From positions 1 through 46,084 of the forward strand of contig JAKSPC010000012.1 in NCBI GenBank assembly GCA_024405155.1: 46,084 nt of DNA, read 5' to 3'. This document shows positions 1 to 46,084 of the stretch, in pieces. This stretch comes from Lachnospiraceae bacterium. GTDB taxonomy: Bacteria > Bacillota > Clostridia > Lachnospirales > Lachnospiraceae. The notes below the pieces were generated by a model. It was not told the origin of the DNA. It did no database searches and saw only the letters and a list, made by a program, of their open reading frames with translations. Made by a program: the position numbers and the translations under genes. How positions within the stretch are numbered: the first letter of the stretch is position 1; each line of letters opens with the position of its first letter.

Positions 1-214
1 GGCGGTTCTGCAATTTTTGATATCTCGTTTTTATTTTCTAACTGTCAAAGACCCGATTCGGAACCCGACGGCCGGTGTTATCCTTCTTTTTTCTGACGCA
101 CGTTCAATTTTTTGTGCCGGTTGCCCAATTTTTTATTATCTCATATGTGCACAATGCACTAAAAATTCAACATAATCTTTGACTTATGTTTTTGTTTCAT
201 ATTTGTGATTTTCA

Positions 215-243
215 TTGATATCCCCATTGCCGTCTGCTATAAT
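215..243 (+). promoter_or_regulatory. Sigma-70-type promoter for the sugar-binding lipoprotein
   Basis: A TTGATA hexamer (215-220) and a perfect TATAAT (238-243) are separated by exactly 17 bp. Transcription would begin near 250 and give a leader of about 245 nt before the start codon at 495. The sequence before it (1-214) is AT-rich and I see no gene in it. Confidence 0.75.
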
Positions 244-249
244 GCAGAC

Positions 250-494
250 TGTATGGGACTATGCCCTTTCGGGCATGATTTCCTGGCACCGTTCCTCCGC
301 AGCAGGCAGAGCTGAGGTGGGACTCAAGTGCCGTTTCCTGGGTTTCCGTAGGTCTTATGCCGGATCCGGAAGCGAAAGTTTTCGTTCCTATCTTCGAAGA
401 GTATAAGAACGAAGGACTCGTCAGGAAAGTACACCGGCCGCTGGCCGGAACGTAACAGGCCGTTTGGCCGCAATATTTTTAGGAGGAAAAATTA
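250..494 (+). other. Long hairpin-rich 5' leader, possibly containing a gene remnant
   Basis: The leader holds three perfect hairpins: ATGCCC/GGGCAT around 261-276, CCGGCC/GGCCGG at 434-448, and GGCC/GGCC at 458-469. The last is followed by a short T-run and then the AGGAGG ribosome binding site at 481-486. One frame is open without a start from 279 to a TAA at 453-455. Its last residues (PDPEAKVFVPIFEEYKNEG) loosely resemble the C-terminal tail of FGGY sugar kinases. I match no known riboswitch class. It could be a regulatory leader, a degraded kinase end, or both. Confidence 0.35.
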
Positions 495-1862
495 ATGAAA
501 AAGTTTTTCGCAATCCTTCTTTCAGCACTCATGGTTCTCTCCATGGTAGCTTGTACCGCTCAGGGCGCAGCAGCAGTTGAGTCCGCAGCAGAAGTTGTTG
601 CTTCTGTAGCAGAGTCTGAGGCTGTTTCTGCAGCTTCCGAGGTTGAGTCTGCCGTTGAGTCTTCCATCGCTGAGAAGGCACCCGTAACCCTTCAGGTTTC
701 CATCGTTGAGACTGACTTCCAGGATATGTGGGATGATACCATCAAGCCCAAGTTCGAAGCTGAATATCCCTGGATCACTCTTGAAGATGTAGGAACCGGT
801 GAAGACAAAGGTTCTTTCCACAAGACCAGAGCAGCTGCTAACGATCTGCCTCCTGTAATGCAGACAGATAACGGCGACACCTACTGGGATTTCGTAGACG
901 CAGGTCTTCTTGAGGATCTGAAGGACACCATCGCTTTCACCAACATCCCGAAGTCCTACACTGACGCTTACACCCACAACGATGTATGCTACGGCCTCAC
1001 TCAGGGTGCTGCATACGACGCTATCTTCTACAACATGACCATCCTTAAGGACTGCGGTTGGGAAGAAGCTCCCAAGACTTTCGATGATCTCGTAAAGTGC
1101 ATGGAAGACGTTAAGGCTAAGGGTTATGATGTATTCTGCTTCGCAGGCGCTAAGACCACCACTTGCTGGATGCCTCTTGAGTCCATCGCTGCTACCGTTA
1201 TCGGCAACAAAGAGGGCGAGGGTGCATACGAGAAGATGTTCAGAGGCGGCACCATCGATTTCAACGCATATCCCGAGATCGCAGAGCGTTGGGGCAAGAT
1301 CGTTCCCTTCGCTATGACCGGTGTTACCACCATGACCGAGGATGACGTTACCGCTACCATGACCGATGGTCACTGCGCTATGGCAGTTGCTGGTAACTGG
1401 ACCTCCAACAACATCCTTACCGGTGTTGGCGAGGGCAACGGCGTTATGGCAGTATTCCCGGCAGCTAATGCTGGCGAGACTCTGTACCTCTCCGCTTCAC
1501 CCGAGTCATCCTTCGGTATGTCCAAGGTTGCTGACGAAAACCTCAAGGAAGCTAGAGATATCTTCTTCGAGTGGATCTTCACGCCCGAGAACTTCCGTTA
1601 CATCCAGAACGCACGTGGTACCCTTCCGGTACTTGCAGGTCTGACCGATGACATGATCGTTCTTTCCGACGCTGCAAAGGCATTCGTAGCTGAGACCCAG
1701 ACTTCCACTCCGTTCTCCATGAGCTTCAACAACACCTTCGGCGAGTCCAACAAGAACTGCTGCACCGCTATGAGAGATGTTTACTCAGGAGCACTCGATG
1801 TTGCTGGCTGCCTTACCAAGATGTCCGAGGCTATCGCAGCTGAGCCCAAGAATCCCCAGTAA
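495..1862 (+). CDS. ABC transporter sugar-binding lipoprotein
   Basis: An extracellular solute-binding protein of the carbohydrate-uptake type 1 class, which would bind a sugar outside the membrane and hand it to a permease pair. The N-terminus is a lipoprotein signal (MKKFFAILLSALMVLSMVAC, lipobox VAC, Cys at residue 20). It is followed by a tract of about 45 residues built almost only from Ala, Ser, Val and Glu, a surface linker. The body from about residue 65 has the usual features of the family (a YWDF segment, a FYN motif near residue 178, length 455). AGGAGG sits 8 nt before the ATG. No permease gene is adjacent and a strong terminator follows at once, so the gene is monocistronic here. 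The substrate is unknown; the downstream sugar genes suggest a rare aldose or derivative. Confidence 0.85.
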   Translation: MKKFFAILLSALMVLSMVACTAQGAAAVESAAEVVASVAESEAVSAASEVESAVESSIAEKAPVTLQVSIVETDFQDMWDDTIKPKFEAEYPWITLEDVGTGEDKGSFHKTRAAANDLPPVMQTDNGDTYWDFVDAGLLEDLKDTIAFTNIPKSYTDAYTHNDVCYGLTQGAAYDAIFYNMTILKDCGWEEAPKTFDDLVKCMEDVKAKGYDVFCFAGAKTTTCWMPLESIAATVIGNKEGEGAYEKMFRGGTIDFNAYPEIAERWGKIVPFAMTGVTTMTEDDVTATMTDGHCAMAVAGNWTSNNILTGVGEGNGVMAVFPAANAGETLYLSASPESSFGMSKVADENLKEARDIFFEWIFTPENFRYIQNARGTLPVLAGLTDDMIVLSDAAKAFVAETQTSTPFSMSFNNTFGESNKNCCTAMRDVYSGALDVAGCLTKMSEAIAAEPKNPQ

Positions 1863-1882
1863 TTTGTGAATTCAAAGCTCTG

Positions 1883-1918
1883 AAAACGGGGCGGTCTGCC
1901 CCGCCCCGTTTTCTTTTT
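1883..1918 (+). terminator. Intrinsic terminator after the binding-protein gene
   Basis: A perfect 12-bp stem, AAAACGGGGCGG with CCGCCCCGTTTT around a 6-nt loop (TCTGCC), is followed by C and TTTTT. Confidence 0.9.
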
Positions 1919-1997
1919 AATTCAGGCAGACCATTAAATCCGAATATTCAGTGAGGCATTTGTCTCCTATATCTATAGAACTCAAACCGGTAACTAT

Positions 1998-2025
1998 CGC
2001 CTCGCCTTCGCGGGGCGTTTGTTTT
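1998..2025 (+). terminator. Second terminator-like hairpin upstream of the amidohydrolase
   Basis: An 8-bp stem (CGCCTCGC with GCGGGGCG, one G-T pair) around CTTC is followed by TTTGTTTT. It lies only 35 nt before the next ATG, so it is either a backup for the terminator at 1883 or an attenuator in the leader of the next operon. I found no convincing promoter between the two hairpins. Confidence 0.6.
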
Positions 2026-2060
2026 ATAAGAATCAATCTCACACAAAGGACGGTAACAAC

Positions 2061-3134
2061 ATGGCACTTTTTCCCGTAACTGATTATGATAAGTTTATCT
2101 GGGATACCGAGCTTAAGGACTGGCTCCCCGATAACATTATCGACGTTCATACCCACGTCTGGCTCAAAGAACTGAAAGACGGCTATAACAAAGAAAAGGC
2201 CGGCGGGCATTTCACCGTATCCTGGCCCTCACTTGTCGCTGCGGATAACTCCATCGAAGATCTGGAAGAGACCTATGAGCTCATGTTCCCCGGAAAGAAA
2301 GTGAAAGCCCTTATGTTCACCTCCGGCGGTGCCTCTGTTGCCAACAACCATTATGTATCAGAGTCTTCCGTCAAGTCCGGATATCCCGCCCTGTACTATT
2401 CACATCCCACCGAGAGCGCGGCTGATATCCGCAGAAAGGTCATTGCCGGCGGTTTCCTGGGATTGAAATGCTACCTGAGCTTCTCTCCCAAGTACATTCC
2501 CGATGACGAGATCCGCATCCTGGATTTCTTCCCGCCCCATCAGCTGGACGTAATGAATGAAATGGGCGGCATCGTAATGTGTCATATTCCCAGAAGCACC
2601 CGTCTCAAAGACCCCATGAACTACGAGCAGATCGCCTACATCAAGGAGAACTGGCCCAACATCCGCTTCATCGTGGCACACATCGGCCGTGCTTACACAA
2701 AGGGAGACATCGGTGACGCGTTCACCCGCCTGGATCAGTGTCCGGATCTGATGTACGATTTCTGTGCAAACTGCTGTGAGTACGCTATCACTGAGCTTTT
2801 GAAGCATGCCGGTCCGAAGCACTCCATGTTCGGTACCGATATGCCCATCCTCCGCATGAGGACCCGTCGTATCGAAGAGAACGGCACCTACATCAACCTG
2901 GTGGAAAAAGGTCTGTACGGTGACGTCTCCAAAGACAGCCACATGAGAGAAGTATCCAGGGAAGAAGCAGAAAAGATCACCTTCTTTGCTTACGAAGAGC
3001 TTCTCGCCTTAAAGAGATCCTTCCAGACTCTGGGTCTTACCAAAGAAGATCTGGAAGACGTAATGTTCAACAACGCGTTCAATCTTATTGACGGCGCTTC
3101 CAAGGACATTTACGGAAAACCGTTTGTATTCTGA
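2061..3134 (+). CDS. Amidohydro_2 family metal-dependent hydrolase (first paralog)
   Basis: A TIM-barrel hydrolase of the amidohydrolase-2 family, which includes sugar lactonases and decarboxylases. The family metal and catalytic motifs are visible in order: DVHTHVW near the N-terminus, MCHIPR in the middle, IVAHIGRAY, and FGTDMP near the C-terminus. An in-frame ATG exists at 2019, but I choose 2061 because AAAGGA lies about 10 nt upstream and the resulting MALFPVTDYDKF start matches the paralog at 6969 (MALLDVKPYDTWF). The gene opens a run of catabolic genes, 31 nt before the isomerase-like gene. A lactonase or related hydrolase acting on a sugar derivative is likely; the actual substrate is not evident. 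Confidence 0.85.
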   Translation: MALFPVTDYDKFIWDTELKDWLPDNIIDVHTHVWLKELKDGYNKEKAGGHFTVSWPSLVAADNSIEDLEETYELMFPGKKVKALMFTSGGASVANNHYVSESSVKSGYPALYYSHPTESAADIRRKVIAGGFLGLKCYLSFSPKYIPDDEIRILDFFPPHQLDVMNEMGGIVMCHIPRSTRLKDPMNYEQIAYIKENWPNIRFIVAHIGRAYTKGDIGDAFTRLDQCPDLMYDFCANCCEYAITELLKHAGPKHSMFGTDMPILRMRTRRIEENGTYINLVEKGLYGDVSKDSHMREVSREEAEKITFFAYEELLALKRSFQTLGLTKEDLEDVMFNNAFNLIDGASKDIYGKPFVF

Positions 3135-3165
3135 AACTGACAAAATTTTAAAGGAGATAAAAACA

Positions 3166-4608
3166 ATGGCTAACACAGTAAAAAGAGTAAAGGAAAAGAT
3201 CAAAGTCGGTTATCTTCCGCTTTACATCAAGCTTTACGATGATTCCAACCCGCATTACCGTGATCCCATGGTAAACTACATGAACATGCTCATCAAGATG
3301 CTGGAGACGCAGGGTATCGAAGTTGTCCAGGCTGATGACGTCTGCCGTATCAAGCCCGAATTCGAAAAGGCTGTAAAGAAGTTCAACAAGGAGAAGGTCA
3401 CTGCTGTCATCACGCAGCATCTGGCATACTCTCCCGCTCTGGAATCCCTGGCAAGCCTTCTGAAGCTTGACTGCCCCATTATCGTATTTGATACCACACA
3501 GGATTATGAGCTCCTCAAGGTAGCCAACTACGAAGGACGCATTTCCGCAAACCACGGTATCCACGGCGTACAGGATATGTGCAACCTGCTTCTGAGAAAC
3601 AACAAGCCCTACTATCTCTGCTGCGGTCACGCACTTCACAGTGAGGTCGTATCCGAAGTTGTCGGCATGTGCCGTGCAGCAAAGGTTGCCGAGAACTACA
3701 AGAACATGATCGTTGGTTCCGTCGGCGGTTCCTTCACCAACATGGGCGACTTCCTGGTAAGCGATGAAGAGTACAAGTCCTCTATCGGCTGCACCGTGAA
3801 ATACATGACCCCCGAAGTTGTAAAGAAGTATGTGAAGAAAGTCACCAAGAAAGAAGTCGAAGACGAGATCGCATACGACAAGGCAAAGTTCAACGTAAAG
3901 GTCAAGAATGAAGATGCATACAAGGCTGCTACCCTTTCCGGACTGGCTGTAAGAAAGTGGATGGAAGACGAAAAGATCGGTTCCGCTACCGTAAACTTCC
4001 TTACCCTTGACATCTGCGGACTTCCCAAGATGCCCTTCGTGGAGTGCTGCAAGATCATGCAGAGATACAAAGGATACGCCGGTGAGGGCGATGTTCTTAC
4101 CGCAGGTCTCGTCGGTTCTCTCATGAACGTATATCCCAACACCCAGTTCACCGAGATGTTCTGCCCCGACTGGGAGAAGGACGTTATCCTCTTAAGCCAC
4201 ATGGGTGAATCCAACCCCAACCTGGCTGCATGGAAGCCTCTCGTGACCGACTGCCCCTTCAACTACAACTCCTGCGGCGACACCGTAGCCATGTACAACT
4301 GCTACCGCGAAGGCAAGGCTGTTATCGTGAACCTGGCTCCCACCGCGCCTCACGGAAAAGTGAAGAAGGGTGAAAACTACAACCTGATCGTGACCGAAGT
4401 AGACATCATCCCCGAAGGTCTCGAGAACGGTGCCTACGGCAAGGCTACCCAGGGCTGGATGAAGCCCTGCAAGCCCTTAAAGGAGTTCCTCAAAGAGTAC
4501 TCCTACGCAGGCGGAACCCACCACTCTGCAATGGTATATGACGTTGACATCGAGGAGATCAAGGCCTTTGGTAAGATGATGGGCTTTAACGTAGTAGAGA
4601 TCAAGTAA
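3166..4608 (+). CDS. L-fucose/L-arabinose isomerase-like protein
   Basis: A 480-residue protein of the FucI/AraA-like fold, which interconverts aldoses and ketoses with a divalent metal. Recognisable segments are VGYLPLYIKLYDD at the start, GSVGGSFTNMGDF in the first half and LLSHMGESNPNLA near residue 343; this last motif is typical of the fucose-isomerase-like C-terminal domain. AAGGAG stands 10 nt before the ATG at 3166. A longer frame from 3088 overlaps the previous gene and has no ribosome site. It lies between the amidohydrolase and the DUF4432 gene, so it probably acts on the sugar handled by this operon. The substrate is unknown; the divergent group is often annotated only as isomerase-like. 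Confidence 0.85.
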   Translation: MANTVKRVKEKIKVGYLPLYIKLYDDSNPHYRDPMVNYMNMLIKMLETQGIEVVQADDVCRIKPEFEKAVKKFNKEKVTAVITQHLAYSPALESLASLLKLDCPIIVFDTTQDYELLKVANYEGRISANHGIHGVQDMCNLLLRNNKPYYLCCGHALHSEVVSEVVGMCRAAKVAENYKNMIVGSVGGSFTNMGDFLVSDEEYKSSIGCTVKYMTPEVVKKYVKKVTKKEVEDEIAYDKAKFNVKVKNEDAYKAATLSGLAVRKWMEDEKIGSATVNFLTLDICGLPKMPFVECCKIMQRYKGYAGEGDVLTAGLVGSLMNVYPNTQFTEMFCPDWEKDVILLSHMGESNPNLAAWKPLVTDCPFNYNSCGDTVAMYNCYREGKAVIVNLAPTAPHGKVKKGENYNLIVTEVDIIPEGLENGAYGKATQGWMKPCKPLKEFLKEYSYAGGTHHSAMVYDVDIEEIKAFGKMMGFNVVEIK

Positions 4609-4639
4609 TTAAATTTTCGGCTGCCGCAGTAAGCTTGCG

Positions 4640-4735
4640 GCGCGGGTGGATTGCGACGTGTGAGTGCTTTGGGACGAGTAGCAGCTTGCTGCTCCCGAAG
4701 GCCCAAACACTCACCGCGCAGGGTACCGCCCGCGC
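4640..4735 (+). repeat. Structured intergenic hairpin element, copy 1
   Basis: A 96-nt element that folds into one long stem-loop. The outer 10-bp stem is GCGCGGGTGG with CCGCCCGCGC. Inside it, GTGAGTG-C-TTTGGG pairs with CCCAAA-CACTCAC with one bulged C. It is tipped by AGCAG-CTTG-CTGCT. A second copy lies at 8022-8124 with the same ends and compensatory changes in the inner stem. This copy is also flanked by an extra inverted pair, GGCTGCCG (4619-4626) and CGGCAGCC (4748-4755). It fills the gap between the isomerase-like and DUF4432 genes. It may act at the RNA level or be a mobile palindromic repeat. Confidence 0.8.
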
Positions 4736-4776
4736 AGTAACCTCAAACGGCAGCCTTTGCAATTGAATGAATTATT

Positions 4777-5787
4777 ATGGATAAATCACTTCTTAAAAAA
4801 CTTGGAAACATCGATCAGATCGCCGGCATCCGTGAGTCAAGGCTTATGCGCGGCCGCGCCGAAGGGATCCAGATCGCAGAGTTCTACAATGCGGCAGGTC
4901 TTCGTTTTACGGTGGTTCCCGACAGATGCATGGATCTGTATGATCTTTCCTATAAGGGCGTAAACCTTTCCTTCCATTCCCAGAACGGTCTCACCTCTCC
5001 TCTCGCATTCAACGCCATGAACGGTGAGTTTGCCGAGCAGTGGCCCGGCGGCATGATGGTGACCTGCGGTCTGGACAACGTGGGCGGCGGAGCCTCAAAC
5101 GGCGGGAACTTTCCCGTTCACGGCCGTATCTCCCACGTTCCGGCTTCCAATTTCGGAACAAAGACGTACTGGAACGGCGACAATTACATCCTCTCTGCAG
5201 AAGGCGAGGTACATATGACAAAGATGTACACCCGTCACCTTTCCATCCGCAGAAAGATCGAGACCTCTCTGGATGCCAAAGTCATTAAGATCGACGATGT
5301 GGTGACGAATTTCGACGATTCCGATGAGCCCTTCATGATGCTGTATCATACCAACTTCGGTTACCCGCTCCTTACGGAAAAATCTGTCGTAAAGACCACA
5401 AAGTGCACCAGAAAAGGCATGAACGACATGTCAAACGACAATGAGCACATGATGCTTCCCGTGGACGGCAGAGGTGAGGAACTGTATTTCCAGACAGACC
5501 TGGGAAATGCAGCCTGCGGCGTGATCTACAATCCGGAGCTGGAGCTTGGCGGTTACATTGCCTGGGATACAAAGAACCTTCCCAACTTCCTGGAATGGAA
5601 GAACATGAAGTCTCACGATTACGTTCTTGCTCTGGAGCCCTGCAACACCTGCGGCTTAAACCGTGACGAAGCCGTCAAAGAAGGAAAGATCGCCATTCTT
5701 CCCGCCTACGAGAGCATCTCCAATCATCTGGAGATCGGCGTACTGGACGGCATGACAGAGATCAATTCCTTTGTAAAGAACCTGTAA
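4777..5787 (+). CDS. DUF4432 family, aldose-1-epimerase-like protein
   Basis: A 336-residue protein of the galactose-mutarotase-like beta-sandwich fold (DUF4432 family). The segments VVPDRCMDLYDLSYKG, then SFHSQNGL, then MMVTCGLDNVG and PVHGRISHVPA are characteristic of this family. These proteins are thought to act on sugars, perhaps as mutarotases or epimerases, but are poorly characterised. The start follows the hairpin element with only a weak ribosome site (GAATGAATT), unlike its neighbours, so translation may depend on structure or coupling. The next gene begins 11 nt after its stop. Confidence 0.8.
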   Translation: MDKSLLKKLGNIDQIAGIRESRLMRGRAEGIQIAEFYNAAGLRFTVVPDRCMDLYDLSYKGVNLSFHSQNGLTSPLAFNAMNGEFAEQWPGGMMVTCGLDNVGGGASNGGNFPVHGRISHVPASNFGTKTYWNGDNYILSAEGEVHMTKMYTRHLSIRRKIETSLDAKVIKIDDVVTNFDDSDEPFMMLYHTNFGYPLLTEKSVVKTTKCTRKGMNDMSNDNEHMMLPVDGRGEELYFQTDLGNAACGVIYNPELELGGYIAWDTKNLPNFLEWKNMKSHDYVLALEPCNTCGLNRDEAVKEGKIAILPAYESISNHLEIGVLDGMTEINSFVKNL

Positions 5788-5798
5788 GGAGCGTTTTT

Positions 5799-6956
5799 AT
5801 GTTTAATTTAGACGAATACATGAAGGATCTCACAGAGATCTGCTCCTACGATTCCGGCAGGTACAACAAAGAAGGCGTTTACCAGATGGTAGACTGGTTC
5901 AAGAGCCGTTATGAAGCGCTTGGCATGAATACCCAGGTCATCTGGATGGATGATCACGAGGAAGCTCCTCTTCTTATCGTTTCCAATGACAGGTCAAACG
6001 GCGGCGATATCCTGAATTCCAAAACACCGGTGGACGTACTGCTCATCTCCCATCTGGATACGGTATTCGATACAGAGACAGTAAAGAACTGGCCGGTCAC
6101 CGTGGATGAGAACGGTATCGGTCACGGGCCCGGCGTCATCGACTGCAAGGGCGGTTCTCTTCTGGCCTATTACCTGATCCGCGAGATGCTTGCCGCCGGC
6201 GAAGTGAACTTTACTTTCGTTCACGCCATGAATACGGATGAGGAACCCGGCTCCAACTATTCCCAGCATTTCTTCCAGCACTTTGCCGAGCGCACGAAGT
6301 ACTGCCTGGTATTTGAACCCGGCCGGGCGAACGACGAATTCGTAGGCGTCAGAAAAGGCGGCGTGAAATACGTGATCAAGGCACACGGTATCGGCGCGCA
6401 CTCCGGTGCAGATTTTGAAAAAGGCGCCAATGCCATCGTAGAGCTCTGCAAATGGATCCCGGAGATCACGGCACTCATCGACCTGGAAAAGGGCACTACG
6501 CTCAACATCGCAAAGATCGAAGGGGGCCTGAACAACGGACAGGTCCCGGATCTCGCGGAAGCTGCCGTAAGGCTTCTGTACCTTGACCCCGGAGAAGTGG
6601 ATAAGGTGAATGCGCTCATGGTACGCATGCAGAAGGAGCCCTTCGACAAAAGATGTCATCTGGAAGTCGAAATAAAAGGCATCTCCCGTCCTCCCATGTA
6701 CATCACGGAAAATACGAAGACGCTCTTTGCGGCCCTGGACAAAGCGGGCGCAAAGACCGGCGTGGACACCTCCTGGGTGACCACCGGCGGCATGAGTGAC
6801 GGCAACTGGGTGGCGCACCACGGCGTGGGCACGCTGGACGGCTGCGGTCCCTGCGGCGCAGGTCTTCATACAAAAGACGAGTATATCAAAACAGCTTCCG
6901 TGGAGCCGCGGTTTAACGTCATGCGTCAGCTCCTTCTGGATCTGTTCACGAAATGA
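5799..6956 (+). CDS. M20 family metallohydrolase (peptidase/deacylase)
   Basis: A 385-residue zinc hydrolase of the ArgE/DapE/CPG2 (M20) family. Metal-site motifs are in place: SHLDTVF near residue 85, GPGVIDCKGG near 115-120, TDEEPGS near 147 with the catalytic Glu pair, and a late GLHTKDEY segment. It would cleave an amide or peptide bond in the cytoplasm. GGAGCG precedes the ATG. It sits between the DUF4432 gene and the second amidohydrolase, only 11-12 nt from each, so it belongs to the operon. An amide-bond hydrolase here suggests that the substrate is an N-acyl or amino-acid conjugate of a sugar, but that is inference. Confidence 0.82.
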   Translation: MFNLDEYMKDLTEICSYDSGRYNKEGVYQMVDWFKSRYEALGMNTQVIWMDDHEEAPLLIVSNDRSNGGDILNSKTPVDVLLISHLDTVFDTETVKNWPVTVDENGIGHGPGVIDCKGGSLLAYYLIREMLAAGEVNFTFVHAMNTDEEPGSNYSQHFFQHFAERTKYCLVFEPGRANDEFVGVRKGGVKYVIKAHGIGAHSGADFEKGANAIVELCKWIPEITALIDLEKGTTLNIAKIEGGLNNGQVPDLAEAAVRLLYLDPGEVDKVNALMVRMQKEPFDKRCHLEVEIKGISRPPMYITENTKTLFAALDKAGAKTGVDTSWVTTGGMSDGNWVAHHGVGTLDGCGPCGAGLHTKDEYIKTASVEPRFNVMRQLLLDLFTK

Positions 6957-6968
6957 GGTAAAAACAAC

Positions 6969-8015
6969 ATGGCATTATTAGACGTAAAACCTTATGACAC
7001 GTGGTTCTATGAAGAAAAGCTGAAGAACTTCCTTCCGGATACCTTCATCGACTGCCACACCCACATCTGGATCCCGGAACACATCGTTCAGGAAGACAAG
7101 GCTCATCGTTCCCAGAACTGGCCCGGTCTTGTGGCATCCTCCAACTCCATCGAGGATCTGAACGAGACCAGCAAAGAGCTGTACCCCGATAAAAAGGTCA
7201 TCTCCGTTCTCTACGGACAGACTTCGATCACCATTGATCTGGCCGCAAACAACGAGTATACGGCAAAAGCGGCAGAAGCCAACGGCTTCCCCGCTCTGTA
7301 CATCTCCCACCCGTCAGAATCCAACGAGCACATTAAGGAGCAGTTTGTAAAGCATCCCTGCTTCAAGGGCCTTAAAGTGTACCTGCAGTTTGCACCGTCC
7401 TACCTTCCCGCCGACGAGATCCGCATCTACGATTTCGTTACTCCGAAACAGCTGGAGCTGGCAAACGAAATGGGCTGGGTGGTACAGATCCACATTCCGC
7501 GTCCCGGCAGACTTGCCGATCCTGTAAACTACGTACAGCTTCGCGAGATCGAGGACAACTATCCCAACCTGCAGCTGATCATTGCGCATCTGGGACGTGC
7601 CTATGCCAACGAGGACGTGGGAGAAGGCATCAACTTCATGAAGGGTACGAAAAAGTGCGTATGGGACTTCACCGCCAACACCAATGAAGATGTAATGTAT
7701 CAGGTACTTTCCGAGTTCGGACCGGAGCGTTTCATCTACGGCACCGACTTCCCCATCTTCCGCATGAAGGCAAGACGTGTCGTGGAAAACGGCGTGTACA
7801 TCAACGAGATCCCCGAGGGTGAATTCCCGAAGGCATCCATTGCGGGCGATTCCCACATGCGTGAGATCCCCTACCCGGAAGCAGAAAAGATCACCTTCTT
7901 CATCTACGAAGAGATCGACTCCTGCCGCCGCGCCTGCGAGCGCCTGGGGCTGGGAAAGAACGATGTAAACAACATCTTCTACGCAAACAGTGCACGTATC
8001 TTTAACGTAAAGTAA
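6969..8015 (+). CDS. Amidohydro_2 family metal-dependent hydrolase (second paralog)
   Basis: A close relative of the hydrolase at 2061-3134, 348 residues, with the same motif order: DCHTHIW, VQIHIPRPGR, IIAHLGRAY, YGTDFP. Both carry LPD(T/N) then ID(C/V)HTH near the N-terminus and a shared GDSHMRE-like segment with EAEKITFF near the C-terminus, so they arose by duplication within the locus. The ATG is 12 nt after the M20 stop, with GAGG overlapping that stop. Two diverged copies suggest successive steps or two related substrates. The second hairpin element follows its stop by 7 nt. Confidence 0.85.
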   Translation: MALLDVKPYDTWFYEEKLKNFLPDTFIDCHTHIWIPEHIVQEDKAHRSQNWPGLVASSNSIEDLNETSKELYPDKKVISVLYGQTSITIDLAANNEYTAKAAEANGFPALYISHPSESNEHIKEQFVKHPCFKGLKVYLQFAPSYLPADEIRIYDFVTPKQLELANEMGWVVQIHIPRPGRLADPVNYVQLREIEDNYPNLQLIIAHLGRAYANEDVGEGINFMKGTKKCVWDFTANTNEDVMYQVLSEFGPERFIYGTDFPIFRMKARRVVENGVYINEIPEGEFPKASIAGDSHMREIPYPEAEKITFFIYEEIDSCRRACERLGLGKNDVNNIFYANSARIFNVK

Positions 8016-8021
8016 GCAGCA

Positions 8022-8124
8022 GCGCGGGTGGATTGCGAGCTGTGCGTGCTTCGAGGCGAGTTTCGAGCGAAGCGAGAGCTGTTTGAGCTCTCGAACACGC
8101 ACCGAAGCATGGTACCGCCCGCGC
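8022..8124 (+). repeat. Structured intergenic hairpin element, copy 2
   Basis: 103 nt, with outer ends nearly the same as copy 1 (GCGCGGGTGGATTGCGA at the left, GGTACCGCCCGCGC at the right). The inner stem is GTGCGTG-C-TTCGAG with CTCGAA-CACGCAC. Against copy 1, three base pairs change on both strands (A-T to C-G, T-A to C-G, G-C to A-T) while the bulged C is kept. The apical part differs in sequence and length. This is the pattern of a conserved RNA structure or a palindromic repeat that keeps pairing. Confidence 0.8.
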
Positions 8125-8152
8125 GTAAATCATAATGTAAGGAGAAATGAAA

Positions 8153-8647
8153 ATGGTATACAGAGAAAGTTTTAAGGTAGAATCCCGTCACCGCGCCGTA
8201 TCCTTCCACGACGTTACCGAGCAGGTAAAAGAGATCGTTAAGAAGTCCGGCGTTAAGGAAGGCATCGTTGTGGTGTATTCCCACCACACCACCTGCTCCG
8301 TGATCACACAGGAGTGCGCCTTCGATATGTCCATGACAGGTCTGGAGACCCTGCAGCAGGATCTGGTAAACTGCTTCGAAGAGTGGATCCCCACCTGCCG
8401 TACGGAAGGCATGTACCTCCATCCCGGTCACGAAGCTCTCGTATTTGCAGAAGAGCACGGTGAGGACAATTTCGGCTGCCACAACACCGATGCACATCTC
8501 CGTTCTTCCATCATCGGCCGCAACGTGACCATCGTGATCGAGAACGGTGAAGCAGACCTTGGCGAATTCGGCAGAGTGCACTTCATCGACTGGGATCAGA
8601 CCAGAGGAAGAAAACGTACCATTCAGGTAATGGTTATGGGTGAATAA
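8153..8647 (+). CDS. YjbQ/UPF0047 family protein
   Basis: A small single-domain protein of the YjbQ (UPF0047) family, some members of which are annotated as secondary thiamine-phosphate synthases. The signature HHTTCSVITQE near residues 45-55, then HPGHEA, DNFGCHNTDAHLRSS and the closing FIDWDQTRGRKR are present. Two in-frame ATGs lie at 8147 and 8153. I choose 8153 because GGAG is then 8 nt away; from 8147 the spacing would be only 2 nt. Its stop overlaps the next ATG (TAATG), indicating translational coupling. Its role in a sugar operon is not evident. Confidence 0.85.
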   Translation: MVYRESFKVESRHRAVSFHDVTEQVKEIVKKSGVKEGIVVVYSHHTTCSVITQECAFDMSMTGLETLQQDLVNCFEEWIPTCRTEGMYLHPGHEALVFAEEHGEDNFGCHNTDAHLRSSIIGRNVTIVIENGEADLGEFGRVHFIDWDQTRGRKRTIQVMVMGE

Positions 8648-9330
8648 TGGGAAAACTGTTCGATCCTGAATCAAAACTCATGCAGGCATTGACAAAGTAC
8701 GCCACAGTCCTTCTCTGCGGCGTGCTTTGGCTGCTGTGCTGCCTTCCCGTCATCACCGCGGGGGCTGCCACCACGTCCATGCACCGTATGATGTTCAATA
8801 TCCGGGAAGACAAGATCGCCGGCTTCAAAAAGTTCTTTCAGACCTTCGGAAAAGAGTTCAAAAAAAGCACGATCCTGTGGCTCATTGACATGGTCTGCAT
8901 CGTCGTGCTTCTTTTCCTGTTTAATCTGATCAGTACTTCCAACGGCACCGATACCCTGTCGCTGCCGCTGCTGGTCATCTTTTTCCTGCCGTTTTTTACC
9001 TGGATGCTCTCTTTTGCTTATGTATTCCCGTTAACGGCATTTTTTGAGAACACTGTGGGCGCCACTATCCGGAACGGCTTCCTGATCGCAGTCAGGTATC
9101 TGAAATATACGCTTCCGATCCTGGGGCTTTCTATCCTTCCCGTGATCGGCTATATCTTCTCGGAATACTACTTTCTGCTGCTTCTGCCGATCTGGCTCCT
9201 CATCCTTCTGCCTCTGATCTTTTATCTTCAGAGCAACTTTTTCTTAAAGATCTTTTCTGACCTCATACCCGGCAAACCGGACAGCAGCCTCAGCGAGGGA
9301 TCCGGTAGCGTCGACGAAGTCACCGGCTAA
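8647..9330 (+). CDS. DUF624 (YesL-like) membrane protein
   Basis: A 227-residue integral membrane protein. The opening KYATVLLCGVLWLLCCLPVI followed by TAGAATTSMHRMM is the DUF624/YesL signature, and about five hydrophobic segments follow. YesL-type genes usually accompany carbohydrate ABC transporters and their regulators in Firmicutes, but their function is unknown. The start overlaps the YjbQ stop. The last 87 nt run antisense to the end of the racemase gene on the other strand, an unusually long convergent overlap. Confidence 0.85.
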   Translation: MGKLFDPESKLMQALTKYATVLLCGVLWLLCCLPVITAGAATTSMHRMMFNIREDKIAGFKKFFQTFGKEFKKSTILWLIDMVCIVVLLFLFNLISTSNGTDTLSLPLLVIFFLPFFTWMLSFAYVFPLTAFFENTVGATIRNGFLIAVRYLKYTLPILGLSILPVIGYIFSEYYFLLLLPIWLLILLPLIFYLQSNFFLKIFSDLIPGKPDSSLSEGSGSVDEVTG

Positions 9331-9954
9331 ACCATAAAGCGTTACGGCCAGGGGCAGTTCCGTACAGGCAAGTACGGCTATTGTCCCTGTTTTTTTGATG
9401 AATCCGTTGATGTCCGACGTAAGTTCCTGCATCCTGCCTTCTTTCGGGGCACCGGCTTTCACGCCTTCATAAATGATGCTCATGACCTTTTTCTGGGTCT
9501 CGGGATCCGGGTAAATGGTCCTGATCCCTTTTTTCTCAAACACCTTGTCATAGACACCGGCTTTTCCCGTTCCGTCCGTTGCCAGGATCAGCGCTTCCGT
9601 CTTTCCTTTGGCAAGTACCTGATCTGCCGCAGATTCGATAATGGAGACCACGGGGATCTTTACCGCATTCCTTACATGATCCACAAAATAATGGGCAGTG
9701 TTGCAGGGCATGATCAGAAAGTCAGCTCCGGCCTGCTCCAGACGCTTCGCCGATGCGTTAAGTTCCGGAACGGGATCGGCACCTCCGGAAAGGATCGCTG
9801 CCGTTCTGTCCGGGATATTGGTATTGGAATCAATGATCACGTGGATGTGATCCTGATCTTTTGCCGCTTCCGTCATCCGTATGATCTTCTGAAAAAGATC
9901 TGCCGTTGCCAGCGGCCCCATGCCGCCCAGGATCCCTATCGTTTTTTTTGTCAT
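9244..9954 (-). CDS. Aspartate/glutamate racemase family protein
   Basis: A 236-residue two-domain, cofactor-independent racemase. The N-terminal KKTIGILGGMGPLATADLF, the first catalytic cysteine in MPCNTAH (Cys84) and the second in LACTELPL (Cys197) are all present, so it should be active. The family converts L- to D-aspartate or glutamate, or acts on related acids. AGAGGAAAAG precedes the ATG. The gene lies 60 nt downstream of the TIM-like gene, but a strong terminator lies between them, so it may rely on read-through. Its C-terminus overlaps the DUF624 gene. Confidence 0.87.
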   Translation of the reverse strand: MTKKTIGILGGMGPLATADLFQKIIRMTEAAKDQDHIHVIIDSNTNIPDRTAAILSGGADPVPELNASAKRLEQAGADFLIMPCNTAHYFVDHVRNAVKIPVVSIIESAADQVLAKGKTEALILATDGTGKAGVYDKVFEKKGIRTIYPDPETQKKVMSIIYEGVKAGAPKEGRMQELTSDINGFIKKTGTIAVLACTELPLAVTLYGLAGDFVDATGSLAEAAVRFAGYEVRKDL

Positions 9955-9967
9955 AGACTTTTCCTCT

Positions 9968-9999
9968 AAAAAATCCCCGCGCCCTTCTGGACACGGGGA
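9968..9999 (-). terminator. Intrinsic terminator after the TIM-like gene
   Basis: Read on the minus strand, an 11-bp stem (TCCCCGTGTCC with GGGCGCGGGGA, two wobble pairs) with an AGAA loop is followed by TTTTTT. It separates the TIM-like gene from the racemase. Confidence 0.8.
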
Positions 10000-10014
10000 C
10001 CGTATTCTTAATAA

Positions 10015-10710
10015 TTACTTCTTTGCCAGATCGGCTTTTGCCTTTGCTACGGCCGCTACCATTTCGTCCAGAAGCTCTGCGGGACGGTCGGACTTGATGA
10101 TACCGCTGGCTGCGCCTGCCGCGTCAGAACCTGCCATGATGTAATCATAAACGTCCTGGGCGGTGGAGATACCTGCAGCGATCTCGGTGATGATCTTCGG
10201 GTCCACCTCTCCGACGGCCTTTACCACGCCGGTAACGTACTTCATGTCCGGTGACGTACCGGTACCGATGAGCTCGGAGGGTTCCGGATTCATGATATCG
10301 GGATGAAGATTTGCCACTGCCATTGCTTCTGCGATAGAGTCCGCACATACGAAGGACTTGATGCCTGCCTCGCGGCATCTGTCGATGGCACCCTTGATGT
10401 CACAGAGGGCCATGGGTCTCTCACAATGGTTGAGACATGCGCCCCAGGCGCCTGCTTCCTTTAAAGCTTCGGGAATGATCTTTCCCATGCCTCTGCCGGG
10501 CTTCCAGTTGTCCACGCACTGTGCGATAACAAAAAGATGCGGGCATTCTCTGGCGATGTCCTTCATGTTCATGAAGGAAGATATGAACAGAACGTCCACG
10601 TCATACTTTACAGCTGCCGCTTCGCACATTCTGGCAAATTCCATCTCCTTTTCACCATAGAGATAGCACTTCACACCGGTCTCAAAATAAGGTACTCGTA
10701 ATTCTTTCAT
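10015..10710 (-). CDS. Archaeal-type triose-phosphate isomerase-like protein
   Basis: A 231-residue TIM-barrel protein that looks like the short archaeal form of triose-phosphate isomerase rather than the usual bacterial TpiA. Supporting features are the Cys/Asn/His segment ACLNHCERP (the NHSE-like catalytic region), EPSELIGTGTS holding the catalytic Glu, and AAGISTAQDVYDY with SDAAGAASGI, matching the phosphate-binding end of the barrel. AAGGAG precedes the ATG and a good promoter lies upstream. It may serve a dedicated sugar pathway rather than central glycolysis. That role is inference. Confidence 0.72.
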   Translation of the reverse strand: MKELRVPYFETGVKCYLYGEKEMEFARMCEAAAVKYDVDVLFISSFMNMKDIARECPHLFVIAQCVDNWKPGRGMGKIIPEALKEAGAWGACLNHCERPMALCDIKGAIDRCREAGIKSFVCADSIAEAMAVANLHPDIMNPEPSELIGTGTSPDMKYVTGVVKAVGEVDPKIITEIAAGISTAQDVYDYIMAGSDAAGAASGIIKSDRPAELLDEMVAAVAKAKADLAKK

Positions 10711-10755
10711 AATGGCTCCTTTTTATGCGCATTATCGCGCCAGATTTCTTATACT

Positions 10756-10784
10756 ATTCTATCACAATTTCAAAAGTCCTGCAA
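10756..10784 (-). promoter_or_regulatory. Promoter for the TIM-like gene
   Basis: On the minus strand TTGCAG (10779-10784) and TAGAAT (10756-10761) are 17 bp apart, about 45 nt upstream of the start codon. Confidence 0.6.
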
Positions 10785-10806
10785 AGGAAAATGGCAGGCG
10801 GTTTTA

Positions 10807-10834
10807 TTGGACACCGCGGCTCGTACAATACACT
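10807..10834 (+). promoter_or_regulatory. Candidate promoter for the 39-residue membrane protein
   Basis: TTGGAC (10807-10812) and TACACT (10829-10834) lie 16 bp apart, about 60 nt before the small gene at 10894. The -10 match is moderate. Confidence 0.4.
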
Positions 10835-10893
10835 TGTAAGCTAACAGACAGGCGTCGATACGATCCGCATCATTTTTCACAGGAGGTTGTCCC

Positions 10894-11013
10894 ATGATCA
10901 TTTTCAGTCTGATCCTTCTCATTTTTCCCAGCTGCTACATCACCTACTGGATCTTTGACAGGAAAGAACAGCAGGAATTTAAGAAAAGGGCACGGCACGC
11001 TTTCCGGCCCTGA
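10894..11013 (+). CDS. Small single-pass membrane protein (39 aa)
   Basis: A short gene that starts at ATG 10894 behind a near-perfect AGGAGGTTGTCCC ribosome site. It encodes MIIFSLILLIFPSCYITYW and then a charged tail rich in Lys, Arg, Glu and Gln, ending at TGA 11011-11013. Residues 1-19 form one membrane segment; the rest is a basic amphipathic tail predicted to be cytoplasmic. It has its own candidate promoter and ends 10 nt from the convergent dapF gene. No family is recognised. The strong ribosome site and the clear membrane-plus-tail pattern argue that it is expressed. Confidence 0.6.
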   Translation: MIIFSLILLIFPSCYITYWIFDRKEQQEFKKRARHAFRP

Positions 11014-11022
11014 TCCTTTACT

Positions 11023-11886
11023 TCAGAACAGCTCTTCATCCAGGACCGTTCCCCGGGCAACCATATTTGTGGGGCCCGTCAGATAGATCCCGGCGTTTTC
11101 TCCGGTCACGATATCGATCACCAGAAGACCGCCGCGCACGTGGACCTTCACGTTCTTTCCGGAAACAAGGCCTTTCTGTGCAAGTACATGCACCACGGAA
11201 CCGGTCCCGGTCCCGCAGGCAAAGGTAAAGTCCTCCACACCGCGTTCATACGTAAGCTCGTCCAGTTCATCCGGTCCGATGATGCGATAAAAGTTTACGT
11301 TGGCTCCCTTTGGAAATTCCTTTGCATAGCGAAGTTCCCTGCCCAGATCCCACACCGGTTCCTTTTCCTTCCCGTGTAAGGCACTTAAAGTGCCTGTTAC
11401 GGCCATCGGGAGTTTTGTACAGTCAACCACCGCATGGGGTATCCCGGGGTTCCCCAGCTCGACGTAGGATGCCTCGACAGGCCCTATTGTACTCTCTATG
11501 ACAAGATCCTTTACAGCGGACGGATCGTTCAGACGGATGCGGTAATTTCTTTTGTCGATCCGCTTTCCCGTAACGATGCCGGCAGTCGTTTCGATAGTCT
11601 GGTCCTCTCCGGAAAGACCGGTCTCGTACGCGTAGCGACAGATGCAGCGGGCTCCGTTTCCGCACATCTCTCCCATGGTCCCGTCGGAGTTGAAGAACAG
11701 CATGCGAAAATCGCATCCTTCCTTTTCTGACGGCAGGACCAGCATGAATCCGTCAGCTCCGATGGAAAGATGCCTCCTGCAAAGGTTCTCTGCCAGCTTC
11801 GGGCAGTCCTCGGGCAGGATCTTTTCTCTGATCCCGTCGACGATCAGAAAATCATTGCCGGCTCCGTTCATTTTTGTAAAGTTCAT
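11023..11886 (-). CDS. dapF: Diaminopimelate epimerase
   Basis: Converts LL- to meso-diaminopimelate for lysine and peptidoglycan synthesis. The start MNFTKMNGAGNDFLIVDG is diagnostic. The two catalytic cysteines are Cys75 in GTMGEMCGNGAR and Cys224 in FACGTGTGS. Length 287 is normal. It is the last gene of an eight-gene minus-strand operon, 13 nt after the metallophosphoesterase gene. No terminator is visible after it; the small convergent gene ends 10 nt away. Confidence 0.95.
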   Translation of the reverse strand: MNFTKMNGAGNDFLIVDGIREKILPEDCPKLAENLCRRHLSIGADGFMLVLPSEKEGCDFRMLFFNSDGTMGEMCGNGARCICRYAYETGLSGEDQTIETTAGIVTGKRIDKRNYRIRLNDPSAVKDLVIESTIGPVEASYVELGNPGIPHAVVDCTKLPMAVTGTLSALHGKEKEPVWDLGRELRYAKEFPKGANVNFYRIIGPDELDELTYERGVEDFTFACGTGTGSVVHVLAQKGLVSGKNVKVHVRGGLLVIDIVTGENAGIYLTGPTNMVARGTVLDEELF

Positions 11887-11899
11887 CTTGCAGCCCCCT

Positions 11900-12640
11900 T
11901 TATTGGCGATTCATCTGTTTTACCATCGTATAGACGGAGTACAGAAGGGAATCCTTCCCCGTGATCTTTAATCTGTCCGTCACGGCGATCACGCCGCTGG
12001 CGGCCTCTTTCAGGATCCTGTCATCCTCTTCCGCCGTCTTCATAGGCACTGTCACGTCCAGTTCATGTTTTTCATAGGCATTGATAATGGTGGTCTCGTC
12101 GTAATGATGGATCCGCTGCATCTGCATGCCGTAATTCAGATGGGTATGACCATGGACCAGGTAGACCGGTTTATACTTTTTCATCAGTGCAAGGAATGCT
12201 TCAAAGCCACGATGACAGTAATCCTCCGCATCCCCCAGTCCCATCGGTGCCGCATGGGTGAGCACGATGTCCACACCGCCCGCCAGCCGGATCTTCCGTT
12301 CCAGTTTGCGGATCCGTTTTTCCATCTCATCTTCCGTATACTGGTATCTTCCGCCGTTGTAGGCCATGGTACCGCCCAGCCCCAGGATCCTTACACCCTT
12401 TGCGACTACCAGGTCGTCATCCGCGCAGATACATCCTTCCGGCGGCTTTACATCGTATCTCGTATCATGGTTTCCGTGCACGTAGACCAGAGGTTTGTTG
12501 GCCATGGTCTCTATGAACGTAAGGTACTCTCCCTTCAGGTCTCCCGCCGAAAGGATAAGCTCGTAACCGGAAAGTCTTCCCGGCTGGTAATAGTCATAAA
12601 GACTCTTTACTTCTTCGTCTGCCAAAAGGAGTATTTTCAT
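11900..12640 (-). CDS. Metallophosphoesterase
   Basis: A 246-residue calcineurin-like phosphoesterase. Metal-site motifs are SAGDLKGEY (the GD motif), YVHGNHDTRYD (GNHD/E motif), LTHAAPMGLGD and VHGHTHLNYG. The first motif is altered: the usual DxH near the N-terminus reads LLADEEV, so one metal ligand may be lost or supplied otherwise. The start overlaps the upstream stop by 4 nt. A cytoplasmic nucleotide or phosphodiester hydrolase is likely; the substrate is unknown. Confidence 0.83.
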   Translation of the reverse strand: MKILLLADEEVKSLYDYYQPGRLSGYELILSAGDLKGEYLTFIETMANKPLVYVHGNHDTRYDVKPPEGCICADDDLVVAKGVRILGLGGTMAYNGGRYQYTEDEMEKRIRKLERKIRLAGGVDIVLTHAAPMGLGDAEDYCHRGFEAFLALMKKYKPVYLVHGHTHLNYGMQMQRIHHYDETTIINAYEKHELDVTVPMKTAEEDDRILKEAASGVIAVTDRLKITGKDSLLYSVYTMVKQMNRQ

Positions 12641-14580
12641 ACCAGGAATTCCTCCTTTTCCGGCGGGATCTGGTTTCTGTACACGCCCAGGATCCTTACC
12701 AGGGTCTGTGCCATGGGCAGAAGGTCATCAAATGCCGGGATCTCTCCGTCCACGTTATCTAAAAGCCAGTCCATCTTCATGATCTCTTCCGGCGTAAGGA
12801 TCCGGTCTCCCTCATTTCGTACCTTTCCGGCGCTGTCCACCATGCGGGTGCGGAAAATATCCACGGTCTCGTGAATGATCCCGTCCTTTAGGATCTGCGC
12901 CAGTTTCTTCTGGCCATCAGGCAGTTTTTCCGAAAGCAGGATGTCAATGATGCCGGAGTTCATTCCCCACCAGTAATTCACTGCCTTGTCATCGTCATAT
13001 TCCGTATCCCACTCACCGTTCAGGATGTAGCGGCAGACTCTTTCATAAAAAATGCCCCAGTTCCAACAGGGACCGGCAATGGGCCGGATCTCTTTTCCGT
13101 CAATGAAATAGGTTCCCCAGGTGGCATCCACGCTCAGACTTTCATCCGCCGCCACATCGTGGTTGGATATCACATGGACTCCCCTGGCCAAAAGTTTTCC
13201 GGAAGGATCCTTTTCGGTACAGCTCCACCTTAAGGCGATGCGGATACCCGGGTGCGTCAGCCTTGCTCCCAGAGCAAAGGCGTTGATCTCCGCGGGAACG
13301 CCGAAAATGGGGTATTTTGCCACGAATCCTATGGTATCCTCTTTCGTCATGGCACCGGCAAGAGCACCGGCAATAAACTTGGATTCGTACATCCGGCAGT
13401 AATAGGCTCTGACACCCGGCATGGGAAGCGACAACGCGCAGACGAAAACAAAAACGTCGTGATGCAGGCTTTTGATCCTTCTGGTGGCGGCGATCAGCGT
13501 GGGGGCTGTTACAAACAGAGCTTTTGCTCCGGCCCGAATGGCCGTCTCCATGACTTCGTCCGCCGTATCCGCATCTGCAAAATATGTCTTTACGGTCACC
13601 CTGTCTCCCAGAGTTTTCTCCAGATATTCCTCTCCCAGCTCATGTCCTTTGATCCAGTTGCTTCCCGAAGAACGGGAGGCGTGGATAAAAGCCGCTTCCA
13701 GCGTGGTCATGGCGGCAGAAAACAGTCTGGTGAAAAATCCCCGGTCGATGGTCTCCGGTTCCGTGTTGATATCCTCCGTCTGATGCTTTGCCAGGTAAAC
13801 GATCTCCGGCCATACGTTGTTCAGGCTCTTTTCCAGTTCCTTAAAGCTCATGGTCTTTAAGGACTCATAAGGGTATACCTGCAGCCAGCAGATGAGCGCA
13901 TCCGAAGGCGTGATATCATAAAACTCGTTTTTCATCTTTTCCCTGAACACGTTGGTAAACAGAGAAAAACGGCTGGAAAATCCCATGCGTTCCTCTTCCG
14001 TCCATACATGATCCGGCGCAAACCCCAGGGAGGCCTGCAGTTTGGCATAAAGCCCCCGGTGCCTGAACTGTACCGTATACAGCCGGGAAAGATCAAAGAA
14101 TTTCAGGAATTCCTGGTAGACCTGATACTTGTGGCTGTTTGACCATGCCGGAAGGATCCTGGTAACGGAAGCCTGAAGGGACGGAGAGCCCAGACTTTTT
14201 AACACGCTTACCCGTTTGTTTCCTTCCTGCACATAAAAAAGGCCCATGTACTCATAGACCTTGACGGCATCCCGGATGCCTTCGGCAAAATGAGCCGCAC
14301 ACAAAGAGATCCACTTCACGCCGAATTCCGATTCCGGCTCCAGAAGCGGCATATAGTTTCCGGCAAAGGCCTCCTGTCTTCCTCTGGTCCTGGTCCCCTT
14401 TATGAGATCCGTGGGAATATCCATGATCCCCAGGTACTGGGTGTTCAGGGCCGTTGTATTGACCGTCTCGTCCAGAGAGACCAGATAAGGGTACTCTCCT
14501 CTGGAGACCGCCCCGTTATAATAGGTGAGGCCCTTTTTCAGGGCCTCTCTGTATTGATCGCTTGCTTCTTTTGTAATCAT
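12637..14580 (-). CDS. ParB-like/BMP-domain fusion protein without signal peptide
   Basis: A 647-residue protein in two recognisable parts. Residues about 50-145 resemble a ParB/sulfiredoxin-like nucleotide-binding fold, with VQEGNKRVSVLKSLG near 117-131 as the core motif. Residues about 285-540 resemble the BMP family of purine-nucleoside binding proteins (GAKALFVTAPT, KFIAGALAGAMT, IGFVAKYPIFGVPAEINAF). BMP proteins are normally lipoproteins, but here the N-terminus (MITKEASDQYREALKKG) has no signal, so the protein should be cytoplasmic and could be a sensor. It lies directly downstream of the ECF S component (2-nt gap), suggesting a link with nucleoside or vitamin status. Function not established. 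Confidence 0.65.
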   Translation of the reverse strand: MITKEASDQYREALKKGLTYYNGAVSRGEYPYLVSLDETVNTTALNTQYLGIMDIPTDLIKGTRTRGRQEAFAGNYMPLLEPESEFGVKWISLCAAHFAEGIRDAVKVYEYMGLFYVQEGNKRVSVLKSLGSPSLQASVTRILPAWSNSHKYQVYQEFLKFFDLSRLYTVQFRHRGLYAKLQASLGFAPDHVWTEEERMGFSSRFSLFTNVFREKMKNEFYDITPSDALICWLQVYPYESLKTMSFKELEKSLNNVWPEIVYLAKHQTEDINTEPETIDRGFFTRLFSAAMTTLEAAFIHASRSSGSNWIKGHELGEEYLEKTLGDRVTVKTYFADADTADEVMETAIRAGAKALFVTAPTLIAATRRIKSLHHDVFVFVCALSLPMPGVRAYYCRMYESKFIAGALAGAMTKEDTIGFVAKYPIFGVPAEINAFALGARLTHPGIRIALRWSCTEKDPSGKLLARGVHVISNHDVAADESLSVDATWGTYFIDGKEIRPIAGPCWNWGIFYERVCRYILNGEWDTEYDDDKAVNYWWGMNSGIIDILLSEKLPDGQKKLAQILKDGIIHETVDIFRTRMVDSAGKVRNEGDRILTPEEIMKMDWLLDNVDGEIPAFDDLLPMAQTLVRILGVYRNQIPPEKEEFLV

Positions 14581-14582
14581 GC

Positions 14583-15152
14583 TTACCTCTTCAGGAACTT
14601 AAGCACCGCTTTGGCGATGATCCCGCCCAGAATGGTACATACGGCCGCTTCCACCAGAGCGTTCACACCCGCCATGGCCACAATGATCTCCCAGGCCGTG
14701 GAACCGAACTGTTTCAGATAGTCGCTCTGCCCGAACAGAAGGACCATCAGCCCCAGGAAAAGGACCGTATTGGTCACCGTTCCGGCAAAAGACGCCGCAA
14801 AAACGGAAAGCGTTCCCGTCACAGCCTTATAGACAAGTGCCGCAAATACGCCTACCAGCACTCTGGGAAGCAGACACACCACGGTCATGTAAAACGGGTT
14901 GATGTTCATGAGCGTCGTACCGAACACGTCCATGCCGAAACACTGCACCAGGCTGGTCATTCCGAAAACCAGTCCCAGGATGGCACCGCCCTTTACGCCG
15001 CAGGTAATGGCTGCGATCACCACGGGGATGCACAGGAATGTGATCTTGATGGGGCCGATGGGAAGATACCCCAAAGGCGTGAACGCCATAACGATGAGGA
15101 TCGCCGAAAGAAGGGCGATCTGCGTCAGCATGCCGGTCTTCAGTGTCTTCAC
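14583..15152 (-). CDS. ECF transporter S component
   Basis: A 189-residue membrane protein with about six hydrophobic segments. The opening LTQIALLSAILIVMAFTPLG then YLPIGPIKITFLCIPVV and the GGAILGLVFG segment are typical of substrate-binding S components of energy-coupling-factor transporters, which borrow a shared EcfAAT module encoded elsewhere. No energising subunits are nearby. It overlaps the end of the EEP gene by 4 nt and is followed at once by the BMP-fusion gene. The substrate is unknown; a vitamin or nucleoside precursor is plausible. Confidence 0.78.
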   Translation of the reverse strand: MKTLKTGMLTQIALLSAILIVMAFTPLGYLPIGPIKITFLCIPVVIAAITCGVKGGAILGLVFGMTSLVQCFGMDVFGTTLMNINPFYMTVVCLLPRVLVGVFAALVYKAVTGTLSVFAASFAGTVTNTVLFLGLMVLLFGQSDYLKQFGSTAWEIIVAMAGVNALVEAAVCTILGGIIAKAVLKFLKR

Positions 15153-16225
15153 TTTGTCTCCTCCAGAATGAACTTCATGTATACGGGGTTGTGGTCCGAG
15201 CTGAAGAACTGCTTGTCGATCACATTGGTATCCACAACCTTCACATTTTCGGAAACCAGGAATCCGTCCACAGTGAGCACGGGATTCCCCTTCACATACG
15301 GCTTGTCGCAGTTCCGGCAGGAAGCAACGGGAGCATCCTCGTGAAGCGGTACGATCTTCCGGATGGAAAGTCCTTCAAACAGGCTGTCGTCAATGGGCTG
15401 CGCCCAGGTGTATTCCGACAGATCCACGCCGAAAACCGTCTCTGAATCCCCGGTCAGATCCTTATTGAAGTCGCCGCCGGCAATGCAGTAGTTCCCCTTG
15501 TTGTACTCGTTCTGCATGTCTTTCAGAAGAAGACGGAGCTGCTCCGTGGTCACTTTACCGTCCGAAGTGTATGCGGAAAGATGCAGATTGTAAAGCACGA
15601 GCTCTTTTCCGTTATCCAGCGGGATCCTGTGGATGGCGTAGCAGCGGTCCAGATCCAGCATTTTGGTAACGCCTGTCTCTACCGGAAGTTCCTTCCGGAA
15701 AGCGCTTCTGATATTGTATGCGGAAAACGTAAGGAGCCCCGATCTGGAAGCACCGTGAGGCCGGGTGAACGGATACATCAGATACGGAGAATCGTAATTC
15801 TGCGCGAAGGTATGTGTATACCCCCGCAAAGGATCGATGATGTACTCTCTTTCATCCACGTGCCAGCTCCTTGTGGAGTCGATGTCCACTTCCTGCACGA
15901 GGTAGAGATCCGCCGCCTCGTCTTTCAGATCGCTGCCGATCAGCTCAAGGTTACGGATCAGTCCTTCCTTGCTTCTGGCCCGGGATTCCTTTCCTCCGTC
16001 CATAAAGAAGGTGAAATCCTGCTCGTAGGCACCGAAGCCGATGTTCCAGGAGACGATCTTCATCTCTTCTCCTGCCGGCATGATCTCCGTCACAGGATCC
16101 GAAACCGGAAGGTCTCTGTCTCCGATCCTGTAATAGGAAAGGAACACATAGGCAAGATAAACGAGCACTGCGATCAGCAGTACCAGAAGGATAATGCCTA
16201 TGGTCTTCAATATCTTTTTCAGCAT
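15149..16225 (-). CDS. Membrane-anchored endonuclease/exonuclease/phosphatase family protein
   Basis: 358 residues with one N-terminal membrane anchor (about residues 5-32) and an EEP domain outside the membrane. Catalytic motifs run in order: KIVSWNIGFG, LYLVQEVD (metal-binding Glu), IAGGDFNKDL, and FFSSDHNPVYM with the catalytic Asp-His. The family hydrolyses phosphodiesters such as nucleic acids, inositol phosphates or sphingomyelin; the DNase/lipid choice cannot be made here. An AGGATGC-type ribosome site and an 18-nt gap from the dehydrogenase gene fit the operon. Confidence 0.85.
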   Translation of the reverse strand: MLKKILKTIGIILLVLLIAVLVYLAYVFLSYYRIGDRDLPVSDPVTEIMPAGEEMKIVSWNIGFGAYEQDFTFFMDGGKESRARSKEGLIRNLELIGSDLKDEAADLYLVQEVDIDSTRSWHVDEREYIIDPLRGYTHTFAQNYDSPYLMYPFTRPHGASRSGLLTFSAYNIRSAFRKELPVETGVTKMLDLDRCYAIHRIPLDNGKELVLYNLHLSAYTSDGKVTTEQLRLLLKDMQNEYNKGNYCIAGGDFNKDLTGDSETVFGVDLSEYTWAQPIDDSLFEGLSIRKIVPLHEDAPVASCRNCDKPYVKGNPVLTVDGFLVSENVKVVDTNVIDKQFFSSDHNPVYMKFILEETK

Positions 16226-16243
16226 CCTGTATCTTCCTCCGTG

Positions 16244-17323
16244 CTAAAAAGGAAACTCCACACCCGTCTGTTCTCCGATCATTTTCATTTCGGAAAGCGT
16301 TTTTTCGTTCACTCGAATGCCCTCGGAAAGTACTTTCTCTCTGGCTTCGTACTCTTTTTCCCCGTGGATATAGATCCGGTCTGCTCCCTCTGCCTTTTTG
16401 GAATCACGTACCTCCTGCAGGAAAACGGAAAGCCTCTTTTCGATCTCTTTTTTATCCCCGAACATGCCGTGGTCGAACGCCATGAAAAACTGGCTGGTGT
16501 TAACGTGACCGGGCTCTCTGGCGATGTGATTGGAAGTGGCTCCCTGAGAAAGGATGCCGCACATGATCTCCACGATCATGCCGAACCCGTATCCCTTGTA
16601 ACCGCTGGTCAGCTCTCCGCAGCCTCCCAGAGGAAGGATGCCGCCGCCGGCCTTTTCAATGATGTTCTTTAAGACTCTGTCACCTTCGTCGGAATCTTTT
16701 CCCGTTTCGTCCATGGCCCATCCGAAAGGCAGCCCGTTGCCCCGCTTCACGTAGACTTCCAGTTTTCCTCTGGGAACCACGGTGGTCGCCGCATCAAAAA
16801 GGAAGTTCTTCGGTTCTGCCGGCATGCAGAACGCGATGGGATTGGTCCCCAGCACGCCTTCCGCGCCGAAGGTGGGAACCATGATGGATTCGGTATTGCA
16901 CATGGACACGCCGCACAGATCTTCTTCTGCCGCCATTTTTGCATAGTAACCGGCAATGCCATAGTGGTTGGAGTTCCTCACCGCCACCATGCCCACGCCG
17001 TTTTTCTTTGCTTTGTCGATGGCGAGCTGCATGGCAAACTTGCCCACCAGCTGTCCCATGGCCCTGTGACCTTCAATGGCGGCGGAAAGCGGCGTTTCCT
17101 TTACGATCTCCGGTCTTGCCTTTGCGTCCACGTAAGCAAGATCCGTAAGCTCGTGATAGTAGCGTATCAGCCGCTGCACACCATGAGACTCGATGCCGGA
17201 AAGATCGGCATCCAGCAGGATATCCGTTATGTCCTTTGCTTCTTCCTTTGAAAAACCGTAAAACTCAAAGACCTTCTGACAGAAGTCAAAAGTTTTCCGG
17301 TAATCGATCCTTGTATACTCCAT
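16244..17323 (-). CDS. Ldh family NAD(P)-dependent dehydrogenase
   Basis: A 359-residue oxidoreductase of the malate/L-lactate/ureidoglycolate dehydrogenase (Ldh2) family, which is unrelated to Rossmann-type LDH. Diagnostic segments are SGIESHGVQRL near residue 55, GHRAMGQLVGKFAM, AVRNSNHYGIAGYYA, GTNPIAFCMP and GYKGYGFGMIVE. It would oxidise a 2-hydroxyacid in the cytoplasm. Its stop is 18 nt from the EEP start and its own start overlaps the GtrA stop by one base. The substrate is not predictable. Confidence 0.88.
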   Translation of the reverse strand: MEYTRIDYRKTFDFCQKVFEFYGFSKEEAKDITDILLDADLSGIESHGVQRLIRYYHELTDLAYVDAKARPEIVKETPLSAAIEGHRAMGQLVGKFAMQLAIDKAKKNGVGMVAVRNSNHYGIAGYYAKMAAEEDLCGVSMCNTESIMVPTFGAEGVLGTNPIAFCMPAEPKNFLFDAATTVVPRGKLEVYVKRGNGLPFGWAMDETGKDSDEGDRVLKNIIEKAGGGILPLGGCGELTSGYKGYGFGMIVEIMCGILSQGATSNHIAREPGHVNTSQFFMAFDHGMFGDKKEIEKRLSVFLQEVRDSKKAEGADRIYIHGEKEYEAREKVLSEGIRVNEKTLSEMKMIGEQTGVEFPF

Positions 17324-17757
17324 TATTTCTGCTGTTCCTTTTCCTTTACCGCTTCTTCATTGGTGTCGATACTGTCCCTGTACACCACATATCTGTCCCA
17401 GAGATACTCTAAAGACAGATTCAGCGCCATGTTGATCCCCGTTACCAGATACTCATTCCAGCCGATGCCGGTGAGATACTTCTCCAGAAGCGTGGTCAGC
17501 GGGGTAAACGGCACGTAGAACAGAAACACCATAAACATGGCCTGCGGCACGTTCTTTGCCGACTTGAACGTGAATTTCCGGTTGAAGGTAAAGTTCCACA
17601 GGATGGACAGGATCAGTGAGATCAGATAGCTGAGCCAGTATTCCAGGTGAAATACTTCGTTGAACAGCGCAAATGACGCGATCTGAATGATCCCGGCCGA
17701 CGCGGAAAACAATACGAATTTCAGTGTCCTTTTCAGCTCACTGTTATCTTTTTTCAT
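17323..17757 (-). CDS. GtrA family membrane protein
   Basis: 144 residues with four predicted membrane helices, in the GtrA family of small membrane proteins that work with lipid-linked sugar transfer (flipping or modification). Supporting segments are LKFVLFSASAGIIQIASFAL, ILSILWNFTFNRKFTFKS (the family core around NFxxNRKFTF) and a C-terminal EYLWDRYVVYRD. Start and stop each overlap the neighbouring genes by one base, so translation is coupled. With the nearby glycosyltransferase, a cell-envelope role is likely. Confidence 0.85.
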   Translation of the reverse strand: MKKDNSELKRTLKFVLFSASAGIIQIASFALFNEVFHLEYWLSYLISLILSILWNFTFNRKFTFKSAKNVPQAMFMVFLFYVPFTPLTTLLEKYLTGIGWNEYLVTGINMALNLSLEYLWDRYVVYRDSIDTNEEAVKEKEQQK

Positions 17758-18533
17758 CAGTTTGCCTTCCCGTTCTTCTTCCTGGAATTCTTTCTGTAAT
17801 GCTTCTTGGTCTCCTTCACCTTTTCGGCAGTCTCTTCCAGTGCCTTCCTGATGGAGCCGTCCTGAGCCGCCTGGTTAAGGAACTTGAACTTCTCGTGCTG
17901 CTCCTTGCGGCGCTTTGCCAGTTCTTCCTTCAGAAGCTCATACTGAATGACCATGTCGTGGCTGTCACCGAATTCCTTGATGGTGGCCGCCTTGCCTGCG
18001 GAGTACAGAAGGTCGAGAACGAACACACCGTAGAACAGACCTACGAAGAAAGCAAAAGCCAGATTCTGTGAGAACCACTCCAGCCAGTGATAGAAGATCA
18101 TGTGCAGGAACGTGAAATAAACGCCGCCGAGCGCGCCCCAGATGGCGGTGAACAGCGGGCAGGTGATGCCGCGGTAATTCCCCCAGCGTTCCCGGTAATC
18201 CCACAGACGCATATTCAGTACATCCAGCAGGAAGGTGCCGCCGATGAGCTCCAGAAGCGTCATGACGATCATTACCACTACGATGACCGCCGCAATGACA
18301 AGTCCCTGGGGTTTCCCCTCCATCCATCCGGAAACGACTTCACTGATAATGAACATGAAGCTCACGCCGATACCGTAAATGGGAAGCCAGGGGCCCTGGC
18401 AGAAACCGGGGTTGATGAAATACTTTCCTCTGGGACCCTTGTGGCTGATCAGGTTTCTGAACAGAAACTCGATGCACCAGCCGAGGATCGCACCGACAGC
18501 AAACAGAAACGCCAGAGCAAGCGGAACATTCAT
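17757..18533 (-). CDS. PF06541-type putative ABC transporter permease
   Basis: A 258-residue membrane protein of the family annotated as putative ABC-transporter type IV (PF06541). The start ALAFLFAVGAILGWCIEFLF and the segment GPRGKYFINPGFCQGPWLP are hallmarks of this family. About five membrane segments are followed by a highly charged, Lys/Glu-rich coiled tail from about residue 205. No ATPase partner is adjacent, and the function of the family is not established. It is the first gene of the eight-gene operon and has a promoter with a leader hairpin. Confidence 0.82.
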   Translation of the reverse strand: MNVPLALAFLFAVGAILGWCIEFLFRNLISHKGPRGKYFINPGFCQGPWLPIYGIGVSFMFIISEVVSGWMEGKPQGLVIAAVIVVVMIVMTLLELIGGTFLLDVLNMRLWDYRERWGNYRGITCPLFTAIWGALGGVYFTFLHMIFYHWLEWFSQNLAFAFFVGLFYGVFVLDLLYSAGKAATIKEFGDSHDMVIQYELLKEELAKRRKEQHEKFKFLNQAAQDGSIRKALEETAEKVKETKKHYRKNSRKKNGKAN

Positions 18534-18562
18534 TTCTTTTTCCTCCTGAAATATCTTTTCAT

Positions 18563-18594
18563 ACGAAATAATGCGGGGCTTAAGACGCCCCGCA
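18563..18594 (-). terminator. Terminator/attenuator hairpin before the PF06541 gene
   Basis: On the minus strand TGCGGGGC and GCCCCGCA form a perfect 8-bp stem with a 7-nt loop, followed by TTATTT. It lies just after the predicted transcription start of the downstream operon. It can therefore end the glycosyltransferase operon and also attenuate the next one. Confidence 0.65.
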
Positions 18595-18596
18595 CT

Positions 18597-18625
18597 ATCA
18601 TAGCACTTTCTATTCTCTTAGGCAA
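18597..18625 (-). promoter_or_regulatory. Promoter for the eight-gene operon
   Basis: TTGCCT (18620-18625) and TATGAT (18597-18602) are 17 bp apart, with an extended TGC just before the -10. It lies between the stop of the glycosyltransferase gene and the hairpin at 18563-18594. Confidence 0.6.
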
Positions 18626-18644
18626 CACAGGAACGCCGTTTCTG

Positions 18645-19925
18645 TCAACTGATGGAATAGCCGGGAGGCACGAAATCCCTGAAACGGGAAAGTGTCTCCA
18701 TCAGTTCCCCCATCTGGCGCAGAATGTTGTCATTGAGACCGTGTTTTTCCGGATATCTGCCGGACCGGAAATTCTCGATGATCACCTCGTAACGGTCACA
18801 GGCTTTTCCGACTGCATCCTCCCAGGAAAGATAGATCTCTTCCGACGCATGCTCGCCCACCTGTCGGATGGCCGCTCTGTCCTTTGTGATCTCATAAAGC
18901 TTAATGGCAAGCGCCACGGCGTTTTCCGCGATCAGATAGCCGTTTCGTCCGTCCGTGACCCGCTCTGCCGCGCAGCTCCCCCTTACCAGTACGGAAGGAA
19001 CGCCGCAGGCCGCGGCTTCTCCCACCACCAGCCCGTTGGTGTCGAACGTTGACGGGAACAGCTGGACATCCGCCCGGCAGTACAGGGCGCGCAGCTCATC
19101 CCTGTCTTTTACGGGTCCCGTAAAAATGCACTTATCCATCACGCCGGCAGTTTCCATATAATCCAGCACTTCCGGAAGGTCCGTGCCGCCTCCCACAAAG
19201 ATCATGCGGAAGTCCATGCCGCTCTCCTTAAGGCCGGCCAGAGCGTCTGCAATGATCCTAAGCCCCTTGTACCACATGATCCTTCCCACGAAGATGAAAA
19301 CGGGAACGCCGGCGGGAAGGTCATAATTCTTCACTGCTTTTTGTATTGCCTCCTCCGGTACACGCTCCCGGGGGAAATCCACGCCGTTCTCCATGACCAC
19401 GTAATCTCCCTGAAACCCGAGAGACTTAAGGTTTTCTCCGGCGCCGCGGCTTACCGCCCACACCTCGTCGCAGGCTTCATACGCCTCCACGATGGCATCC
19501 AGAGAGGCGTCCGCCACAGGTCTCATTTTGATGACCTTGCGGATATCCACCTCGTATTTGGTGTGATAGGTCATGATGAGCGGAGCCCTTTTGATGCTTC
19601 GGAAAGCTCTTGCAAGAATGATGGAAGAGGCTGCCGTATGGCAGTGATACAGAGAGATGTCCGATGACTCCAGCTTTGACGTTACCTCCGGAGAAAACGG
19701 CATGCCGGCCACCACGCCCAGCTGTTTCGTCAGATCCAGGCTTTTATAACGGTAGACAGGAAACGGGTAGCCACTGTCGTCGGCGCCGGGGTAGTCCGGT
19801 GTGACCACAACGCTGTGCCCATACTTTTCCTCAATGATCTTCGCGTAATTATAGACAGCGTTGGAAACGCCGTCGATCTGCGGCGGAAACGAATCATTCA
19901 GCAGACAGATGTTTCTTTTCTCCAT
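18645..19925 (-). CDS. Family 4 glycosyltransferase (diacylglycerol glucosyltransferase-like)
   Basis: A 426-residue GT-B fold enzyme. The N-terminal domain opens with NDSFPPQIDGVSNAVYNYA, as in 1,2-diacylglycerol 3-glucosyltransferases. The C-terminal domain has FIFVGRIMWYKGLRIIADAL near residue 215 and a donor-site segment FPSTFDTNGLVVGEAAACG (EX7E-like, first acid replaced by Asp). It would add glucose or another hexose from a nucleotide sugar to a lipid at the membrane. The next upstream genes encode a PlsC-like and an E2-like acyltransferase, which supports a glycolipid role. Confidence 0.87.
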   Translation of the reverse strand: MEKRNICLLNDSFPPQIDGVSNAVYNYAKIIEEKYGHSVVVTPDYPGADDSGYPFPVYRYKSLDLTKQLGVVAGMPFSPEVTSKLESSDISLYHCHTAASSIILARAFRSIKRAPLIMTYHTKYEVDIRKVIKMRPVADASLDAIVEAYEACDEVWAVSRGAGENLKSLGFQGDYVVMENGVDFPRERVPEEAIQKAVKNYDLPAGVPVFIFVGRIMWYKGLRIIADALAGLKESGMDFRMIFVGGGTDLPEVLDYMETAGVMDKCIFTGPVKDRDELRALYCRADVQLFPSTFDTNGLVVGEAAACGVPSVLVRGSCAAERVTDGRNGYLIAENAVALAIKLYEITKDRAAIRQVGEHASEEIYLSWEDAVGKACDRYEVIIENFRSGRYPEKHGLNDNILRQMGELMETLSRFRDFVPPGYSIS

Positions 19926-19928
19926 GAC

Positions 19929-20678
19929 TCACCTGTTCTTCGGATACCGGTTTTTCGGCAGATTCTTATAGGGGACGACCGTATGCTCCGGCAGAGATCG
20001 TCCAAGCTCCGTCACCCTCTCCATCATCACGTCATTGACCCTCTTCCGCTCCTCTGCGGCAGGAACCCCGAAGTCAAACTCCTCCGGTCTGCCGAACCAT
20101 ATCTGGTTCAGATAGGGTGCAATATACATGGGAACGAAGGAAAGCTTCCTTCCCGTCTTTTTTCCGTACATCCGGCCAAGGTCCGCATACCCGTCCTGAA
20201 ACTCATAGACGATATTGTTGCGTTCCGTGGGGCTCTCCGGAAAGATCACCAGGTTTTCTCCGGCTTCCAGTGCCTTTAAGGACTGCTTGAATGTGGTAAG
20301 GATCCTCTTATCGTGATATACGCCGATCACATCCGCATACCGGAACACGAACCATGCCAGCGGCACGATCAGATAAGAACAGATCCTGAAGATCCATCTG
20401 ACGCTCTTCGGCTTTTCCGACCAGAAGTCCTGAAACGCGTATGCCGACACCTCTTTCGGATGCATCATCTCCCCGATGCACCAGGTCTTGCTCTTTCCCG
20501 GCATATAGAGTTGCGCCACGATGGGACCGTGGATCTGCACGTGATTTCCCACGATAACAAAAGGACCCTCGGGAAGGTTTTCCTTCCCAAGGACCTCATA
20601 TTTTTTATAAACGGTCCTGACCGTCCATTTAACAAAACGATAAAGTAACCTAAGCAATTCAGAACTCCACTTCTTCAC
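19929..20678 (-). CDS. PlsC-like lysophospholipid acyltransferase with altered motif
   Basis: A 249-residue acyltransferase of the PlsC/LPLAT family that would esterify a lysolipid at the membrane. Motif I reads NHVQIHG (His46), so the Asp of the usual HX4D is Gly51. Motif III reads FPESPTERN in place of FPEGTRS. These changes put catalysis in doubt, or mark a divergent subfamily with a different relay. The protein is otherwise full length. Its start lies 20 nt inside the E2-like gene and the glycosyltransferase ATG is 3 nt after its stop, so the three are tightly coupled. Confidence 0.8.
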   Translation of the reverse strand: MKKWSSELLRLLYRFVKWTVRTVYKKYEVLGKENLPEGPFVIVGNHVQIHGPIVAQLYMPGKSKTWCIGEMMHPKEVSAYAFQDFWSEKPKSVRWIFRICSYLIVPLAWFVFRYADVIGVYHDKRILTTFKQSLKALEAGENLVIFPESPTERNNIVYEFQDGYADLGRMYGKKTGRKLSFVPMYIAPYLNQIWFGRPEEFDFGVPAAEERKRVNDVMMERVTELGRSLPEHTVVPYKNLPKNRYPKNR

Positions 20679-21510
20679 TTAAAGGCCTGTCCAGAAGTTC
20701 CGGACATTCGATCAGTTTCTTGAACAGACGGATGGACTTTGCATAGTAGAATCCGTCCACGATCCTCTCATCGATGGTAAGAGAAATGTCCACGCTCTGC
20801 TTCATGGTCATGTTGCCCTCTTCGTCCCAGAACGGTCTCTTCTTCATCTCGCCGATCACCAAAAAGAGCGACGTGGTGCCGAATTCCACCAGATGATGCA
20901 GTCCGGCTCCGAGGCCGATGGATCCGATATTGGCCACAACGACGGAATTCATAAAGATGTAATCGTCGGTAATGGACTTGGGGACCAGTCCCTTCTGATC
21001 CAGCCAGCAGAAGATCGATCCGATGATCTTAAGGATCGGCCCGGGCAGGTTCTTCAAGGAATCCATGAAATCCGTGGCGCCATCCGTAATGTTGGGATCT
21101 TTTCTTTCTTTTACCCTTTTCCTGATGGCCTCGTGGATGGTATCGATGGTATCGTCCGGTTTTGCCTTGATCACGGCAAGGCTCTCATCGCCGTCATCCT
21201 TAAACTCTTTTTTGACTGTGAAGCCTGCAGAGATATAGTTTCTCTCATACATGGTCCTGTCGGCAATAAAGTAGTTGAGCTTCGGACGCAGCGTGATGGT
21301 CTTCAGCATTGCCGTCACCATGACCTGGAACAGGTTGTACTTGTAATCCGGATCCAGTCCCTTTTTCTTTTCCAGATACGCCATCACGTTGGTGAGATCC
21401 AGCGTCTCCGAAAGAAACGCCTCGTTGTTGCATCTTCCCTGATACACCAGGGGCATGATCACATGCATGGAATCGATATTCTTTAATTTCGTTCCGTCTC
21501 TTCTTGCCAT
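20659..21510 (-). CDS. Stand-alone E2-type acyltransferase domain lacking catalytic His
   Basis: A 283-residue protein of the CAT/2-oxoacid-dehydrogenase E2 acyltransferase fold, with no lipoyl or subunit-binding domain. The C-terminal active-site signature DHRxxDG reads DERIVDG (residues 247-253), so the catalytic His is Glu248. Other fold markers are NYISAGFTVKKEF and VVVANIGSIGLGAGLHH. No E1 or E3 gene is near. It may be a non-classical acyltransferase or a structural relative. It precedes and overlaps the PlsC-like gene, so a role in lipid or glycolipid acylation is inferred. Confidence 0.75.
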   Translation of the reverse strand: MARRDGTKLKNIDSMHVIMPLVYQGRCNNEAFLSETLDLTNVMAYLEKKKGLDPDYKYNLFQVMVTAMLKTITLRPKLNYFIADRTMYERNYISAGFTVKKEFKDDGDESLAVIKAKPDDTIDTIHEAIRKRVKERKDPNITDGATDFMDSLKNLPGPILKIIGSIFCWLDQKGLVPKSITDDYIFMNSVVVANIGSIGLGAGLHHLVEFGTTSLFLVIGEMKKRPFWDEEGNMTMKQSVDISLTIDERIVDGFYYAKSIRLFKKLIECPELLDRPLSEEVEF

Positions 21511-21563
21511 TTTCAGTTCCTCCTTACGATGAACTTTTCTTTCACTGCCGGGGCATCAGCGGT

Positions 21564-22364
21564 TCATAGATCGTCCACGGTGACAGGTCCCTTTACGAGC
21601 CTGATCTTTGTACCTAATGTAACATATTTCTTATCGGAATCGGCAAAGAAAGAAACCGTACCTCCGGGCTCCTTCAGTTCGCCTTCCGCTGTTTTCGTTT
21701 CACTGTTCTCCGAAAGCCATGCCGCCACCGCCGCTGTTCCGCTGGCACAGGCGTTCTCCCAGTACAGAGTGCCCGTCTCCCTTACATACACCAGAGGCTC
21801 CAGTTCATTTCCGGAAAGGAACATAAATCCCAGTGCCTTCAGCGAATACTCCCCGCAGACTTTCCGGATCTGCCGTTCGACCGCTTTCCTGTCAGGTCTT
21901 TCAGTAAAGATCACGTGAACGATGCCGCCGTGATCCACGTAAGGAAGTCTTCTTCCATCCACAGTGATCTCTCCCATGCTCCTGGGCCAGGGCATGGAGC
22001 CGGAAGCCGTCCAGAGGTCTTCTCCCGCCGCCGCTGTGCGTACGTTCACCCTGCCTTTCGTTCCGGAAACAGTCACGTCGATACCGTCGGGATACATGTG
22101 GGAAATACCGTTGTTCTTTTCTTTCACCCGCTTCAGGACACCCGTACACAGGGAGGCGTTTCCGCAGAACTCCCCTCCGGCCATTCTGAGATGCCCTTCC
22201 GGTTTTCCGTTATGTCCGCAGACACGGGCAAAGCCCACCTGTTCACAGAGGGGCTCCCGTTTCATCAGCTCCGCGGCAATACGGACCTGATCCTTTGTTC
22301 GGATGTAGGTGTCCACCAGCAGCGTCACGTTGCCGGCAGGATCAAACACATAGTACTTTAGCAT
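21564..22364 (-). CDS. DapF-fold amino acid racemase/epimerase
   Basis: A 266-residue protein of the diaminopimelate-epimerase fold that is not DapF itself, which is encoded at 11023-11886. Both catalytic cysteines are kept: Cys67 in AGGEFCGNASL and Cys206 in WENACASGTAAVA. The FDPAGNVTLLV start and the GGEFCGNA wording resemble the histidine racemases of the CntK type more than DapF. The ATG directly follows the stop of the ABC transporter ATPase. The likely role is racemisation of an amino acid taken up by that transporter. No nicotianamine-synthase-like or opine dehydrogenase gene is present, so a staphylopine pathway is not supported. Confidence 0.75.
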   Translation of the reverse strand: MLKYYVFDPAGNVTLLVDTYIRTKDQVRIAAELMKREPLCEQVGFARVCGHNGKPEGHLRMAGGEFCGNASLCTGVLKRVKEKNNGISHMYPDGIDVTVSGTKGRVNVRTAAAGEDLWTASGSMPWPRSMGEITVDGRRLPYVDHGGIVHVIFTERPDRKAVERQIRKVCGEYSLKALGFMFLSGNELEPLVYVRETGTLYWENACASGTAAVAAWLSENSETKTAEGELKEPGGTVSFFADSDKKYVTLGTKIRLVKGPVTVDDL

Positions 22365-23132
22365 TTAATAATTCTGATTCTGATAGCCGCTTATGAACTG
22401 TTTCGTGCGCTCCATCTTCGGATCGTCGAACACCTGTTCCGGCGTACCCTGTTCCACGATGTAGCCGCGGTCCATGAAGACCACTTTTTCCGAAACAGCC
22501 TTGGCAAAGGGCATCTCATGGGTCACGATGACCATGGTCCAGTCCTCGTCCACCAGCTGCTTGATCACGCGGAGCACCTCTCCCGTAAGTTCGGGATCCA
22601 GCGCGGAGGTGGGCTCGTCAAAAAACAGGATCTCCGGATTCATGGCAAGAGCTCTGGCAATGGCCACTCTCTGCTGCTGGCCGCCGGAAAGCTGGTAGGG
22701 ATAGGCATCCGCCTTATCCTTAAGTCCCATCTTGTCCAGGACCTTCATGGCCTCCTCGTACACTTCGTCCTTGTTTCGCTTCTGCACCACCAGGGGAGCG
22801 TCCATCACGTTTTTCAGCACGGAATAATGCGGGAACAGATTAAACTGCTGGAACACCAGGCCAAAACAGTTTTTTGCCTGTCGGATCCTTGCTTTGTTGC
22901 TGTAATCCGCTTTCCCGTCCGCACCGGGAAGAACGATATCGTTATCCATGTAACGGATCACTCCGTTATCGATGGTCTCCAAAAAAGTTGCGCAGCGAAG
23001 CAGCGTGGATTTGCCGGAGCCGGAGGGTCCGATGATGCTGACCGCCTCTCCTTTGTCCACGGAAAAACTGATATCCTTAAGAACGTTCAGGCTGCCGAAA
23101 GACTTTTTGATGTTATTCATTTCCAGTACCAT
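22365..23132 (-). CDS. Amino acid ABC transporter ATP-binding protein
   Basis: A 255-residue ATPase of the polar amino acid uptake class (GlnQ-like). Walker [11 protein letters not shown]-loop [15 protein letters not shown], signature [15 protein letters not shown], Walker [16 protein letters not shown] and the switch His in [10 protein letters not shown] are all intact. It would power the adjacent permease. It begins 11 nt after the permease stop, and the racemase start follows its stop directly. Confidence 0.95.
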
Positions 23133-23143
23133 GACGTTCCTCC

Positions 23144-23791
23144 TTATCTGTAGTAACTGAACGCTTTTTCAATGCGCTCCATGCCGTAGGCAACTGCGTA
23201 GTTGGCTACGAAATAGAATACACCGGCGATCACGAAAGGCGTAAAACTGGTCTGGGAAGCCGAGATCTGTTTCGCCAGCGAGAAAACTTCCTGATAGGCA
23301 AGCGTAAATGCCAGGGACGTATCCTTTACCAGGGTGATGACCTCATTGGTCACGGAAGGAAGGATCCGTTTTATCACCTGAGGCAGGATGATGCGGAAAA
23401 ACGTCTGCGATTTCGTGTATCCCAGCACCTGTGCCGCCTCGTACTGTCCCACCGGCATGGACTCGATGCCGCTTCTGTAGATCTCCGCGAAATACGCGGC
23501 GTAGTTGAGAACGAATCCCAGAATGATGGCAGGAAAACGCCAGTTACGGATCTGGGCACCGAACAGATAGTACGGACCGAAATACCATACCAGAAGCTGC
23601 AGCATCAGAGGCGTTCCTCTCATGATGCTGATATATATCTTGATGATGCCGGACACGATCCCGTTCTTTGATTGTCTCAAAAGCGCAATGACCATGCCGA
23701 GGGGGAGCGATCCCACCAGCGTCAGAACGAAAATAAGGATCGTTCTGAGCATGCCTTCTCCCATGGTAGTGAGCATTGTTCCGAATGTCAT
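23144..23791 (-). CDS. Amino acid ABC transporter permease
   Basis: A 215-residue permease of the HisM/GlnP class with about five membrane helices. The core EAA-like loop is seen at [20 protein letters not shown] then [22 protein letters not shown], which docks to the ATPase. The family works as a homodimer or with one more permease; only this one is encoded, so a homodimer is likely. A hairpin separates it from the upstream binding-protein gene, a common arrangement for unequal expression. Confidence 0.93.
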
Positions 23792-23808
23792 GAATCTTTC
23801 CTTTCGCG

Positions 23809-23838
23809 CGAAAACTCCGGGCCGCTCTCACGGCCCGG
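23809..23838 (-). terminator. Attenuating hairpin between binding protein and permease genes
   Basis: A perfect 8-bp stem, CCGGGCCG with CGGCCCGG around a 6-nt loop. On the minus strand it is followed by AGTTTTCG, a weak T-run. It probably lets binding-protein mRNA accumulate above permease mRNA. Confidence 0.6.
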
Positions 23839-23899
23839 CGTTTCTTTCTTAACTAATTACTTCAGAGGAGTTACTATGCATTATTTCATATGTCACTGA

Positions 23900-24682
23900 T
23901 CACTTGCCAAGGCAGAGGTAATCTTTGATGTCGGGATACTTTTCAGCGATCTCGTAGAACTTACCGTTCTTTACCAGCTCGTCAAGGCCTGCGTTCACTT
24001 CGTCACGAAGTGTGGTATCTGCCTTTCTGAAACCAATGGCGTAGGTCTCGGCGCCCAGCACCTCGTCCAGGAACTTGTAACCGGGCTGATTGCTCATCAG
24101 GAAGCTGCCGGTCGTTACATCGATGGCGATGGCATCGATGCCGCCTGCCATAAGGTCATTGAATGCGATGGTGTATGTCTCATATACGTCGAAGCTTGCA
24201 AAGGTCTTGCAGAGTTCCGCCTGATCGCCTTCATTCAGGAGGTCATATGCGCTGGTTGCAGTCTGCACGCCTACTCTCTTTCCTGCCAGGTCTGTCAGTG
24301 ACTTGATGTCGGAATTTTCCGGAACCATGATCATCTGGGAGTTGTTGGAGTATACCTTTGACCAGGTGTAGTCATTTTCACGTCCCTCTACGGTAAGACC
24401 GGACCAGATGCAATCGCAGGAACCTGCGTTAAGCTCCGCATCCTTGGCATCCCAGTTGAAGGGGACCGCTTCGTACTTCCAGCCCTTTAACTCACACAGG
24501 GCCTGTGCCACTTCTACGTCGAAACCGCCTACGGATCCGTCATCGTTTCTGAAGGAATAGGGCGGATAATCAAGATCGAACCCGTGCTTGAAGACCTTTG
24601 CTTCCTGCTTTGCAGGTACAGCACACGCTGCCAGAGAAAGGACCATGATCATTGCCAGAGCGATCGATAAAAACTTTTTCAT
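23900..24682 (-). CDS. Amino acid ABC transporter substrate-binding lipoprotein
   Basis: 260 residues with a lipoprotein signal (MKKFLSIALAMIMVLSLAAC, Cys20) and a family 3 solute-binding domain. Typical segments are DLDYPPYSFRNDDGSVGGFD near residue 35, VAQALCELKGWKYE, and LAGKRVGVQTATSAYDLL. The family binds polar amino acids outside the membrane. First gene of the transporter-racemase unit, behind a strong promoter with an overlapping palindrome. Confidence 0.93.
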   Translation of the reverse strand: MKKFLSIALAMIMVLSLAACAVPAKQEAKVFKHGFDLDYPPYSFRNDDGSVGGFDVEVAQALCELKGWKYEAVPFNWDAKDAELNAGSCDCIWSGLTVEGRENDYTWSKVYSNNSQMIMVPENSDIKSLTDLAGKRVGVQTATSAYDLLNEGDQAELCKTFASFDVYETYTIAFNDLMAGGIDAIAIDVTTGSFLMSNQPGYKFLDEVLGAETYAIGFRKADTTLRDEVNAGLDELVKNGKFYEIAEKYPDIKDYLCLGK

Positions 24683-24741
24683 TGCTTGCCTCCTGTTTTG
24701 CGGTCTCTGTACGGCCGCGTCTCTTTCTTTGCTGTGATGTC

Positions 24742-24770
24742 ATATTAGCATGCTAAAGTGATGATGTCAA
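24742..24770 (-). promoter_or_regulatory. Strong promoter with palindromic operator candidate
   Basis: On the minus strand a perfect TTGACA (24765-24770) and TAATAT (24742-24747) are 17 bp apart. The 12-bp perfect palindrome TTAGCATGCTAA (24745-24756) overlaps the -10 and spacer, and TGACATCA occurs on both sides of it. This looks like a repressor site controlling the amino acid transporter operon. Confidence 0.75.
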
Positions 24771-24792
24771 GCAATTTTTCAAGAAATTTTTT

Positions 24793-25164
24793 TCACAGGT
24801 TCTGTTCGACGGTTTTCGTGGCGATGATATCCACGCCGGTGCCGCAGACGTTTTCTATGATCACGTCACCGGTACGTACCGGCGCTTTCACGGTAATACC
24901 CTTTAACGCCTGCATGCAGCTGAAGATCTTTCCTTTGGGAATGGTGCCGTCCGTCTTTACCGGAAGACAGGTATCCAGGCTGCTGTCCAGGACCGTCACG
25001 GTGCTGGTCACCACCCGTTCCGGCGCCGTCACTTCTTTTCTGGCGTAAGTCTCTCCCCTGGGACAGGTATTCCCGGCGACAGAAACGATACTGTCATTTT
25101 CCAGCGTCACGGTGATCTGACAGCCTAAGGGGCAGCCGATGCAGGTAAGTTCTTTTTTCTCCAT
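24793..25164 (-). CDS. DUF1667 domain protein of the glycerol-3-phosphate dehydrogenase cluster
   Basis: A 123-residue protein with the N-terminal motif LTCIGCPLGCQITV, followed by GNTCPRGETYARKEV, giving four cysteines in a ferredoxin-like or zinc-binding spacing (CxxCxxxC plus C). DUF1667 proteins are found with GlpA- and GlpB-like flavoproteins in Clostridia and probably act as a small electron-transfer or structural subunit. It starts 3 nt after the upstream stop, with GGAGGAGG just before the ATG. Confidence 0.88.
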   Translation of the reverse strand: MEKKELTCIGCPLGCQITVTLENDSIVSVAGNTCPRGETYARKEVTAPERVVTSTVTVLDSSLDTCLPVKTDGTIPKGKIFSCMQALKGITVKAPVRTGDVIIENVCGTGVDIIATKTVEQNL

Positions 25165-25167
25165 GGC

Positions 25168-26448
25168 TTATTCCTCCTCCAGCCGGATAGTGATCTTCTT
25201 TACATCGGGTCGGTCCAGAAGATCCTGTCTCTTTATGGTCACCTGCTCCATTTCTCCGGGAGCCACCACGGGGCGCTTTCTGTGCTGCACCCGCTCCTCT
25301 CCCAGATACACGGAAACAAAAATGTTCTTATATACGTTTGCCACCCGGAAACGGATCGTCAGTTCCTCATCCATGCGGTCCGGACGCACTGTGACCGGCA
25401 CGGTATAGCGGACACCGTTTTCCGGGACCACGTCCACCGTCCTCTGTCCGGCTGTCTTCGCGGCCTCCCCGCGGGAAAGGCCCTCCACGTACTTTGCCGC
25501 ATGTCTGCCCGCATTTGCCGCCTCTTCGCTGACGTAATCCACCAGATCATGGACGTGCAGGACGTTTCCGCAGGCAAACACACCGGGTATGCCGGTCTCC
25601 AGAGACTCGTTCACCACCGGACCTCCCGTGCTTCCCAGTTTCACGCCTGCCGCTTTGGAAAGCTCGTTTTCCGGCAAAAGTCCCACGGAAAGCAGCAGCG
25701 TATCGCATTCGTATTCCTTCCCGGTACCGGGAACGGGGCTGCCGTCCGGCCCCACTTCGGAGATCACCACACTTTCCACACGGTCTTTTCCCCGGATGTC
25801 CGTCACGGTATGCGACAAAAGCAGCGGAATGCCGTAGTCGTCCAGGCACTGTACGATATTTCTCTTAAGGCCGCCGGAATATGGCATCAGTTCCGCCACG
25901 GCCTTCACCTCCGCCCCTTCCAGGGTGAGGCGCCGCGCCATAATGAGTCCGATATCACCGGAGCCAAGAATGACGACTATTTTTCCCGGCATGAAGCCTT
26001 CCCGGTTCATGAGCCTTTGTGCCGTTCCGGCAGAATAGATGCCGGATGGCCTGGTACCGGGAATGGAGAGTGCTCCTCGGGGCCGTTCCCTGCAGCCCAT
26101 GCACAGGATCACGGCGCCGGCTTTTATCTCAAACAGACCGTCTTCGGAATTCATGGCGGTCACCGTTTTGTCCGGAGAAATGTCCAGGACCATGGTATTC
26201 AGTTTATATGGGATCCCCAGTGCTTTTACTTCCTCAATGAAGCGGCCGGCGTACTCCGGTCCCGTCAGTTCTTCTTTGAACGTGTGAAGTCCGAATCCGT
26301 TGTGGATGCACTGATTTAAAATGCCGCCCAGTTCTCTGTCCCTTTCCAGGATCAGGATGTTTTCGGCACCGTTTTTCTTTGCGCTGATGGCTGCTGCCAG
26401 ACCGGCAGGACCGCCGCCTATGATCACGATGGTATTTTCAGATCTCAT
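25168..26448 (-). CDS. GlpB-like NAD(P)/FAD-dependent oxidoreductase
   Basis: 426 residues, with an N-terminal FAD-binding GGGPAGLAAAISAKKNGA, a redox-type CMGCRERPRG segment near residue 115, a second nucleotide site VVILGSGDIGLIMARRL near 158, and FACGNVLHVHDLVD near the C-terminus. In anaerobic glycerol-3-phosphate dehydrogenase systems of Clostridia this protein accepts electrons from the GlpA-like subunit. The start overlaps the upstream stop by 11 nt. Confidence 0.87.
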   Translation of the reverse strand: MRSENTIVIIGGGPAGLAAAISAKKNGAENILILERDRELGGILNQCIHNGFGLHTFKEELTGPEYAGRFIEEVKALGIPYKLNTMVLDISPDKTVTAMNSEDGLFEIKAGAVILCMGCRERPRGALSIPGTRPSGIYSAGTAQRLMNREGFMPGKIVVILGSGDIGLIMARRLTLEGAEVKAVAELMPYSGGLKRNIVQCLDDYGIPLLLSHTVTDIRGKDRVESVVISEVGPDGSPVPGTGKEYECDTLLLSVGLLPENELSKAAGVKLGSTGGPVVNESLETGIPGVFACGNVLHVHDLVDYVSEEAANAGRHAAKYVEGLSRGEAAKTAGQRTVDVVPENGVRYTVPVTVRPDRMDEELTIRFRVANVYKNIFVSVYLGEERVQHRKRPVVAPGEMEQVTIKRQDLLDRPDVKKITIRLEEE

Positions 26449-27889
26449 CCTTCAGATTTCCTTTCACCAGCCAGGTCCCCTTGCCCCGCTTCGTTACTTC
26501 TTCTCTGGATATCCCCAGTTCTCTGGCCAGGATCTCCATCTGCCCCGGCGTGCAGAACCCCGCCTGGCAGCGGCCGGCGCCGGCGCGGACCCTTCTCTTT
26601 AAGCCGTCCATGGTAGTGGCGCCAAGGGGCCTCCGGATGGCGTCCAGGATCTCTCCTTCCGTTACGCCCTCACAGCGGCACACTACTCTGCCGTACTCCG
26701 GATGTTCTTTGATGAGCCTGTTTCTTTCTTCGAAAGAAAGGGTACGGGGATCCAGGATGCCTTTCCTTTTCTTTTTCCAGTTTTTCTTCTTCCCGGGATG
26801 CAGGATATCGAGGACGATCCCGCACACCATCTTTCCGATGGCGGGGCTGGAAGTAAGTCCCGGGGATTCAATGGCGGCGCAGTCGATGAAACCGGGGGCC
26901 TCCGCAAGTTCTCCGATAAGGAACTCATGCCCCTCCCAGTGGGCACGGTTCCCGGAAAAAGAAGTAATGGCCATCTTTAAGGGAACGTTCTTTACGTATT
27001 TTCCGCATTCCCTCATCACTGTGTCCAGACCGTCTTTCGTTGTGGCATGATCTTCTTTTGAGCCGATGTCCACGGAAGTGGGACCGGCAAACAGATTTCC
27101 GTGCACGGTAGGTGCCACCAGGATCCCCTTTCCCATGGGACCCGGCAGCGGGAAGACGGTATGTTTCACCAGACCGCCGGCTTCTTTATCCATCAGGATG
27201 TAGTCGCCTCTTCTGGGCACGATGGTGATCTTTTTCTTTGCGAACATGTTGTGGAAAGTGTCCGCGTACACGCCGGCCGCGTTTACCACCACTTTCGTTT
27301 CAAAGATCTCTTCCGTGCCGTCTGCCTTTGTCACCATGACCGCATAGCCGTTCCCGGTCTTTTCAATGTTTGTGACCGGGGAATCCAGATGAAACTCCGT
27401 TCCGTTTTCACAGGCGTTCTCCGCCATGGCAATATTGAGAAGGAACGGACAGATGATCCCCGCGGAAGGCGCGTACAACGCTGCCACGGCCTCCTCCGAA
27501 ATGTTCGGTTCCATGGCTGCAAGTTCTTCCCGTTCCACGATCCTGAGTCCCTTTACGCCGTTCTTTTCTCCCCTGGACAGAAGTTCCGCAAGTTTCCCGC
27601 GTCCTTCCTCATCGATGCACACCACCAGGGAGCCGTTTCTTTGAAACGGGATCTCCAGATCCTCGCACAGTTCGTCCATCATGGCATTTCCTTCCACATT
27701 GAGCTTTGCCATGAGTGAGCCGGGCGCCGCGTCGTACCCGGCATGAACGATGCCGGAGTTTGCCTTGCTGGTACCGGTGCATACATCTTCCGCAGCTTCC
27801 AGGACCAGCGTATGAAGATCATATTTTGAAAGTTCTCTTGCGGCGGCCGCGCCAGAAACGCCGGCACCGATCACAATTACATCGTACAT
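26438..27889 (-). CDS. GlpA-like FAD-dependent glycerol-3-phosphate dehydrogenase
   Basis: 483 residues. The N-terminal FAD fold (IGAGVSGAAAARELSKYDLH) and the DAO domain motif KANSGIVHAGYDA are followed by a C-terminal BFD-type [2Fe-2S] domain with CRCEGVTEGEI and AGRCQAGFC cysteines (about residues 410-455). It would oxidise glycerol 3-phosphate to dihydroxyacetone phosphate. The three-gene set (this, GlpB-like, DUF1667) is the usual Clostridial form. It follows the folate operon across a terminator-like hairpin. A hydroxyacid substrate is an alternative, since DAO-type enzymes vary. Confidence 0.87.
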   Translation of the reverse strand: MYDVIVIGAGVSGAAAARELSKYDLHTLVLEAAEDVCTGTSKANSGIVHAGYDAAPGSLMAKLNVEGNAMMDELCEDLEIPFQRNGSLVVCIDEEGRGKLAELLSRGEKNGVKGLRIVEREELAAMEPNISEEAVAALYAPSAGIICPFLLNIAMAENACENGTEFHLDSPVTNIEKTGNGYAVMVTKADGTEEIFETKVVVNAAGVYADTFHNMFAKKKITIVPRRGDYILMDKEAGGLVKHTVFPLPGPMGKGILVAPTVHGNLFAGPTSVDIGSKEDHATTKDGLDTVMRECGKYVKNVPLKMAITSFSGNRAHWEGHEFLIGELAEAPGFIDCAAIESPGLTSSPAIGKMVCGIVLDILHPGKKKNWKKKRKGILDPRTLSFEERNRLIKEHPEYGRVVCRCEGVTEGEILDAIRRPLGATTMDGLKRRVRAGAGRCQAGFCTPGQMEILARELGISREEVTKRGKGTWLVKGNLKDEI

Positions 27890-27902
27890 GTTCCGCCTTT
27901 CA

Positions 27903-27931
27903 TAAAGAAAAGCCCGATGGTCAGGCTTTTC
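27903..27931 (-). terminator. Terminator-like hairpin between the folate and glp genes
   Basis: GAAAAGCC and GGCTTTTC form a perfect 8-bp stem around a 9-nt loop (27907-27931) that contains the stop codon of the ECF gene. On the minus strand it is followed by TTTA. It probably reduces read-through into the glp genes. I found no promoter in the 31-nt gap. Confidence 0.55.
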
Positions 27932-28454
27932 GAACGTTTCCTGTAAATTTTGAAAGTTTCTTTAATATCTGGGGCGTCAGGAATCCGAACAGCACCGTCT
28001 TTACGGCCGCTGCCGCGATCCTCCAGAGCGTGGAGGCAAAAGCGATGGGGACCGGATACATCTTGATCTTCGCATCCAGGAAGATCACCACCGTGTTTAA
28101 TACGATCACCAGGATCTCTCCCCCTAAGATGGCCTTTCGGATCTGTCCGTCCGTATTCACAAAGCCATGCTTTTTCGCGTAAAGTCCCACGAATGCTCCC
28201 AGCAGGATGTAGGGAAGGATCCACAGGACCGTGGTCACGTCAAGGCCGTATCGCAGAAGCTGATACAGAAACGTGCCGATGCCGCCCACCAGAGCGCCGT
28301 CTGCCGGTCCGAACATAAGGGCCGCCAGGATCACCGGAAACTCCTCAAAGGAAAGTTTCAGAAATCCCATGTCGATGGCCAGGTATCCAAACACCGCGGT
28401 CAGCGCCGCCAGAAGACCGTCAAACGCGATCTGATATGATTTATTCTTCTTCAT
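27921..28454 (-). CDS. ECF transporter S component, folate (FolT) type
   Basis: A 177-residue membrane protein with about six hydrophobic helices. The start SYQIAFDGLLAALTAVFGYL, then FEEFPVILAALMFGPADGAL and the GTFLYQLLRYG segment match FolT-type S components. Start 28454 is chosen because AAGGAAG precedes it and it overlaps the folD stop (ATGA). Being coupled to folD, FchA and Fhs strongly supports folate uptake. The EcfAAT module must be elsewhere. Confidence 0.8.
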   Translation of the reverse strand: MKKNKSYQIAFDGLLAALTAVFGYLAIDMGFLKLSFEEFPVILAALMFGPADGALVGGIGTFLYQLLRYGLDVTTVLWILPYILLGAFVGLYAKKHGFVNTDGQIRKAILGGEILVIVLNTVVIFLDAKIKMYPVPIAFASTLWRIAAAAVKTVLFGFLTPQILKKLSKFTGNVRKA

Positions 28455-29308
28455 TCTTCTTCCTTTTTCCCGAAAGCTTCCGCCGCCTTTGCCACGTGTG
28501 ACACTAAAACGGCAGTGGTCACGGCTCCCACGCCTCCCGGCACGGGACTGATGCCGGAAACCTTTCCCACACATCCGTCAAAATCCACGTCGCCGGTCAG
28601 TTTTCTCTTTTTTTCGTTCCAGTTGACGCCTACGTCAATAACGGTCTGTCCTTCTCCCAGGTAGTCTGCCGTGATCATTTCCGGCCTTCCCATGGCTGAG
28701 ATCACGATATCCGCCCGGCGGCACTCAGAGGGAAGGTCCTTCGTTTTCGAGTGACATATGGTGGGCGTGGCGCTTTCTCCGAGCACCATCATGGCAGCGG
28801 CTCTCCCCACTACCAGGCTCCTGCCCAGAATGGTGACTTTTTTCCCTTCCAGGGGAATGCCATAGAATCTGAGCATCTCCACGGCTGCCTCAGCCGTGCA
28901 GGGCGGGAATCCCAGGGACCTTCCGGCATAAACACCGGCAAGGGAGCCTTCCGTACAGCCGTCCACGTCCTTTTGGGGCGCAATGTGCCGGAGCACCTCT
29001 TCCTCGTTCATTTCTTTCGGAAGCGGCCGCATGAGAAGGATACCGTGCACGGTATCGTCCGTACTCAGAACATCCATCGTGCGGATCAGGTCTTCCTCAT
29101 TACTGCAGCAAACGGTCAGTGTGGAGATCCCCACCTCATTGCACCGTTTCACGGCCCCTTTTTCATAAGAGGAATCCTCCGCCCTGTCTCCCACTTTTAC
29201 AATGGCAAGACAGGGAACGATCCCCCGTTCCAGAAGCCCTTCCACAAGTCTTTCGGTCTCTTCATTCAGTTTTCCCGCTACGGGAGCACCTTTCAGAATC
29301 TCTGCCAT
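28451..29308 (-). CDS. folD: Methylene-THF dehydrogenase/methenyl-THF cyclohydrolase
   Basis: The bifunctional enzyme that interconverts methylene- and formyl-tetrahydrofolate. Seen are YEKGAVKRCNEVGI with the catalytic Lys, GILLMRPLP, KDVDGCTEGSLAG, and VTILGRSLVVGRAAAMM in the nucleotide domain, then PVPGGVGAVTTAVL. Length 285 is normal. Its first 16 nt overlap the FchA gene and its stop overlaps the FolT start, so the genes are co-translated. Confidence 0.95.
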   Translation of the reverse strand: MAEILKGAPVAGKLNEETERLVEGLLERGIVPCLAIVKVGDRAEDSSYEKGAVKRCNEVGISTLTVCCSNEEDLIRTMDVLSTDDTVHGILLMRPLPKEMNEEEVLRHIAPQKDVDGCTEGSLAGVYAGRSLGFPPCTAEAAVEMLRFYGIPLEGKKVTILGRSLVVGRAAAMMVLGESATPTICHSKTKDLPSECRRADIVISAMGRPEMITADYLGEGQTVIDVGVNWNEKKRKLTGDVDFDGCVGKVSGISPVPGGVGAVTTAVLVSHVAKAAEAFGKKEEE

Positions 29309-29907
29309 ACCTTTTCAAAAATGACGTTTGCCTTTTCCTCATATACGGAAAGCTTTGCGTCGATGCCTGCCTCGACCTTTTCCGCATACGCCCGGTCCTT
29401 CATCAGGCGGGTATTTACCTTCACATTCACTGCCGCGCCCATGAGCGCGCCTCTGGCAAGGGACGCTCCCGTTGCCGCATCCGAGATCATAAGGGTCGAT
29501 CCGTTCTCGCCGAAGATCTCCAGAATATCTATCACCTCGCAGCAGAGGTCAAAGATCTCCTGCGGTCCTTTCGCCGCTGTCTTCAGGCACTGTTCCAGAA
29601 GCTCGTCCCTGCCGGGAGCGTCCTTCGGGACGGCGTAGGCTTCAGCCAGCGGAGCAAAATTCTCGGCATCCTCGTTGATGAGCTGAAGGAGCCTCTCTTT
29701 GATCTCTATGCTTCGCGCCATAAGAGATCGAAGCAATCCTTCCACGCCGGCATATTTCTTTTTTCCGACGGTGAGTTCCCCCACCATGTCGCCGAGGGAG
29801 ATGGCCAGAGCGCCCGCCAGAGCGCTGACCCCGCCGCCGCCCGGCACCGGGGCCGGAGACGCGGTCTCATCTACAAAACCTCTTACGGTAAATGCTGTGT
29901 AATCCAT
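29293..29907 (-). CDS. fchA: Methenyl-THF cyclohydrolase/formimino-THF cyclodeaminase family
   Basis: A 204-residue all-helical protein of the FchA family. The N-terminal ASPAPVPGGGGVSALAGALA is diagnostic. Next to Fhs and FolD it most likely acts as methenyl-THF cyclohydrolase in one-carbon metabolism, although FolD could supply the same activity; formimino-THF cyclodeaminase is the alternative. Its start overlaps the last base of the fhs stop. Confidence 0.9.
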   Translation of the reverse strand: MDYTAFTVRGFVDETASPAPVPGGGGVSALAGALAISLGDMVGELTVGKKKYAGVEGLLRSLMARSIEIKERLLQLINEDAENFAPLAEAYAVPKDAPGRDELLEQCLKTAAKGPQEIFDLCCEVIDILEIFGENGSTLMISDAATGASLARGALMGAAVNVKVNTRLMKDRAYAEKVEAGIDAKLSVYEEKANVIFEKVWQRF

Positions 29908-31601
29908 CAGAACAGCCCCGTGATCACGCCGTTCTCGTCAACGTCGATGTTTTCCGCTGCGGGGACCTTGGGAAGTCCCGGCATGGTCATGATATCACCG
30001 GTAAGGGCTACGATAAAGCCGGCACCGGCGGATACCTTCAGGTTGCGGACCGTCACCGTGAATCCCTTCGGCGCACCTAAAAGCGCAGGATCGTCGGAGA
30101 AGGAATACTGCGTCTTTGCCATGCAGATGGGAAGCTTGTCAAATCCCAGTTCCGCAAGCTGTTTCGCCTGTTTCTTCGCGTTATCGGTAAGAGTGACACC
30201 GTCCGCGTGATAGATCCGTTTGCAGATGGCTGCCAGTTTTTCTTCGATGGTTCCGTCCAGTTCATAGCTGAAGCTGAAATCATTGGGTTCCTCACAGAGA
30301 CGCACCACTTCCTTTGCCAGGGCCACGCCGCCTTCGCCGCCCTTTGCCCATACTTCGGAAAGAGCAACATTGACACCCAGTTCCCGGCACTTGTCTTCCA
30401 CCATCTGAAGTTCTGCCTTCGTATCCGTGGGGAAGGCGTTGATGGCTACCACGCAGGGAAGCTTGTATACGTTTTTGATGTTGTCCACGTGCTGCAGAAG
30501 GTTCGGAAGGCCTTTTTCCAGCGCGGTCAGGTTTTCACTTCCCAGTTCCGCCTTGGGAACGCCGCCGTGATACTTAAGTGCCCTTACGGTGGCTACGATC
30601 ACGACCGCCGAAGGCTTGAGACCGGCCAGGCGGCACTTGATGTCCAGGAACTTCTCTGCGCCCAGATCTGCGGCAAAGCCGGCTTCGGTCACGGCATAGT
30701 CGCCGTACTTTAGTGCCATGCGGGTGGCCGTCACGGAGTTGCAGCCGTGAGCGATATTGGCGAAGGGACCGCCGTGGATGAATGCCGGCGTATGCTCCAG
30801 CGTCTGTACCAGGTTGGGTTTCAGAGCATCCTTCAGAAGTGCCGCCATGGCGCCTTCTGCCTTCAGATCATGTGCGGTGACCGGTTTTCCGTCATAGGTG
30901 TAACCCACGATAATGCGGCCGAGACGCGCCTTCAGATCCGTAATGTCAAACGCCAGGCACAGCACTGCCATGACTTCGGAAGCTACCGTAATATCAAATC
31001 CGTCCTCTCTGGGAACGCCCTGCACTCTTCCGCCCAGGCCGTCCACGATGTGACGGAGCTGGCGGTCGTTCATGTCAACGGCTCTCTTCCAGGTGATCTG
31101 CTTGGGATCGATGCCCAGTCTGTTTCCCTGCTGAATGTGATTGTCCAGCATGGCTGCCAGAAGGTTGTTTGCCGCACCGATGGCATGGAAGTCACCGGTA
31201 AAGTGCAGGTTGATATCCTCCATGGGAATGACCTGCGCGTAGCCGCCGCCGGCAGCGCCTCCCTTTACGCCGAATACCGGTCCCAGAGAAGGCTCCCTGA
31301 GTGCCAGGACCACGTTTTTCCCAAGCTTCTTAAGGCCGTCAGCCAGACCCACGGACGTGGTGGTCTTTCCCTCCCCGGCAGGGGTGGGCGTAATTGCCGT
31401 TACCAGAACGAGTTTTCCGTCGGGGGCATCTGCCACGCCGCCTTCCGCCTTCGTCTTTTTCAGAACGTTCAGGTCTACTTTCGCCTTGTATCTTCCGTAT
31501 AATTCCAGATCCTTTTCTTCAATTCCCGCAAAGGAAGCAACTTCTGTAACCGGTCTCAGCTCCGCTTCGTGAGCGATCTCAATATCACTTTTGCAGTTCA
31601 T
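29907..31601 (-). CDS. fhs: Formate-tetrahydrofolate ligase
   Basis: Activates formate to 10-formyl-THF with ATP. The P-loop-like [16 protein letters not shown] near residue 65, then [20 protein letters not shown] and the C-terminal [20 protein letters not shown] are characteristic. Start 31601 follows AAGGAGAGAGG; an ATG 18 nt upstream precedes the ribosome site and is less likely. The length of 564 residues is normal. It forms the methyl-branch core with FchA and FolD. No CODH/ACS genes are in the window, so acetogenesis cannot be claimed. Confidence 0.96.
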
Positions 31602-31615
31602 GTCCTCTCTCCTTT

Positions 31616-32110
31616 TCAAACTCTGATCTTGATCTCTCTTCCCGATGCGTGGTAGGGATAATACCTGACACCGGCGGCATCCAGCATGCGGCGGGAAGCC
31701 CTGGTCGCGGGAAGATCTTTATATTTGTCATCCGCATAGATAATGGTGCGGATGCCGGACTGAATAATGGCCTTGGCGCACTCGTTGCAGGGAAACAGCG
31801 TCACGTAAAGCTTGCTTCCTTCCAGAGAACCGCCGCGGTAATTAAGGATGGCATTCATCTCACTGTGGGTCACGTAGAAATACTTTGCATTGTAGGGATC
31901 GTTCTCCGCATTCTCGCGGTCCCACGGAAATTCGTCGTCGGAACATCCCCGGGGAAGCCCGTTATACCCCATGGAAAGGATCTTGTTGTCCTCACTGACG
32001 ATGCAGCAGCCTACCTGGGAATTGGGATCCTTGGACCGCTGTGCCGACATGTAGGCAACGCCCATGAAATACTCGTCCCAGCTGATGTAATCATTCCTCT
32101 TGGAACTCAT
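31616..32110 (-). CDS. dCMP deaminase (deoxycytidylate deaminase)
   Basis: 164 residues. The zinc-binding motifs are [12 protein letters not shown] and [14 protein letters not shown]; the N-terminal [20 protein letters not shown] is typical of dCMP deaminases and the ComEB group. It would convert dCMP to dUMP, the precursor for thymidylate synthesis, which uses the methylene-THF made by the downstream genes. Start 32110 has GGAGGGAGGAG before it. The fhs ATG lies 14 nt after its stop. Confidence 0.92.
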
Positions 32111-32137
32111 GTTCTCCTCCCTCCGTAAGTACACATA

Positions 32138-32168
32138 CAGCCGATGACCATTATCCTGCCATCGGCTG
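32138..32168. other. Intergenic inverted repeat before the dCMP deaminase gene
   Basis: CAGCCGATG (32138-32146) and CATCGGCTG (32160-32168) form a 9-bp stem with a 13-nt loop. No T-run follows on either strand, so it is not a classic terminator. It could mark the 3' end of the lipoprotein mRNA or be a protein site. Confidence 0.4.
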
Positions 32169-32189
32169 CATTTGCGCGTTTCTTATTTT

Positions 32190-32636
32190 TTAATACATGG
32201 AAACTCCCACATATTCGTCCGTCTTTGTGATGGTCACGGTAAATCCGTCTTCCGCCCACAGCGCGGACTCTTCTTCCTTCTGATTGGGCTCACCGTATCT
32301 GGCGGTCAGATCCTCCACCACCTTCGCATACTCCCCGGACTTGGCCCCGTATATGTAATAGCAGGCACAGTACATCTGGTTTTTTGAATTGAAGAAATAT
32401 ACGATCTTCGTTTCCCCCGGGGGAGTGATCAGATCCGCAAACTTTCCGTTCTGGTAAACCAGCCGGTCGGGAGAGGACTTGGTCTCATATTTGGAGCCCA
32501 TCATGGCGATCACATTCGCCTTTTCCATTCCCAGGGTCAGATCTTTGAAATTCACCTTTCTCGCGCACCCCGTAAGGAACGAGAATGTCAGAGCCAAAAG
32601 CACTCCCAGTGCCAAAAAACGCAGCGTCTTTTTCAT
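32190..32636 (-). CDS. Small lipoprotein with BamE/SmpA-like core
   Basis: 148 residues with a lipoprotein signal (MKKTLRFLALGVLLALTFSF then LTGC lipobox). The mature part opens with KDLTLGMEKANVIAMMGSKY, the pattern of small BamE/SmpA-like or beta-lactamase-inhibitor-like domains, where a GM..xxV...G segment precedes a beta sheet. No exact family is claimed. Start 32636 has GAGGAG before it and its own promoter upstream. It follows the GT-C-like gene of the ExbB/ExbD operon and may be part of the same surface system. Confidence 0.7.
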   Translation of the reverse strand: MKKTLRFLALGVLLALTFSFLTGCARKVNFKDLTLGMEKANVIAMMGSKYETKSSPDRLVYQNGKFADLITPPGETKIVYFFNSKNQMYCACYYIYGAKSGEYAKVVEDLTARYGEPNQKEEESALWAEDGFTVTITKTDEYVGVSMY

Positions 32637-32672
32637 GAAAATCTCCTCTGTTTCAGAAAAGTATACCTGTAT

Positions 32673-32701
32673 ATCATAATCCATTTGCGTGGAAATATCA
32701 A
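32673..32701 (-). promoter_or_regulatory. Promoter for the small lipoprotein gene
   Basis: TTGATA (32696-32701) and TATGAT (32673-32678) are 17 bp apart on the minus strand, in the 83-nt gap after the GT-C-like gene. Confidence 0.65.
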
Positions 32702-32719
32702 ACGATATCTTCGGCCGGA

Positions 32720-34879
32720 TCAATTTTCGGCAGGAAGTTCCACCCGGTACAGTTTACAGTAATCTCCCGTTACTTCCGTAAGGACTCCTTTTTCCATGAG
32801 ACCATCCAGGATCTTCTTTGCTCTCTGATGGGTGTCTCCGGAAAAGTAATCCGGATCCGCATAGACGTAATCCGTCCCCTGGAACCTGAGGTAGGTCAGG
32901 TAGGTGTCCACGGTCTTTACCACTTCCGGATTTCCCCAGGAATCAAACGTATCCTCAAAAGACTGCGTCACTGCCGGCAGTCTGAGACAGGCCGGATGCG
33001 GCGCAAAGGCGATCACCTTCGCCTCGGGTTCTGCCGAAAGGATATCCCAGGTCTCTCCTGCCCGGCGGCCGTCCGTAACGTACTCCCGGTTCTCGGCCAC
33101 GTGATTGTAACTTCCCTTATTCAGGCGGAAGGGCGTGAATCCCATGTAGGATGCCCAGTTGGTGGCAGTCATCAGAAGGAACTGAAAAATGAGCACGGGA
33201 ACCAGCACTGCCTTCAGTGTTTTCGCCGTCATGCCGGAAAAGGTTTCCTTTGATGCCGTCACGAAAAGCAGGATCAGGATGCTGTAGAGCATGATGAAAT
33301 AATTGCCGTCCACCTGATACAGCATGGAAAGAGAGACGAGACAGGTGATCACAAAAGGAAGGAAAACCGCAAGCGCTCCGGCATACACCGCTTTTCTCTG
33401 CGGATCATCCGTGTGCTTTCCCTGTGCTTTTTTCCCTGCACCGGCAACACAGGCAATGAGAAGGATCACAAGAATGAAAAAGAAAAGCCCGCCGCCCCAG
33501 GCAATGATCACGTGACGCATGTCCTTGCCGTCGGGGCAAAGGAGCATGCGCCATACTCTTTCAAAAAGCACAAAGACGGCGGAACGATCCTGATAATTCT
33601 GCGGAAGCGCCTTTTCGGGGAACGGATACCGGATGGAAAACCCCAGCTTCGTAAGAAGTCCGGAAAAAACCGACGTGAAAGGAAGTCCGGTAAGCTTTAC
33701 GGATCTCCCCCAGATGCCCGCCAGAGAAAGTAAAGAAAGAGCAAAGGTAAAGACAGCCTGCGGATGCTTCAGAGAATACATCTTTGGAAACTTTTTCTCC
33801 CGCAGACCCGCCACAAGGGTATAGAGAAACATCATGCCGGCGAGCGCTGTGGAGAAGACCACGGCCGTGGGCTTGCAGGCATAGGAAAGAGCACAGGCGG
33901 CAAACACCTTCCACATGGAGGAGGCCTTTTCCTCTTTTATCGCGGCGAAAAACTCATCCAGCATGACAAGCTGAAGAGCCCAGGTGAGCATGTCCGGTTT
34001 TGCCGACACGCTCATGCACACGATGCCGGGCACCAGTGCGGAAAGAAGCACTGAGGAAAGACCGCAGCTTTTCCCACCCAGTTTCTTTGCAAGAAAATAA
34101 GTGCGGTACAGCCCATACAGAAACACCCAGACATTCACAAACTGAATATAGCCGTAGGAACGGAAATCCGATACGGGAAGCGTGAGCACCTCATAACCCT
34201 TGGAATAGGTGTAGACCATGCCCAGGAGGCCGAAATCCTGGTAGATCCCCTCTCCCGGAGCAAGCACCGAAGCGCTCCGCACGCCATACCACTGAGAATC
34301 AAAATCAATGGTGCCGTTCAGGCGTCCCACCTGCACGAGGAACACCAGGAAAACCACCGCCAGAACGAAATTCTCCTCTTTTGAAAAGACATGCTTTGTG
34401 AGGGACTCCGGAACGGAAATGTCTTTTTTCACCAGCCGGTAAATGAGATTTCCGGCAAAAAGAGCAATGAGAAAGATCCGCAGGTAAAGGGGGCTTCCGA
34501 TCTTAAACAGAGAAAGCACGCACCCCGAAAGGATCACCACACTTACTCCGCGCACAAATCCGCCCGAAAGGAGGATCCCGGCGAAATACGCGCCCGTCAC
34601 GAAAAACGGCAGAAGATCCACGTGAATGTAGCTGAAAACGCAGGTGATGCCGAAAAGTGCCGCAGCTTTCCACCTGTTATCTTTCACAAGAAAGCATACC
34701 GGGAAAACGGCGGCAGCCAGAACGGCGATCTCCGCCCACTCCGCTTTTGTCTCCGCACAGTTGAAGCCGCACCACAGATAGGATCCCACATCAAACAGTG
34801 TACACAAAGGGACTGCGATCGTTATGACCGCAGCCAGGACCACCGCTATGATCACTGCCAGATCTCTTTTTTTCTCCAT
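32720..34879 (-). CDS. Large polytopic membrane protein, GT-C glycosyltransferase-like
   Basis: A 719-residue protein with about a dozen hydrophobic segments and a C-terminal soluble tail of about 130 residues. The first large outside loop carries LNGTIDFDSQWYGVRS, where the acidic D-F-D motif resembles the catalytic acid pair of GT-C enzymes that use polyprenyl-phosphate sugars. AKPDMLTWALQLVMLDEFFA later fits the conserved helical region of such proteins. It may transfer a sugar to an envelope target. It starts directly after the exported-protein stop, so it belongs to the ExbB/ExbD operon. Function uncertain. Confidence 0.65.
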   Translation of the reverse strand: MEKKRDLAVIIAVVLAAVITIAVPLCTLFDVGSYLWCGFNCAETKAEWAEIAVLAAAVFPVCFLVKDNRWKAAALFGITCVFSYIHVDLLPFFVTGAYFAGILLSGGFVRGVSVVILSGCVLSLFKIGSPLYLRIFLIALFAGNLIYRLVKKDISVPESLTKHVFSKEENFVLAVVFLVFLVQVGRLNGTIDFDSQWYGVRSASVLAPGEGIYQDFGLLGMVYTYSKGYEVLTLPVSDFRSYGYIQFVNVWVFLYGLYRTYFLAKKLGGKSCGLSSVLLSALVPGIVCMSVSAKPDMLTWALQLVMLDEFFAAIKEEKASSMWKVFAACALSYACKPTAVVFSTALAGMMFLYTLVAGLREKKFPKMYSLKHPQAVFTFALSLLSLAGIWGRSVKLTGLPFTSVFSGLLTKLGFSIRYPFPEKALPQNYQDRSAVFVLFERVWRMLLCPDGKDMRHVIIAWGGGLFFFILVILLIACVAGAGKKAQGKHTDDPQRKAVYAGALAVFLPFVITCLVSLSMLYQVDGNYFIMLYSILILLFVTASKETFSGMTAKTLKAVLVPVLIFQFLLMTATNWASYMGFTPFRLNKGSYNHVAENREYVTDGRRAGETWDILSAEPEAKVIAFAPHPACLRLPAVTQSFEDTFDSWGNPEVVKTVDTYLTYLRFQGTDYVYADPDYFSGDTHQRAKKILDGLMEKGVLTEVTGDYCKLYRVELPAEN

Positions 34880-35521
34880 TTATTTCGCAAAGCGGATGGA
34901 ATTCATCACGTACAGGATATCGTCCTTGTGAACGGGATCGGTAAACACGTATACCAGGCATCCCATTCCTCTGGTCCCGTCTTTGGTGAAGACAAATTCC
35001 ACGTGATGGGTCTTTCTGTTCACGTCCGTATACTCGCTTGTGTAATAATCGAATTCCGTGTAGTTTCTGTTGTGCTTCACGGCAGAAGGGAAACCGGATC
35101 CGGCCACAATGCCGCTTACTTTTTCTCCGGGAAGAATGTTCTGCACGATCGCCATTTCGACCGCTGCCGTATTCTTTCCGTCATCTTTGTAGAGAAGATA
35201 CTTTTCGTTTTCAAAATAAAACACGTACAGCTGTTCCGCCGCGGTCTGATACGTTTCCGGGATCTCGTTCAGTTTATACTGATAACCGGCGGTGCCGTCA
35301 AGCTTTGTCTCCACGGCAGAAAACGTCTTCGGGATCCTGTAAGACATAAAGCCGCCGGGGACCGTCACTTCTTTTACCAGCGCATCCGTATAAGCCGTGC
35401 CGGAACCAGAGCCGATATCCAGGACCACTTTGCCGTAGTCAAGAAGGCTTCCGCCAAAAGAAGACAGCCACATCACGGCGACCAGAAGGAGCGCCGCATT
35501 TTTTTTCAGAATGCTCCTCAT
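34880..35521 (-). CDS. Exported protein of unknown function
   Basis: 213 residues with an N-terminal signal/anchor (KKNAALLLVAVMWLSSFGGS) and an extracytoplasmic domain. A central VPGGFMSYRIPKTFSAVETK segment and a C-terminal VYVFTDPVHKDDILYVMNSI recall small beta-rich secreted domains that assess membrane or protein state, but no family is recognised. Its start overlaps the stop of the preceding ExbD-like gene (ATGA), and the GT-C-like start follows at once, so it is co-translated with the ExbD-like proteins and is probably a partner outside the membrane. Confidence 0.65.
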   Translation of the reverse strand: MRSILKKNAALLLVAVMWLSSFGGSLLDYGKVVLDIGSGSGTAYTDALVKEVTVPGGFMSYRIPKTFSAVETKLDGTAGYQYKLNEIPETYQTAAEQLYVFYFENEKYLLYKDDGKNTAAVEMAIVQNILPGEKVSGIVAGSGFPSAVKHNRNYTEFDYYTSEYTDVNRKTHHVEFVFTKDGTRGMGCLVYVFTDPVHKDDILYVMNSIRFAK

Positions 35522-35991
35522 GGCTTCCTCTCCTCCTCCGGCGTGATGCCTTCTTCTCTCAGGACTTTGTATACTTCCGTGTACGTCTTCCAGGAAGCGT
35601 AATCATCCACCAGCCTTGCATGGACGTTGTTCCGGTATTCCAGTGCCAGACGGACCTTCAGAGCATTTAAGTCCTTCATCGGTTCTCCGTTTACAAAGAT
35701 CCGGTCATCCTGTACGGTCACGGTCAGTTCCTTTTCCGGTTCCTTCTGTGCTTTTCCGGCCCCGTCGCCTTCCAGAGTGCCGTCCTTTTCTTCGGCTTCT
35801 CCTTCCATGGACGCCTCCGCGTTCCAGCCTTTTCCGGGAGCGGAATCACGGACCATCGCGCCCAGATCGATGAGCTTTATGCTTGGGCTCTTCAGCTTTG
35901 CCGGTTTCGTCAGCGGATTAAAGCCGCACAGCAAAAATGCGCACACCGTGCACAACAGAAATATCATCAGTTTCCGGAGTTTGTTTTTCAT
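35518..35991 (-). CDS. Membrane-anchored protein with ExbD-like outer domain (third ExbD relative)
   Basis: 157 residues. One N-terminal membrane segment (about residues 8-24) lacks the Asp of true ExbD. A Lys/Glu/Gly-rich linker follows, then a C-terminal domain with LTVTVQDDRIFVNGEPM and ARLVDDYASWKTYTEVYKVL. This matches the beta-strand plus DxxxxY..V..V.R..G pattern of the ExbD/TolR periplasmic domain. The gene at 35988 has the same domain. Start 35991 overlaps the upstream stop; a longer frame to 36054 overlaps more and lacks a signal. Role inferred as an accessory to the channel. Confidence 0.6.
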   Translation of the reverse strand: MKNKLRKLMIFLLCTVCAFLLCGFNPLTKPAKLKSPSIKLIDLGAMVRDSAPGKGWNAEASMEGEAEEKDGTLEGDGAGKAQKEPEKELTVTVQDDRIFVNGEPMKDLNALKVRLALEYRNNVHARLVDDYASWKTYTEVYKVLREEGITPEEERKP

Positions 35992-36512
35992 TCCAGTGTT
36001 TTCTCCGAATACCGGATCCCCCGTTCGTCGAGGATCCTCTTCACCTCTTTCCATGTTCTGGAAAGCGCATAATCATCTTCCAGACGGACGTTCCGTCCGG
36101 TCAGTTCCTTTTTCAGGCTGTCTGCCGCTTCCTTAAGGTCTTCAGGTCCGGAAAGCTGTGCACTGCCAAGCCATATGTCCGTCCCGTTCACCCGGATCAC
36201 CACCGTGCCGGAATCCCCCAGGGCTCCATTCAGGAATGCCGCAGCTTCCGCTTCTGCGGGCGCGCTCATTTCCTGGTCTCCCTTTTCGTCCCCGGTCACG
36301 TCTTCTGACAGGATCGAGTCTGCTCCTTTGGGGCCGAACAGTCCGATCCCCACGAACACAAGGACTCCCGCCAGCACGAGGACGGCCAGCAGGTATCCCC
36401 AGACGGGCATTCGGGAAAGATCCGCCTTTACTCTGGGAACGATCACCAGCAAAAGAAGCACCAGAAGGATGAGGCAGACGACGCCTATGACGATCAATGC
36501 TGTCTTGCTCAT
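35988..36512 (-). CDS. Two-helix membrane protein with ExbD-like outer domain (second ExbD relative)
   Basis: 174 residues: two membrane segments (about 4-26 and 38-60), a charged linker, then an ExbD-like domain with VVIRVNGTDIWLGSAQLSG and NVRLEDDYALSRTWKEVKRI ending in LDERGI. The strand-then-VRLEDDYAL-then-V..IL..RGI pattern is that of ExbD/TolR C-terminal domains. Neither membrane helix holds the proton-relay Asp. It overlaps the true ExbD-like gene by 4 nt at its start and the third relative by 4 nt at its end. Likely a structural or regulatory paralog; untested. Confidence 0.6.
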   Translation of the reverse strand: MSKTALIVIGVVCLILLVLLLLVIVPRVKADLSRMPVWGYLLAVLVLAGVLVFVGIGLFGPKGADSILSEDVTGDEKGDQEMSAPAEAEAAAFLNGALGDSGTVVIRVNGTDIWLGSAQLSGPEDLKEAADSLKKELTGRNVRLEDDYALSRTWKEVKRILDERGIRYSEKTLE

Positions 36513-37096
36513 TTTTCTGCCGACTTTCTGTAGAAAAGATTTCCGTGTCTGCCGTAAACGGCGGAAAGGACCTCTTCGGCACGCAGTTCATCACGGTACA
36601 GGATCCTTGTCATATCGATACTGATCACCACGGGCTTATCCGAAGCTTCTGCCTGTGTCACCAGATCCTCCAGCTTTTCCTCAAACTTCGTGTAGGCATC
36701 ATTCTCCGTTTCCGGTGTGATGGTGATCGTTTCCGGCGCATCCGCGTCCGCCATAAGGCGTATGGTGCGCGTCCGGAGGTTGGAGGGCTGATAATCGATG
36801 ATCACCGTTACCGTTGTCATCTGCGATGAGACATCCTCGAATTTTTCCCGATGCTCCTCGAAAAGCGCCTTTTCCGCTTCCGCCTCCGCCCGCAGGTCTT
36901 CTGCTTCCGAAAGCGCGGCCTCAGCTTCCGCCGTCAGCAATGCGGCCTCCTCATAGGCAGCCTCCACGTCATGTCCCTTTTCTTCCAGATTGATCTGCTG
37001 GTTGCAGATAACGATCATCAGCACGATAAAGATCACGTCCAGAAGGGACGTCAGCTCCACCACCGTATTCAGTTTGTTCTTCAATCTGTGTTTCAT
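36509..37096 (-). CDS. ExbD/TolR-like proton-channel subunit
   Basis: 195 residues. A short cytoplasmic N-terminus is followed by one membrane helix, TSLLDVIFIVLMIVICNQQI, with Asp in the LLDVIFI position that carries the proton relay in ExbD/TolR/MotB. A long coiled segment follows (residues about 48-85, rich in Ala, Glu and Leu, longer than in usual ExbD), then an outer domain with VTVIIDYQPSNLRTR and VVISIDMTRILYRDELRAEE. It would pair with the ExbB-like protein encoded 11 nt upstream. It is unusual because no TonB, Tol or outer-membrane gene is present and the organism appears Gram-positive. Confidence 0.72.
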   Translation of the reverse strand: MKHRLKNKLNTVVELTSLLDVIFIVLMIVICNQQINLEEKGHDVEAAYEEAALLTAEAEAALSEAEDLRAEAEAEKALFEEHREKFEDVSSQMTTVTVIIDYQPSNLRTRTIRLMADADAPETITITPETENDAYTKFEEKLEDLVTQAEASDKPVVISIDMTRILYRDELRAEEVLSAVYGRHGNLFYRKSAEK

Positions 37097-37107
37097 CCGG
37101 TGAACCC

Positions 37108-37653
37108 TTACGCTTCCTCTTCCGAATCGCGGATGGATACCGCGTCCTGATACTTGATGTCGTAATCGTTAAAGATGGTCTCGATGTCATTGATCTTTCT
37201 CTGTACCAGAAGCGCTTCCACGAATTTCAGGACAATGACTGCCACCAGGCCCCAGAAGGTGGTGGAAAGAGCCGTATCCAGAGAAGCATAGATCTGTGAG
37301 GCATCCTGCGCGTTTACCTGGGCAATAAGACCTGCCACGGTACCCAGGATCCCCAGAAGCGGAAATACGGGGATCAGCTGAGCCACTGCCAGGTATTTTG
37401 CACAGATCTCGTCAAATGTCTTCCGGAGAGGATACGTATCCTCTCTCTTCGCAATGGCGGTCTCCCGCTGCTTTAGGTCCAGAGTCTTCTGATTGCGGTA
37501 AACTCTGCCCCGGTTTCCCTGCAGCTGCTCCGCTGTCTTGTCACGGAGTTCGGTAAGCTGCCTGGAAACATACACCAGATAGATAAGCACGCCGGCACCC
37601 AGGACCGCAATGATCGGGTTAATGGCTTTTCCGATGATATCAAAAAGATTCAT
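37108..37653 (-). CDS. MotA/TolQ/ExbB-like proton-channel subunit
   Basis: A 181-residue protein with three membrane segments: residues about 12-30, 90-113 (LIPVFPLLGILGTVAGLI) and 128-150 (ALSTTFWGLVAVIVLKFVEA). GILGTVxGL and ALxTTxxGLxxAI are the hallmark motifs of the ExbB/TolQ/MotA family. The large cytoplasmic loop between helix 1 and 2 is present. It would form the pentameric channel that takes up protons and drives the ExbD dimer. It starts immediately after the AIM24 stop, so the two are translated together. Confidence 0.8.
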   Translation of the reverse strand: MNLFDIIGKAINPIIAVLGAGVLIYLVYVSRQLTELRDKTAEQLQGNRGRVYRNQKTLDLKQRETAIAKREDTYPLRKTFDEICAKYLAVAQLIPVFPLLGILGTVAGLIAQVNAQDASQIYASLDTALSTTFWGLVAVIVLKFVEALLVQRKINDIETIFNDYDIKYQDAVSIRDSEEEA

Positions 37654-38451
37654 TTACTTTTCCTCCTTCGGCACGGAGATGCCTCTGTTTGCGGCAACGG
37701 GCGCCACCAGTACCCTTCCCGTTCCGCGGTATACGTTCACCAGCCCTTCCTTTGACGCTGCCGAACCGATCAGCGTGGGGGCCGTTCTTTCCACGGTAAA
37801 GCTCAGACTTCCGGACCAGCAGACAGCCTGATTCCCGTCGATCTTCAGCTCATCATTTTCCAGTTCCATCACGAACAGTTCGTCTCTGGGAACGCTGCTT
37901 TCCAGCACCACGGTACCCTCTCCGAACAGCACGGTGTTAAAAAGCCCTTCCTTGCCGAACAGTGCGGAAGATACGTTTTTCCGTGCGCAGACCTTCATTT
38001 CAATGGAATCGTCACAGCCAAGGAACATGCCGTCCTGGATCACCAGGCCGTCCGGCCATGCTGCCATGTCTTCCAGCAGGATATACTGAAAGGTAGGCTC
38101 CAGCACCACAGATCCGTTTCCGATATAATGAGGCTTCAGCACGGTCTCACCGGTAACGGCGCTTCCTACGGCTTTTTTCATCAGATCCCCCACGCCTTTG
38201 ACGCCCGTCACCATGTCCACCTGCCCCAGCATCATCTGTATGGCACCTGCCTGAATGATCACACCGTGGTCATCATCCAGATCCGCCAGCACCTGACGCT
38301 TGCGCACATTCATGCTGGAGGCGAACCAGGCTGTCTGCGCCGAATGCGGCGTAACGGAAAGATCCTTTTCATATTCGATCACGGAAAAACGCCCCAGCCG
38401 CTCCGTTACGGAACGGGAACCGACGGTCTCCGCAATATTTGTCCTTATCAT
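37654..38451 (-). CDS. AIM24 family protein
   Basis: A 265-residue beta-rich protein of the AIM24/TIGR00266 family, whose name comes from mitochondrial Aim24. Diagnostic segments are YEKDLSVTPHSAQTAWFASS near residue 28, VIIQAGAIQMMLGQVDM, and LVIQDGMFLGCDDSIEMKV near 130. Such proteins form trimeric beta-folded structures and have been tied to membrane organisation, but their bacterial role is unclear. It is the first gene of the ExbB/ExbD operon and starts from a region shared with the divergent ion-channel gene. Confidence 0.85.
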   Translation of the reverse strand: MIRTNIAETVGSRSVTERLGRFSVIEYEKDLSVTPHSAQTAWFASSMNVRKRQVLADLDDDHGVIIQAGAIQMMLGQVDMVTGVKGVGDLMKKAVGSAVTGETVLKPHYIGNGSVVLEPTFQYILLEDMAAWPDGLVIQDGMFLGCDDSIEMKVCARKNVSSALFGKEGLFNTVLFGEGTVVLESSVPRDELFVMELENDELKIDGNQAVCWSGSLSFTVERTAPTLIGSAASKEGLVNVYRGTGRVLVAPVAANRGISVPKEEK

Positions 38452-38512
38452 GAAGAAAGTCTCCTCTCCCGCATCATAATATCATGAAAATTGTAACATA
38501 CCCCAGAAAGAA

Positions 38513-38542
38513 ATACCACAAAAAACGGGGGTGTGGTATAAT
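38513..38542 (+). promoter_or_regulatory. Extended -10 promoter with inverted repeat, ion-channel gene
   Basis: TGG then a perfect TATAAT (38537-38542) forms an extended -10 about 32 nt before the start codon. ATACCACA (38513-38520) and TGTGGTAT (38532-38539) form an 8-bp inverted repeat with 11-nt spacing that overlaps the -10 and the -35 position. This is a typical operator layout. On the opposite strand TGTTACAAT (about 38489-38497) could serve the AIM24 operon. Confidence 0.55.
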
Positions 38543-38573
38543 CATTTCATTCAGAAGAAAGGAGCGCCGCGTC

Positions 38574-39383
38574 ATGTCAGAGATACCCGTGGATCCCAAT
38601 GTGCCTGCATGGAAAAATTTCAGAAAAAGGATCTTTGAGATCATAGAGCTGGCGAAAGATAACGATAAAGCCAGTGCCGTCTATGACTGGTTCATGATGA
38701 TCACTATTGTGGCAAGCCTCATTCCGCTGGCCTTCACAGAAGAGTATCCCGTTTTCGCTGTCATCAACAACGTGACCGCCGGTATCTTCATCATCGACTA
38801 TGTGATGCGGTTTCTGACGGCGGATCTCAAACTGAAAAAAGGGAACCTGTCTTTCCTGCTCTACCCCTTTACTCCCATGGCACTCATAGACATGATCTGC
38901 ATCCTGTCCGCTCTGCCTGCCGTAAGCGAGGCTCTGAGAGTTCTGAAAGTCCTCAGGCTGCTCCGCACGTTCCGTGTATTCAAAGCGCTGCGGTATTCTG
39001 CGTCGGTAGCTCTTTTCGTAAGGATCTTCAAAGCCGAAAAAGAGGCACTCGGCATGGTGGCAGGCATTGCCATCCTGTATATTCTGGTGTTTGCGCTGAT
39101 CATGCTGAATCTGGAGCCGGAAACGTTCGGAAACTATCTGAATGCGGTCTACTGGATGACGATCACTCTGACCACCATCGGATACGGTGACCTCGCCCCC
39201 GTCACGGCCGTCGGCAAAGTCATTACCATTCTCACGTCATTCATGGGAGTGGCAATCGTGGCCATGCCCACCGGCATCATTGCCTCCGGCCTCCTGCGGG
39301 AAGTGGGAAGACGTACGGATGACGATCCCACCAACGACGATGAGCCCTACGAGAAAGACAAGGATCGTTTCAACAACGTGTAA
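38574..39383 (+). CDS. Voltage-gated potassium channel-like ion transporter
   Basis: A 269-residue six-helix channel subunit. S4 is seen at residues 121-141 (LRVLKVLRLLRTFRVFKALR), with positive charges at every third position. The selectivity filter TTIGYGD lies near 200-206, then a last pore helix. This is the KvAP/Kch type and should be K+-selective and voltage-sensitive. The ATG at 38574 has AAAGGAG before it; frames starting earlier overlap the promoter. Its last 14 nt overlap the convergent phosphopantetheinyl transferase gene. Confidence 0.92.
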   Translation: MSEIPVDPNVPAWKNFRKRIFEIIELAKDNDKASAVYDWFMMITIVASLIPLAFTEEYPVFAVINNVTAGIFIIDYVMRFLTADLKLKKGNLSFLLYPFTPMALIDMICILSALPAVSEALRVLKVLRLLRTFRVFKALRYSASVALFVRIFKAEKEALGMVAGIAILYILVFALIMLNLEPETFGNYLNAVYWMTITLTTIGYGDLAPVTAVGKVITILTSFMGVAIVAMPTGIIASGLLREVGRRTDDDPTNDDEPYEKDKDRFNNV

Positions 39384-40017
39384 GGATCGGAATGTCTCCG
39401 GCGGGGGCGCAGACCGCAAATGAGTATCCCGGAACGGGTATTTCCGTAAATGCATAAGGGATCTCAAACAGGGCGGGGCAAATTGCCCTGCCTTTTTCGT
39501 CCACAACGGCATAGGATCCCATGGGACGTCCCAGACCGTCTCCCAGCGCCTTGGCAAAACTCTCTTTCAGCGCCCAGCAGCGGAAAAAACGCCGGTCCCG
39601 TTCCCCGGGATCGGAGGCCGCTTCCACGTACGCTCTCTCGGCAGGAGCAAAAAAACGTTCCGCCAGTCTGATGTCCGCTTCTTTTTCGATCTGAATGTCA
39701 CATCCCACCGGCCGGTCCGAGACGGCAAGAGCTGCCATGGTGCCGGAATGGGAAATGCTGAAATGGAAGGGAAAATGTCCCGGAAAGCAGGGTTTCCCGT
39801 TTTTCTCCTTATCGTAAGTCATATCCTTTTCCCGAAGTCCGTATCCGGACAGTGCCCCGTCCAGCAAAACGGCAGCTCCCAGTGACAGGGCCCGGTCTTT
39901 TGCAAACCGGTAACTTTCCGCCTTTTCCCGCCGCATAGGCGAAACATCACAAAGAGCCCTGCGAAAACAGGGCTCTTCCATATATTTTTTCGTATCGATC
40001 CGGGTAACTTCTGTCAT
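39370..40017 (-). CDS. 4'-phosphopantetheinyl transferase (Sfp type)
   Basis: 215 residues. VGCDIQIEKEADIRLAERFF near residue 105 holds the Mg-binding Asp/Glu pair, and FFRCWALKESFAKALGDGLG near 150 is the WxxKES motif. The mid-segment PFHFSISHSGTMAALAVSD is typical of the Sfp group. It would attach phosphopantetheine to a carrier protein. The start is uncertain, since no ribosome site is visible. The ATG overlaps the TGA of a short upstream frame that may provide coupling. No polyketide or NRPS gene is in view, so it may serve the general acyl carrier protein or a distant cluster. Confidence 0.85.
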   Translation of the reverse strand: MTEVTRIDTKKYMEEPCFRRALCDVSPMRREKAESYRFAKDRALSLGAAVLLDGALSGYGLREKDMTYDKEKNGKPCFPGHFPFHFSISHSGTMAALAVSDRPVGCDIQIEKEADIRLAERFFAPAERAYVEAASDPGERDRRFFRCWALKESFAKALGDGLGRPMGSYAVVDEKGRAICPALFEIPYAFTEIPVPGYSFAVCAPAGDIPILTRC

Positions 40018-40077
40018 TGGGCACTGTACTTGGGCTGCTCCGGCCTTATCACCTTCACTGAGATGACCGATCCCTTT

Positions 40078-41106
40078 TTACCTCTGCACTCTTCCGGAAG
40101 CGTTTCCCGCCGCCAGTGCTTCCACCTCGGCAACGCTCATCATGTTGAAGTCGTGTTCCACGGAATGCTTGAGACAGGATGCCGCCACGGCAAAATCGAT
40201 GGCCTTCTGGTCATCCTTACCGGTGATCAGGCTGTAGATCAGACCGCCGCCGAAACTGTCGCCGCCGCCCACGCGGTCCACGATGTGCACGTGGTAGGTG
40301 GTGGAGAACTTTGCCTCATCCGAAGCACTGTCATAGAGCATTCCTGCCCAGTCGTTGTCAAAAGCGGAATGGGAAGAACGCAGGGTGATAGCCACCTTTT
40401 TGCATCCGAAACGCTTTGCGATCTGGCGTGCTACGGAAATGTATCCGTCGTGATTGAGTTTTCCGGAATCGATGTCGGTGCCTTCCGCCTCGATGCCGAA
40501 CACATCCTTGGCGTCTTCCTCATTGGCAATGCATACGTCCACGAAAGGAACCAGCTTTGCCATGCATTCTCCGGCTTCTGCACGGGTCCAGAGCTTTTTT
40601 CTGTAGTTCAAGTCACAGGAAACGGTGATGCCGCGCTCCTTTGCCGCCTTGCAGGCTTCGAGGCAGATTTCCGGCAGATCCCCGCCCAGCGCGGGAGTAA
40701 TGCCGGTCCAGTGGAACCAGGTGACTCCTTCAAAGATCTTATTCCAGTCAAATTCATCCTTCTTTGCCAGGGCAATGGAAGAACCGGCTCTGTCATAGAT
40801 CACCTTGGAAGCACGCTGAGACGCGCCTTTTTCACAGTAGTAAACGCCAAGCCTCGGGCCGCCTCTCAGCATAAACTTCGTATCCACGCCGAAATGGCGA
40901 AGCGCGTTCACCGCGCACTGACCGATCTCATGCTCCGGCACCTTGGATACGAAAGCCGCATCCAGCCCGTAGTTGGCAAGAGAAACTGCCACGTTGGCCT
41001 CACCGCCGGCATAGGACGCCTCAAATCTGTCTGCCTGTACGAACCGAAGATATCCTTCCGGATTCAGGCGCATCATGATCTCGCCGAATGTAATGATTCT
41101 TTCCAT
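40078..41106 (-). CDS. kdgK: PfkB family sugar kinase (2-keto-3-deoxygluconate kinase-like)
   Basis: A 342-residue ribokinase-fold enzyme. It starts with ERIITFGEIMMRLNPEGYLR, has a YAGGEANVAVSLANYGL motif near residue 35, and the C-terminal DRVGGGDSFGGGLIYS with the catalytic Asp. The following Eda aldolase gene makes phosphorylation of 2-keto-3-deoxygluconate likely, in hexuronate breakdown. Start 41106 uses AGGAG 12 nt upstream. The ATG lies 18 nt after the aldolase stop. Confidence 0.83.
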   Translation of the reverse strand: MERIITFGEIMMRLNPEGYLRFVQADRFEASYAGGEANVAVSLANYGLDAAFVSKVPEHEIGQCAVNALRHFGVDTKFMLRGGPRLGVYYCEKGASQRASKVIYDRAGSSIALAKKDEFDWNKIFEGVTWFHWTGITPALGGDLPEICLEACKAAKERGITVSCDLNYRKKLWTRAEAGECMAKLVPFVDVCIANEEDAKDVFGIEAEGTDIDSGKLNHDGYISVARQIAKRFGCKKVAITLRSSHSAFDNDWAGMLYDSASDEAKFSTTYHVHIVDRVGGGDSFGGGLIYSLITGKDDQKAIDFAVAASCLKHSVEHDFNMMSVAEVEALAAGNASGRVQR

Positions 41107-41123
41107 GATCTGTTTATTCTCCT

Positions 41124-41780
41124 TTAGCAAAAAACATTTTCTCTGAGTTCCCGGGCAATGCGTCCGATCTCGTCAAACTTTCCTTCACTGACCCACTGAC
41201 GGTTCACCAGATTGCCGCCAACGCCGACGCCTGCCGCGCCTGCCGCGATGTAATCCCGGGCGTTCTTCTCGTTGATGCCGCCCACCGCCATTACCGGGAT
41301 GTGCTTTAACGGTGCCTTCACCGCCTTGATATAGGCCGGTCCCAGGACGGATGCCGGGAAGATCTTTACCACGTCGGCGCCCATTTCATATGCCGCCGCG
41401 ATCTCGGTGGGCGTAAGGGCTCCCGGCATGGAGACCATATTCAGTTTCTTCGTTTCCCTGATCACTTCTTCCTTCACATTGGGAGAGATGATGTAACGGG
41501 CTCCGGCGTCTTTGGCGATCCGTGCCTGTTCCGCGCTCATTACCGTACCGGCCCCTGCCAGTACGTCACCGGCGAAATGCTCTGTGATGAGCCGGATGGT
41601 ATCTGCCGTGTTTTCTGCCTTCCCCGTCTGATCGTAGGTCACCTCGATCATGCGGATGCCGCTTTGTAAAAGCGCCTCTGAAAGACGGAGCACGTCATCC
41701 CCGTATACGCCGCGGACAATGGCAATGATCTTATTCTCCAGCACTGCCTTCAGTACCATATCGTTTTTCTGTTCTGCCAT
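41124..41780 (-). CDS. eda: KDPG/KHG aldolase
   Basis: A 218-residue class I aldolase of the Eda family. The Schiff-base Lys139 lies in ADVVKIFPAS, and GAGTVMSAEQ and VKEEVIRE are typical. The substrate-binding Arg of the EVTLRT segment of E. coli Eda is replaced (EVTYDQTG, about residues 46-53), as in many Firmicute copies. It would split 2-keto-3-deoxy-6-phosphogluconate, or a related ketoacid, into pyruvate and an aldehyde, using the kinase product. GGAGG lies about 9 nt before the ATG. Confidence 0.87.
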   Translation of the reverse strand: MAEQKNDMVLKAVLENKIIAIVRGVYGDDVLRLSEALLQSGIRMIEVTYDQTGKAENTADTIRLITEHFAGDVLAGAGTVMSAEQARIAKDAGARYIISPNVKEEVIRETKKLNMVSMPGALTPTEIAAAYEMGADVVKIFPASVLGPAYIKAVKAPLKHIPVMAVGGINEKNARDYIAAGAAGVGVGGNLVNRQWVSEGKFDEIGRIARELRENVFC

Positions 41781-41817
41781 GAGGCATACCTCCGAAAAAT
41801 ACAAATATACGACTATC

Positions 41818-41847
41818 ATCATATCACTTGCGTTACGATTTTGCCAC
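41818..41847 (-). promoter_or_regulatory. Promoter for the eda-kinase operon
   Basis: An extended -10 TGATATGAT on the minus strand (TATGAT at 41818-41823) with a modest -35 GTGGCA (41842-41847) at 18-bp spacing. Confidence 0.45.
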
Positions 41848-41907
41848 CGGTTTGTGGGAATAATCAAAAATCCGCTGATTTAGGCTATCTTTATTTCCCG
41901 AACGGGG

Positions 41908-41913
41908 TATAAT
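41908..41913 (+). promoter_or_regulatory. -10 box for the small P-loop gene
   Basis: A perfect TATAAT, 37 nt before the start codon at 41951. No good -35 is seen, so an activator may be needed or the match is chance. Confidence 0.4.
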
Positions 41914-41950
41914 AGACGTAACATCATTTATGATCACAGGAGAAAAACAT

Positions 41951-42238
41951 ATGGAACGAATCATTGGCGGACAGGGAACCGGAAAAACCAGGGAACTGAT
42001 AAAGATCGCATACGAGAAAAATGCCACCGTGGTCTGTGAGACGCCGGAACGCTTGATCGACAAGATGCATGCCTACGGGTACGTGGGGATCGGATGCATC
42101 TCCTATGCGGAGTATCTGGCACTTGGACTTGATAAGGAAAACGCTCCGTCATACGCCCAGTACGTGGTGGATGACATCGAAGCCTTCCTCTATTTCATTT
42201 CCAAAGGAACCATCGCGTTCTCCGTTTCCAATTCCTAA
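41951..42238 (+). CDS. Very small P-loop NTPase-like protein (95 aa)
   Basis: A 95-residue protein with a full Walker A, GGQGTGKT (residues 6-13), and a Walker B-like hydrophobic-Asp-Asp, YVVDDIE (71-77). The ATG has AGGAG before it. I do not recognise a characterised family; similar short proteins appear to be common in Clostridia. It stands alone between a divergent aldolase operon and a shared terminator. Its size leaves room for nucleotide binding only, so it might act with a partner. It is not obviously truncated, since it ends cleanly before a terminator. Confidence 0.7.
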   Translation: MERIIGGQGTGKTRELIKIAYEKNATVVCETPERLIDKMHAYGYVGIGCISYAEYLALGLDKENAPSYAQYVVDDIEAFLYFISKGTIAFSVSNS

Positions 42239-42264
42239 CGCGCGATAGAAAAAGCCATTAAGAA

Positions 42265-42299
42265 AAAAGCTCCCGCATCGAAAAGATGCAGGAGCTTTT
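42265..42299. terminator. Bidirectional terminator
   Basis: An imperfect 15-bp stem (AAAAGCTCC-c-GCATC with GATGC-a-GGAGCTTTT, loop GAAAA) serves the small P-loop gene on the plus strand. On the minus strand it gives TTTTTT after the stem and so ends the Eda-VOC transcript. Confidence 0.85.
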
Positions 42300-42329
42300 A
42301 TGATATGTATCCCGTCGGAAAAAGCCGGT

Positions 42330-43286
42330 CTATCTCTGCATGAGATGGATGGCAAAGCCGCCGAACTCATCCTTAAGATAAATGGCCCTGGTATTTCCTT
42401 TCGCATCCGTCTTTCTGGTGGACTCGTCAAATTCCACGCCCTCAAGTCCCAGATGATACACGGCACGGTCGATGGAATTGGTGCCGATGGCAATGTGACC
42501 GTTCTTTCCCAGGTAGGGGGACTTCATGCACTCTACGGCGTTTCCGGCAAAATCGGAAGAATTCCCCGCTTTGTACTCAAAGCCAAACAGCGCGCAAAGC
42601 GTTTTTGCAGTCTTTTCCGCTTCCGCTGCATTTTCGCAGTTGATGCCCACGTGAGCCAGAGAAAGTCCCAGCATGGTCTTGACGGATTCTTTGCAGATGG
42701 ACGTGATCTTCTCCCACTCGTGGTTGTTGATCATGTCCTTCTTCACCATCCAGGTGCCGCCGCAGGCCGCGATCCTGTCGATGGAAAGATAATCCATCAG
42801 GGTCTTTGGCGTAATGCCGCCGGTGGGCATGAACTTCAAGGGGAATACGGACGTGAACTGTTTGATCATGGAAGCTCCGCCCAGCGCTTCCGCCGGGAAG
42901 AATTTCACGATATCCAGCCCCGCATTCACCGCTTTGGTCATGTCGGAAGCATTGACGCAGCCGGGGAAACAGGGAATGCCGATCTCATTGCACCGGTCCA
43001 CCACGGCGTCAAAATAACCGGGAGAAACGATGAACTTTGCCCCGGCCTTCACGGCCTCATCCACCTGTGCCATGGTAAGGACGGTGCCGGCACCTACCAG
43101 CACTTCCGGGCATTCCTTTGCCACACGGCGGATGGACTCCTGTCCTGCCTGTGTGCGGAACGTGATCTCCATGGCGGGAATGCCGCCTGCGATCAAAGCC
43201 TTTGCCAGATCCACCGCGTCATCTGCGTTATCAATGGCAATGACCGGTACGATACCGATATCAGCGATCTGTTTTTTTACATCCAT
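42330..43286 (-). CDS. Eda aldolase fused to a VOC/glyoxalase-like domain
   Basis: 318 residues. Residues 1-205 are a complete KDPG-aldolase domain: EITFRT keeps the Glu and Arg (40 and 44), and LDIVKFFPAEALGG holds Schiff-base Lys128. From about residue 210 the protein continues as a second domain with LAHVGINCENAAEAEKTAK, then GNAVECMKSPYLGKNGHIAIG and AIYLKDEFGGFAIHLMQR, which resembles a single VOC (glyoxalase-type) beta-alpha unit. VOC domains often bind metals and small acids. The fusion suggests that the second domain helps handle the substrate. It differs from the lone Eda at 41124. Confidence 0.82.
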   Translation of the reverse strand: MDVKKQIADIGIVPVIAIDNADDAVDLAKALIAGGIPAMEITFRTQAGQESIRRVAKECPEVLVGAGTVLTMAQVDEAVKAGAKFIVSPGYFDAVVDRCNEIGIPCFPGCVNASDMTKAVNAGLDIVKFFPAEALGGASMIKQFTSVFPLKFMPTGGITPKTLMDYLSIDRIAACGGTWMVKKDMINNHEWEKITSICKESVKTMLGLSLAHVGINCENAAEAEKTAKTLCALFGFEYKAGNSSDFAGNAVECMKSPYLGKNGHIAIGTNSIDRAVYHLGLEGVEFDESTRKTDAKGNTRAIYLKDEFGGFAIHLMQR

Positions 43287-43289
43287 ATT

Positions 43290-44249
43290 TTAAGCCTCCG
43301 TTTTTTTGCTTTTTGTTTCCAGCAAAGCATTTATTTTTTTGAAAGAGAGCGGGTACACATACCCTGCGACAAATACCGTAACACCGTAACGGATCAGATG
43401 TTCGATCCTTGCATCGATGCCCCCCAGCAGTTTCTGCAGTCCGAAAAAGACGGCAGCAAATACGATCACGCCCAGAATGCCTCTGACCCACGCCTCCTTT
43501 TTGGAAACAGGCATGGCAAACTTTATGGTGTGCCGTTCCAGGGGCCAGCAGAGCACCCAGCCGAACATCATGCCGCAGGCTCCGTACAGTGCCGGCTTCA
43601 TGGTATCCGGATCCACCAGGAGCGTTCCGTCCGCTGCCAGATCCATGGGATAGGTCTTGTTCTCCACATAGACGATCATCAGGACGCTCACCGCCGCACA
43701 GACGGCCAGATATATGAGTTCATTCCTGCGGGACCGGTTCACCCACTTTACCACGGGCTTTCCGAAAAAGACCATTGCGAGCCCCAGTGCCAGTCCGAAC
43801 ACCACGTCCTCTATGGTATGGCATCCCAGGAACATGCGGGAAACGGGGACCATGATCAGAAAAGCAATGCACATCACCTTTACCCAGGTCTTTTTCTTTC
43901 CGTATTCCGAAAGGACCGTACCGAACACGGCGCCGCAGGACGTGGAATGTCCGCTGGGAAAAGAATACCCCTCCGCCGTGGAAACGGCTTCTTCTGCCAC
44001 GTGGATCCGGCTGTCAATGACCCAGGGCCGGTACACGGCGGCACACAGCTTGGTGAAATTGTTCAGCAGGTTTCCGGTGGAAAGATTCACCATGGCCACC
44101 GAGGCAAATTCCTTATCCACGCACCAGTACATCACGCATATGAGGACCGGCAGACCGTAGATGCTCGTCTCCGACACCAGCACCATGAACTGAAGAAGGA
44201 TCCCCGGACAGGTCTCACGGATATTCTGCAGATAAACCAGATAATCCAT
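43290..44249 (-). CDS. PAP2 family membrane phosphatase
   Basis: 319 residues with about eight membrane segments. The three catalytic motifs are seen: KLCAAVYRPW (K-x6-RP), YSFPSGHSTS (PSGH) and SRMFLGCHTIEDV (SR-x5-H-x3-D). It would dephosphorylate a lipid phosphate such as undecaprenyl pyrophosphate or phosphatidic acid, outside the membrane. It starts 3 nt after the HTH regulator stop, and the Eda-VOC gene starts 3 nt after its own stop, so the three form an operon. Confidence 0.9.
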   Translation of the reverse strand: MDYLVYLQNIRETCPGILLQFMVLVSETSIYGLPVLICVMYWCVDKEFASVAMVNLSTGNLLNNFTKLCAAVYRPWVIDSRIHVAEEAVSTAEGYSFPSGHSTSCGAVFGTVLSEYGKKKTWVKVMCIAFLIMVPVSRMFLGCHTIEDVVFGLALGLAMVFFGKPVVKWVNRSRRNELIYLAVCAAVSVLMIVYVENKTYPMDLAADGTLLVDPDTMKPALYGACGMMFGWVLCWPLERHTIKFAMPVSKKEAWVRGILGVIVFAAVFFGLQKLLGGIDARIEHLIRYGVTVFVAGYVYPLSFKKINALLETKSKKTEA

Positions 44250-44252
44250 GTT

Positions 44253-44717
44253 TTACTCCATCCACTTTTCCAGAAGGAGCTTCATTGTACCCGCGGCGGA
44301 AGACACCCTGTCCAGATAGCCGAGGATCTTTTCGAAGTCAGGCCTCTCTTCTTCCGAGATCACACCGTCCGCCGTGATCCCGATGAGGCGGTCCTTATTG
44401 GCAGAGAGTCCGTTAACGGAATCAATGATATTGAGCACGATGGCGGAAAGCCCGTCCTCCGTGACCTCAGGTACGTACTTTTTTCCTATGGGACATTCAC
44501 CGCTGCAGTAACGGTTCACCAGAAGCGGATCCCCATAGGCTTTTGCCATGGCAAGGACTTCGTCCGGATGGGGCGCGCTCCTTTCGGATTCAATGCGCTC
44601 TATCCTGTCTTCTGACAGGAACTCCGTTTTCTCGGAGGCTTCCTCTCTGGTAAGCCCTGCCGCTTCACGGCTCTGAAAATAAATATTTTTCTCCTCTTTT
44701 ACGGAACGTCTGGGCAT
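44253..44717 (-). CDS. XRE-type helix-turn-helix regulator
   Basis: 154 residues. An N-terminal HTH region, AGLTREEASEKTEFLSEDRI then ERIESERSAPHPDEVLAMA, is like Cro/CI domains. A C-terminal part follows with cysteines in RYCSGECPIGKKY and a helical end. Start 44717 gives MPRRSVKEEKN with AGAGGTG before it; the longer frame from 44750 overlaps the promoter. First gene of the operon with PAP2 and Eda-VOC, so it may control it. Confidence 0.8.
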   Translation of the reverse strand: MPRRSVKEEKNIYFQSREAAGLTREEASEKTEFLSEDRIERIESERSAPHPDEVLAMAKAYGDPLLVNRYCSGECPIGKKYVPEVTEDGLSAIVLNIIDSVNGLSANKDRLIGITADGVISEEERPDFEKILGYLDRVSSAAGTMKLLLEKWME

Positions 44718-44748
44718 AACACACCTCTCATGCACTTTTATCACTGCC

Positions 44749-44777
44749 ATTATATTTCAAACAGTCATGTCATTCAA
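44749..44777 (-). promoter_or_regulatory. Promoter for the HTH-PAP2-aldolase operon
   Basis: TTGAAT (44772-44777) and a perfect TATAAT (44749-44754) are 17 bp apart on the minus strand. Confidence 0.75.
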
Positions 44778-44840
44778 CCCCGCGTTGAAAAAACGGAATA
44801 CTGATCACGGGGCCGGGCATGCCTGTTTTTGCCCGGAACA

Positions 44841-44867
44841 ATAAAAAAAGCCCTTTTTTAAGGACTT
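44841..44867 (-). terminator. Terminator of tRNA-Val
   Basis: On the minus strand AAGTCCTT and AAGGGCTT form an 8-bp stem (one wobble) with an AAAA loop, followed by TTTTT, about 12 nt past the tRNA 3' end. Confidence 0.8.
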
Positions 44868-44878
44868 TCTTTACATTA

Positions 44879-44951
44879 TGCGGCCTACTGGGCTCGAACC
44901 AGCGACCTCTCGCGTGTGAGGCGAACGCTCTCCCAGCTGAGCTAAGACCGC
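44879..44951 (-). tRNA. tRNA-Val (anticodon CAC)
   Basis: A full cloverleaf on the minus strand: acceptor GCGGTCT pairs with AGGCCGC, the D-arm is GCTCAGCTGGGAGAGC, the anticodon stem-loop is TTCGC-CTCACAC-GCGAG with CAC at the anticodon positions, and the T-arm carries GGTTCGAGCC. Discriminator A follows. CCA is not encoded. Confidence 0.95.
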
Positions 44952-45047
44952 ATTTCGTCATACATACTTATACCACATATTTTCGATTTTTGCCACATTT
45001 TCAACGAAATTCCATGAAGAAAATTTATGGTCTCACTTGCAAAACTA

Positions 45048-45109
45048 AATTCCACCCCAGAAAACGAAAGAGTGGATTTTACCTGTTCCTAATACGAGGG
45101 TGGAACTTT
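45048..45109. repeat. TTCCACCC-type inverted motif pair (left)
   Basis: AATTCCACCCC (45048-45058) and the inverted GGGTGGAACTTT (45098-45109) flank a 39-nt segment. The same motifs occur again in inverted order at 45913-45923 and 46039-46050, so the array region between is framed on both sides by this motif. I see no gene here. Confidence 0.5.
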
Positions 45110-45240
45110 CTTGTTCCGGATCGTATACTCTTTCCATTCATCTTACTCTGCTCCGGCCGGGATCACGAATAGTTGATTTACAAAGGAATCGGTATCCTCA
45201 CGAGGCTGACCCGGCCAGGCACTGACAATATGGGCAGGAT

Positions 45241-45558
45241 CGTCACGAAAAAATGATGATGCGAAGCTTTCGTGACATTTCCGTGCGGCCAATTTGGAAA
45301 ACTGTCACGAAAACAAGGCATTCTGAAAGTTTCGTGACAATTCCGCAGAGATCTTTTTGAAATCTGTCACGAAATATTGGCTTTTCAGAAGTTTCGTGAC
45401 AATCGCTGGCGCTAATTCATCATAGAATTACAAAATGTGATATCAACAAGGCTCGAGAATGTCACGAAATGGTGAAATCCCGGGATTTTCGTGACACTTT
45501 TCCGAAAAGAAGGAATCTGACTGTCACGAAATATGAGAATCTCCGGGATTTCGTGACA
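45241..45558. repeat. Array of five 37-nt inverted-repeat units
   Basis: Each unit has TGTCACGAAA, 17 variable nt, then TTTCGTGACA. Units begin at 45241 (first base C), 45303, 45365, 45460 and 45522, so the starts are 62, 62, 95 and 62 bp apart. The ten half-sites are invariant except for the first base, while the 17-nt centres and the 25-58-nt spacers differ. No gene lies in it. It could be a multi-site protein-binding region, a set of hairpins, or a palindromic mobile repeat. Confidence 0.85.
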
Positions 45559-45626
45559 GTTTTAAAAAATGATTGCACTCATCGGGCGGCGGAGATTCTG
45601 TTGAGTTCATTTTTTACTCTGCCATA

Positions 45627-45701
45627 GCGTAAAGGCACTGCATTCAGCTGACGACAGTAAAACTGGTAATTCGAAAAGAGTACCAGCGGTACACTTTACG
45701 C
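45627..45701. repeat. Hairpin with nested inverted repeats
   Basis: GCGTAAAG (45627-45634) pairs with CTTTACGC (45694-45701), and CTGGTA pairs with TACCAG inside it. It abuts and slightly overlaps the long stem-loop that follows. Confidence 0.6.
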
Positions 45702-45828
45702 CTTGTTTTGCTTGACTGCAAAATACCTGCCAGCGGTGCTGCCTGTCAAGGCTGCCTCAGGGCACCCGAAGGGCTTCGGCCTTGACAGGCAGACTGCGGC
45801 AGGTAAAAGTCCACAAGCAAAACAAGGC
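45700..45828. repeat. Very long nested stem-loop
   Basis: Four nested perfect helices: GCCTTGTTTTGCTTG (45700-45714) with CAAGCAAAACAAGGC (45814-45828), TACCTGCC with GGCAGGTA, GCCTGTCAAGGC (45741-45752) with GCCTTGACAGGC (45779-45790), and a CCGAAG/CTTCGG tip. A further hairpin, GCTTCTG/CAGAAGC, follows at 45835-45854. A minus-strand frame is open here (45696-45926), but palindromes explain it better than coding. Confidence 0.75.
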
Positions 45829-45912
45829 TTCCCTGCTTCTGCAGGCACAGAAGCACTCTCATAAATAAAAAAGGCCGGAGTTCTCAGCAAGGTGATCCAT
45901 ACACTTTTCTTA

Positions 45913-46084
45913 GGGGTGGAATTCACTAACTCTTAGCAGGACGCTGTGAATCCGACTTCTGTTTCCCTTGCTTCCTTTTCCGGCTTTACAGCCATTATAG
46001 GCTCTGAAAAAGCCAAATTTCAACAATTTTTGACAAAAAAAGTTCCACCCTGTGGAATTTAATCCTACAAGATGGAACTTACTC
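45913..46084. repeat. TTCCACCC-type inverted motifs (right)
   Basis: GGGGTGGAATT (45913-45923), AAAGTTCCACCC (46039-46050), GTGGAATTT (46052-46060) and GATGGAACTT (46071-46080) repeat the motif in alternating orientation up to the window edge. The pattern may continue beyond it. Confidence 0.5.
45994..46023 (-). promoter_or_regulatory. Promoter reading into the structured non-coding region
   Basis: On the minus strand TTGAAA (46018-46023) and a perfect TATAAT (45994-45999) lie 18 bp apart. Transcription would run leftward across the 45.9-45.6 kb hairpins. A stem between AAAGCCGGA, just after the start, and TCCGGCCTTT, followed by T residues near 45875, could close an RNA of roughly 110-120 nt. 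Confidence 0.6.

Follow-up and report, generated by a model that had tools for sequence, protein, structure and literature searches.

Outer-membrane bacteria are the known users of ExbBD motors. The window analysed here, a contig of 46,084 nucleotides from a Lachnospiraceae bacterium (JAKSPC010000012.1, assembly GCA_024405155.1), holds genes resembling such a motor, and the question arises what they could do in a cell with a single membrane. A 2025 survey describes Ton parts in monoderms as "likely non-functional" (PMC12204202). The review PMC9389320 regards it as still to be tested whether Ton orthologs function in Gram-positive bacteria without ExbD, and in what way. The operon of the window, which is under selection, combines an ExbB with an Asp-bearing ExbD and with partners of its own; several families of the order have a sister unit of simpler composition. 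Through this operon the role of an ExbBD-type motor without outer membrane becomes a directly testable question.

The operon is located on the minus strand (38451-34880) and encodes AIM24, an ExbB-like protein, an ExbD-like protein, E3, E4 and E5, in this order. All six genes, proposed at this place in an earlier note on the same DNA, were confirmed. Three overlaps of 4 nt (36509-36512, 35988-35991 and 35518-35521) join ExbD, E3, E4 and E5, as the note had described for four of the genes. ExbB and ExbD are separated by 11 nt; AIM24 and ExbB, as well as E5 and the following gene for a GT-C-like membrane protein, abut with zero overlap. For E4 the ATG start at 35991, which creates the 4-nt overlap, is most likely used and not the longest-ORF start at 36054. 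The host had been called apparently Gram-positive, which fits its genome: at 93% completeness, neither Omp85 (BamA, PF01103) nor the TonB C-terminal domain (PF03544) gave a match in it. With the same two profiles, matches were obtained in 7 and 3 of 14 control genomes, respectively. Two PF01618 proteins were detected in the host genome, the ExbB-like protein of the operon and one ZorA-like protein.

The ExbB-like channel protein (181 aa, 37108-37653, minus strand) matches PF01618 (MotA_ExbB) with E 1.4e-8 and 35 bits, above the curated cut-off of 22.9. In an alignment with E. coli ExbB, the pore-type residues G101, G104, T105, A128, T132 and G135 are common to both proteins. The Glu in the third helix of E. 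coli ExbB (IAEALLAT) is replaced by Thr, Val, Ile or Gly in eight aligned relatives, thus the ion coupling may differ. The ExbD-like protein (195 aa, 36509-37096, minus strand) consists of a single N-terminal helix, which bears the channel Asp (D20 in LTSLLDV), and a long outer part; such an Asp helix is a feature of the ExbD-type partners in the motor superfamily. The Asp was invariant in all 34 aligned sequences, taken from 34 of the 37 mapped loci (L071, L077 and L079 were omitted). The invariant Asp and the pore Thr are direct observations. Taken singly, the window protein stays below the cut-off of PF02472 (E 0.011, 16.2 vs 25.4 bits), and 31 of 34 scanned relatives match this family at E ≤ 1, the best at 3.3e-7. 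A comparison of the operon ExbD with the canonical ExbD profile gave 89.7%, confined to 38 helix columns. Against sequences of solved structures, the ExbD profile found a designed protein first (1.2e-4), followed by TolR chains as the best natural proteins (E 0.005-0.009) and by ExbD (0.011-0.97). A search of viral contigs with this profile returned 13 stretches with the pattern and zero relatives.

The Asp-helix protein itself was not found to carry an ExbD/TolR outer domain, and a hidden domain is possible; the match was found in other proteins, E3, E4 and D1. E3 (174 aa, 35988-36512, minus strand) combines two hydrophobic helices with a C-terminal domain of ExbD type. Its helices are devoid of acidic residues in 16/16 sequences, and the channel Asp is absent. 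E4 (157 aa, 35518-35991, minus strand) starts with a hydrophobic signal or anchor, followed by a linker and an ExbD-type C-terminal domain. D1 is the corresponding protein of a smaller unit described below. The C-terminal domains of E3, E4 and D1 match one another at 98.9-99.0% in profile comparison. The pooled domain matches the canonical ExbD/TolR outer domain with a probability of 88.7 and a score of 33.4; the reversed profile reached 14.9, and 60 column-shuffled decoys scored at most 12.7. As single profiles, E3 and E4 gave 13% and 29% against canonical ExbD. In Pfam scans no ExbD match was obtained for the window copies of E3 (the only E3 copy scanned) and E4. E4 reached NCBIfam ExbD_2 with E 0.17 only, and one of its 16 members matched PF02472, at E 0.97. 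With the E4 and D1 profiles, convincing relatives were absent among solved-structure sequences. On the level of profiles, a common domain of E3, E4 and D1 that is related to the ExbD outer domain was thus demonstrated. The outer part of the operon ExbD gave 1.1% against this domain, therefore a pairing of ExbD with E3 and E4 is unproven.

AIM24 (265 aa, 37654-38451, minus strand) clearly exceeds the curated cut-off of PF01987 (E 5.2e-37, 128 vs 25.7 bits) and fails that of TIGR00266 (46.2 vs 96.6 bits). Judged by score, it is a divergent subtype; 1pg6 and 1yox are its solved relatives. In 10 of the 16 mapped loci with E5, its gene precedes those of the motor. E5 (213 aa, 34880-35521, minus strand) is exported according to hydropathy and has a C-terminal domain conserved among its relatives. 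The Pfam scan assigned no family to the window E5, which is a short form; most relatives have additional sequence with an OB-like domain. The C-terminal domain reached a PsbP-like family in 1/16 members (E 0.051), and the E5 profile found no convincing relatives among solved-structure sequences. Altogether, the channel of ExbB/ExbD type with AIM24 and extra ExbD-domain proteins, as read in the earlier note, was borne out by the HMM matches and the profile comparison. For the ExbD domain itself, the profile comparison, a weaker test than a structure model, is favourable. From the three families proposed there for searching, PF01618 and PF01987 were found above cut-off; the window match to PF02472 stayed below.

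Is this arrangement kept in relatives? A scattered gene order had been named as an argument against the unit. The expanded unit ExbB-ExbD-E3-E4-E5 was found in the same order in 16/16 mapped loci with E5, a recurrence beyond chance. Of the 21 remaining mapped loci, 20 have a minimal unit, ExbB-ExbD-D1, with one gene for an ExbD-like domain; the third gene is missing in L074. The conserved gene order spans many genera, the minimal unit occurs in several families of the order, and two more loci were found outside the order. One scan gave 65 matching genomes, from which 28 with partial matches only (E 7e-9 to 1e-6; frames of 261-294 aa, regarded as MotA-sized) were dropped. Thus, 37 strong genomes were retained, and 23 of them were mapped. 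E5 was found at 13 places, of which 12 were read, all but the second in G159; G373 and L009 are one contig, judged by their length of 48,877, and were counted once. In a class-level scan, 5/391 genomes matched, including that of the host; two of the others are strong and two matched in MotA-sized frames.

The expanded unit was detected in 12/397 genomes of the family. Given this rarity, the unit cannot be a wall machine of general use. The distribution is patchy, with 3/25 genomes of the host's own genus carrying the operon, and the window copy is nearer to the copy of another genus than to that of the genus-mate G017. Signs of transfer are present. Purifying selection was observed in all six genes (pN 0.07-0.44 vs pS 0.60-0.87). 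Synonymous sites are near saturation; hence, dN/dS was obtained for 3/18 comparisons only, with values of 0.09, 0.10 and 0.28.

Our preferred explanation, held tentatively and at slightly less than even chances, is that the operon encodes a single-membrane relative of the ion-driven ExbBD/TolQR motor, with the canonical-type outer domain on separate Asp-less proteins. In the cytoplasmic membrane, ExbB and ExbD would assemble, presumably with 5:2 stoichiometry, into a channel driven by ions. The outer domain of canonical ExbD type would have been relocated to membrane-anchored or exported proteins without channel Asp; the minimal unit has one of them (D1), the expanded unit two (E3 and E4). A membrane anchor, a linker and a small outer domain give these proteins a transducer-like look. 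Their most likely role would be to associate with the ExbD stalk outside the membrane and to substitute for TonB/TolA. Motion may be passed to the exported E5 and from there to the cell wall or the surface; on the cytoplasmic side, AIM24 probably has an accessory role. An envelope role of the operon is plausible. A more general proposal, which we regard as possible but rather doubtful, is that single-membrane bacteria own a lineage-restricted class of ExbBD-type motors with helix and outer domain split. An Asp-less chain (D1 or E3-E4-E5) would replace TonB/TolA in it and perform mechanical work, powered by ions, on peptidoglycan or the surface.

Compared with the Ton motor (ExbB-ExbD-TonB), the operon has in common a small ExbB-like protein with PF01618, an ExbD-like protein with Asp helix and an ExbD-type outer domain. 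It differs by the location of this domain on separate Asp-less proteins and by the extra AIM24 and E5, and the host genome has no TonB_C and Omp85 matches. Tol-Pal (TolQ-TolR-TolA) belongs to the same motor superfamily, with TolR as best natural match of the operon ExbD; in contrast, TolA, TolB and Pal are absent from the operon genes, and the Omp85 match is missing here, too. The MotA-MotB stator belongs to the channel superfamily as well. Identity of the ExbB-like protein with MotA was rejected, with NCBIfam MotP reached at E 6.8e-5 and 22.3 bits vs a cut-off of 373 bits, and a length of 181 aa vs about 260-290 aa for the frames of MotA-sized matches. In the Agl-Glt gliding motor of Myxococcus, each channel protein likewise has at least two ExbD/TolR-like partners, but there the TolR-like proteins themselves bear the channel helix, and the cells are surrounded by two membranes.

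A motor is not the only possible use of such a channel. ExbB and ExbD might be a gated ion channel or a sensor of the proton force, the ExbD-like domains and E5 a sensing or gating head and AIM24 the inside partner. The diverged outer part of ExbD, the replaced Glu of helix 3 and the presence of AIM24 agree with this, and macro-domain and vWA genes occur at two expanded loci; genes of these three kinds typically occur in neighbourhoods linked to stress or signalling. We consider such a non-mechanical device unlikely, since the invariant Asp and the common pore residues speak for ion-driven operation of the usual kind, and the anchor, linker and small outer domain resemble a transducer. Still less probable is an anti-phage system acting like Zorya, in which an ion-driven sensor triggers an effector. 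Zorya ZorA-ZorB belongs to the channel superfamily, too, and patchy spread and signs of transfer would suit defence. However, the defence role suggested in the earlier note found no support beyond a weak similarity to ZorA (E 2e-4 in the window, 2.2e-7 in L063), limited to the channel core. PADLOC named neither an OmpA-type ZorB nor a Zorya effector among the six operon and four downstream genes, and the host genome holds a separate, clear ZorA/ZorB pair. Around the loci read, no defence island was seen; the surroundings were mostly inspected by eye.

Rarity, patchiness and the closeness of the window copy to another genus would also be expected of vestigial or newly acquired Ton parts without function, as PMC12204202 proposes for monoderms. 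This reading is disfavoured and appears very improbable. The gene order is conserved across many genera, the reading frames are open with an invariant Asp, the amino acids of all six genes are strongly constrained, and the partner families are unknown from Ton systems. Conserved order, invariant Asp and selection thus argue against the non-functional label at this locus. We give the least credence to a motor that powers glycosylation or the export of a polymer through the GT-C membrane protein encoded next to it. In the window both abut on the same strand, and the GT-C protein resembles PMT_2 at E 7.7e-5, below the cut-off. But the GT-C neighbour was found in 1/39 loci; neither it nor the next protein (177 aa) was matched in the 38 other loci. 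As the gene is seen in the window only, it probably lies outside the unit; a GT-C partnership of the motor was rejected, and the glycosylation link drawn before is not supported. At the corresponding position, L008 and L009 hold what we take, by reading, to be a YczE-like protein and a mutarotase.

The operon comprises six genes on the minus strand. The AIM24 gene (38451-37654; Pfam AIM24, 5.2e-37) abuts the gene of the ExbB-like protein (37653-37108; MotA_ExbB, 1.4e-8), which is separated by 11 nt from that of the ExbD-like protein (37096-36509; Pfam score of 0.011, below the cut-off). Three overlaps of 4 nt join the ExbD gene, E3 (36512-35988), E4 (35991-35518) and E5 (35521-34880). E3 and E4 encode proteins with an ExbD-type outer domain and E5 an exported protein; none of the three was assigned to a Pfam family. 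Downstream of E5, a GT-C-like membrane protein (34879-32720; PMT_2, E = 7.7e-5, below the cut-off) and a probable lipoprotein of 177 aa (32723-32190) are encoded. The former had been linked to the operon in the earlier note. Neither protein was matched at E <= 1e-5 in any of 38 further loci, a number of which are short, and for want of counterparts there both genes probably do not belong to the operon. A voltage-gated-type ion channel gene (38484-39383, plus strand; PF00520, 4.9e-25) lies divergent from AIM24 and was likewise unmatched in all 38 of these loci.

An ExbBD-type ion-driven channel pair as the core of the operon is well supported. In ExbD, T16, L19 and the channel aspartate D20 were invariant in all 34 aligned rows (34 of 37 loci); an acidic residue within the helix was found by hydropathy scan in 34/34, and 31 of the 34 relatives matched PF02472 at E <= 1. 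The invariant residues of ExbB among seven relatives include F97, P98, L99, L100, G101, L103, G104, T105, L109, A128, L129, T132, G135 and K143, and G101, G104, T105, A128, T132 and G135 are also present in ExbB of E. coli. A glutamate in the third helix of the E. coli protein is replaced by Thr, Val, Ile or Gly in the relatives of the operon ExbB.

The additional proteins were examined together with D1, the single ExbD-like-domain protein of a minimal unit (ExbB-ExbD-D1). With a simple hydropathy scan, two hydrophobic stretches were found for E3 in 15 of 16 members, none with an acidic residue. E4 has a single N-terminal stretch in 14/16 and D1 a single stretch in 17/21; acidic residues occurred in its last four positions in four E4 members and in its last three positions in three D1 members. 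According to this pattern E3, E4 and D1 are without the channel Asp. Profile comparison identified one common C-terminal domain (E4-D1 99.0%, E3-D1 98.9%, E3-E4 99.0%). Matches to PF02472 were obtained for six of 21 D1 members (best 5.1e-5) and one of 16 E4 members (0.97). Against 14 canonical ExbD/TolR proteins, the single profiles reached 76% (D1), 29% (E4) and 13% (E3), and the pooled domain of 53 proteins 88.7% with a score of 33.4 over 67 collinear columns. As controls, 60 column-shuffled decoys reached at most 12.7 and the profile in reverse 14.9; scores of 10.0-15.2 were obtained for ExbB, E5 and the operon ExbD's outer part. The operon ExbD itself matched canonical ExbD with 89.7%, confined to 38 columns around the Asp helix. 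Since the pooled domain matches canonical ExbD and the operon ExbD does so only around this helix, the sequence profiles can be read as a division of the Asp helix and a canonical-type outer domain between genes. The Asp-less ExbD-domain proteins would then take over the movement outside the membrane and pass it to E5, through which it might reach the wall or surface. This mechanism as a whole, from the ion-driven core to the inferred relay, is regarded as tentative, somewhat short of an even chance; the replaced ExbB glutamate and the low single-profile matches of E3 and E4 weigh against it.

The host assembly has a size of 2.03 Mb in 46 contigs and is 93% complete. Within it no match to Omp85 or TonB_C was detected; identical searches were positive in 7/14 and 3/14 control genomes, respectively. 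The named loci closest to the operon belong to a Lachnospiraceae MAG and to the MAG Candidatus Darwinimomas equi, filed under Lachnospiraceae. From this kinship and the two negative searches, we infer a single-membrane host. Two PF01618 proteins are encoded in the genome, the operon ExbB and one on contig C24, which forms a ZorA/ZorB pair with its neighbour (around 2050-2295; PADLOC ZorA2 5.5e-21, ZorB1 2e-76). Ton systems of monoderms, including complete ones in Clostridia, are called likely non-functional in PMC12204202. No description of this operon was found among the matches listed on ExbB/ExbD in Gram-positives, Clostridia, monoderms and Lachnospiraceae, and no paper treating ExbD together with AIM24 in the literature searched, which excludes preprints and most subscription journals.

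ExbB was detected in five of 61 relatives, and reference genomes added two loci with 75 and 77% identity. The E5 profile was positive in 12/397 genomes of the family, spread over 10/334 genera. With the ExbB profile 65/295 genomes of the order were positive, 37 strongly (E <= 1e-20) and the other 28 with partial matches only, in MotA-sized frames. A scan of the class gave 5/391 positive genomes, including the own one, with strong matches in two of the others; the family is thus concentrated in this order. Within the own genus, 3/25 genomes, the own one counted, carry an ExbB of this kind, and one of them (G024) has the minimal unit.

Seven component profiles were used to map 37 loci, namely the window, L008-L013 and L057-L086. 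The order ExbB-ExbD-E3-E4-E5, the expanded unit, was kept in all 16 loci carrying E5. The mapped loci do not form an independent sample: E5 served to pick ten of them and ExbB most of the rest, and two pairs, L070/L071 and L061/L062, are closely related. AIM24 lies upstream of the motor genes in ten of the 16 loci with E5, with an acyltransferase gene in between in L009. At 20 of the 21 loci without E5, a D1-type gene comes after ExbB-ExbD; L082 carries two, the third gene of L077 scores best as E3, and L074 has no third gene. Beyond this order, the class contributed two further loci with the minimal unit.

Macro-domain and vWA genes abut the expanded unit downstream of E5 in L010 (3822-5830) and upstream of ExbB in L061 (1867-3592), which belong to different subgroups of expanded loci. 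This association, seen in 2/16 loci, is a lead and not a result. A macro gene also precedes the minimal unit in L011 (7210-8040). In L078 (1862-6505; genome G685) the genes ahead of the unit were assigned by eye to a MoxR-type ATPase, a DUF58-type protein and a large membrane protein; of these, the ATPase gene was matched in none of the 38 remaining loci.

E5 is short, with 213-242 aa, in the window and the three relatives nearest to it; the remaining 12 loci encode forms of 319-376 aa. The longer form has an OB-like domain ahead of the C-domain in at least six loci (PF12869, 6/16 members, best 3.7e-9). Genome G159 contains two E5 places of identical score (C37:17397-17987 and C63:7769-8359), perhaps a duplicated stretch.

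For AIM24, relatives of solved structure are 1pg6 and 1yox. Across 15 genomes carrying the expanded unit, nine motor-linked AIM24 proteins matched PF01987 at 4.6e-44 to 5.8e-36; seven of eight other copies matched at 8e-61 to 2e-75 and one at 3e-18. G404, G412 and G673 each possess one motor-linked and one other copy. Divergent AIM24 genes also occur apart from the motor, and neither ExbB nor other motor components were detected in five such stretches. Thus, AIM24 is an accessory partner and not an exclusive one. In L117 (2889-6140) a divergent AIM24 gene lies beside genes that are TerD-like by eye, in agreement with the frequent neighbourhood of AIM24 and TerD stated in PMC5822837.

In the ExbB tree (37 rows), rooted at the midpoint and with the long-branched L084 adjoining the expanded group, the 16 expanded loci lie on one side of a branch with support 93/81, recovered in 94% of 200 bootstrap trees. 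The expanded state requires one change versus a shuffle mean of 12.3. Two subgroups, six loci without and ten with AIM24, were supported by 90/89 and 94/93. The window ExbB clusters with L008 and L009, the latter from a different genus (G373, g350), and the copy of the genus-mate G017 is only 41% identical. This grouping and the low identity suggest transfer between genera. Among the window, L008 and L009 (six genes, 18 comparisons), synonymous sites approached saturation, with pS of 0.60-0.87, as against 0.07-0.44 for nonsynonymous differences.
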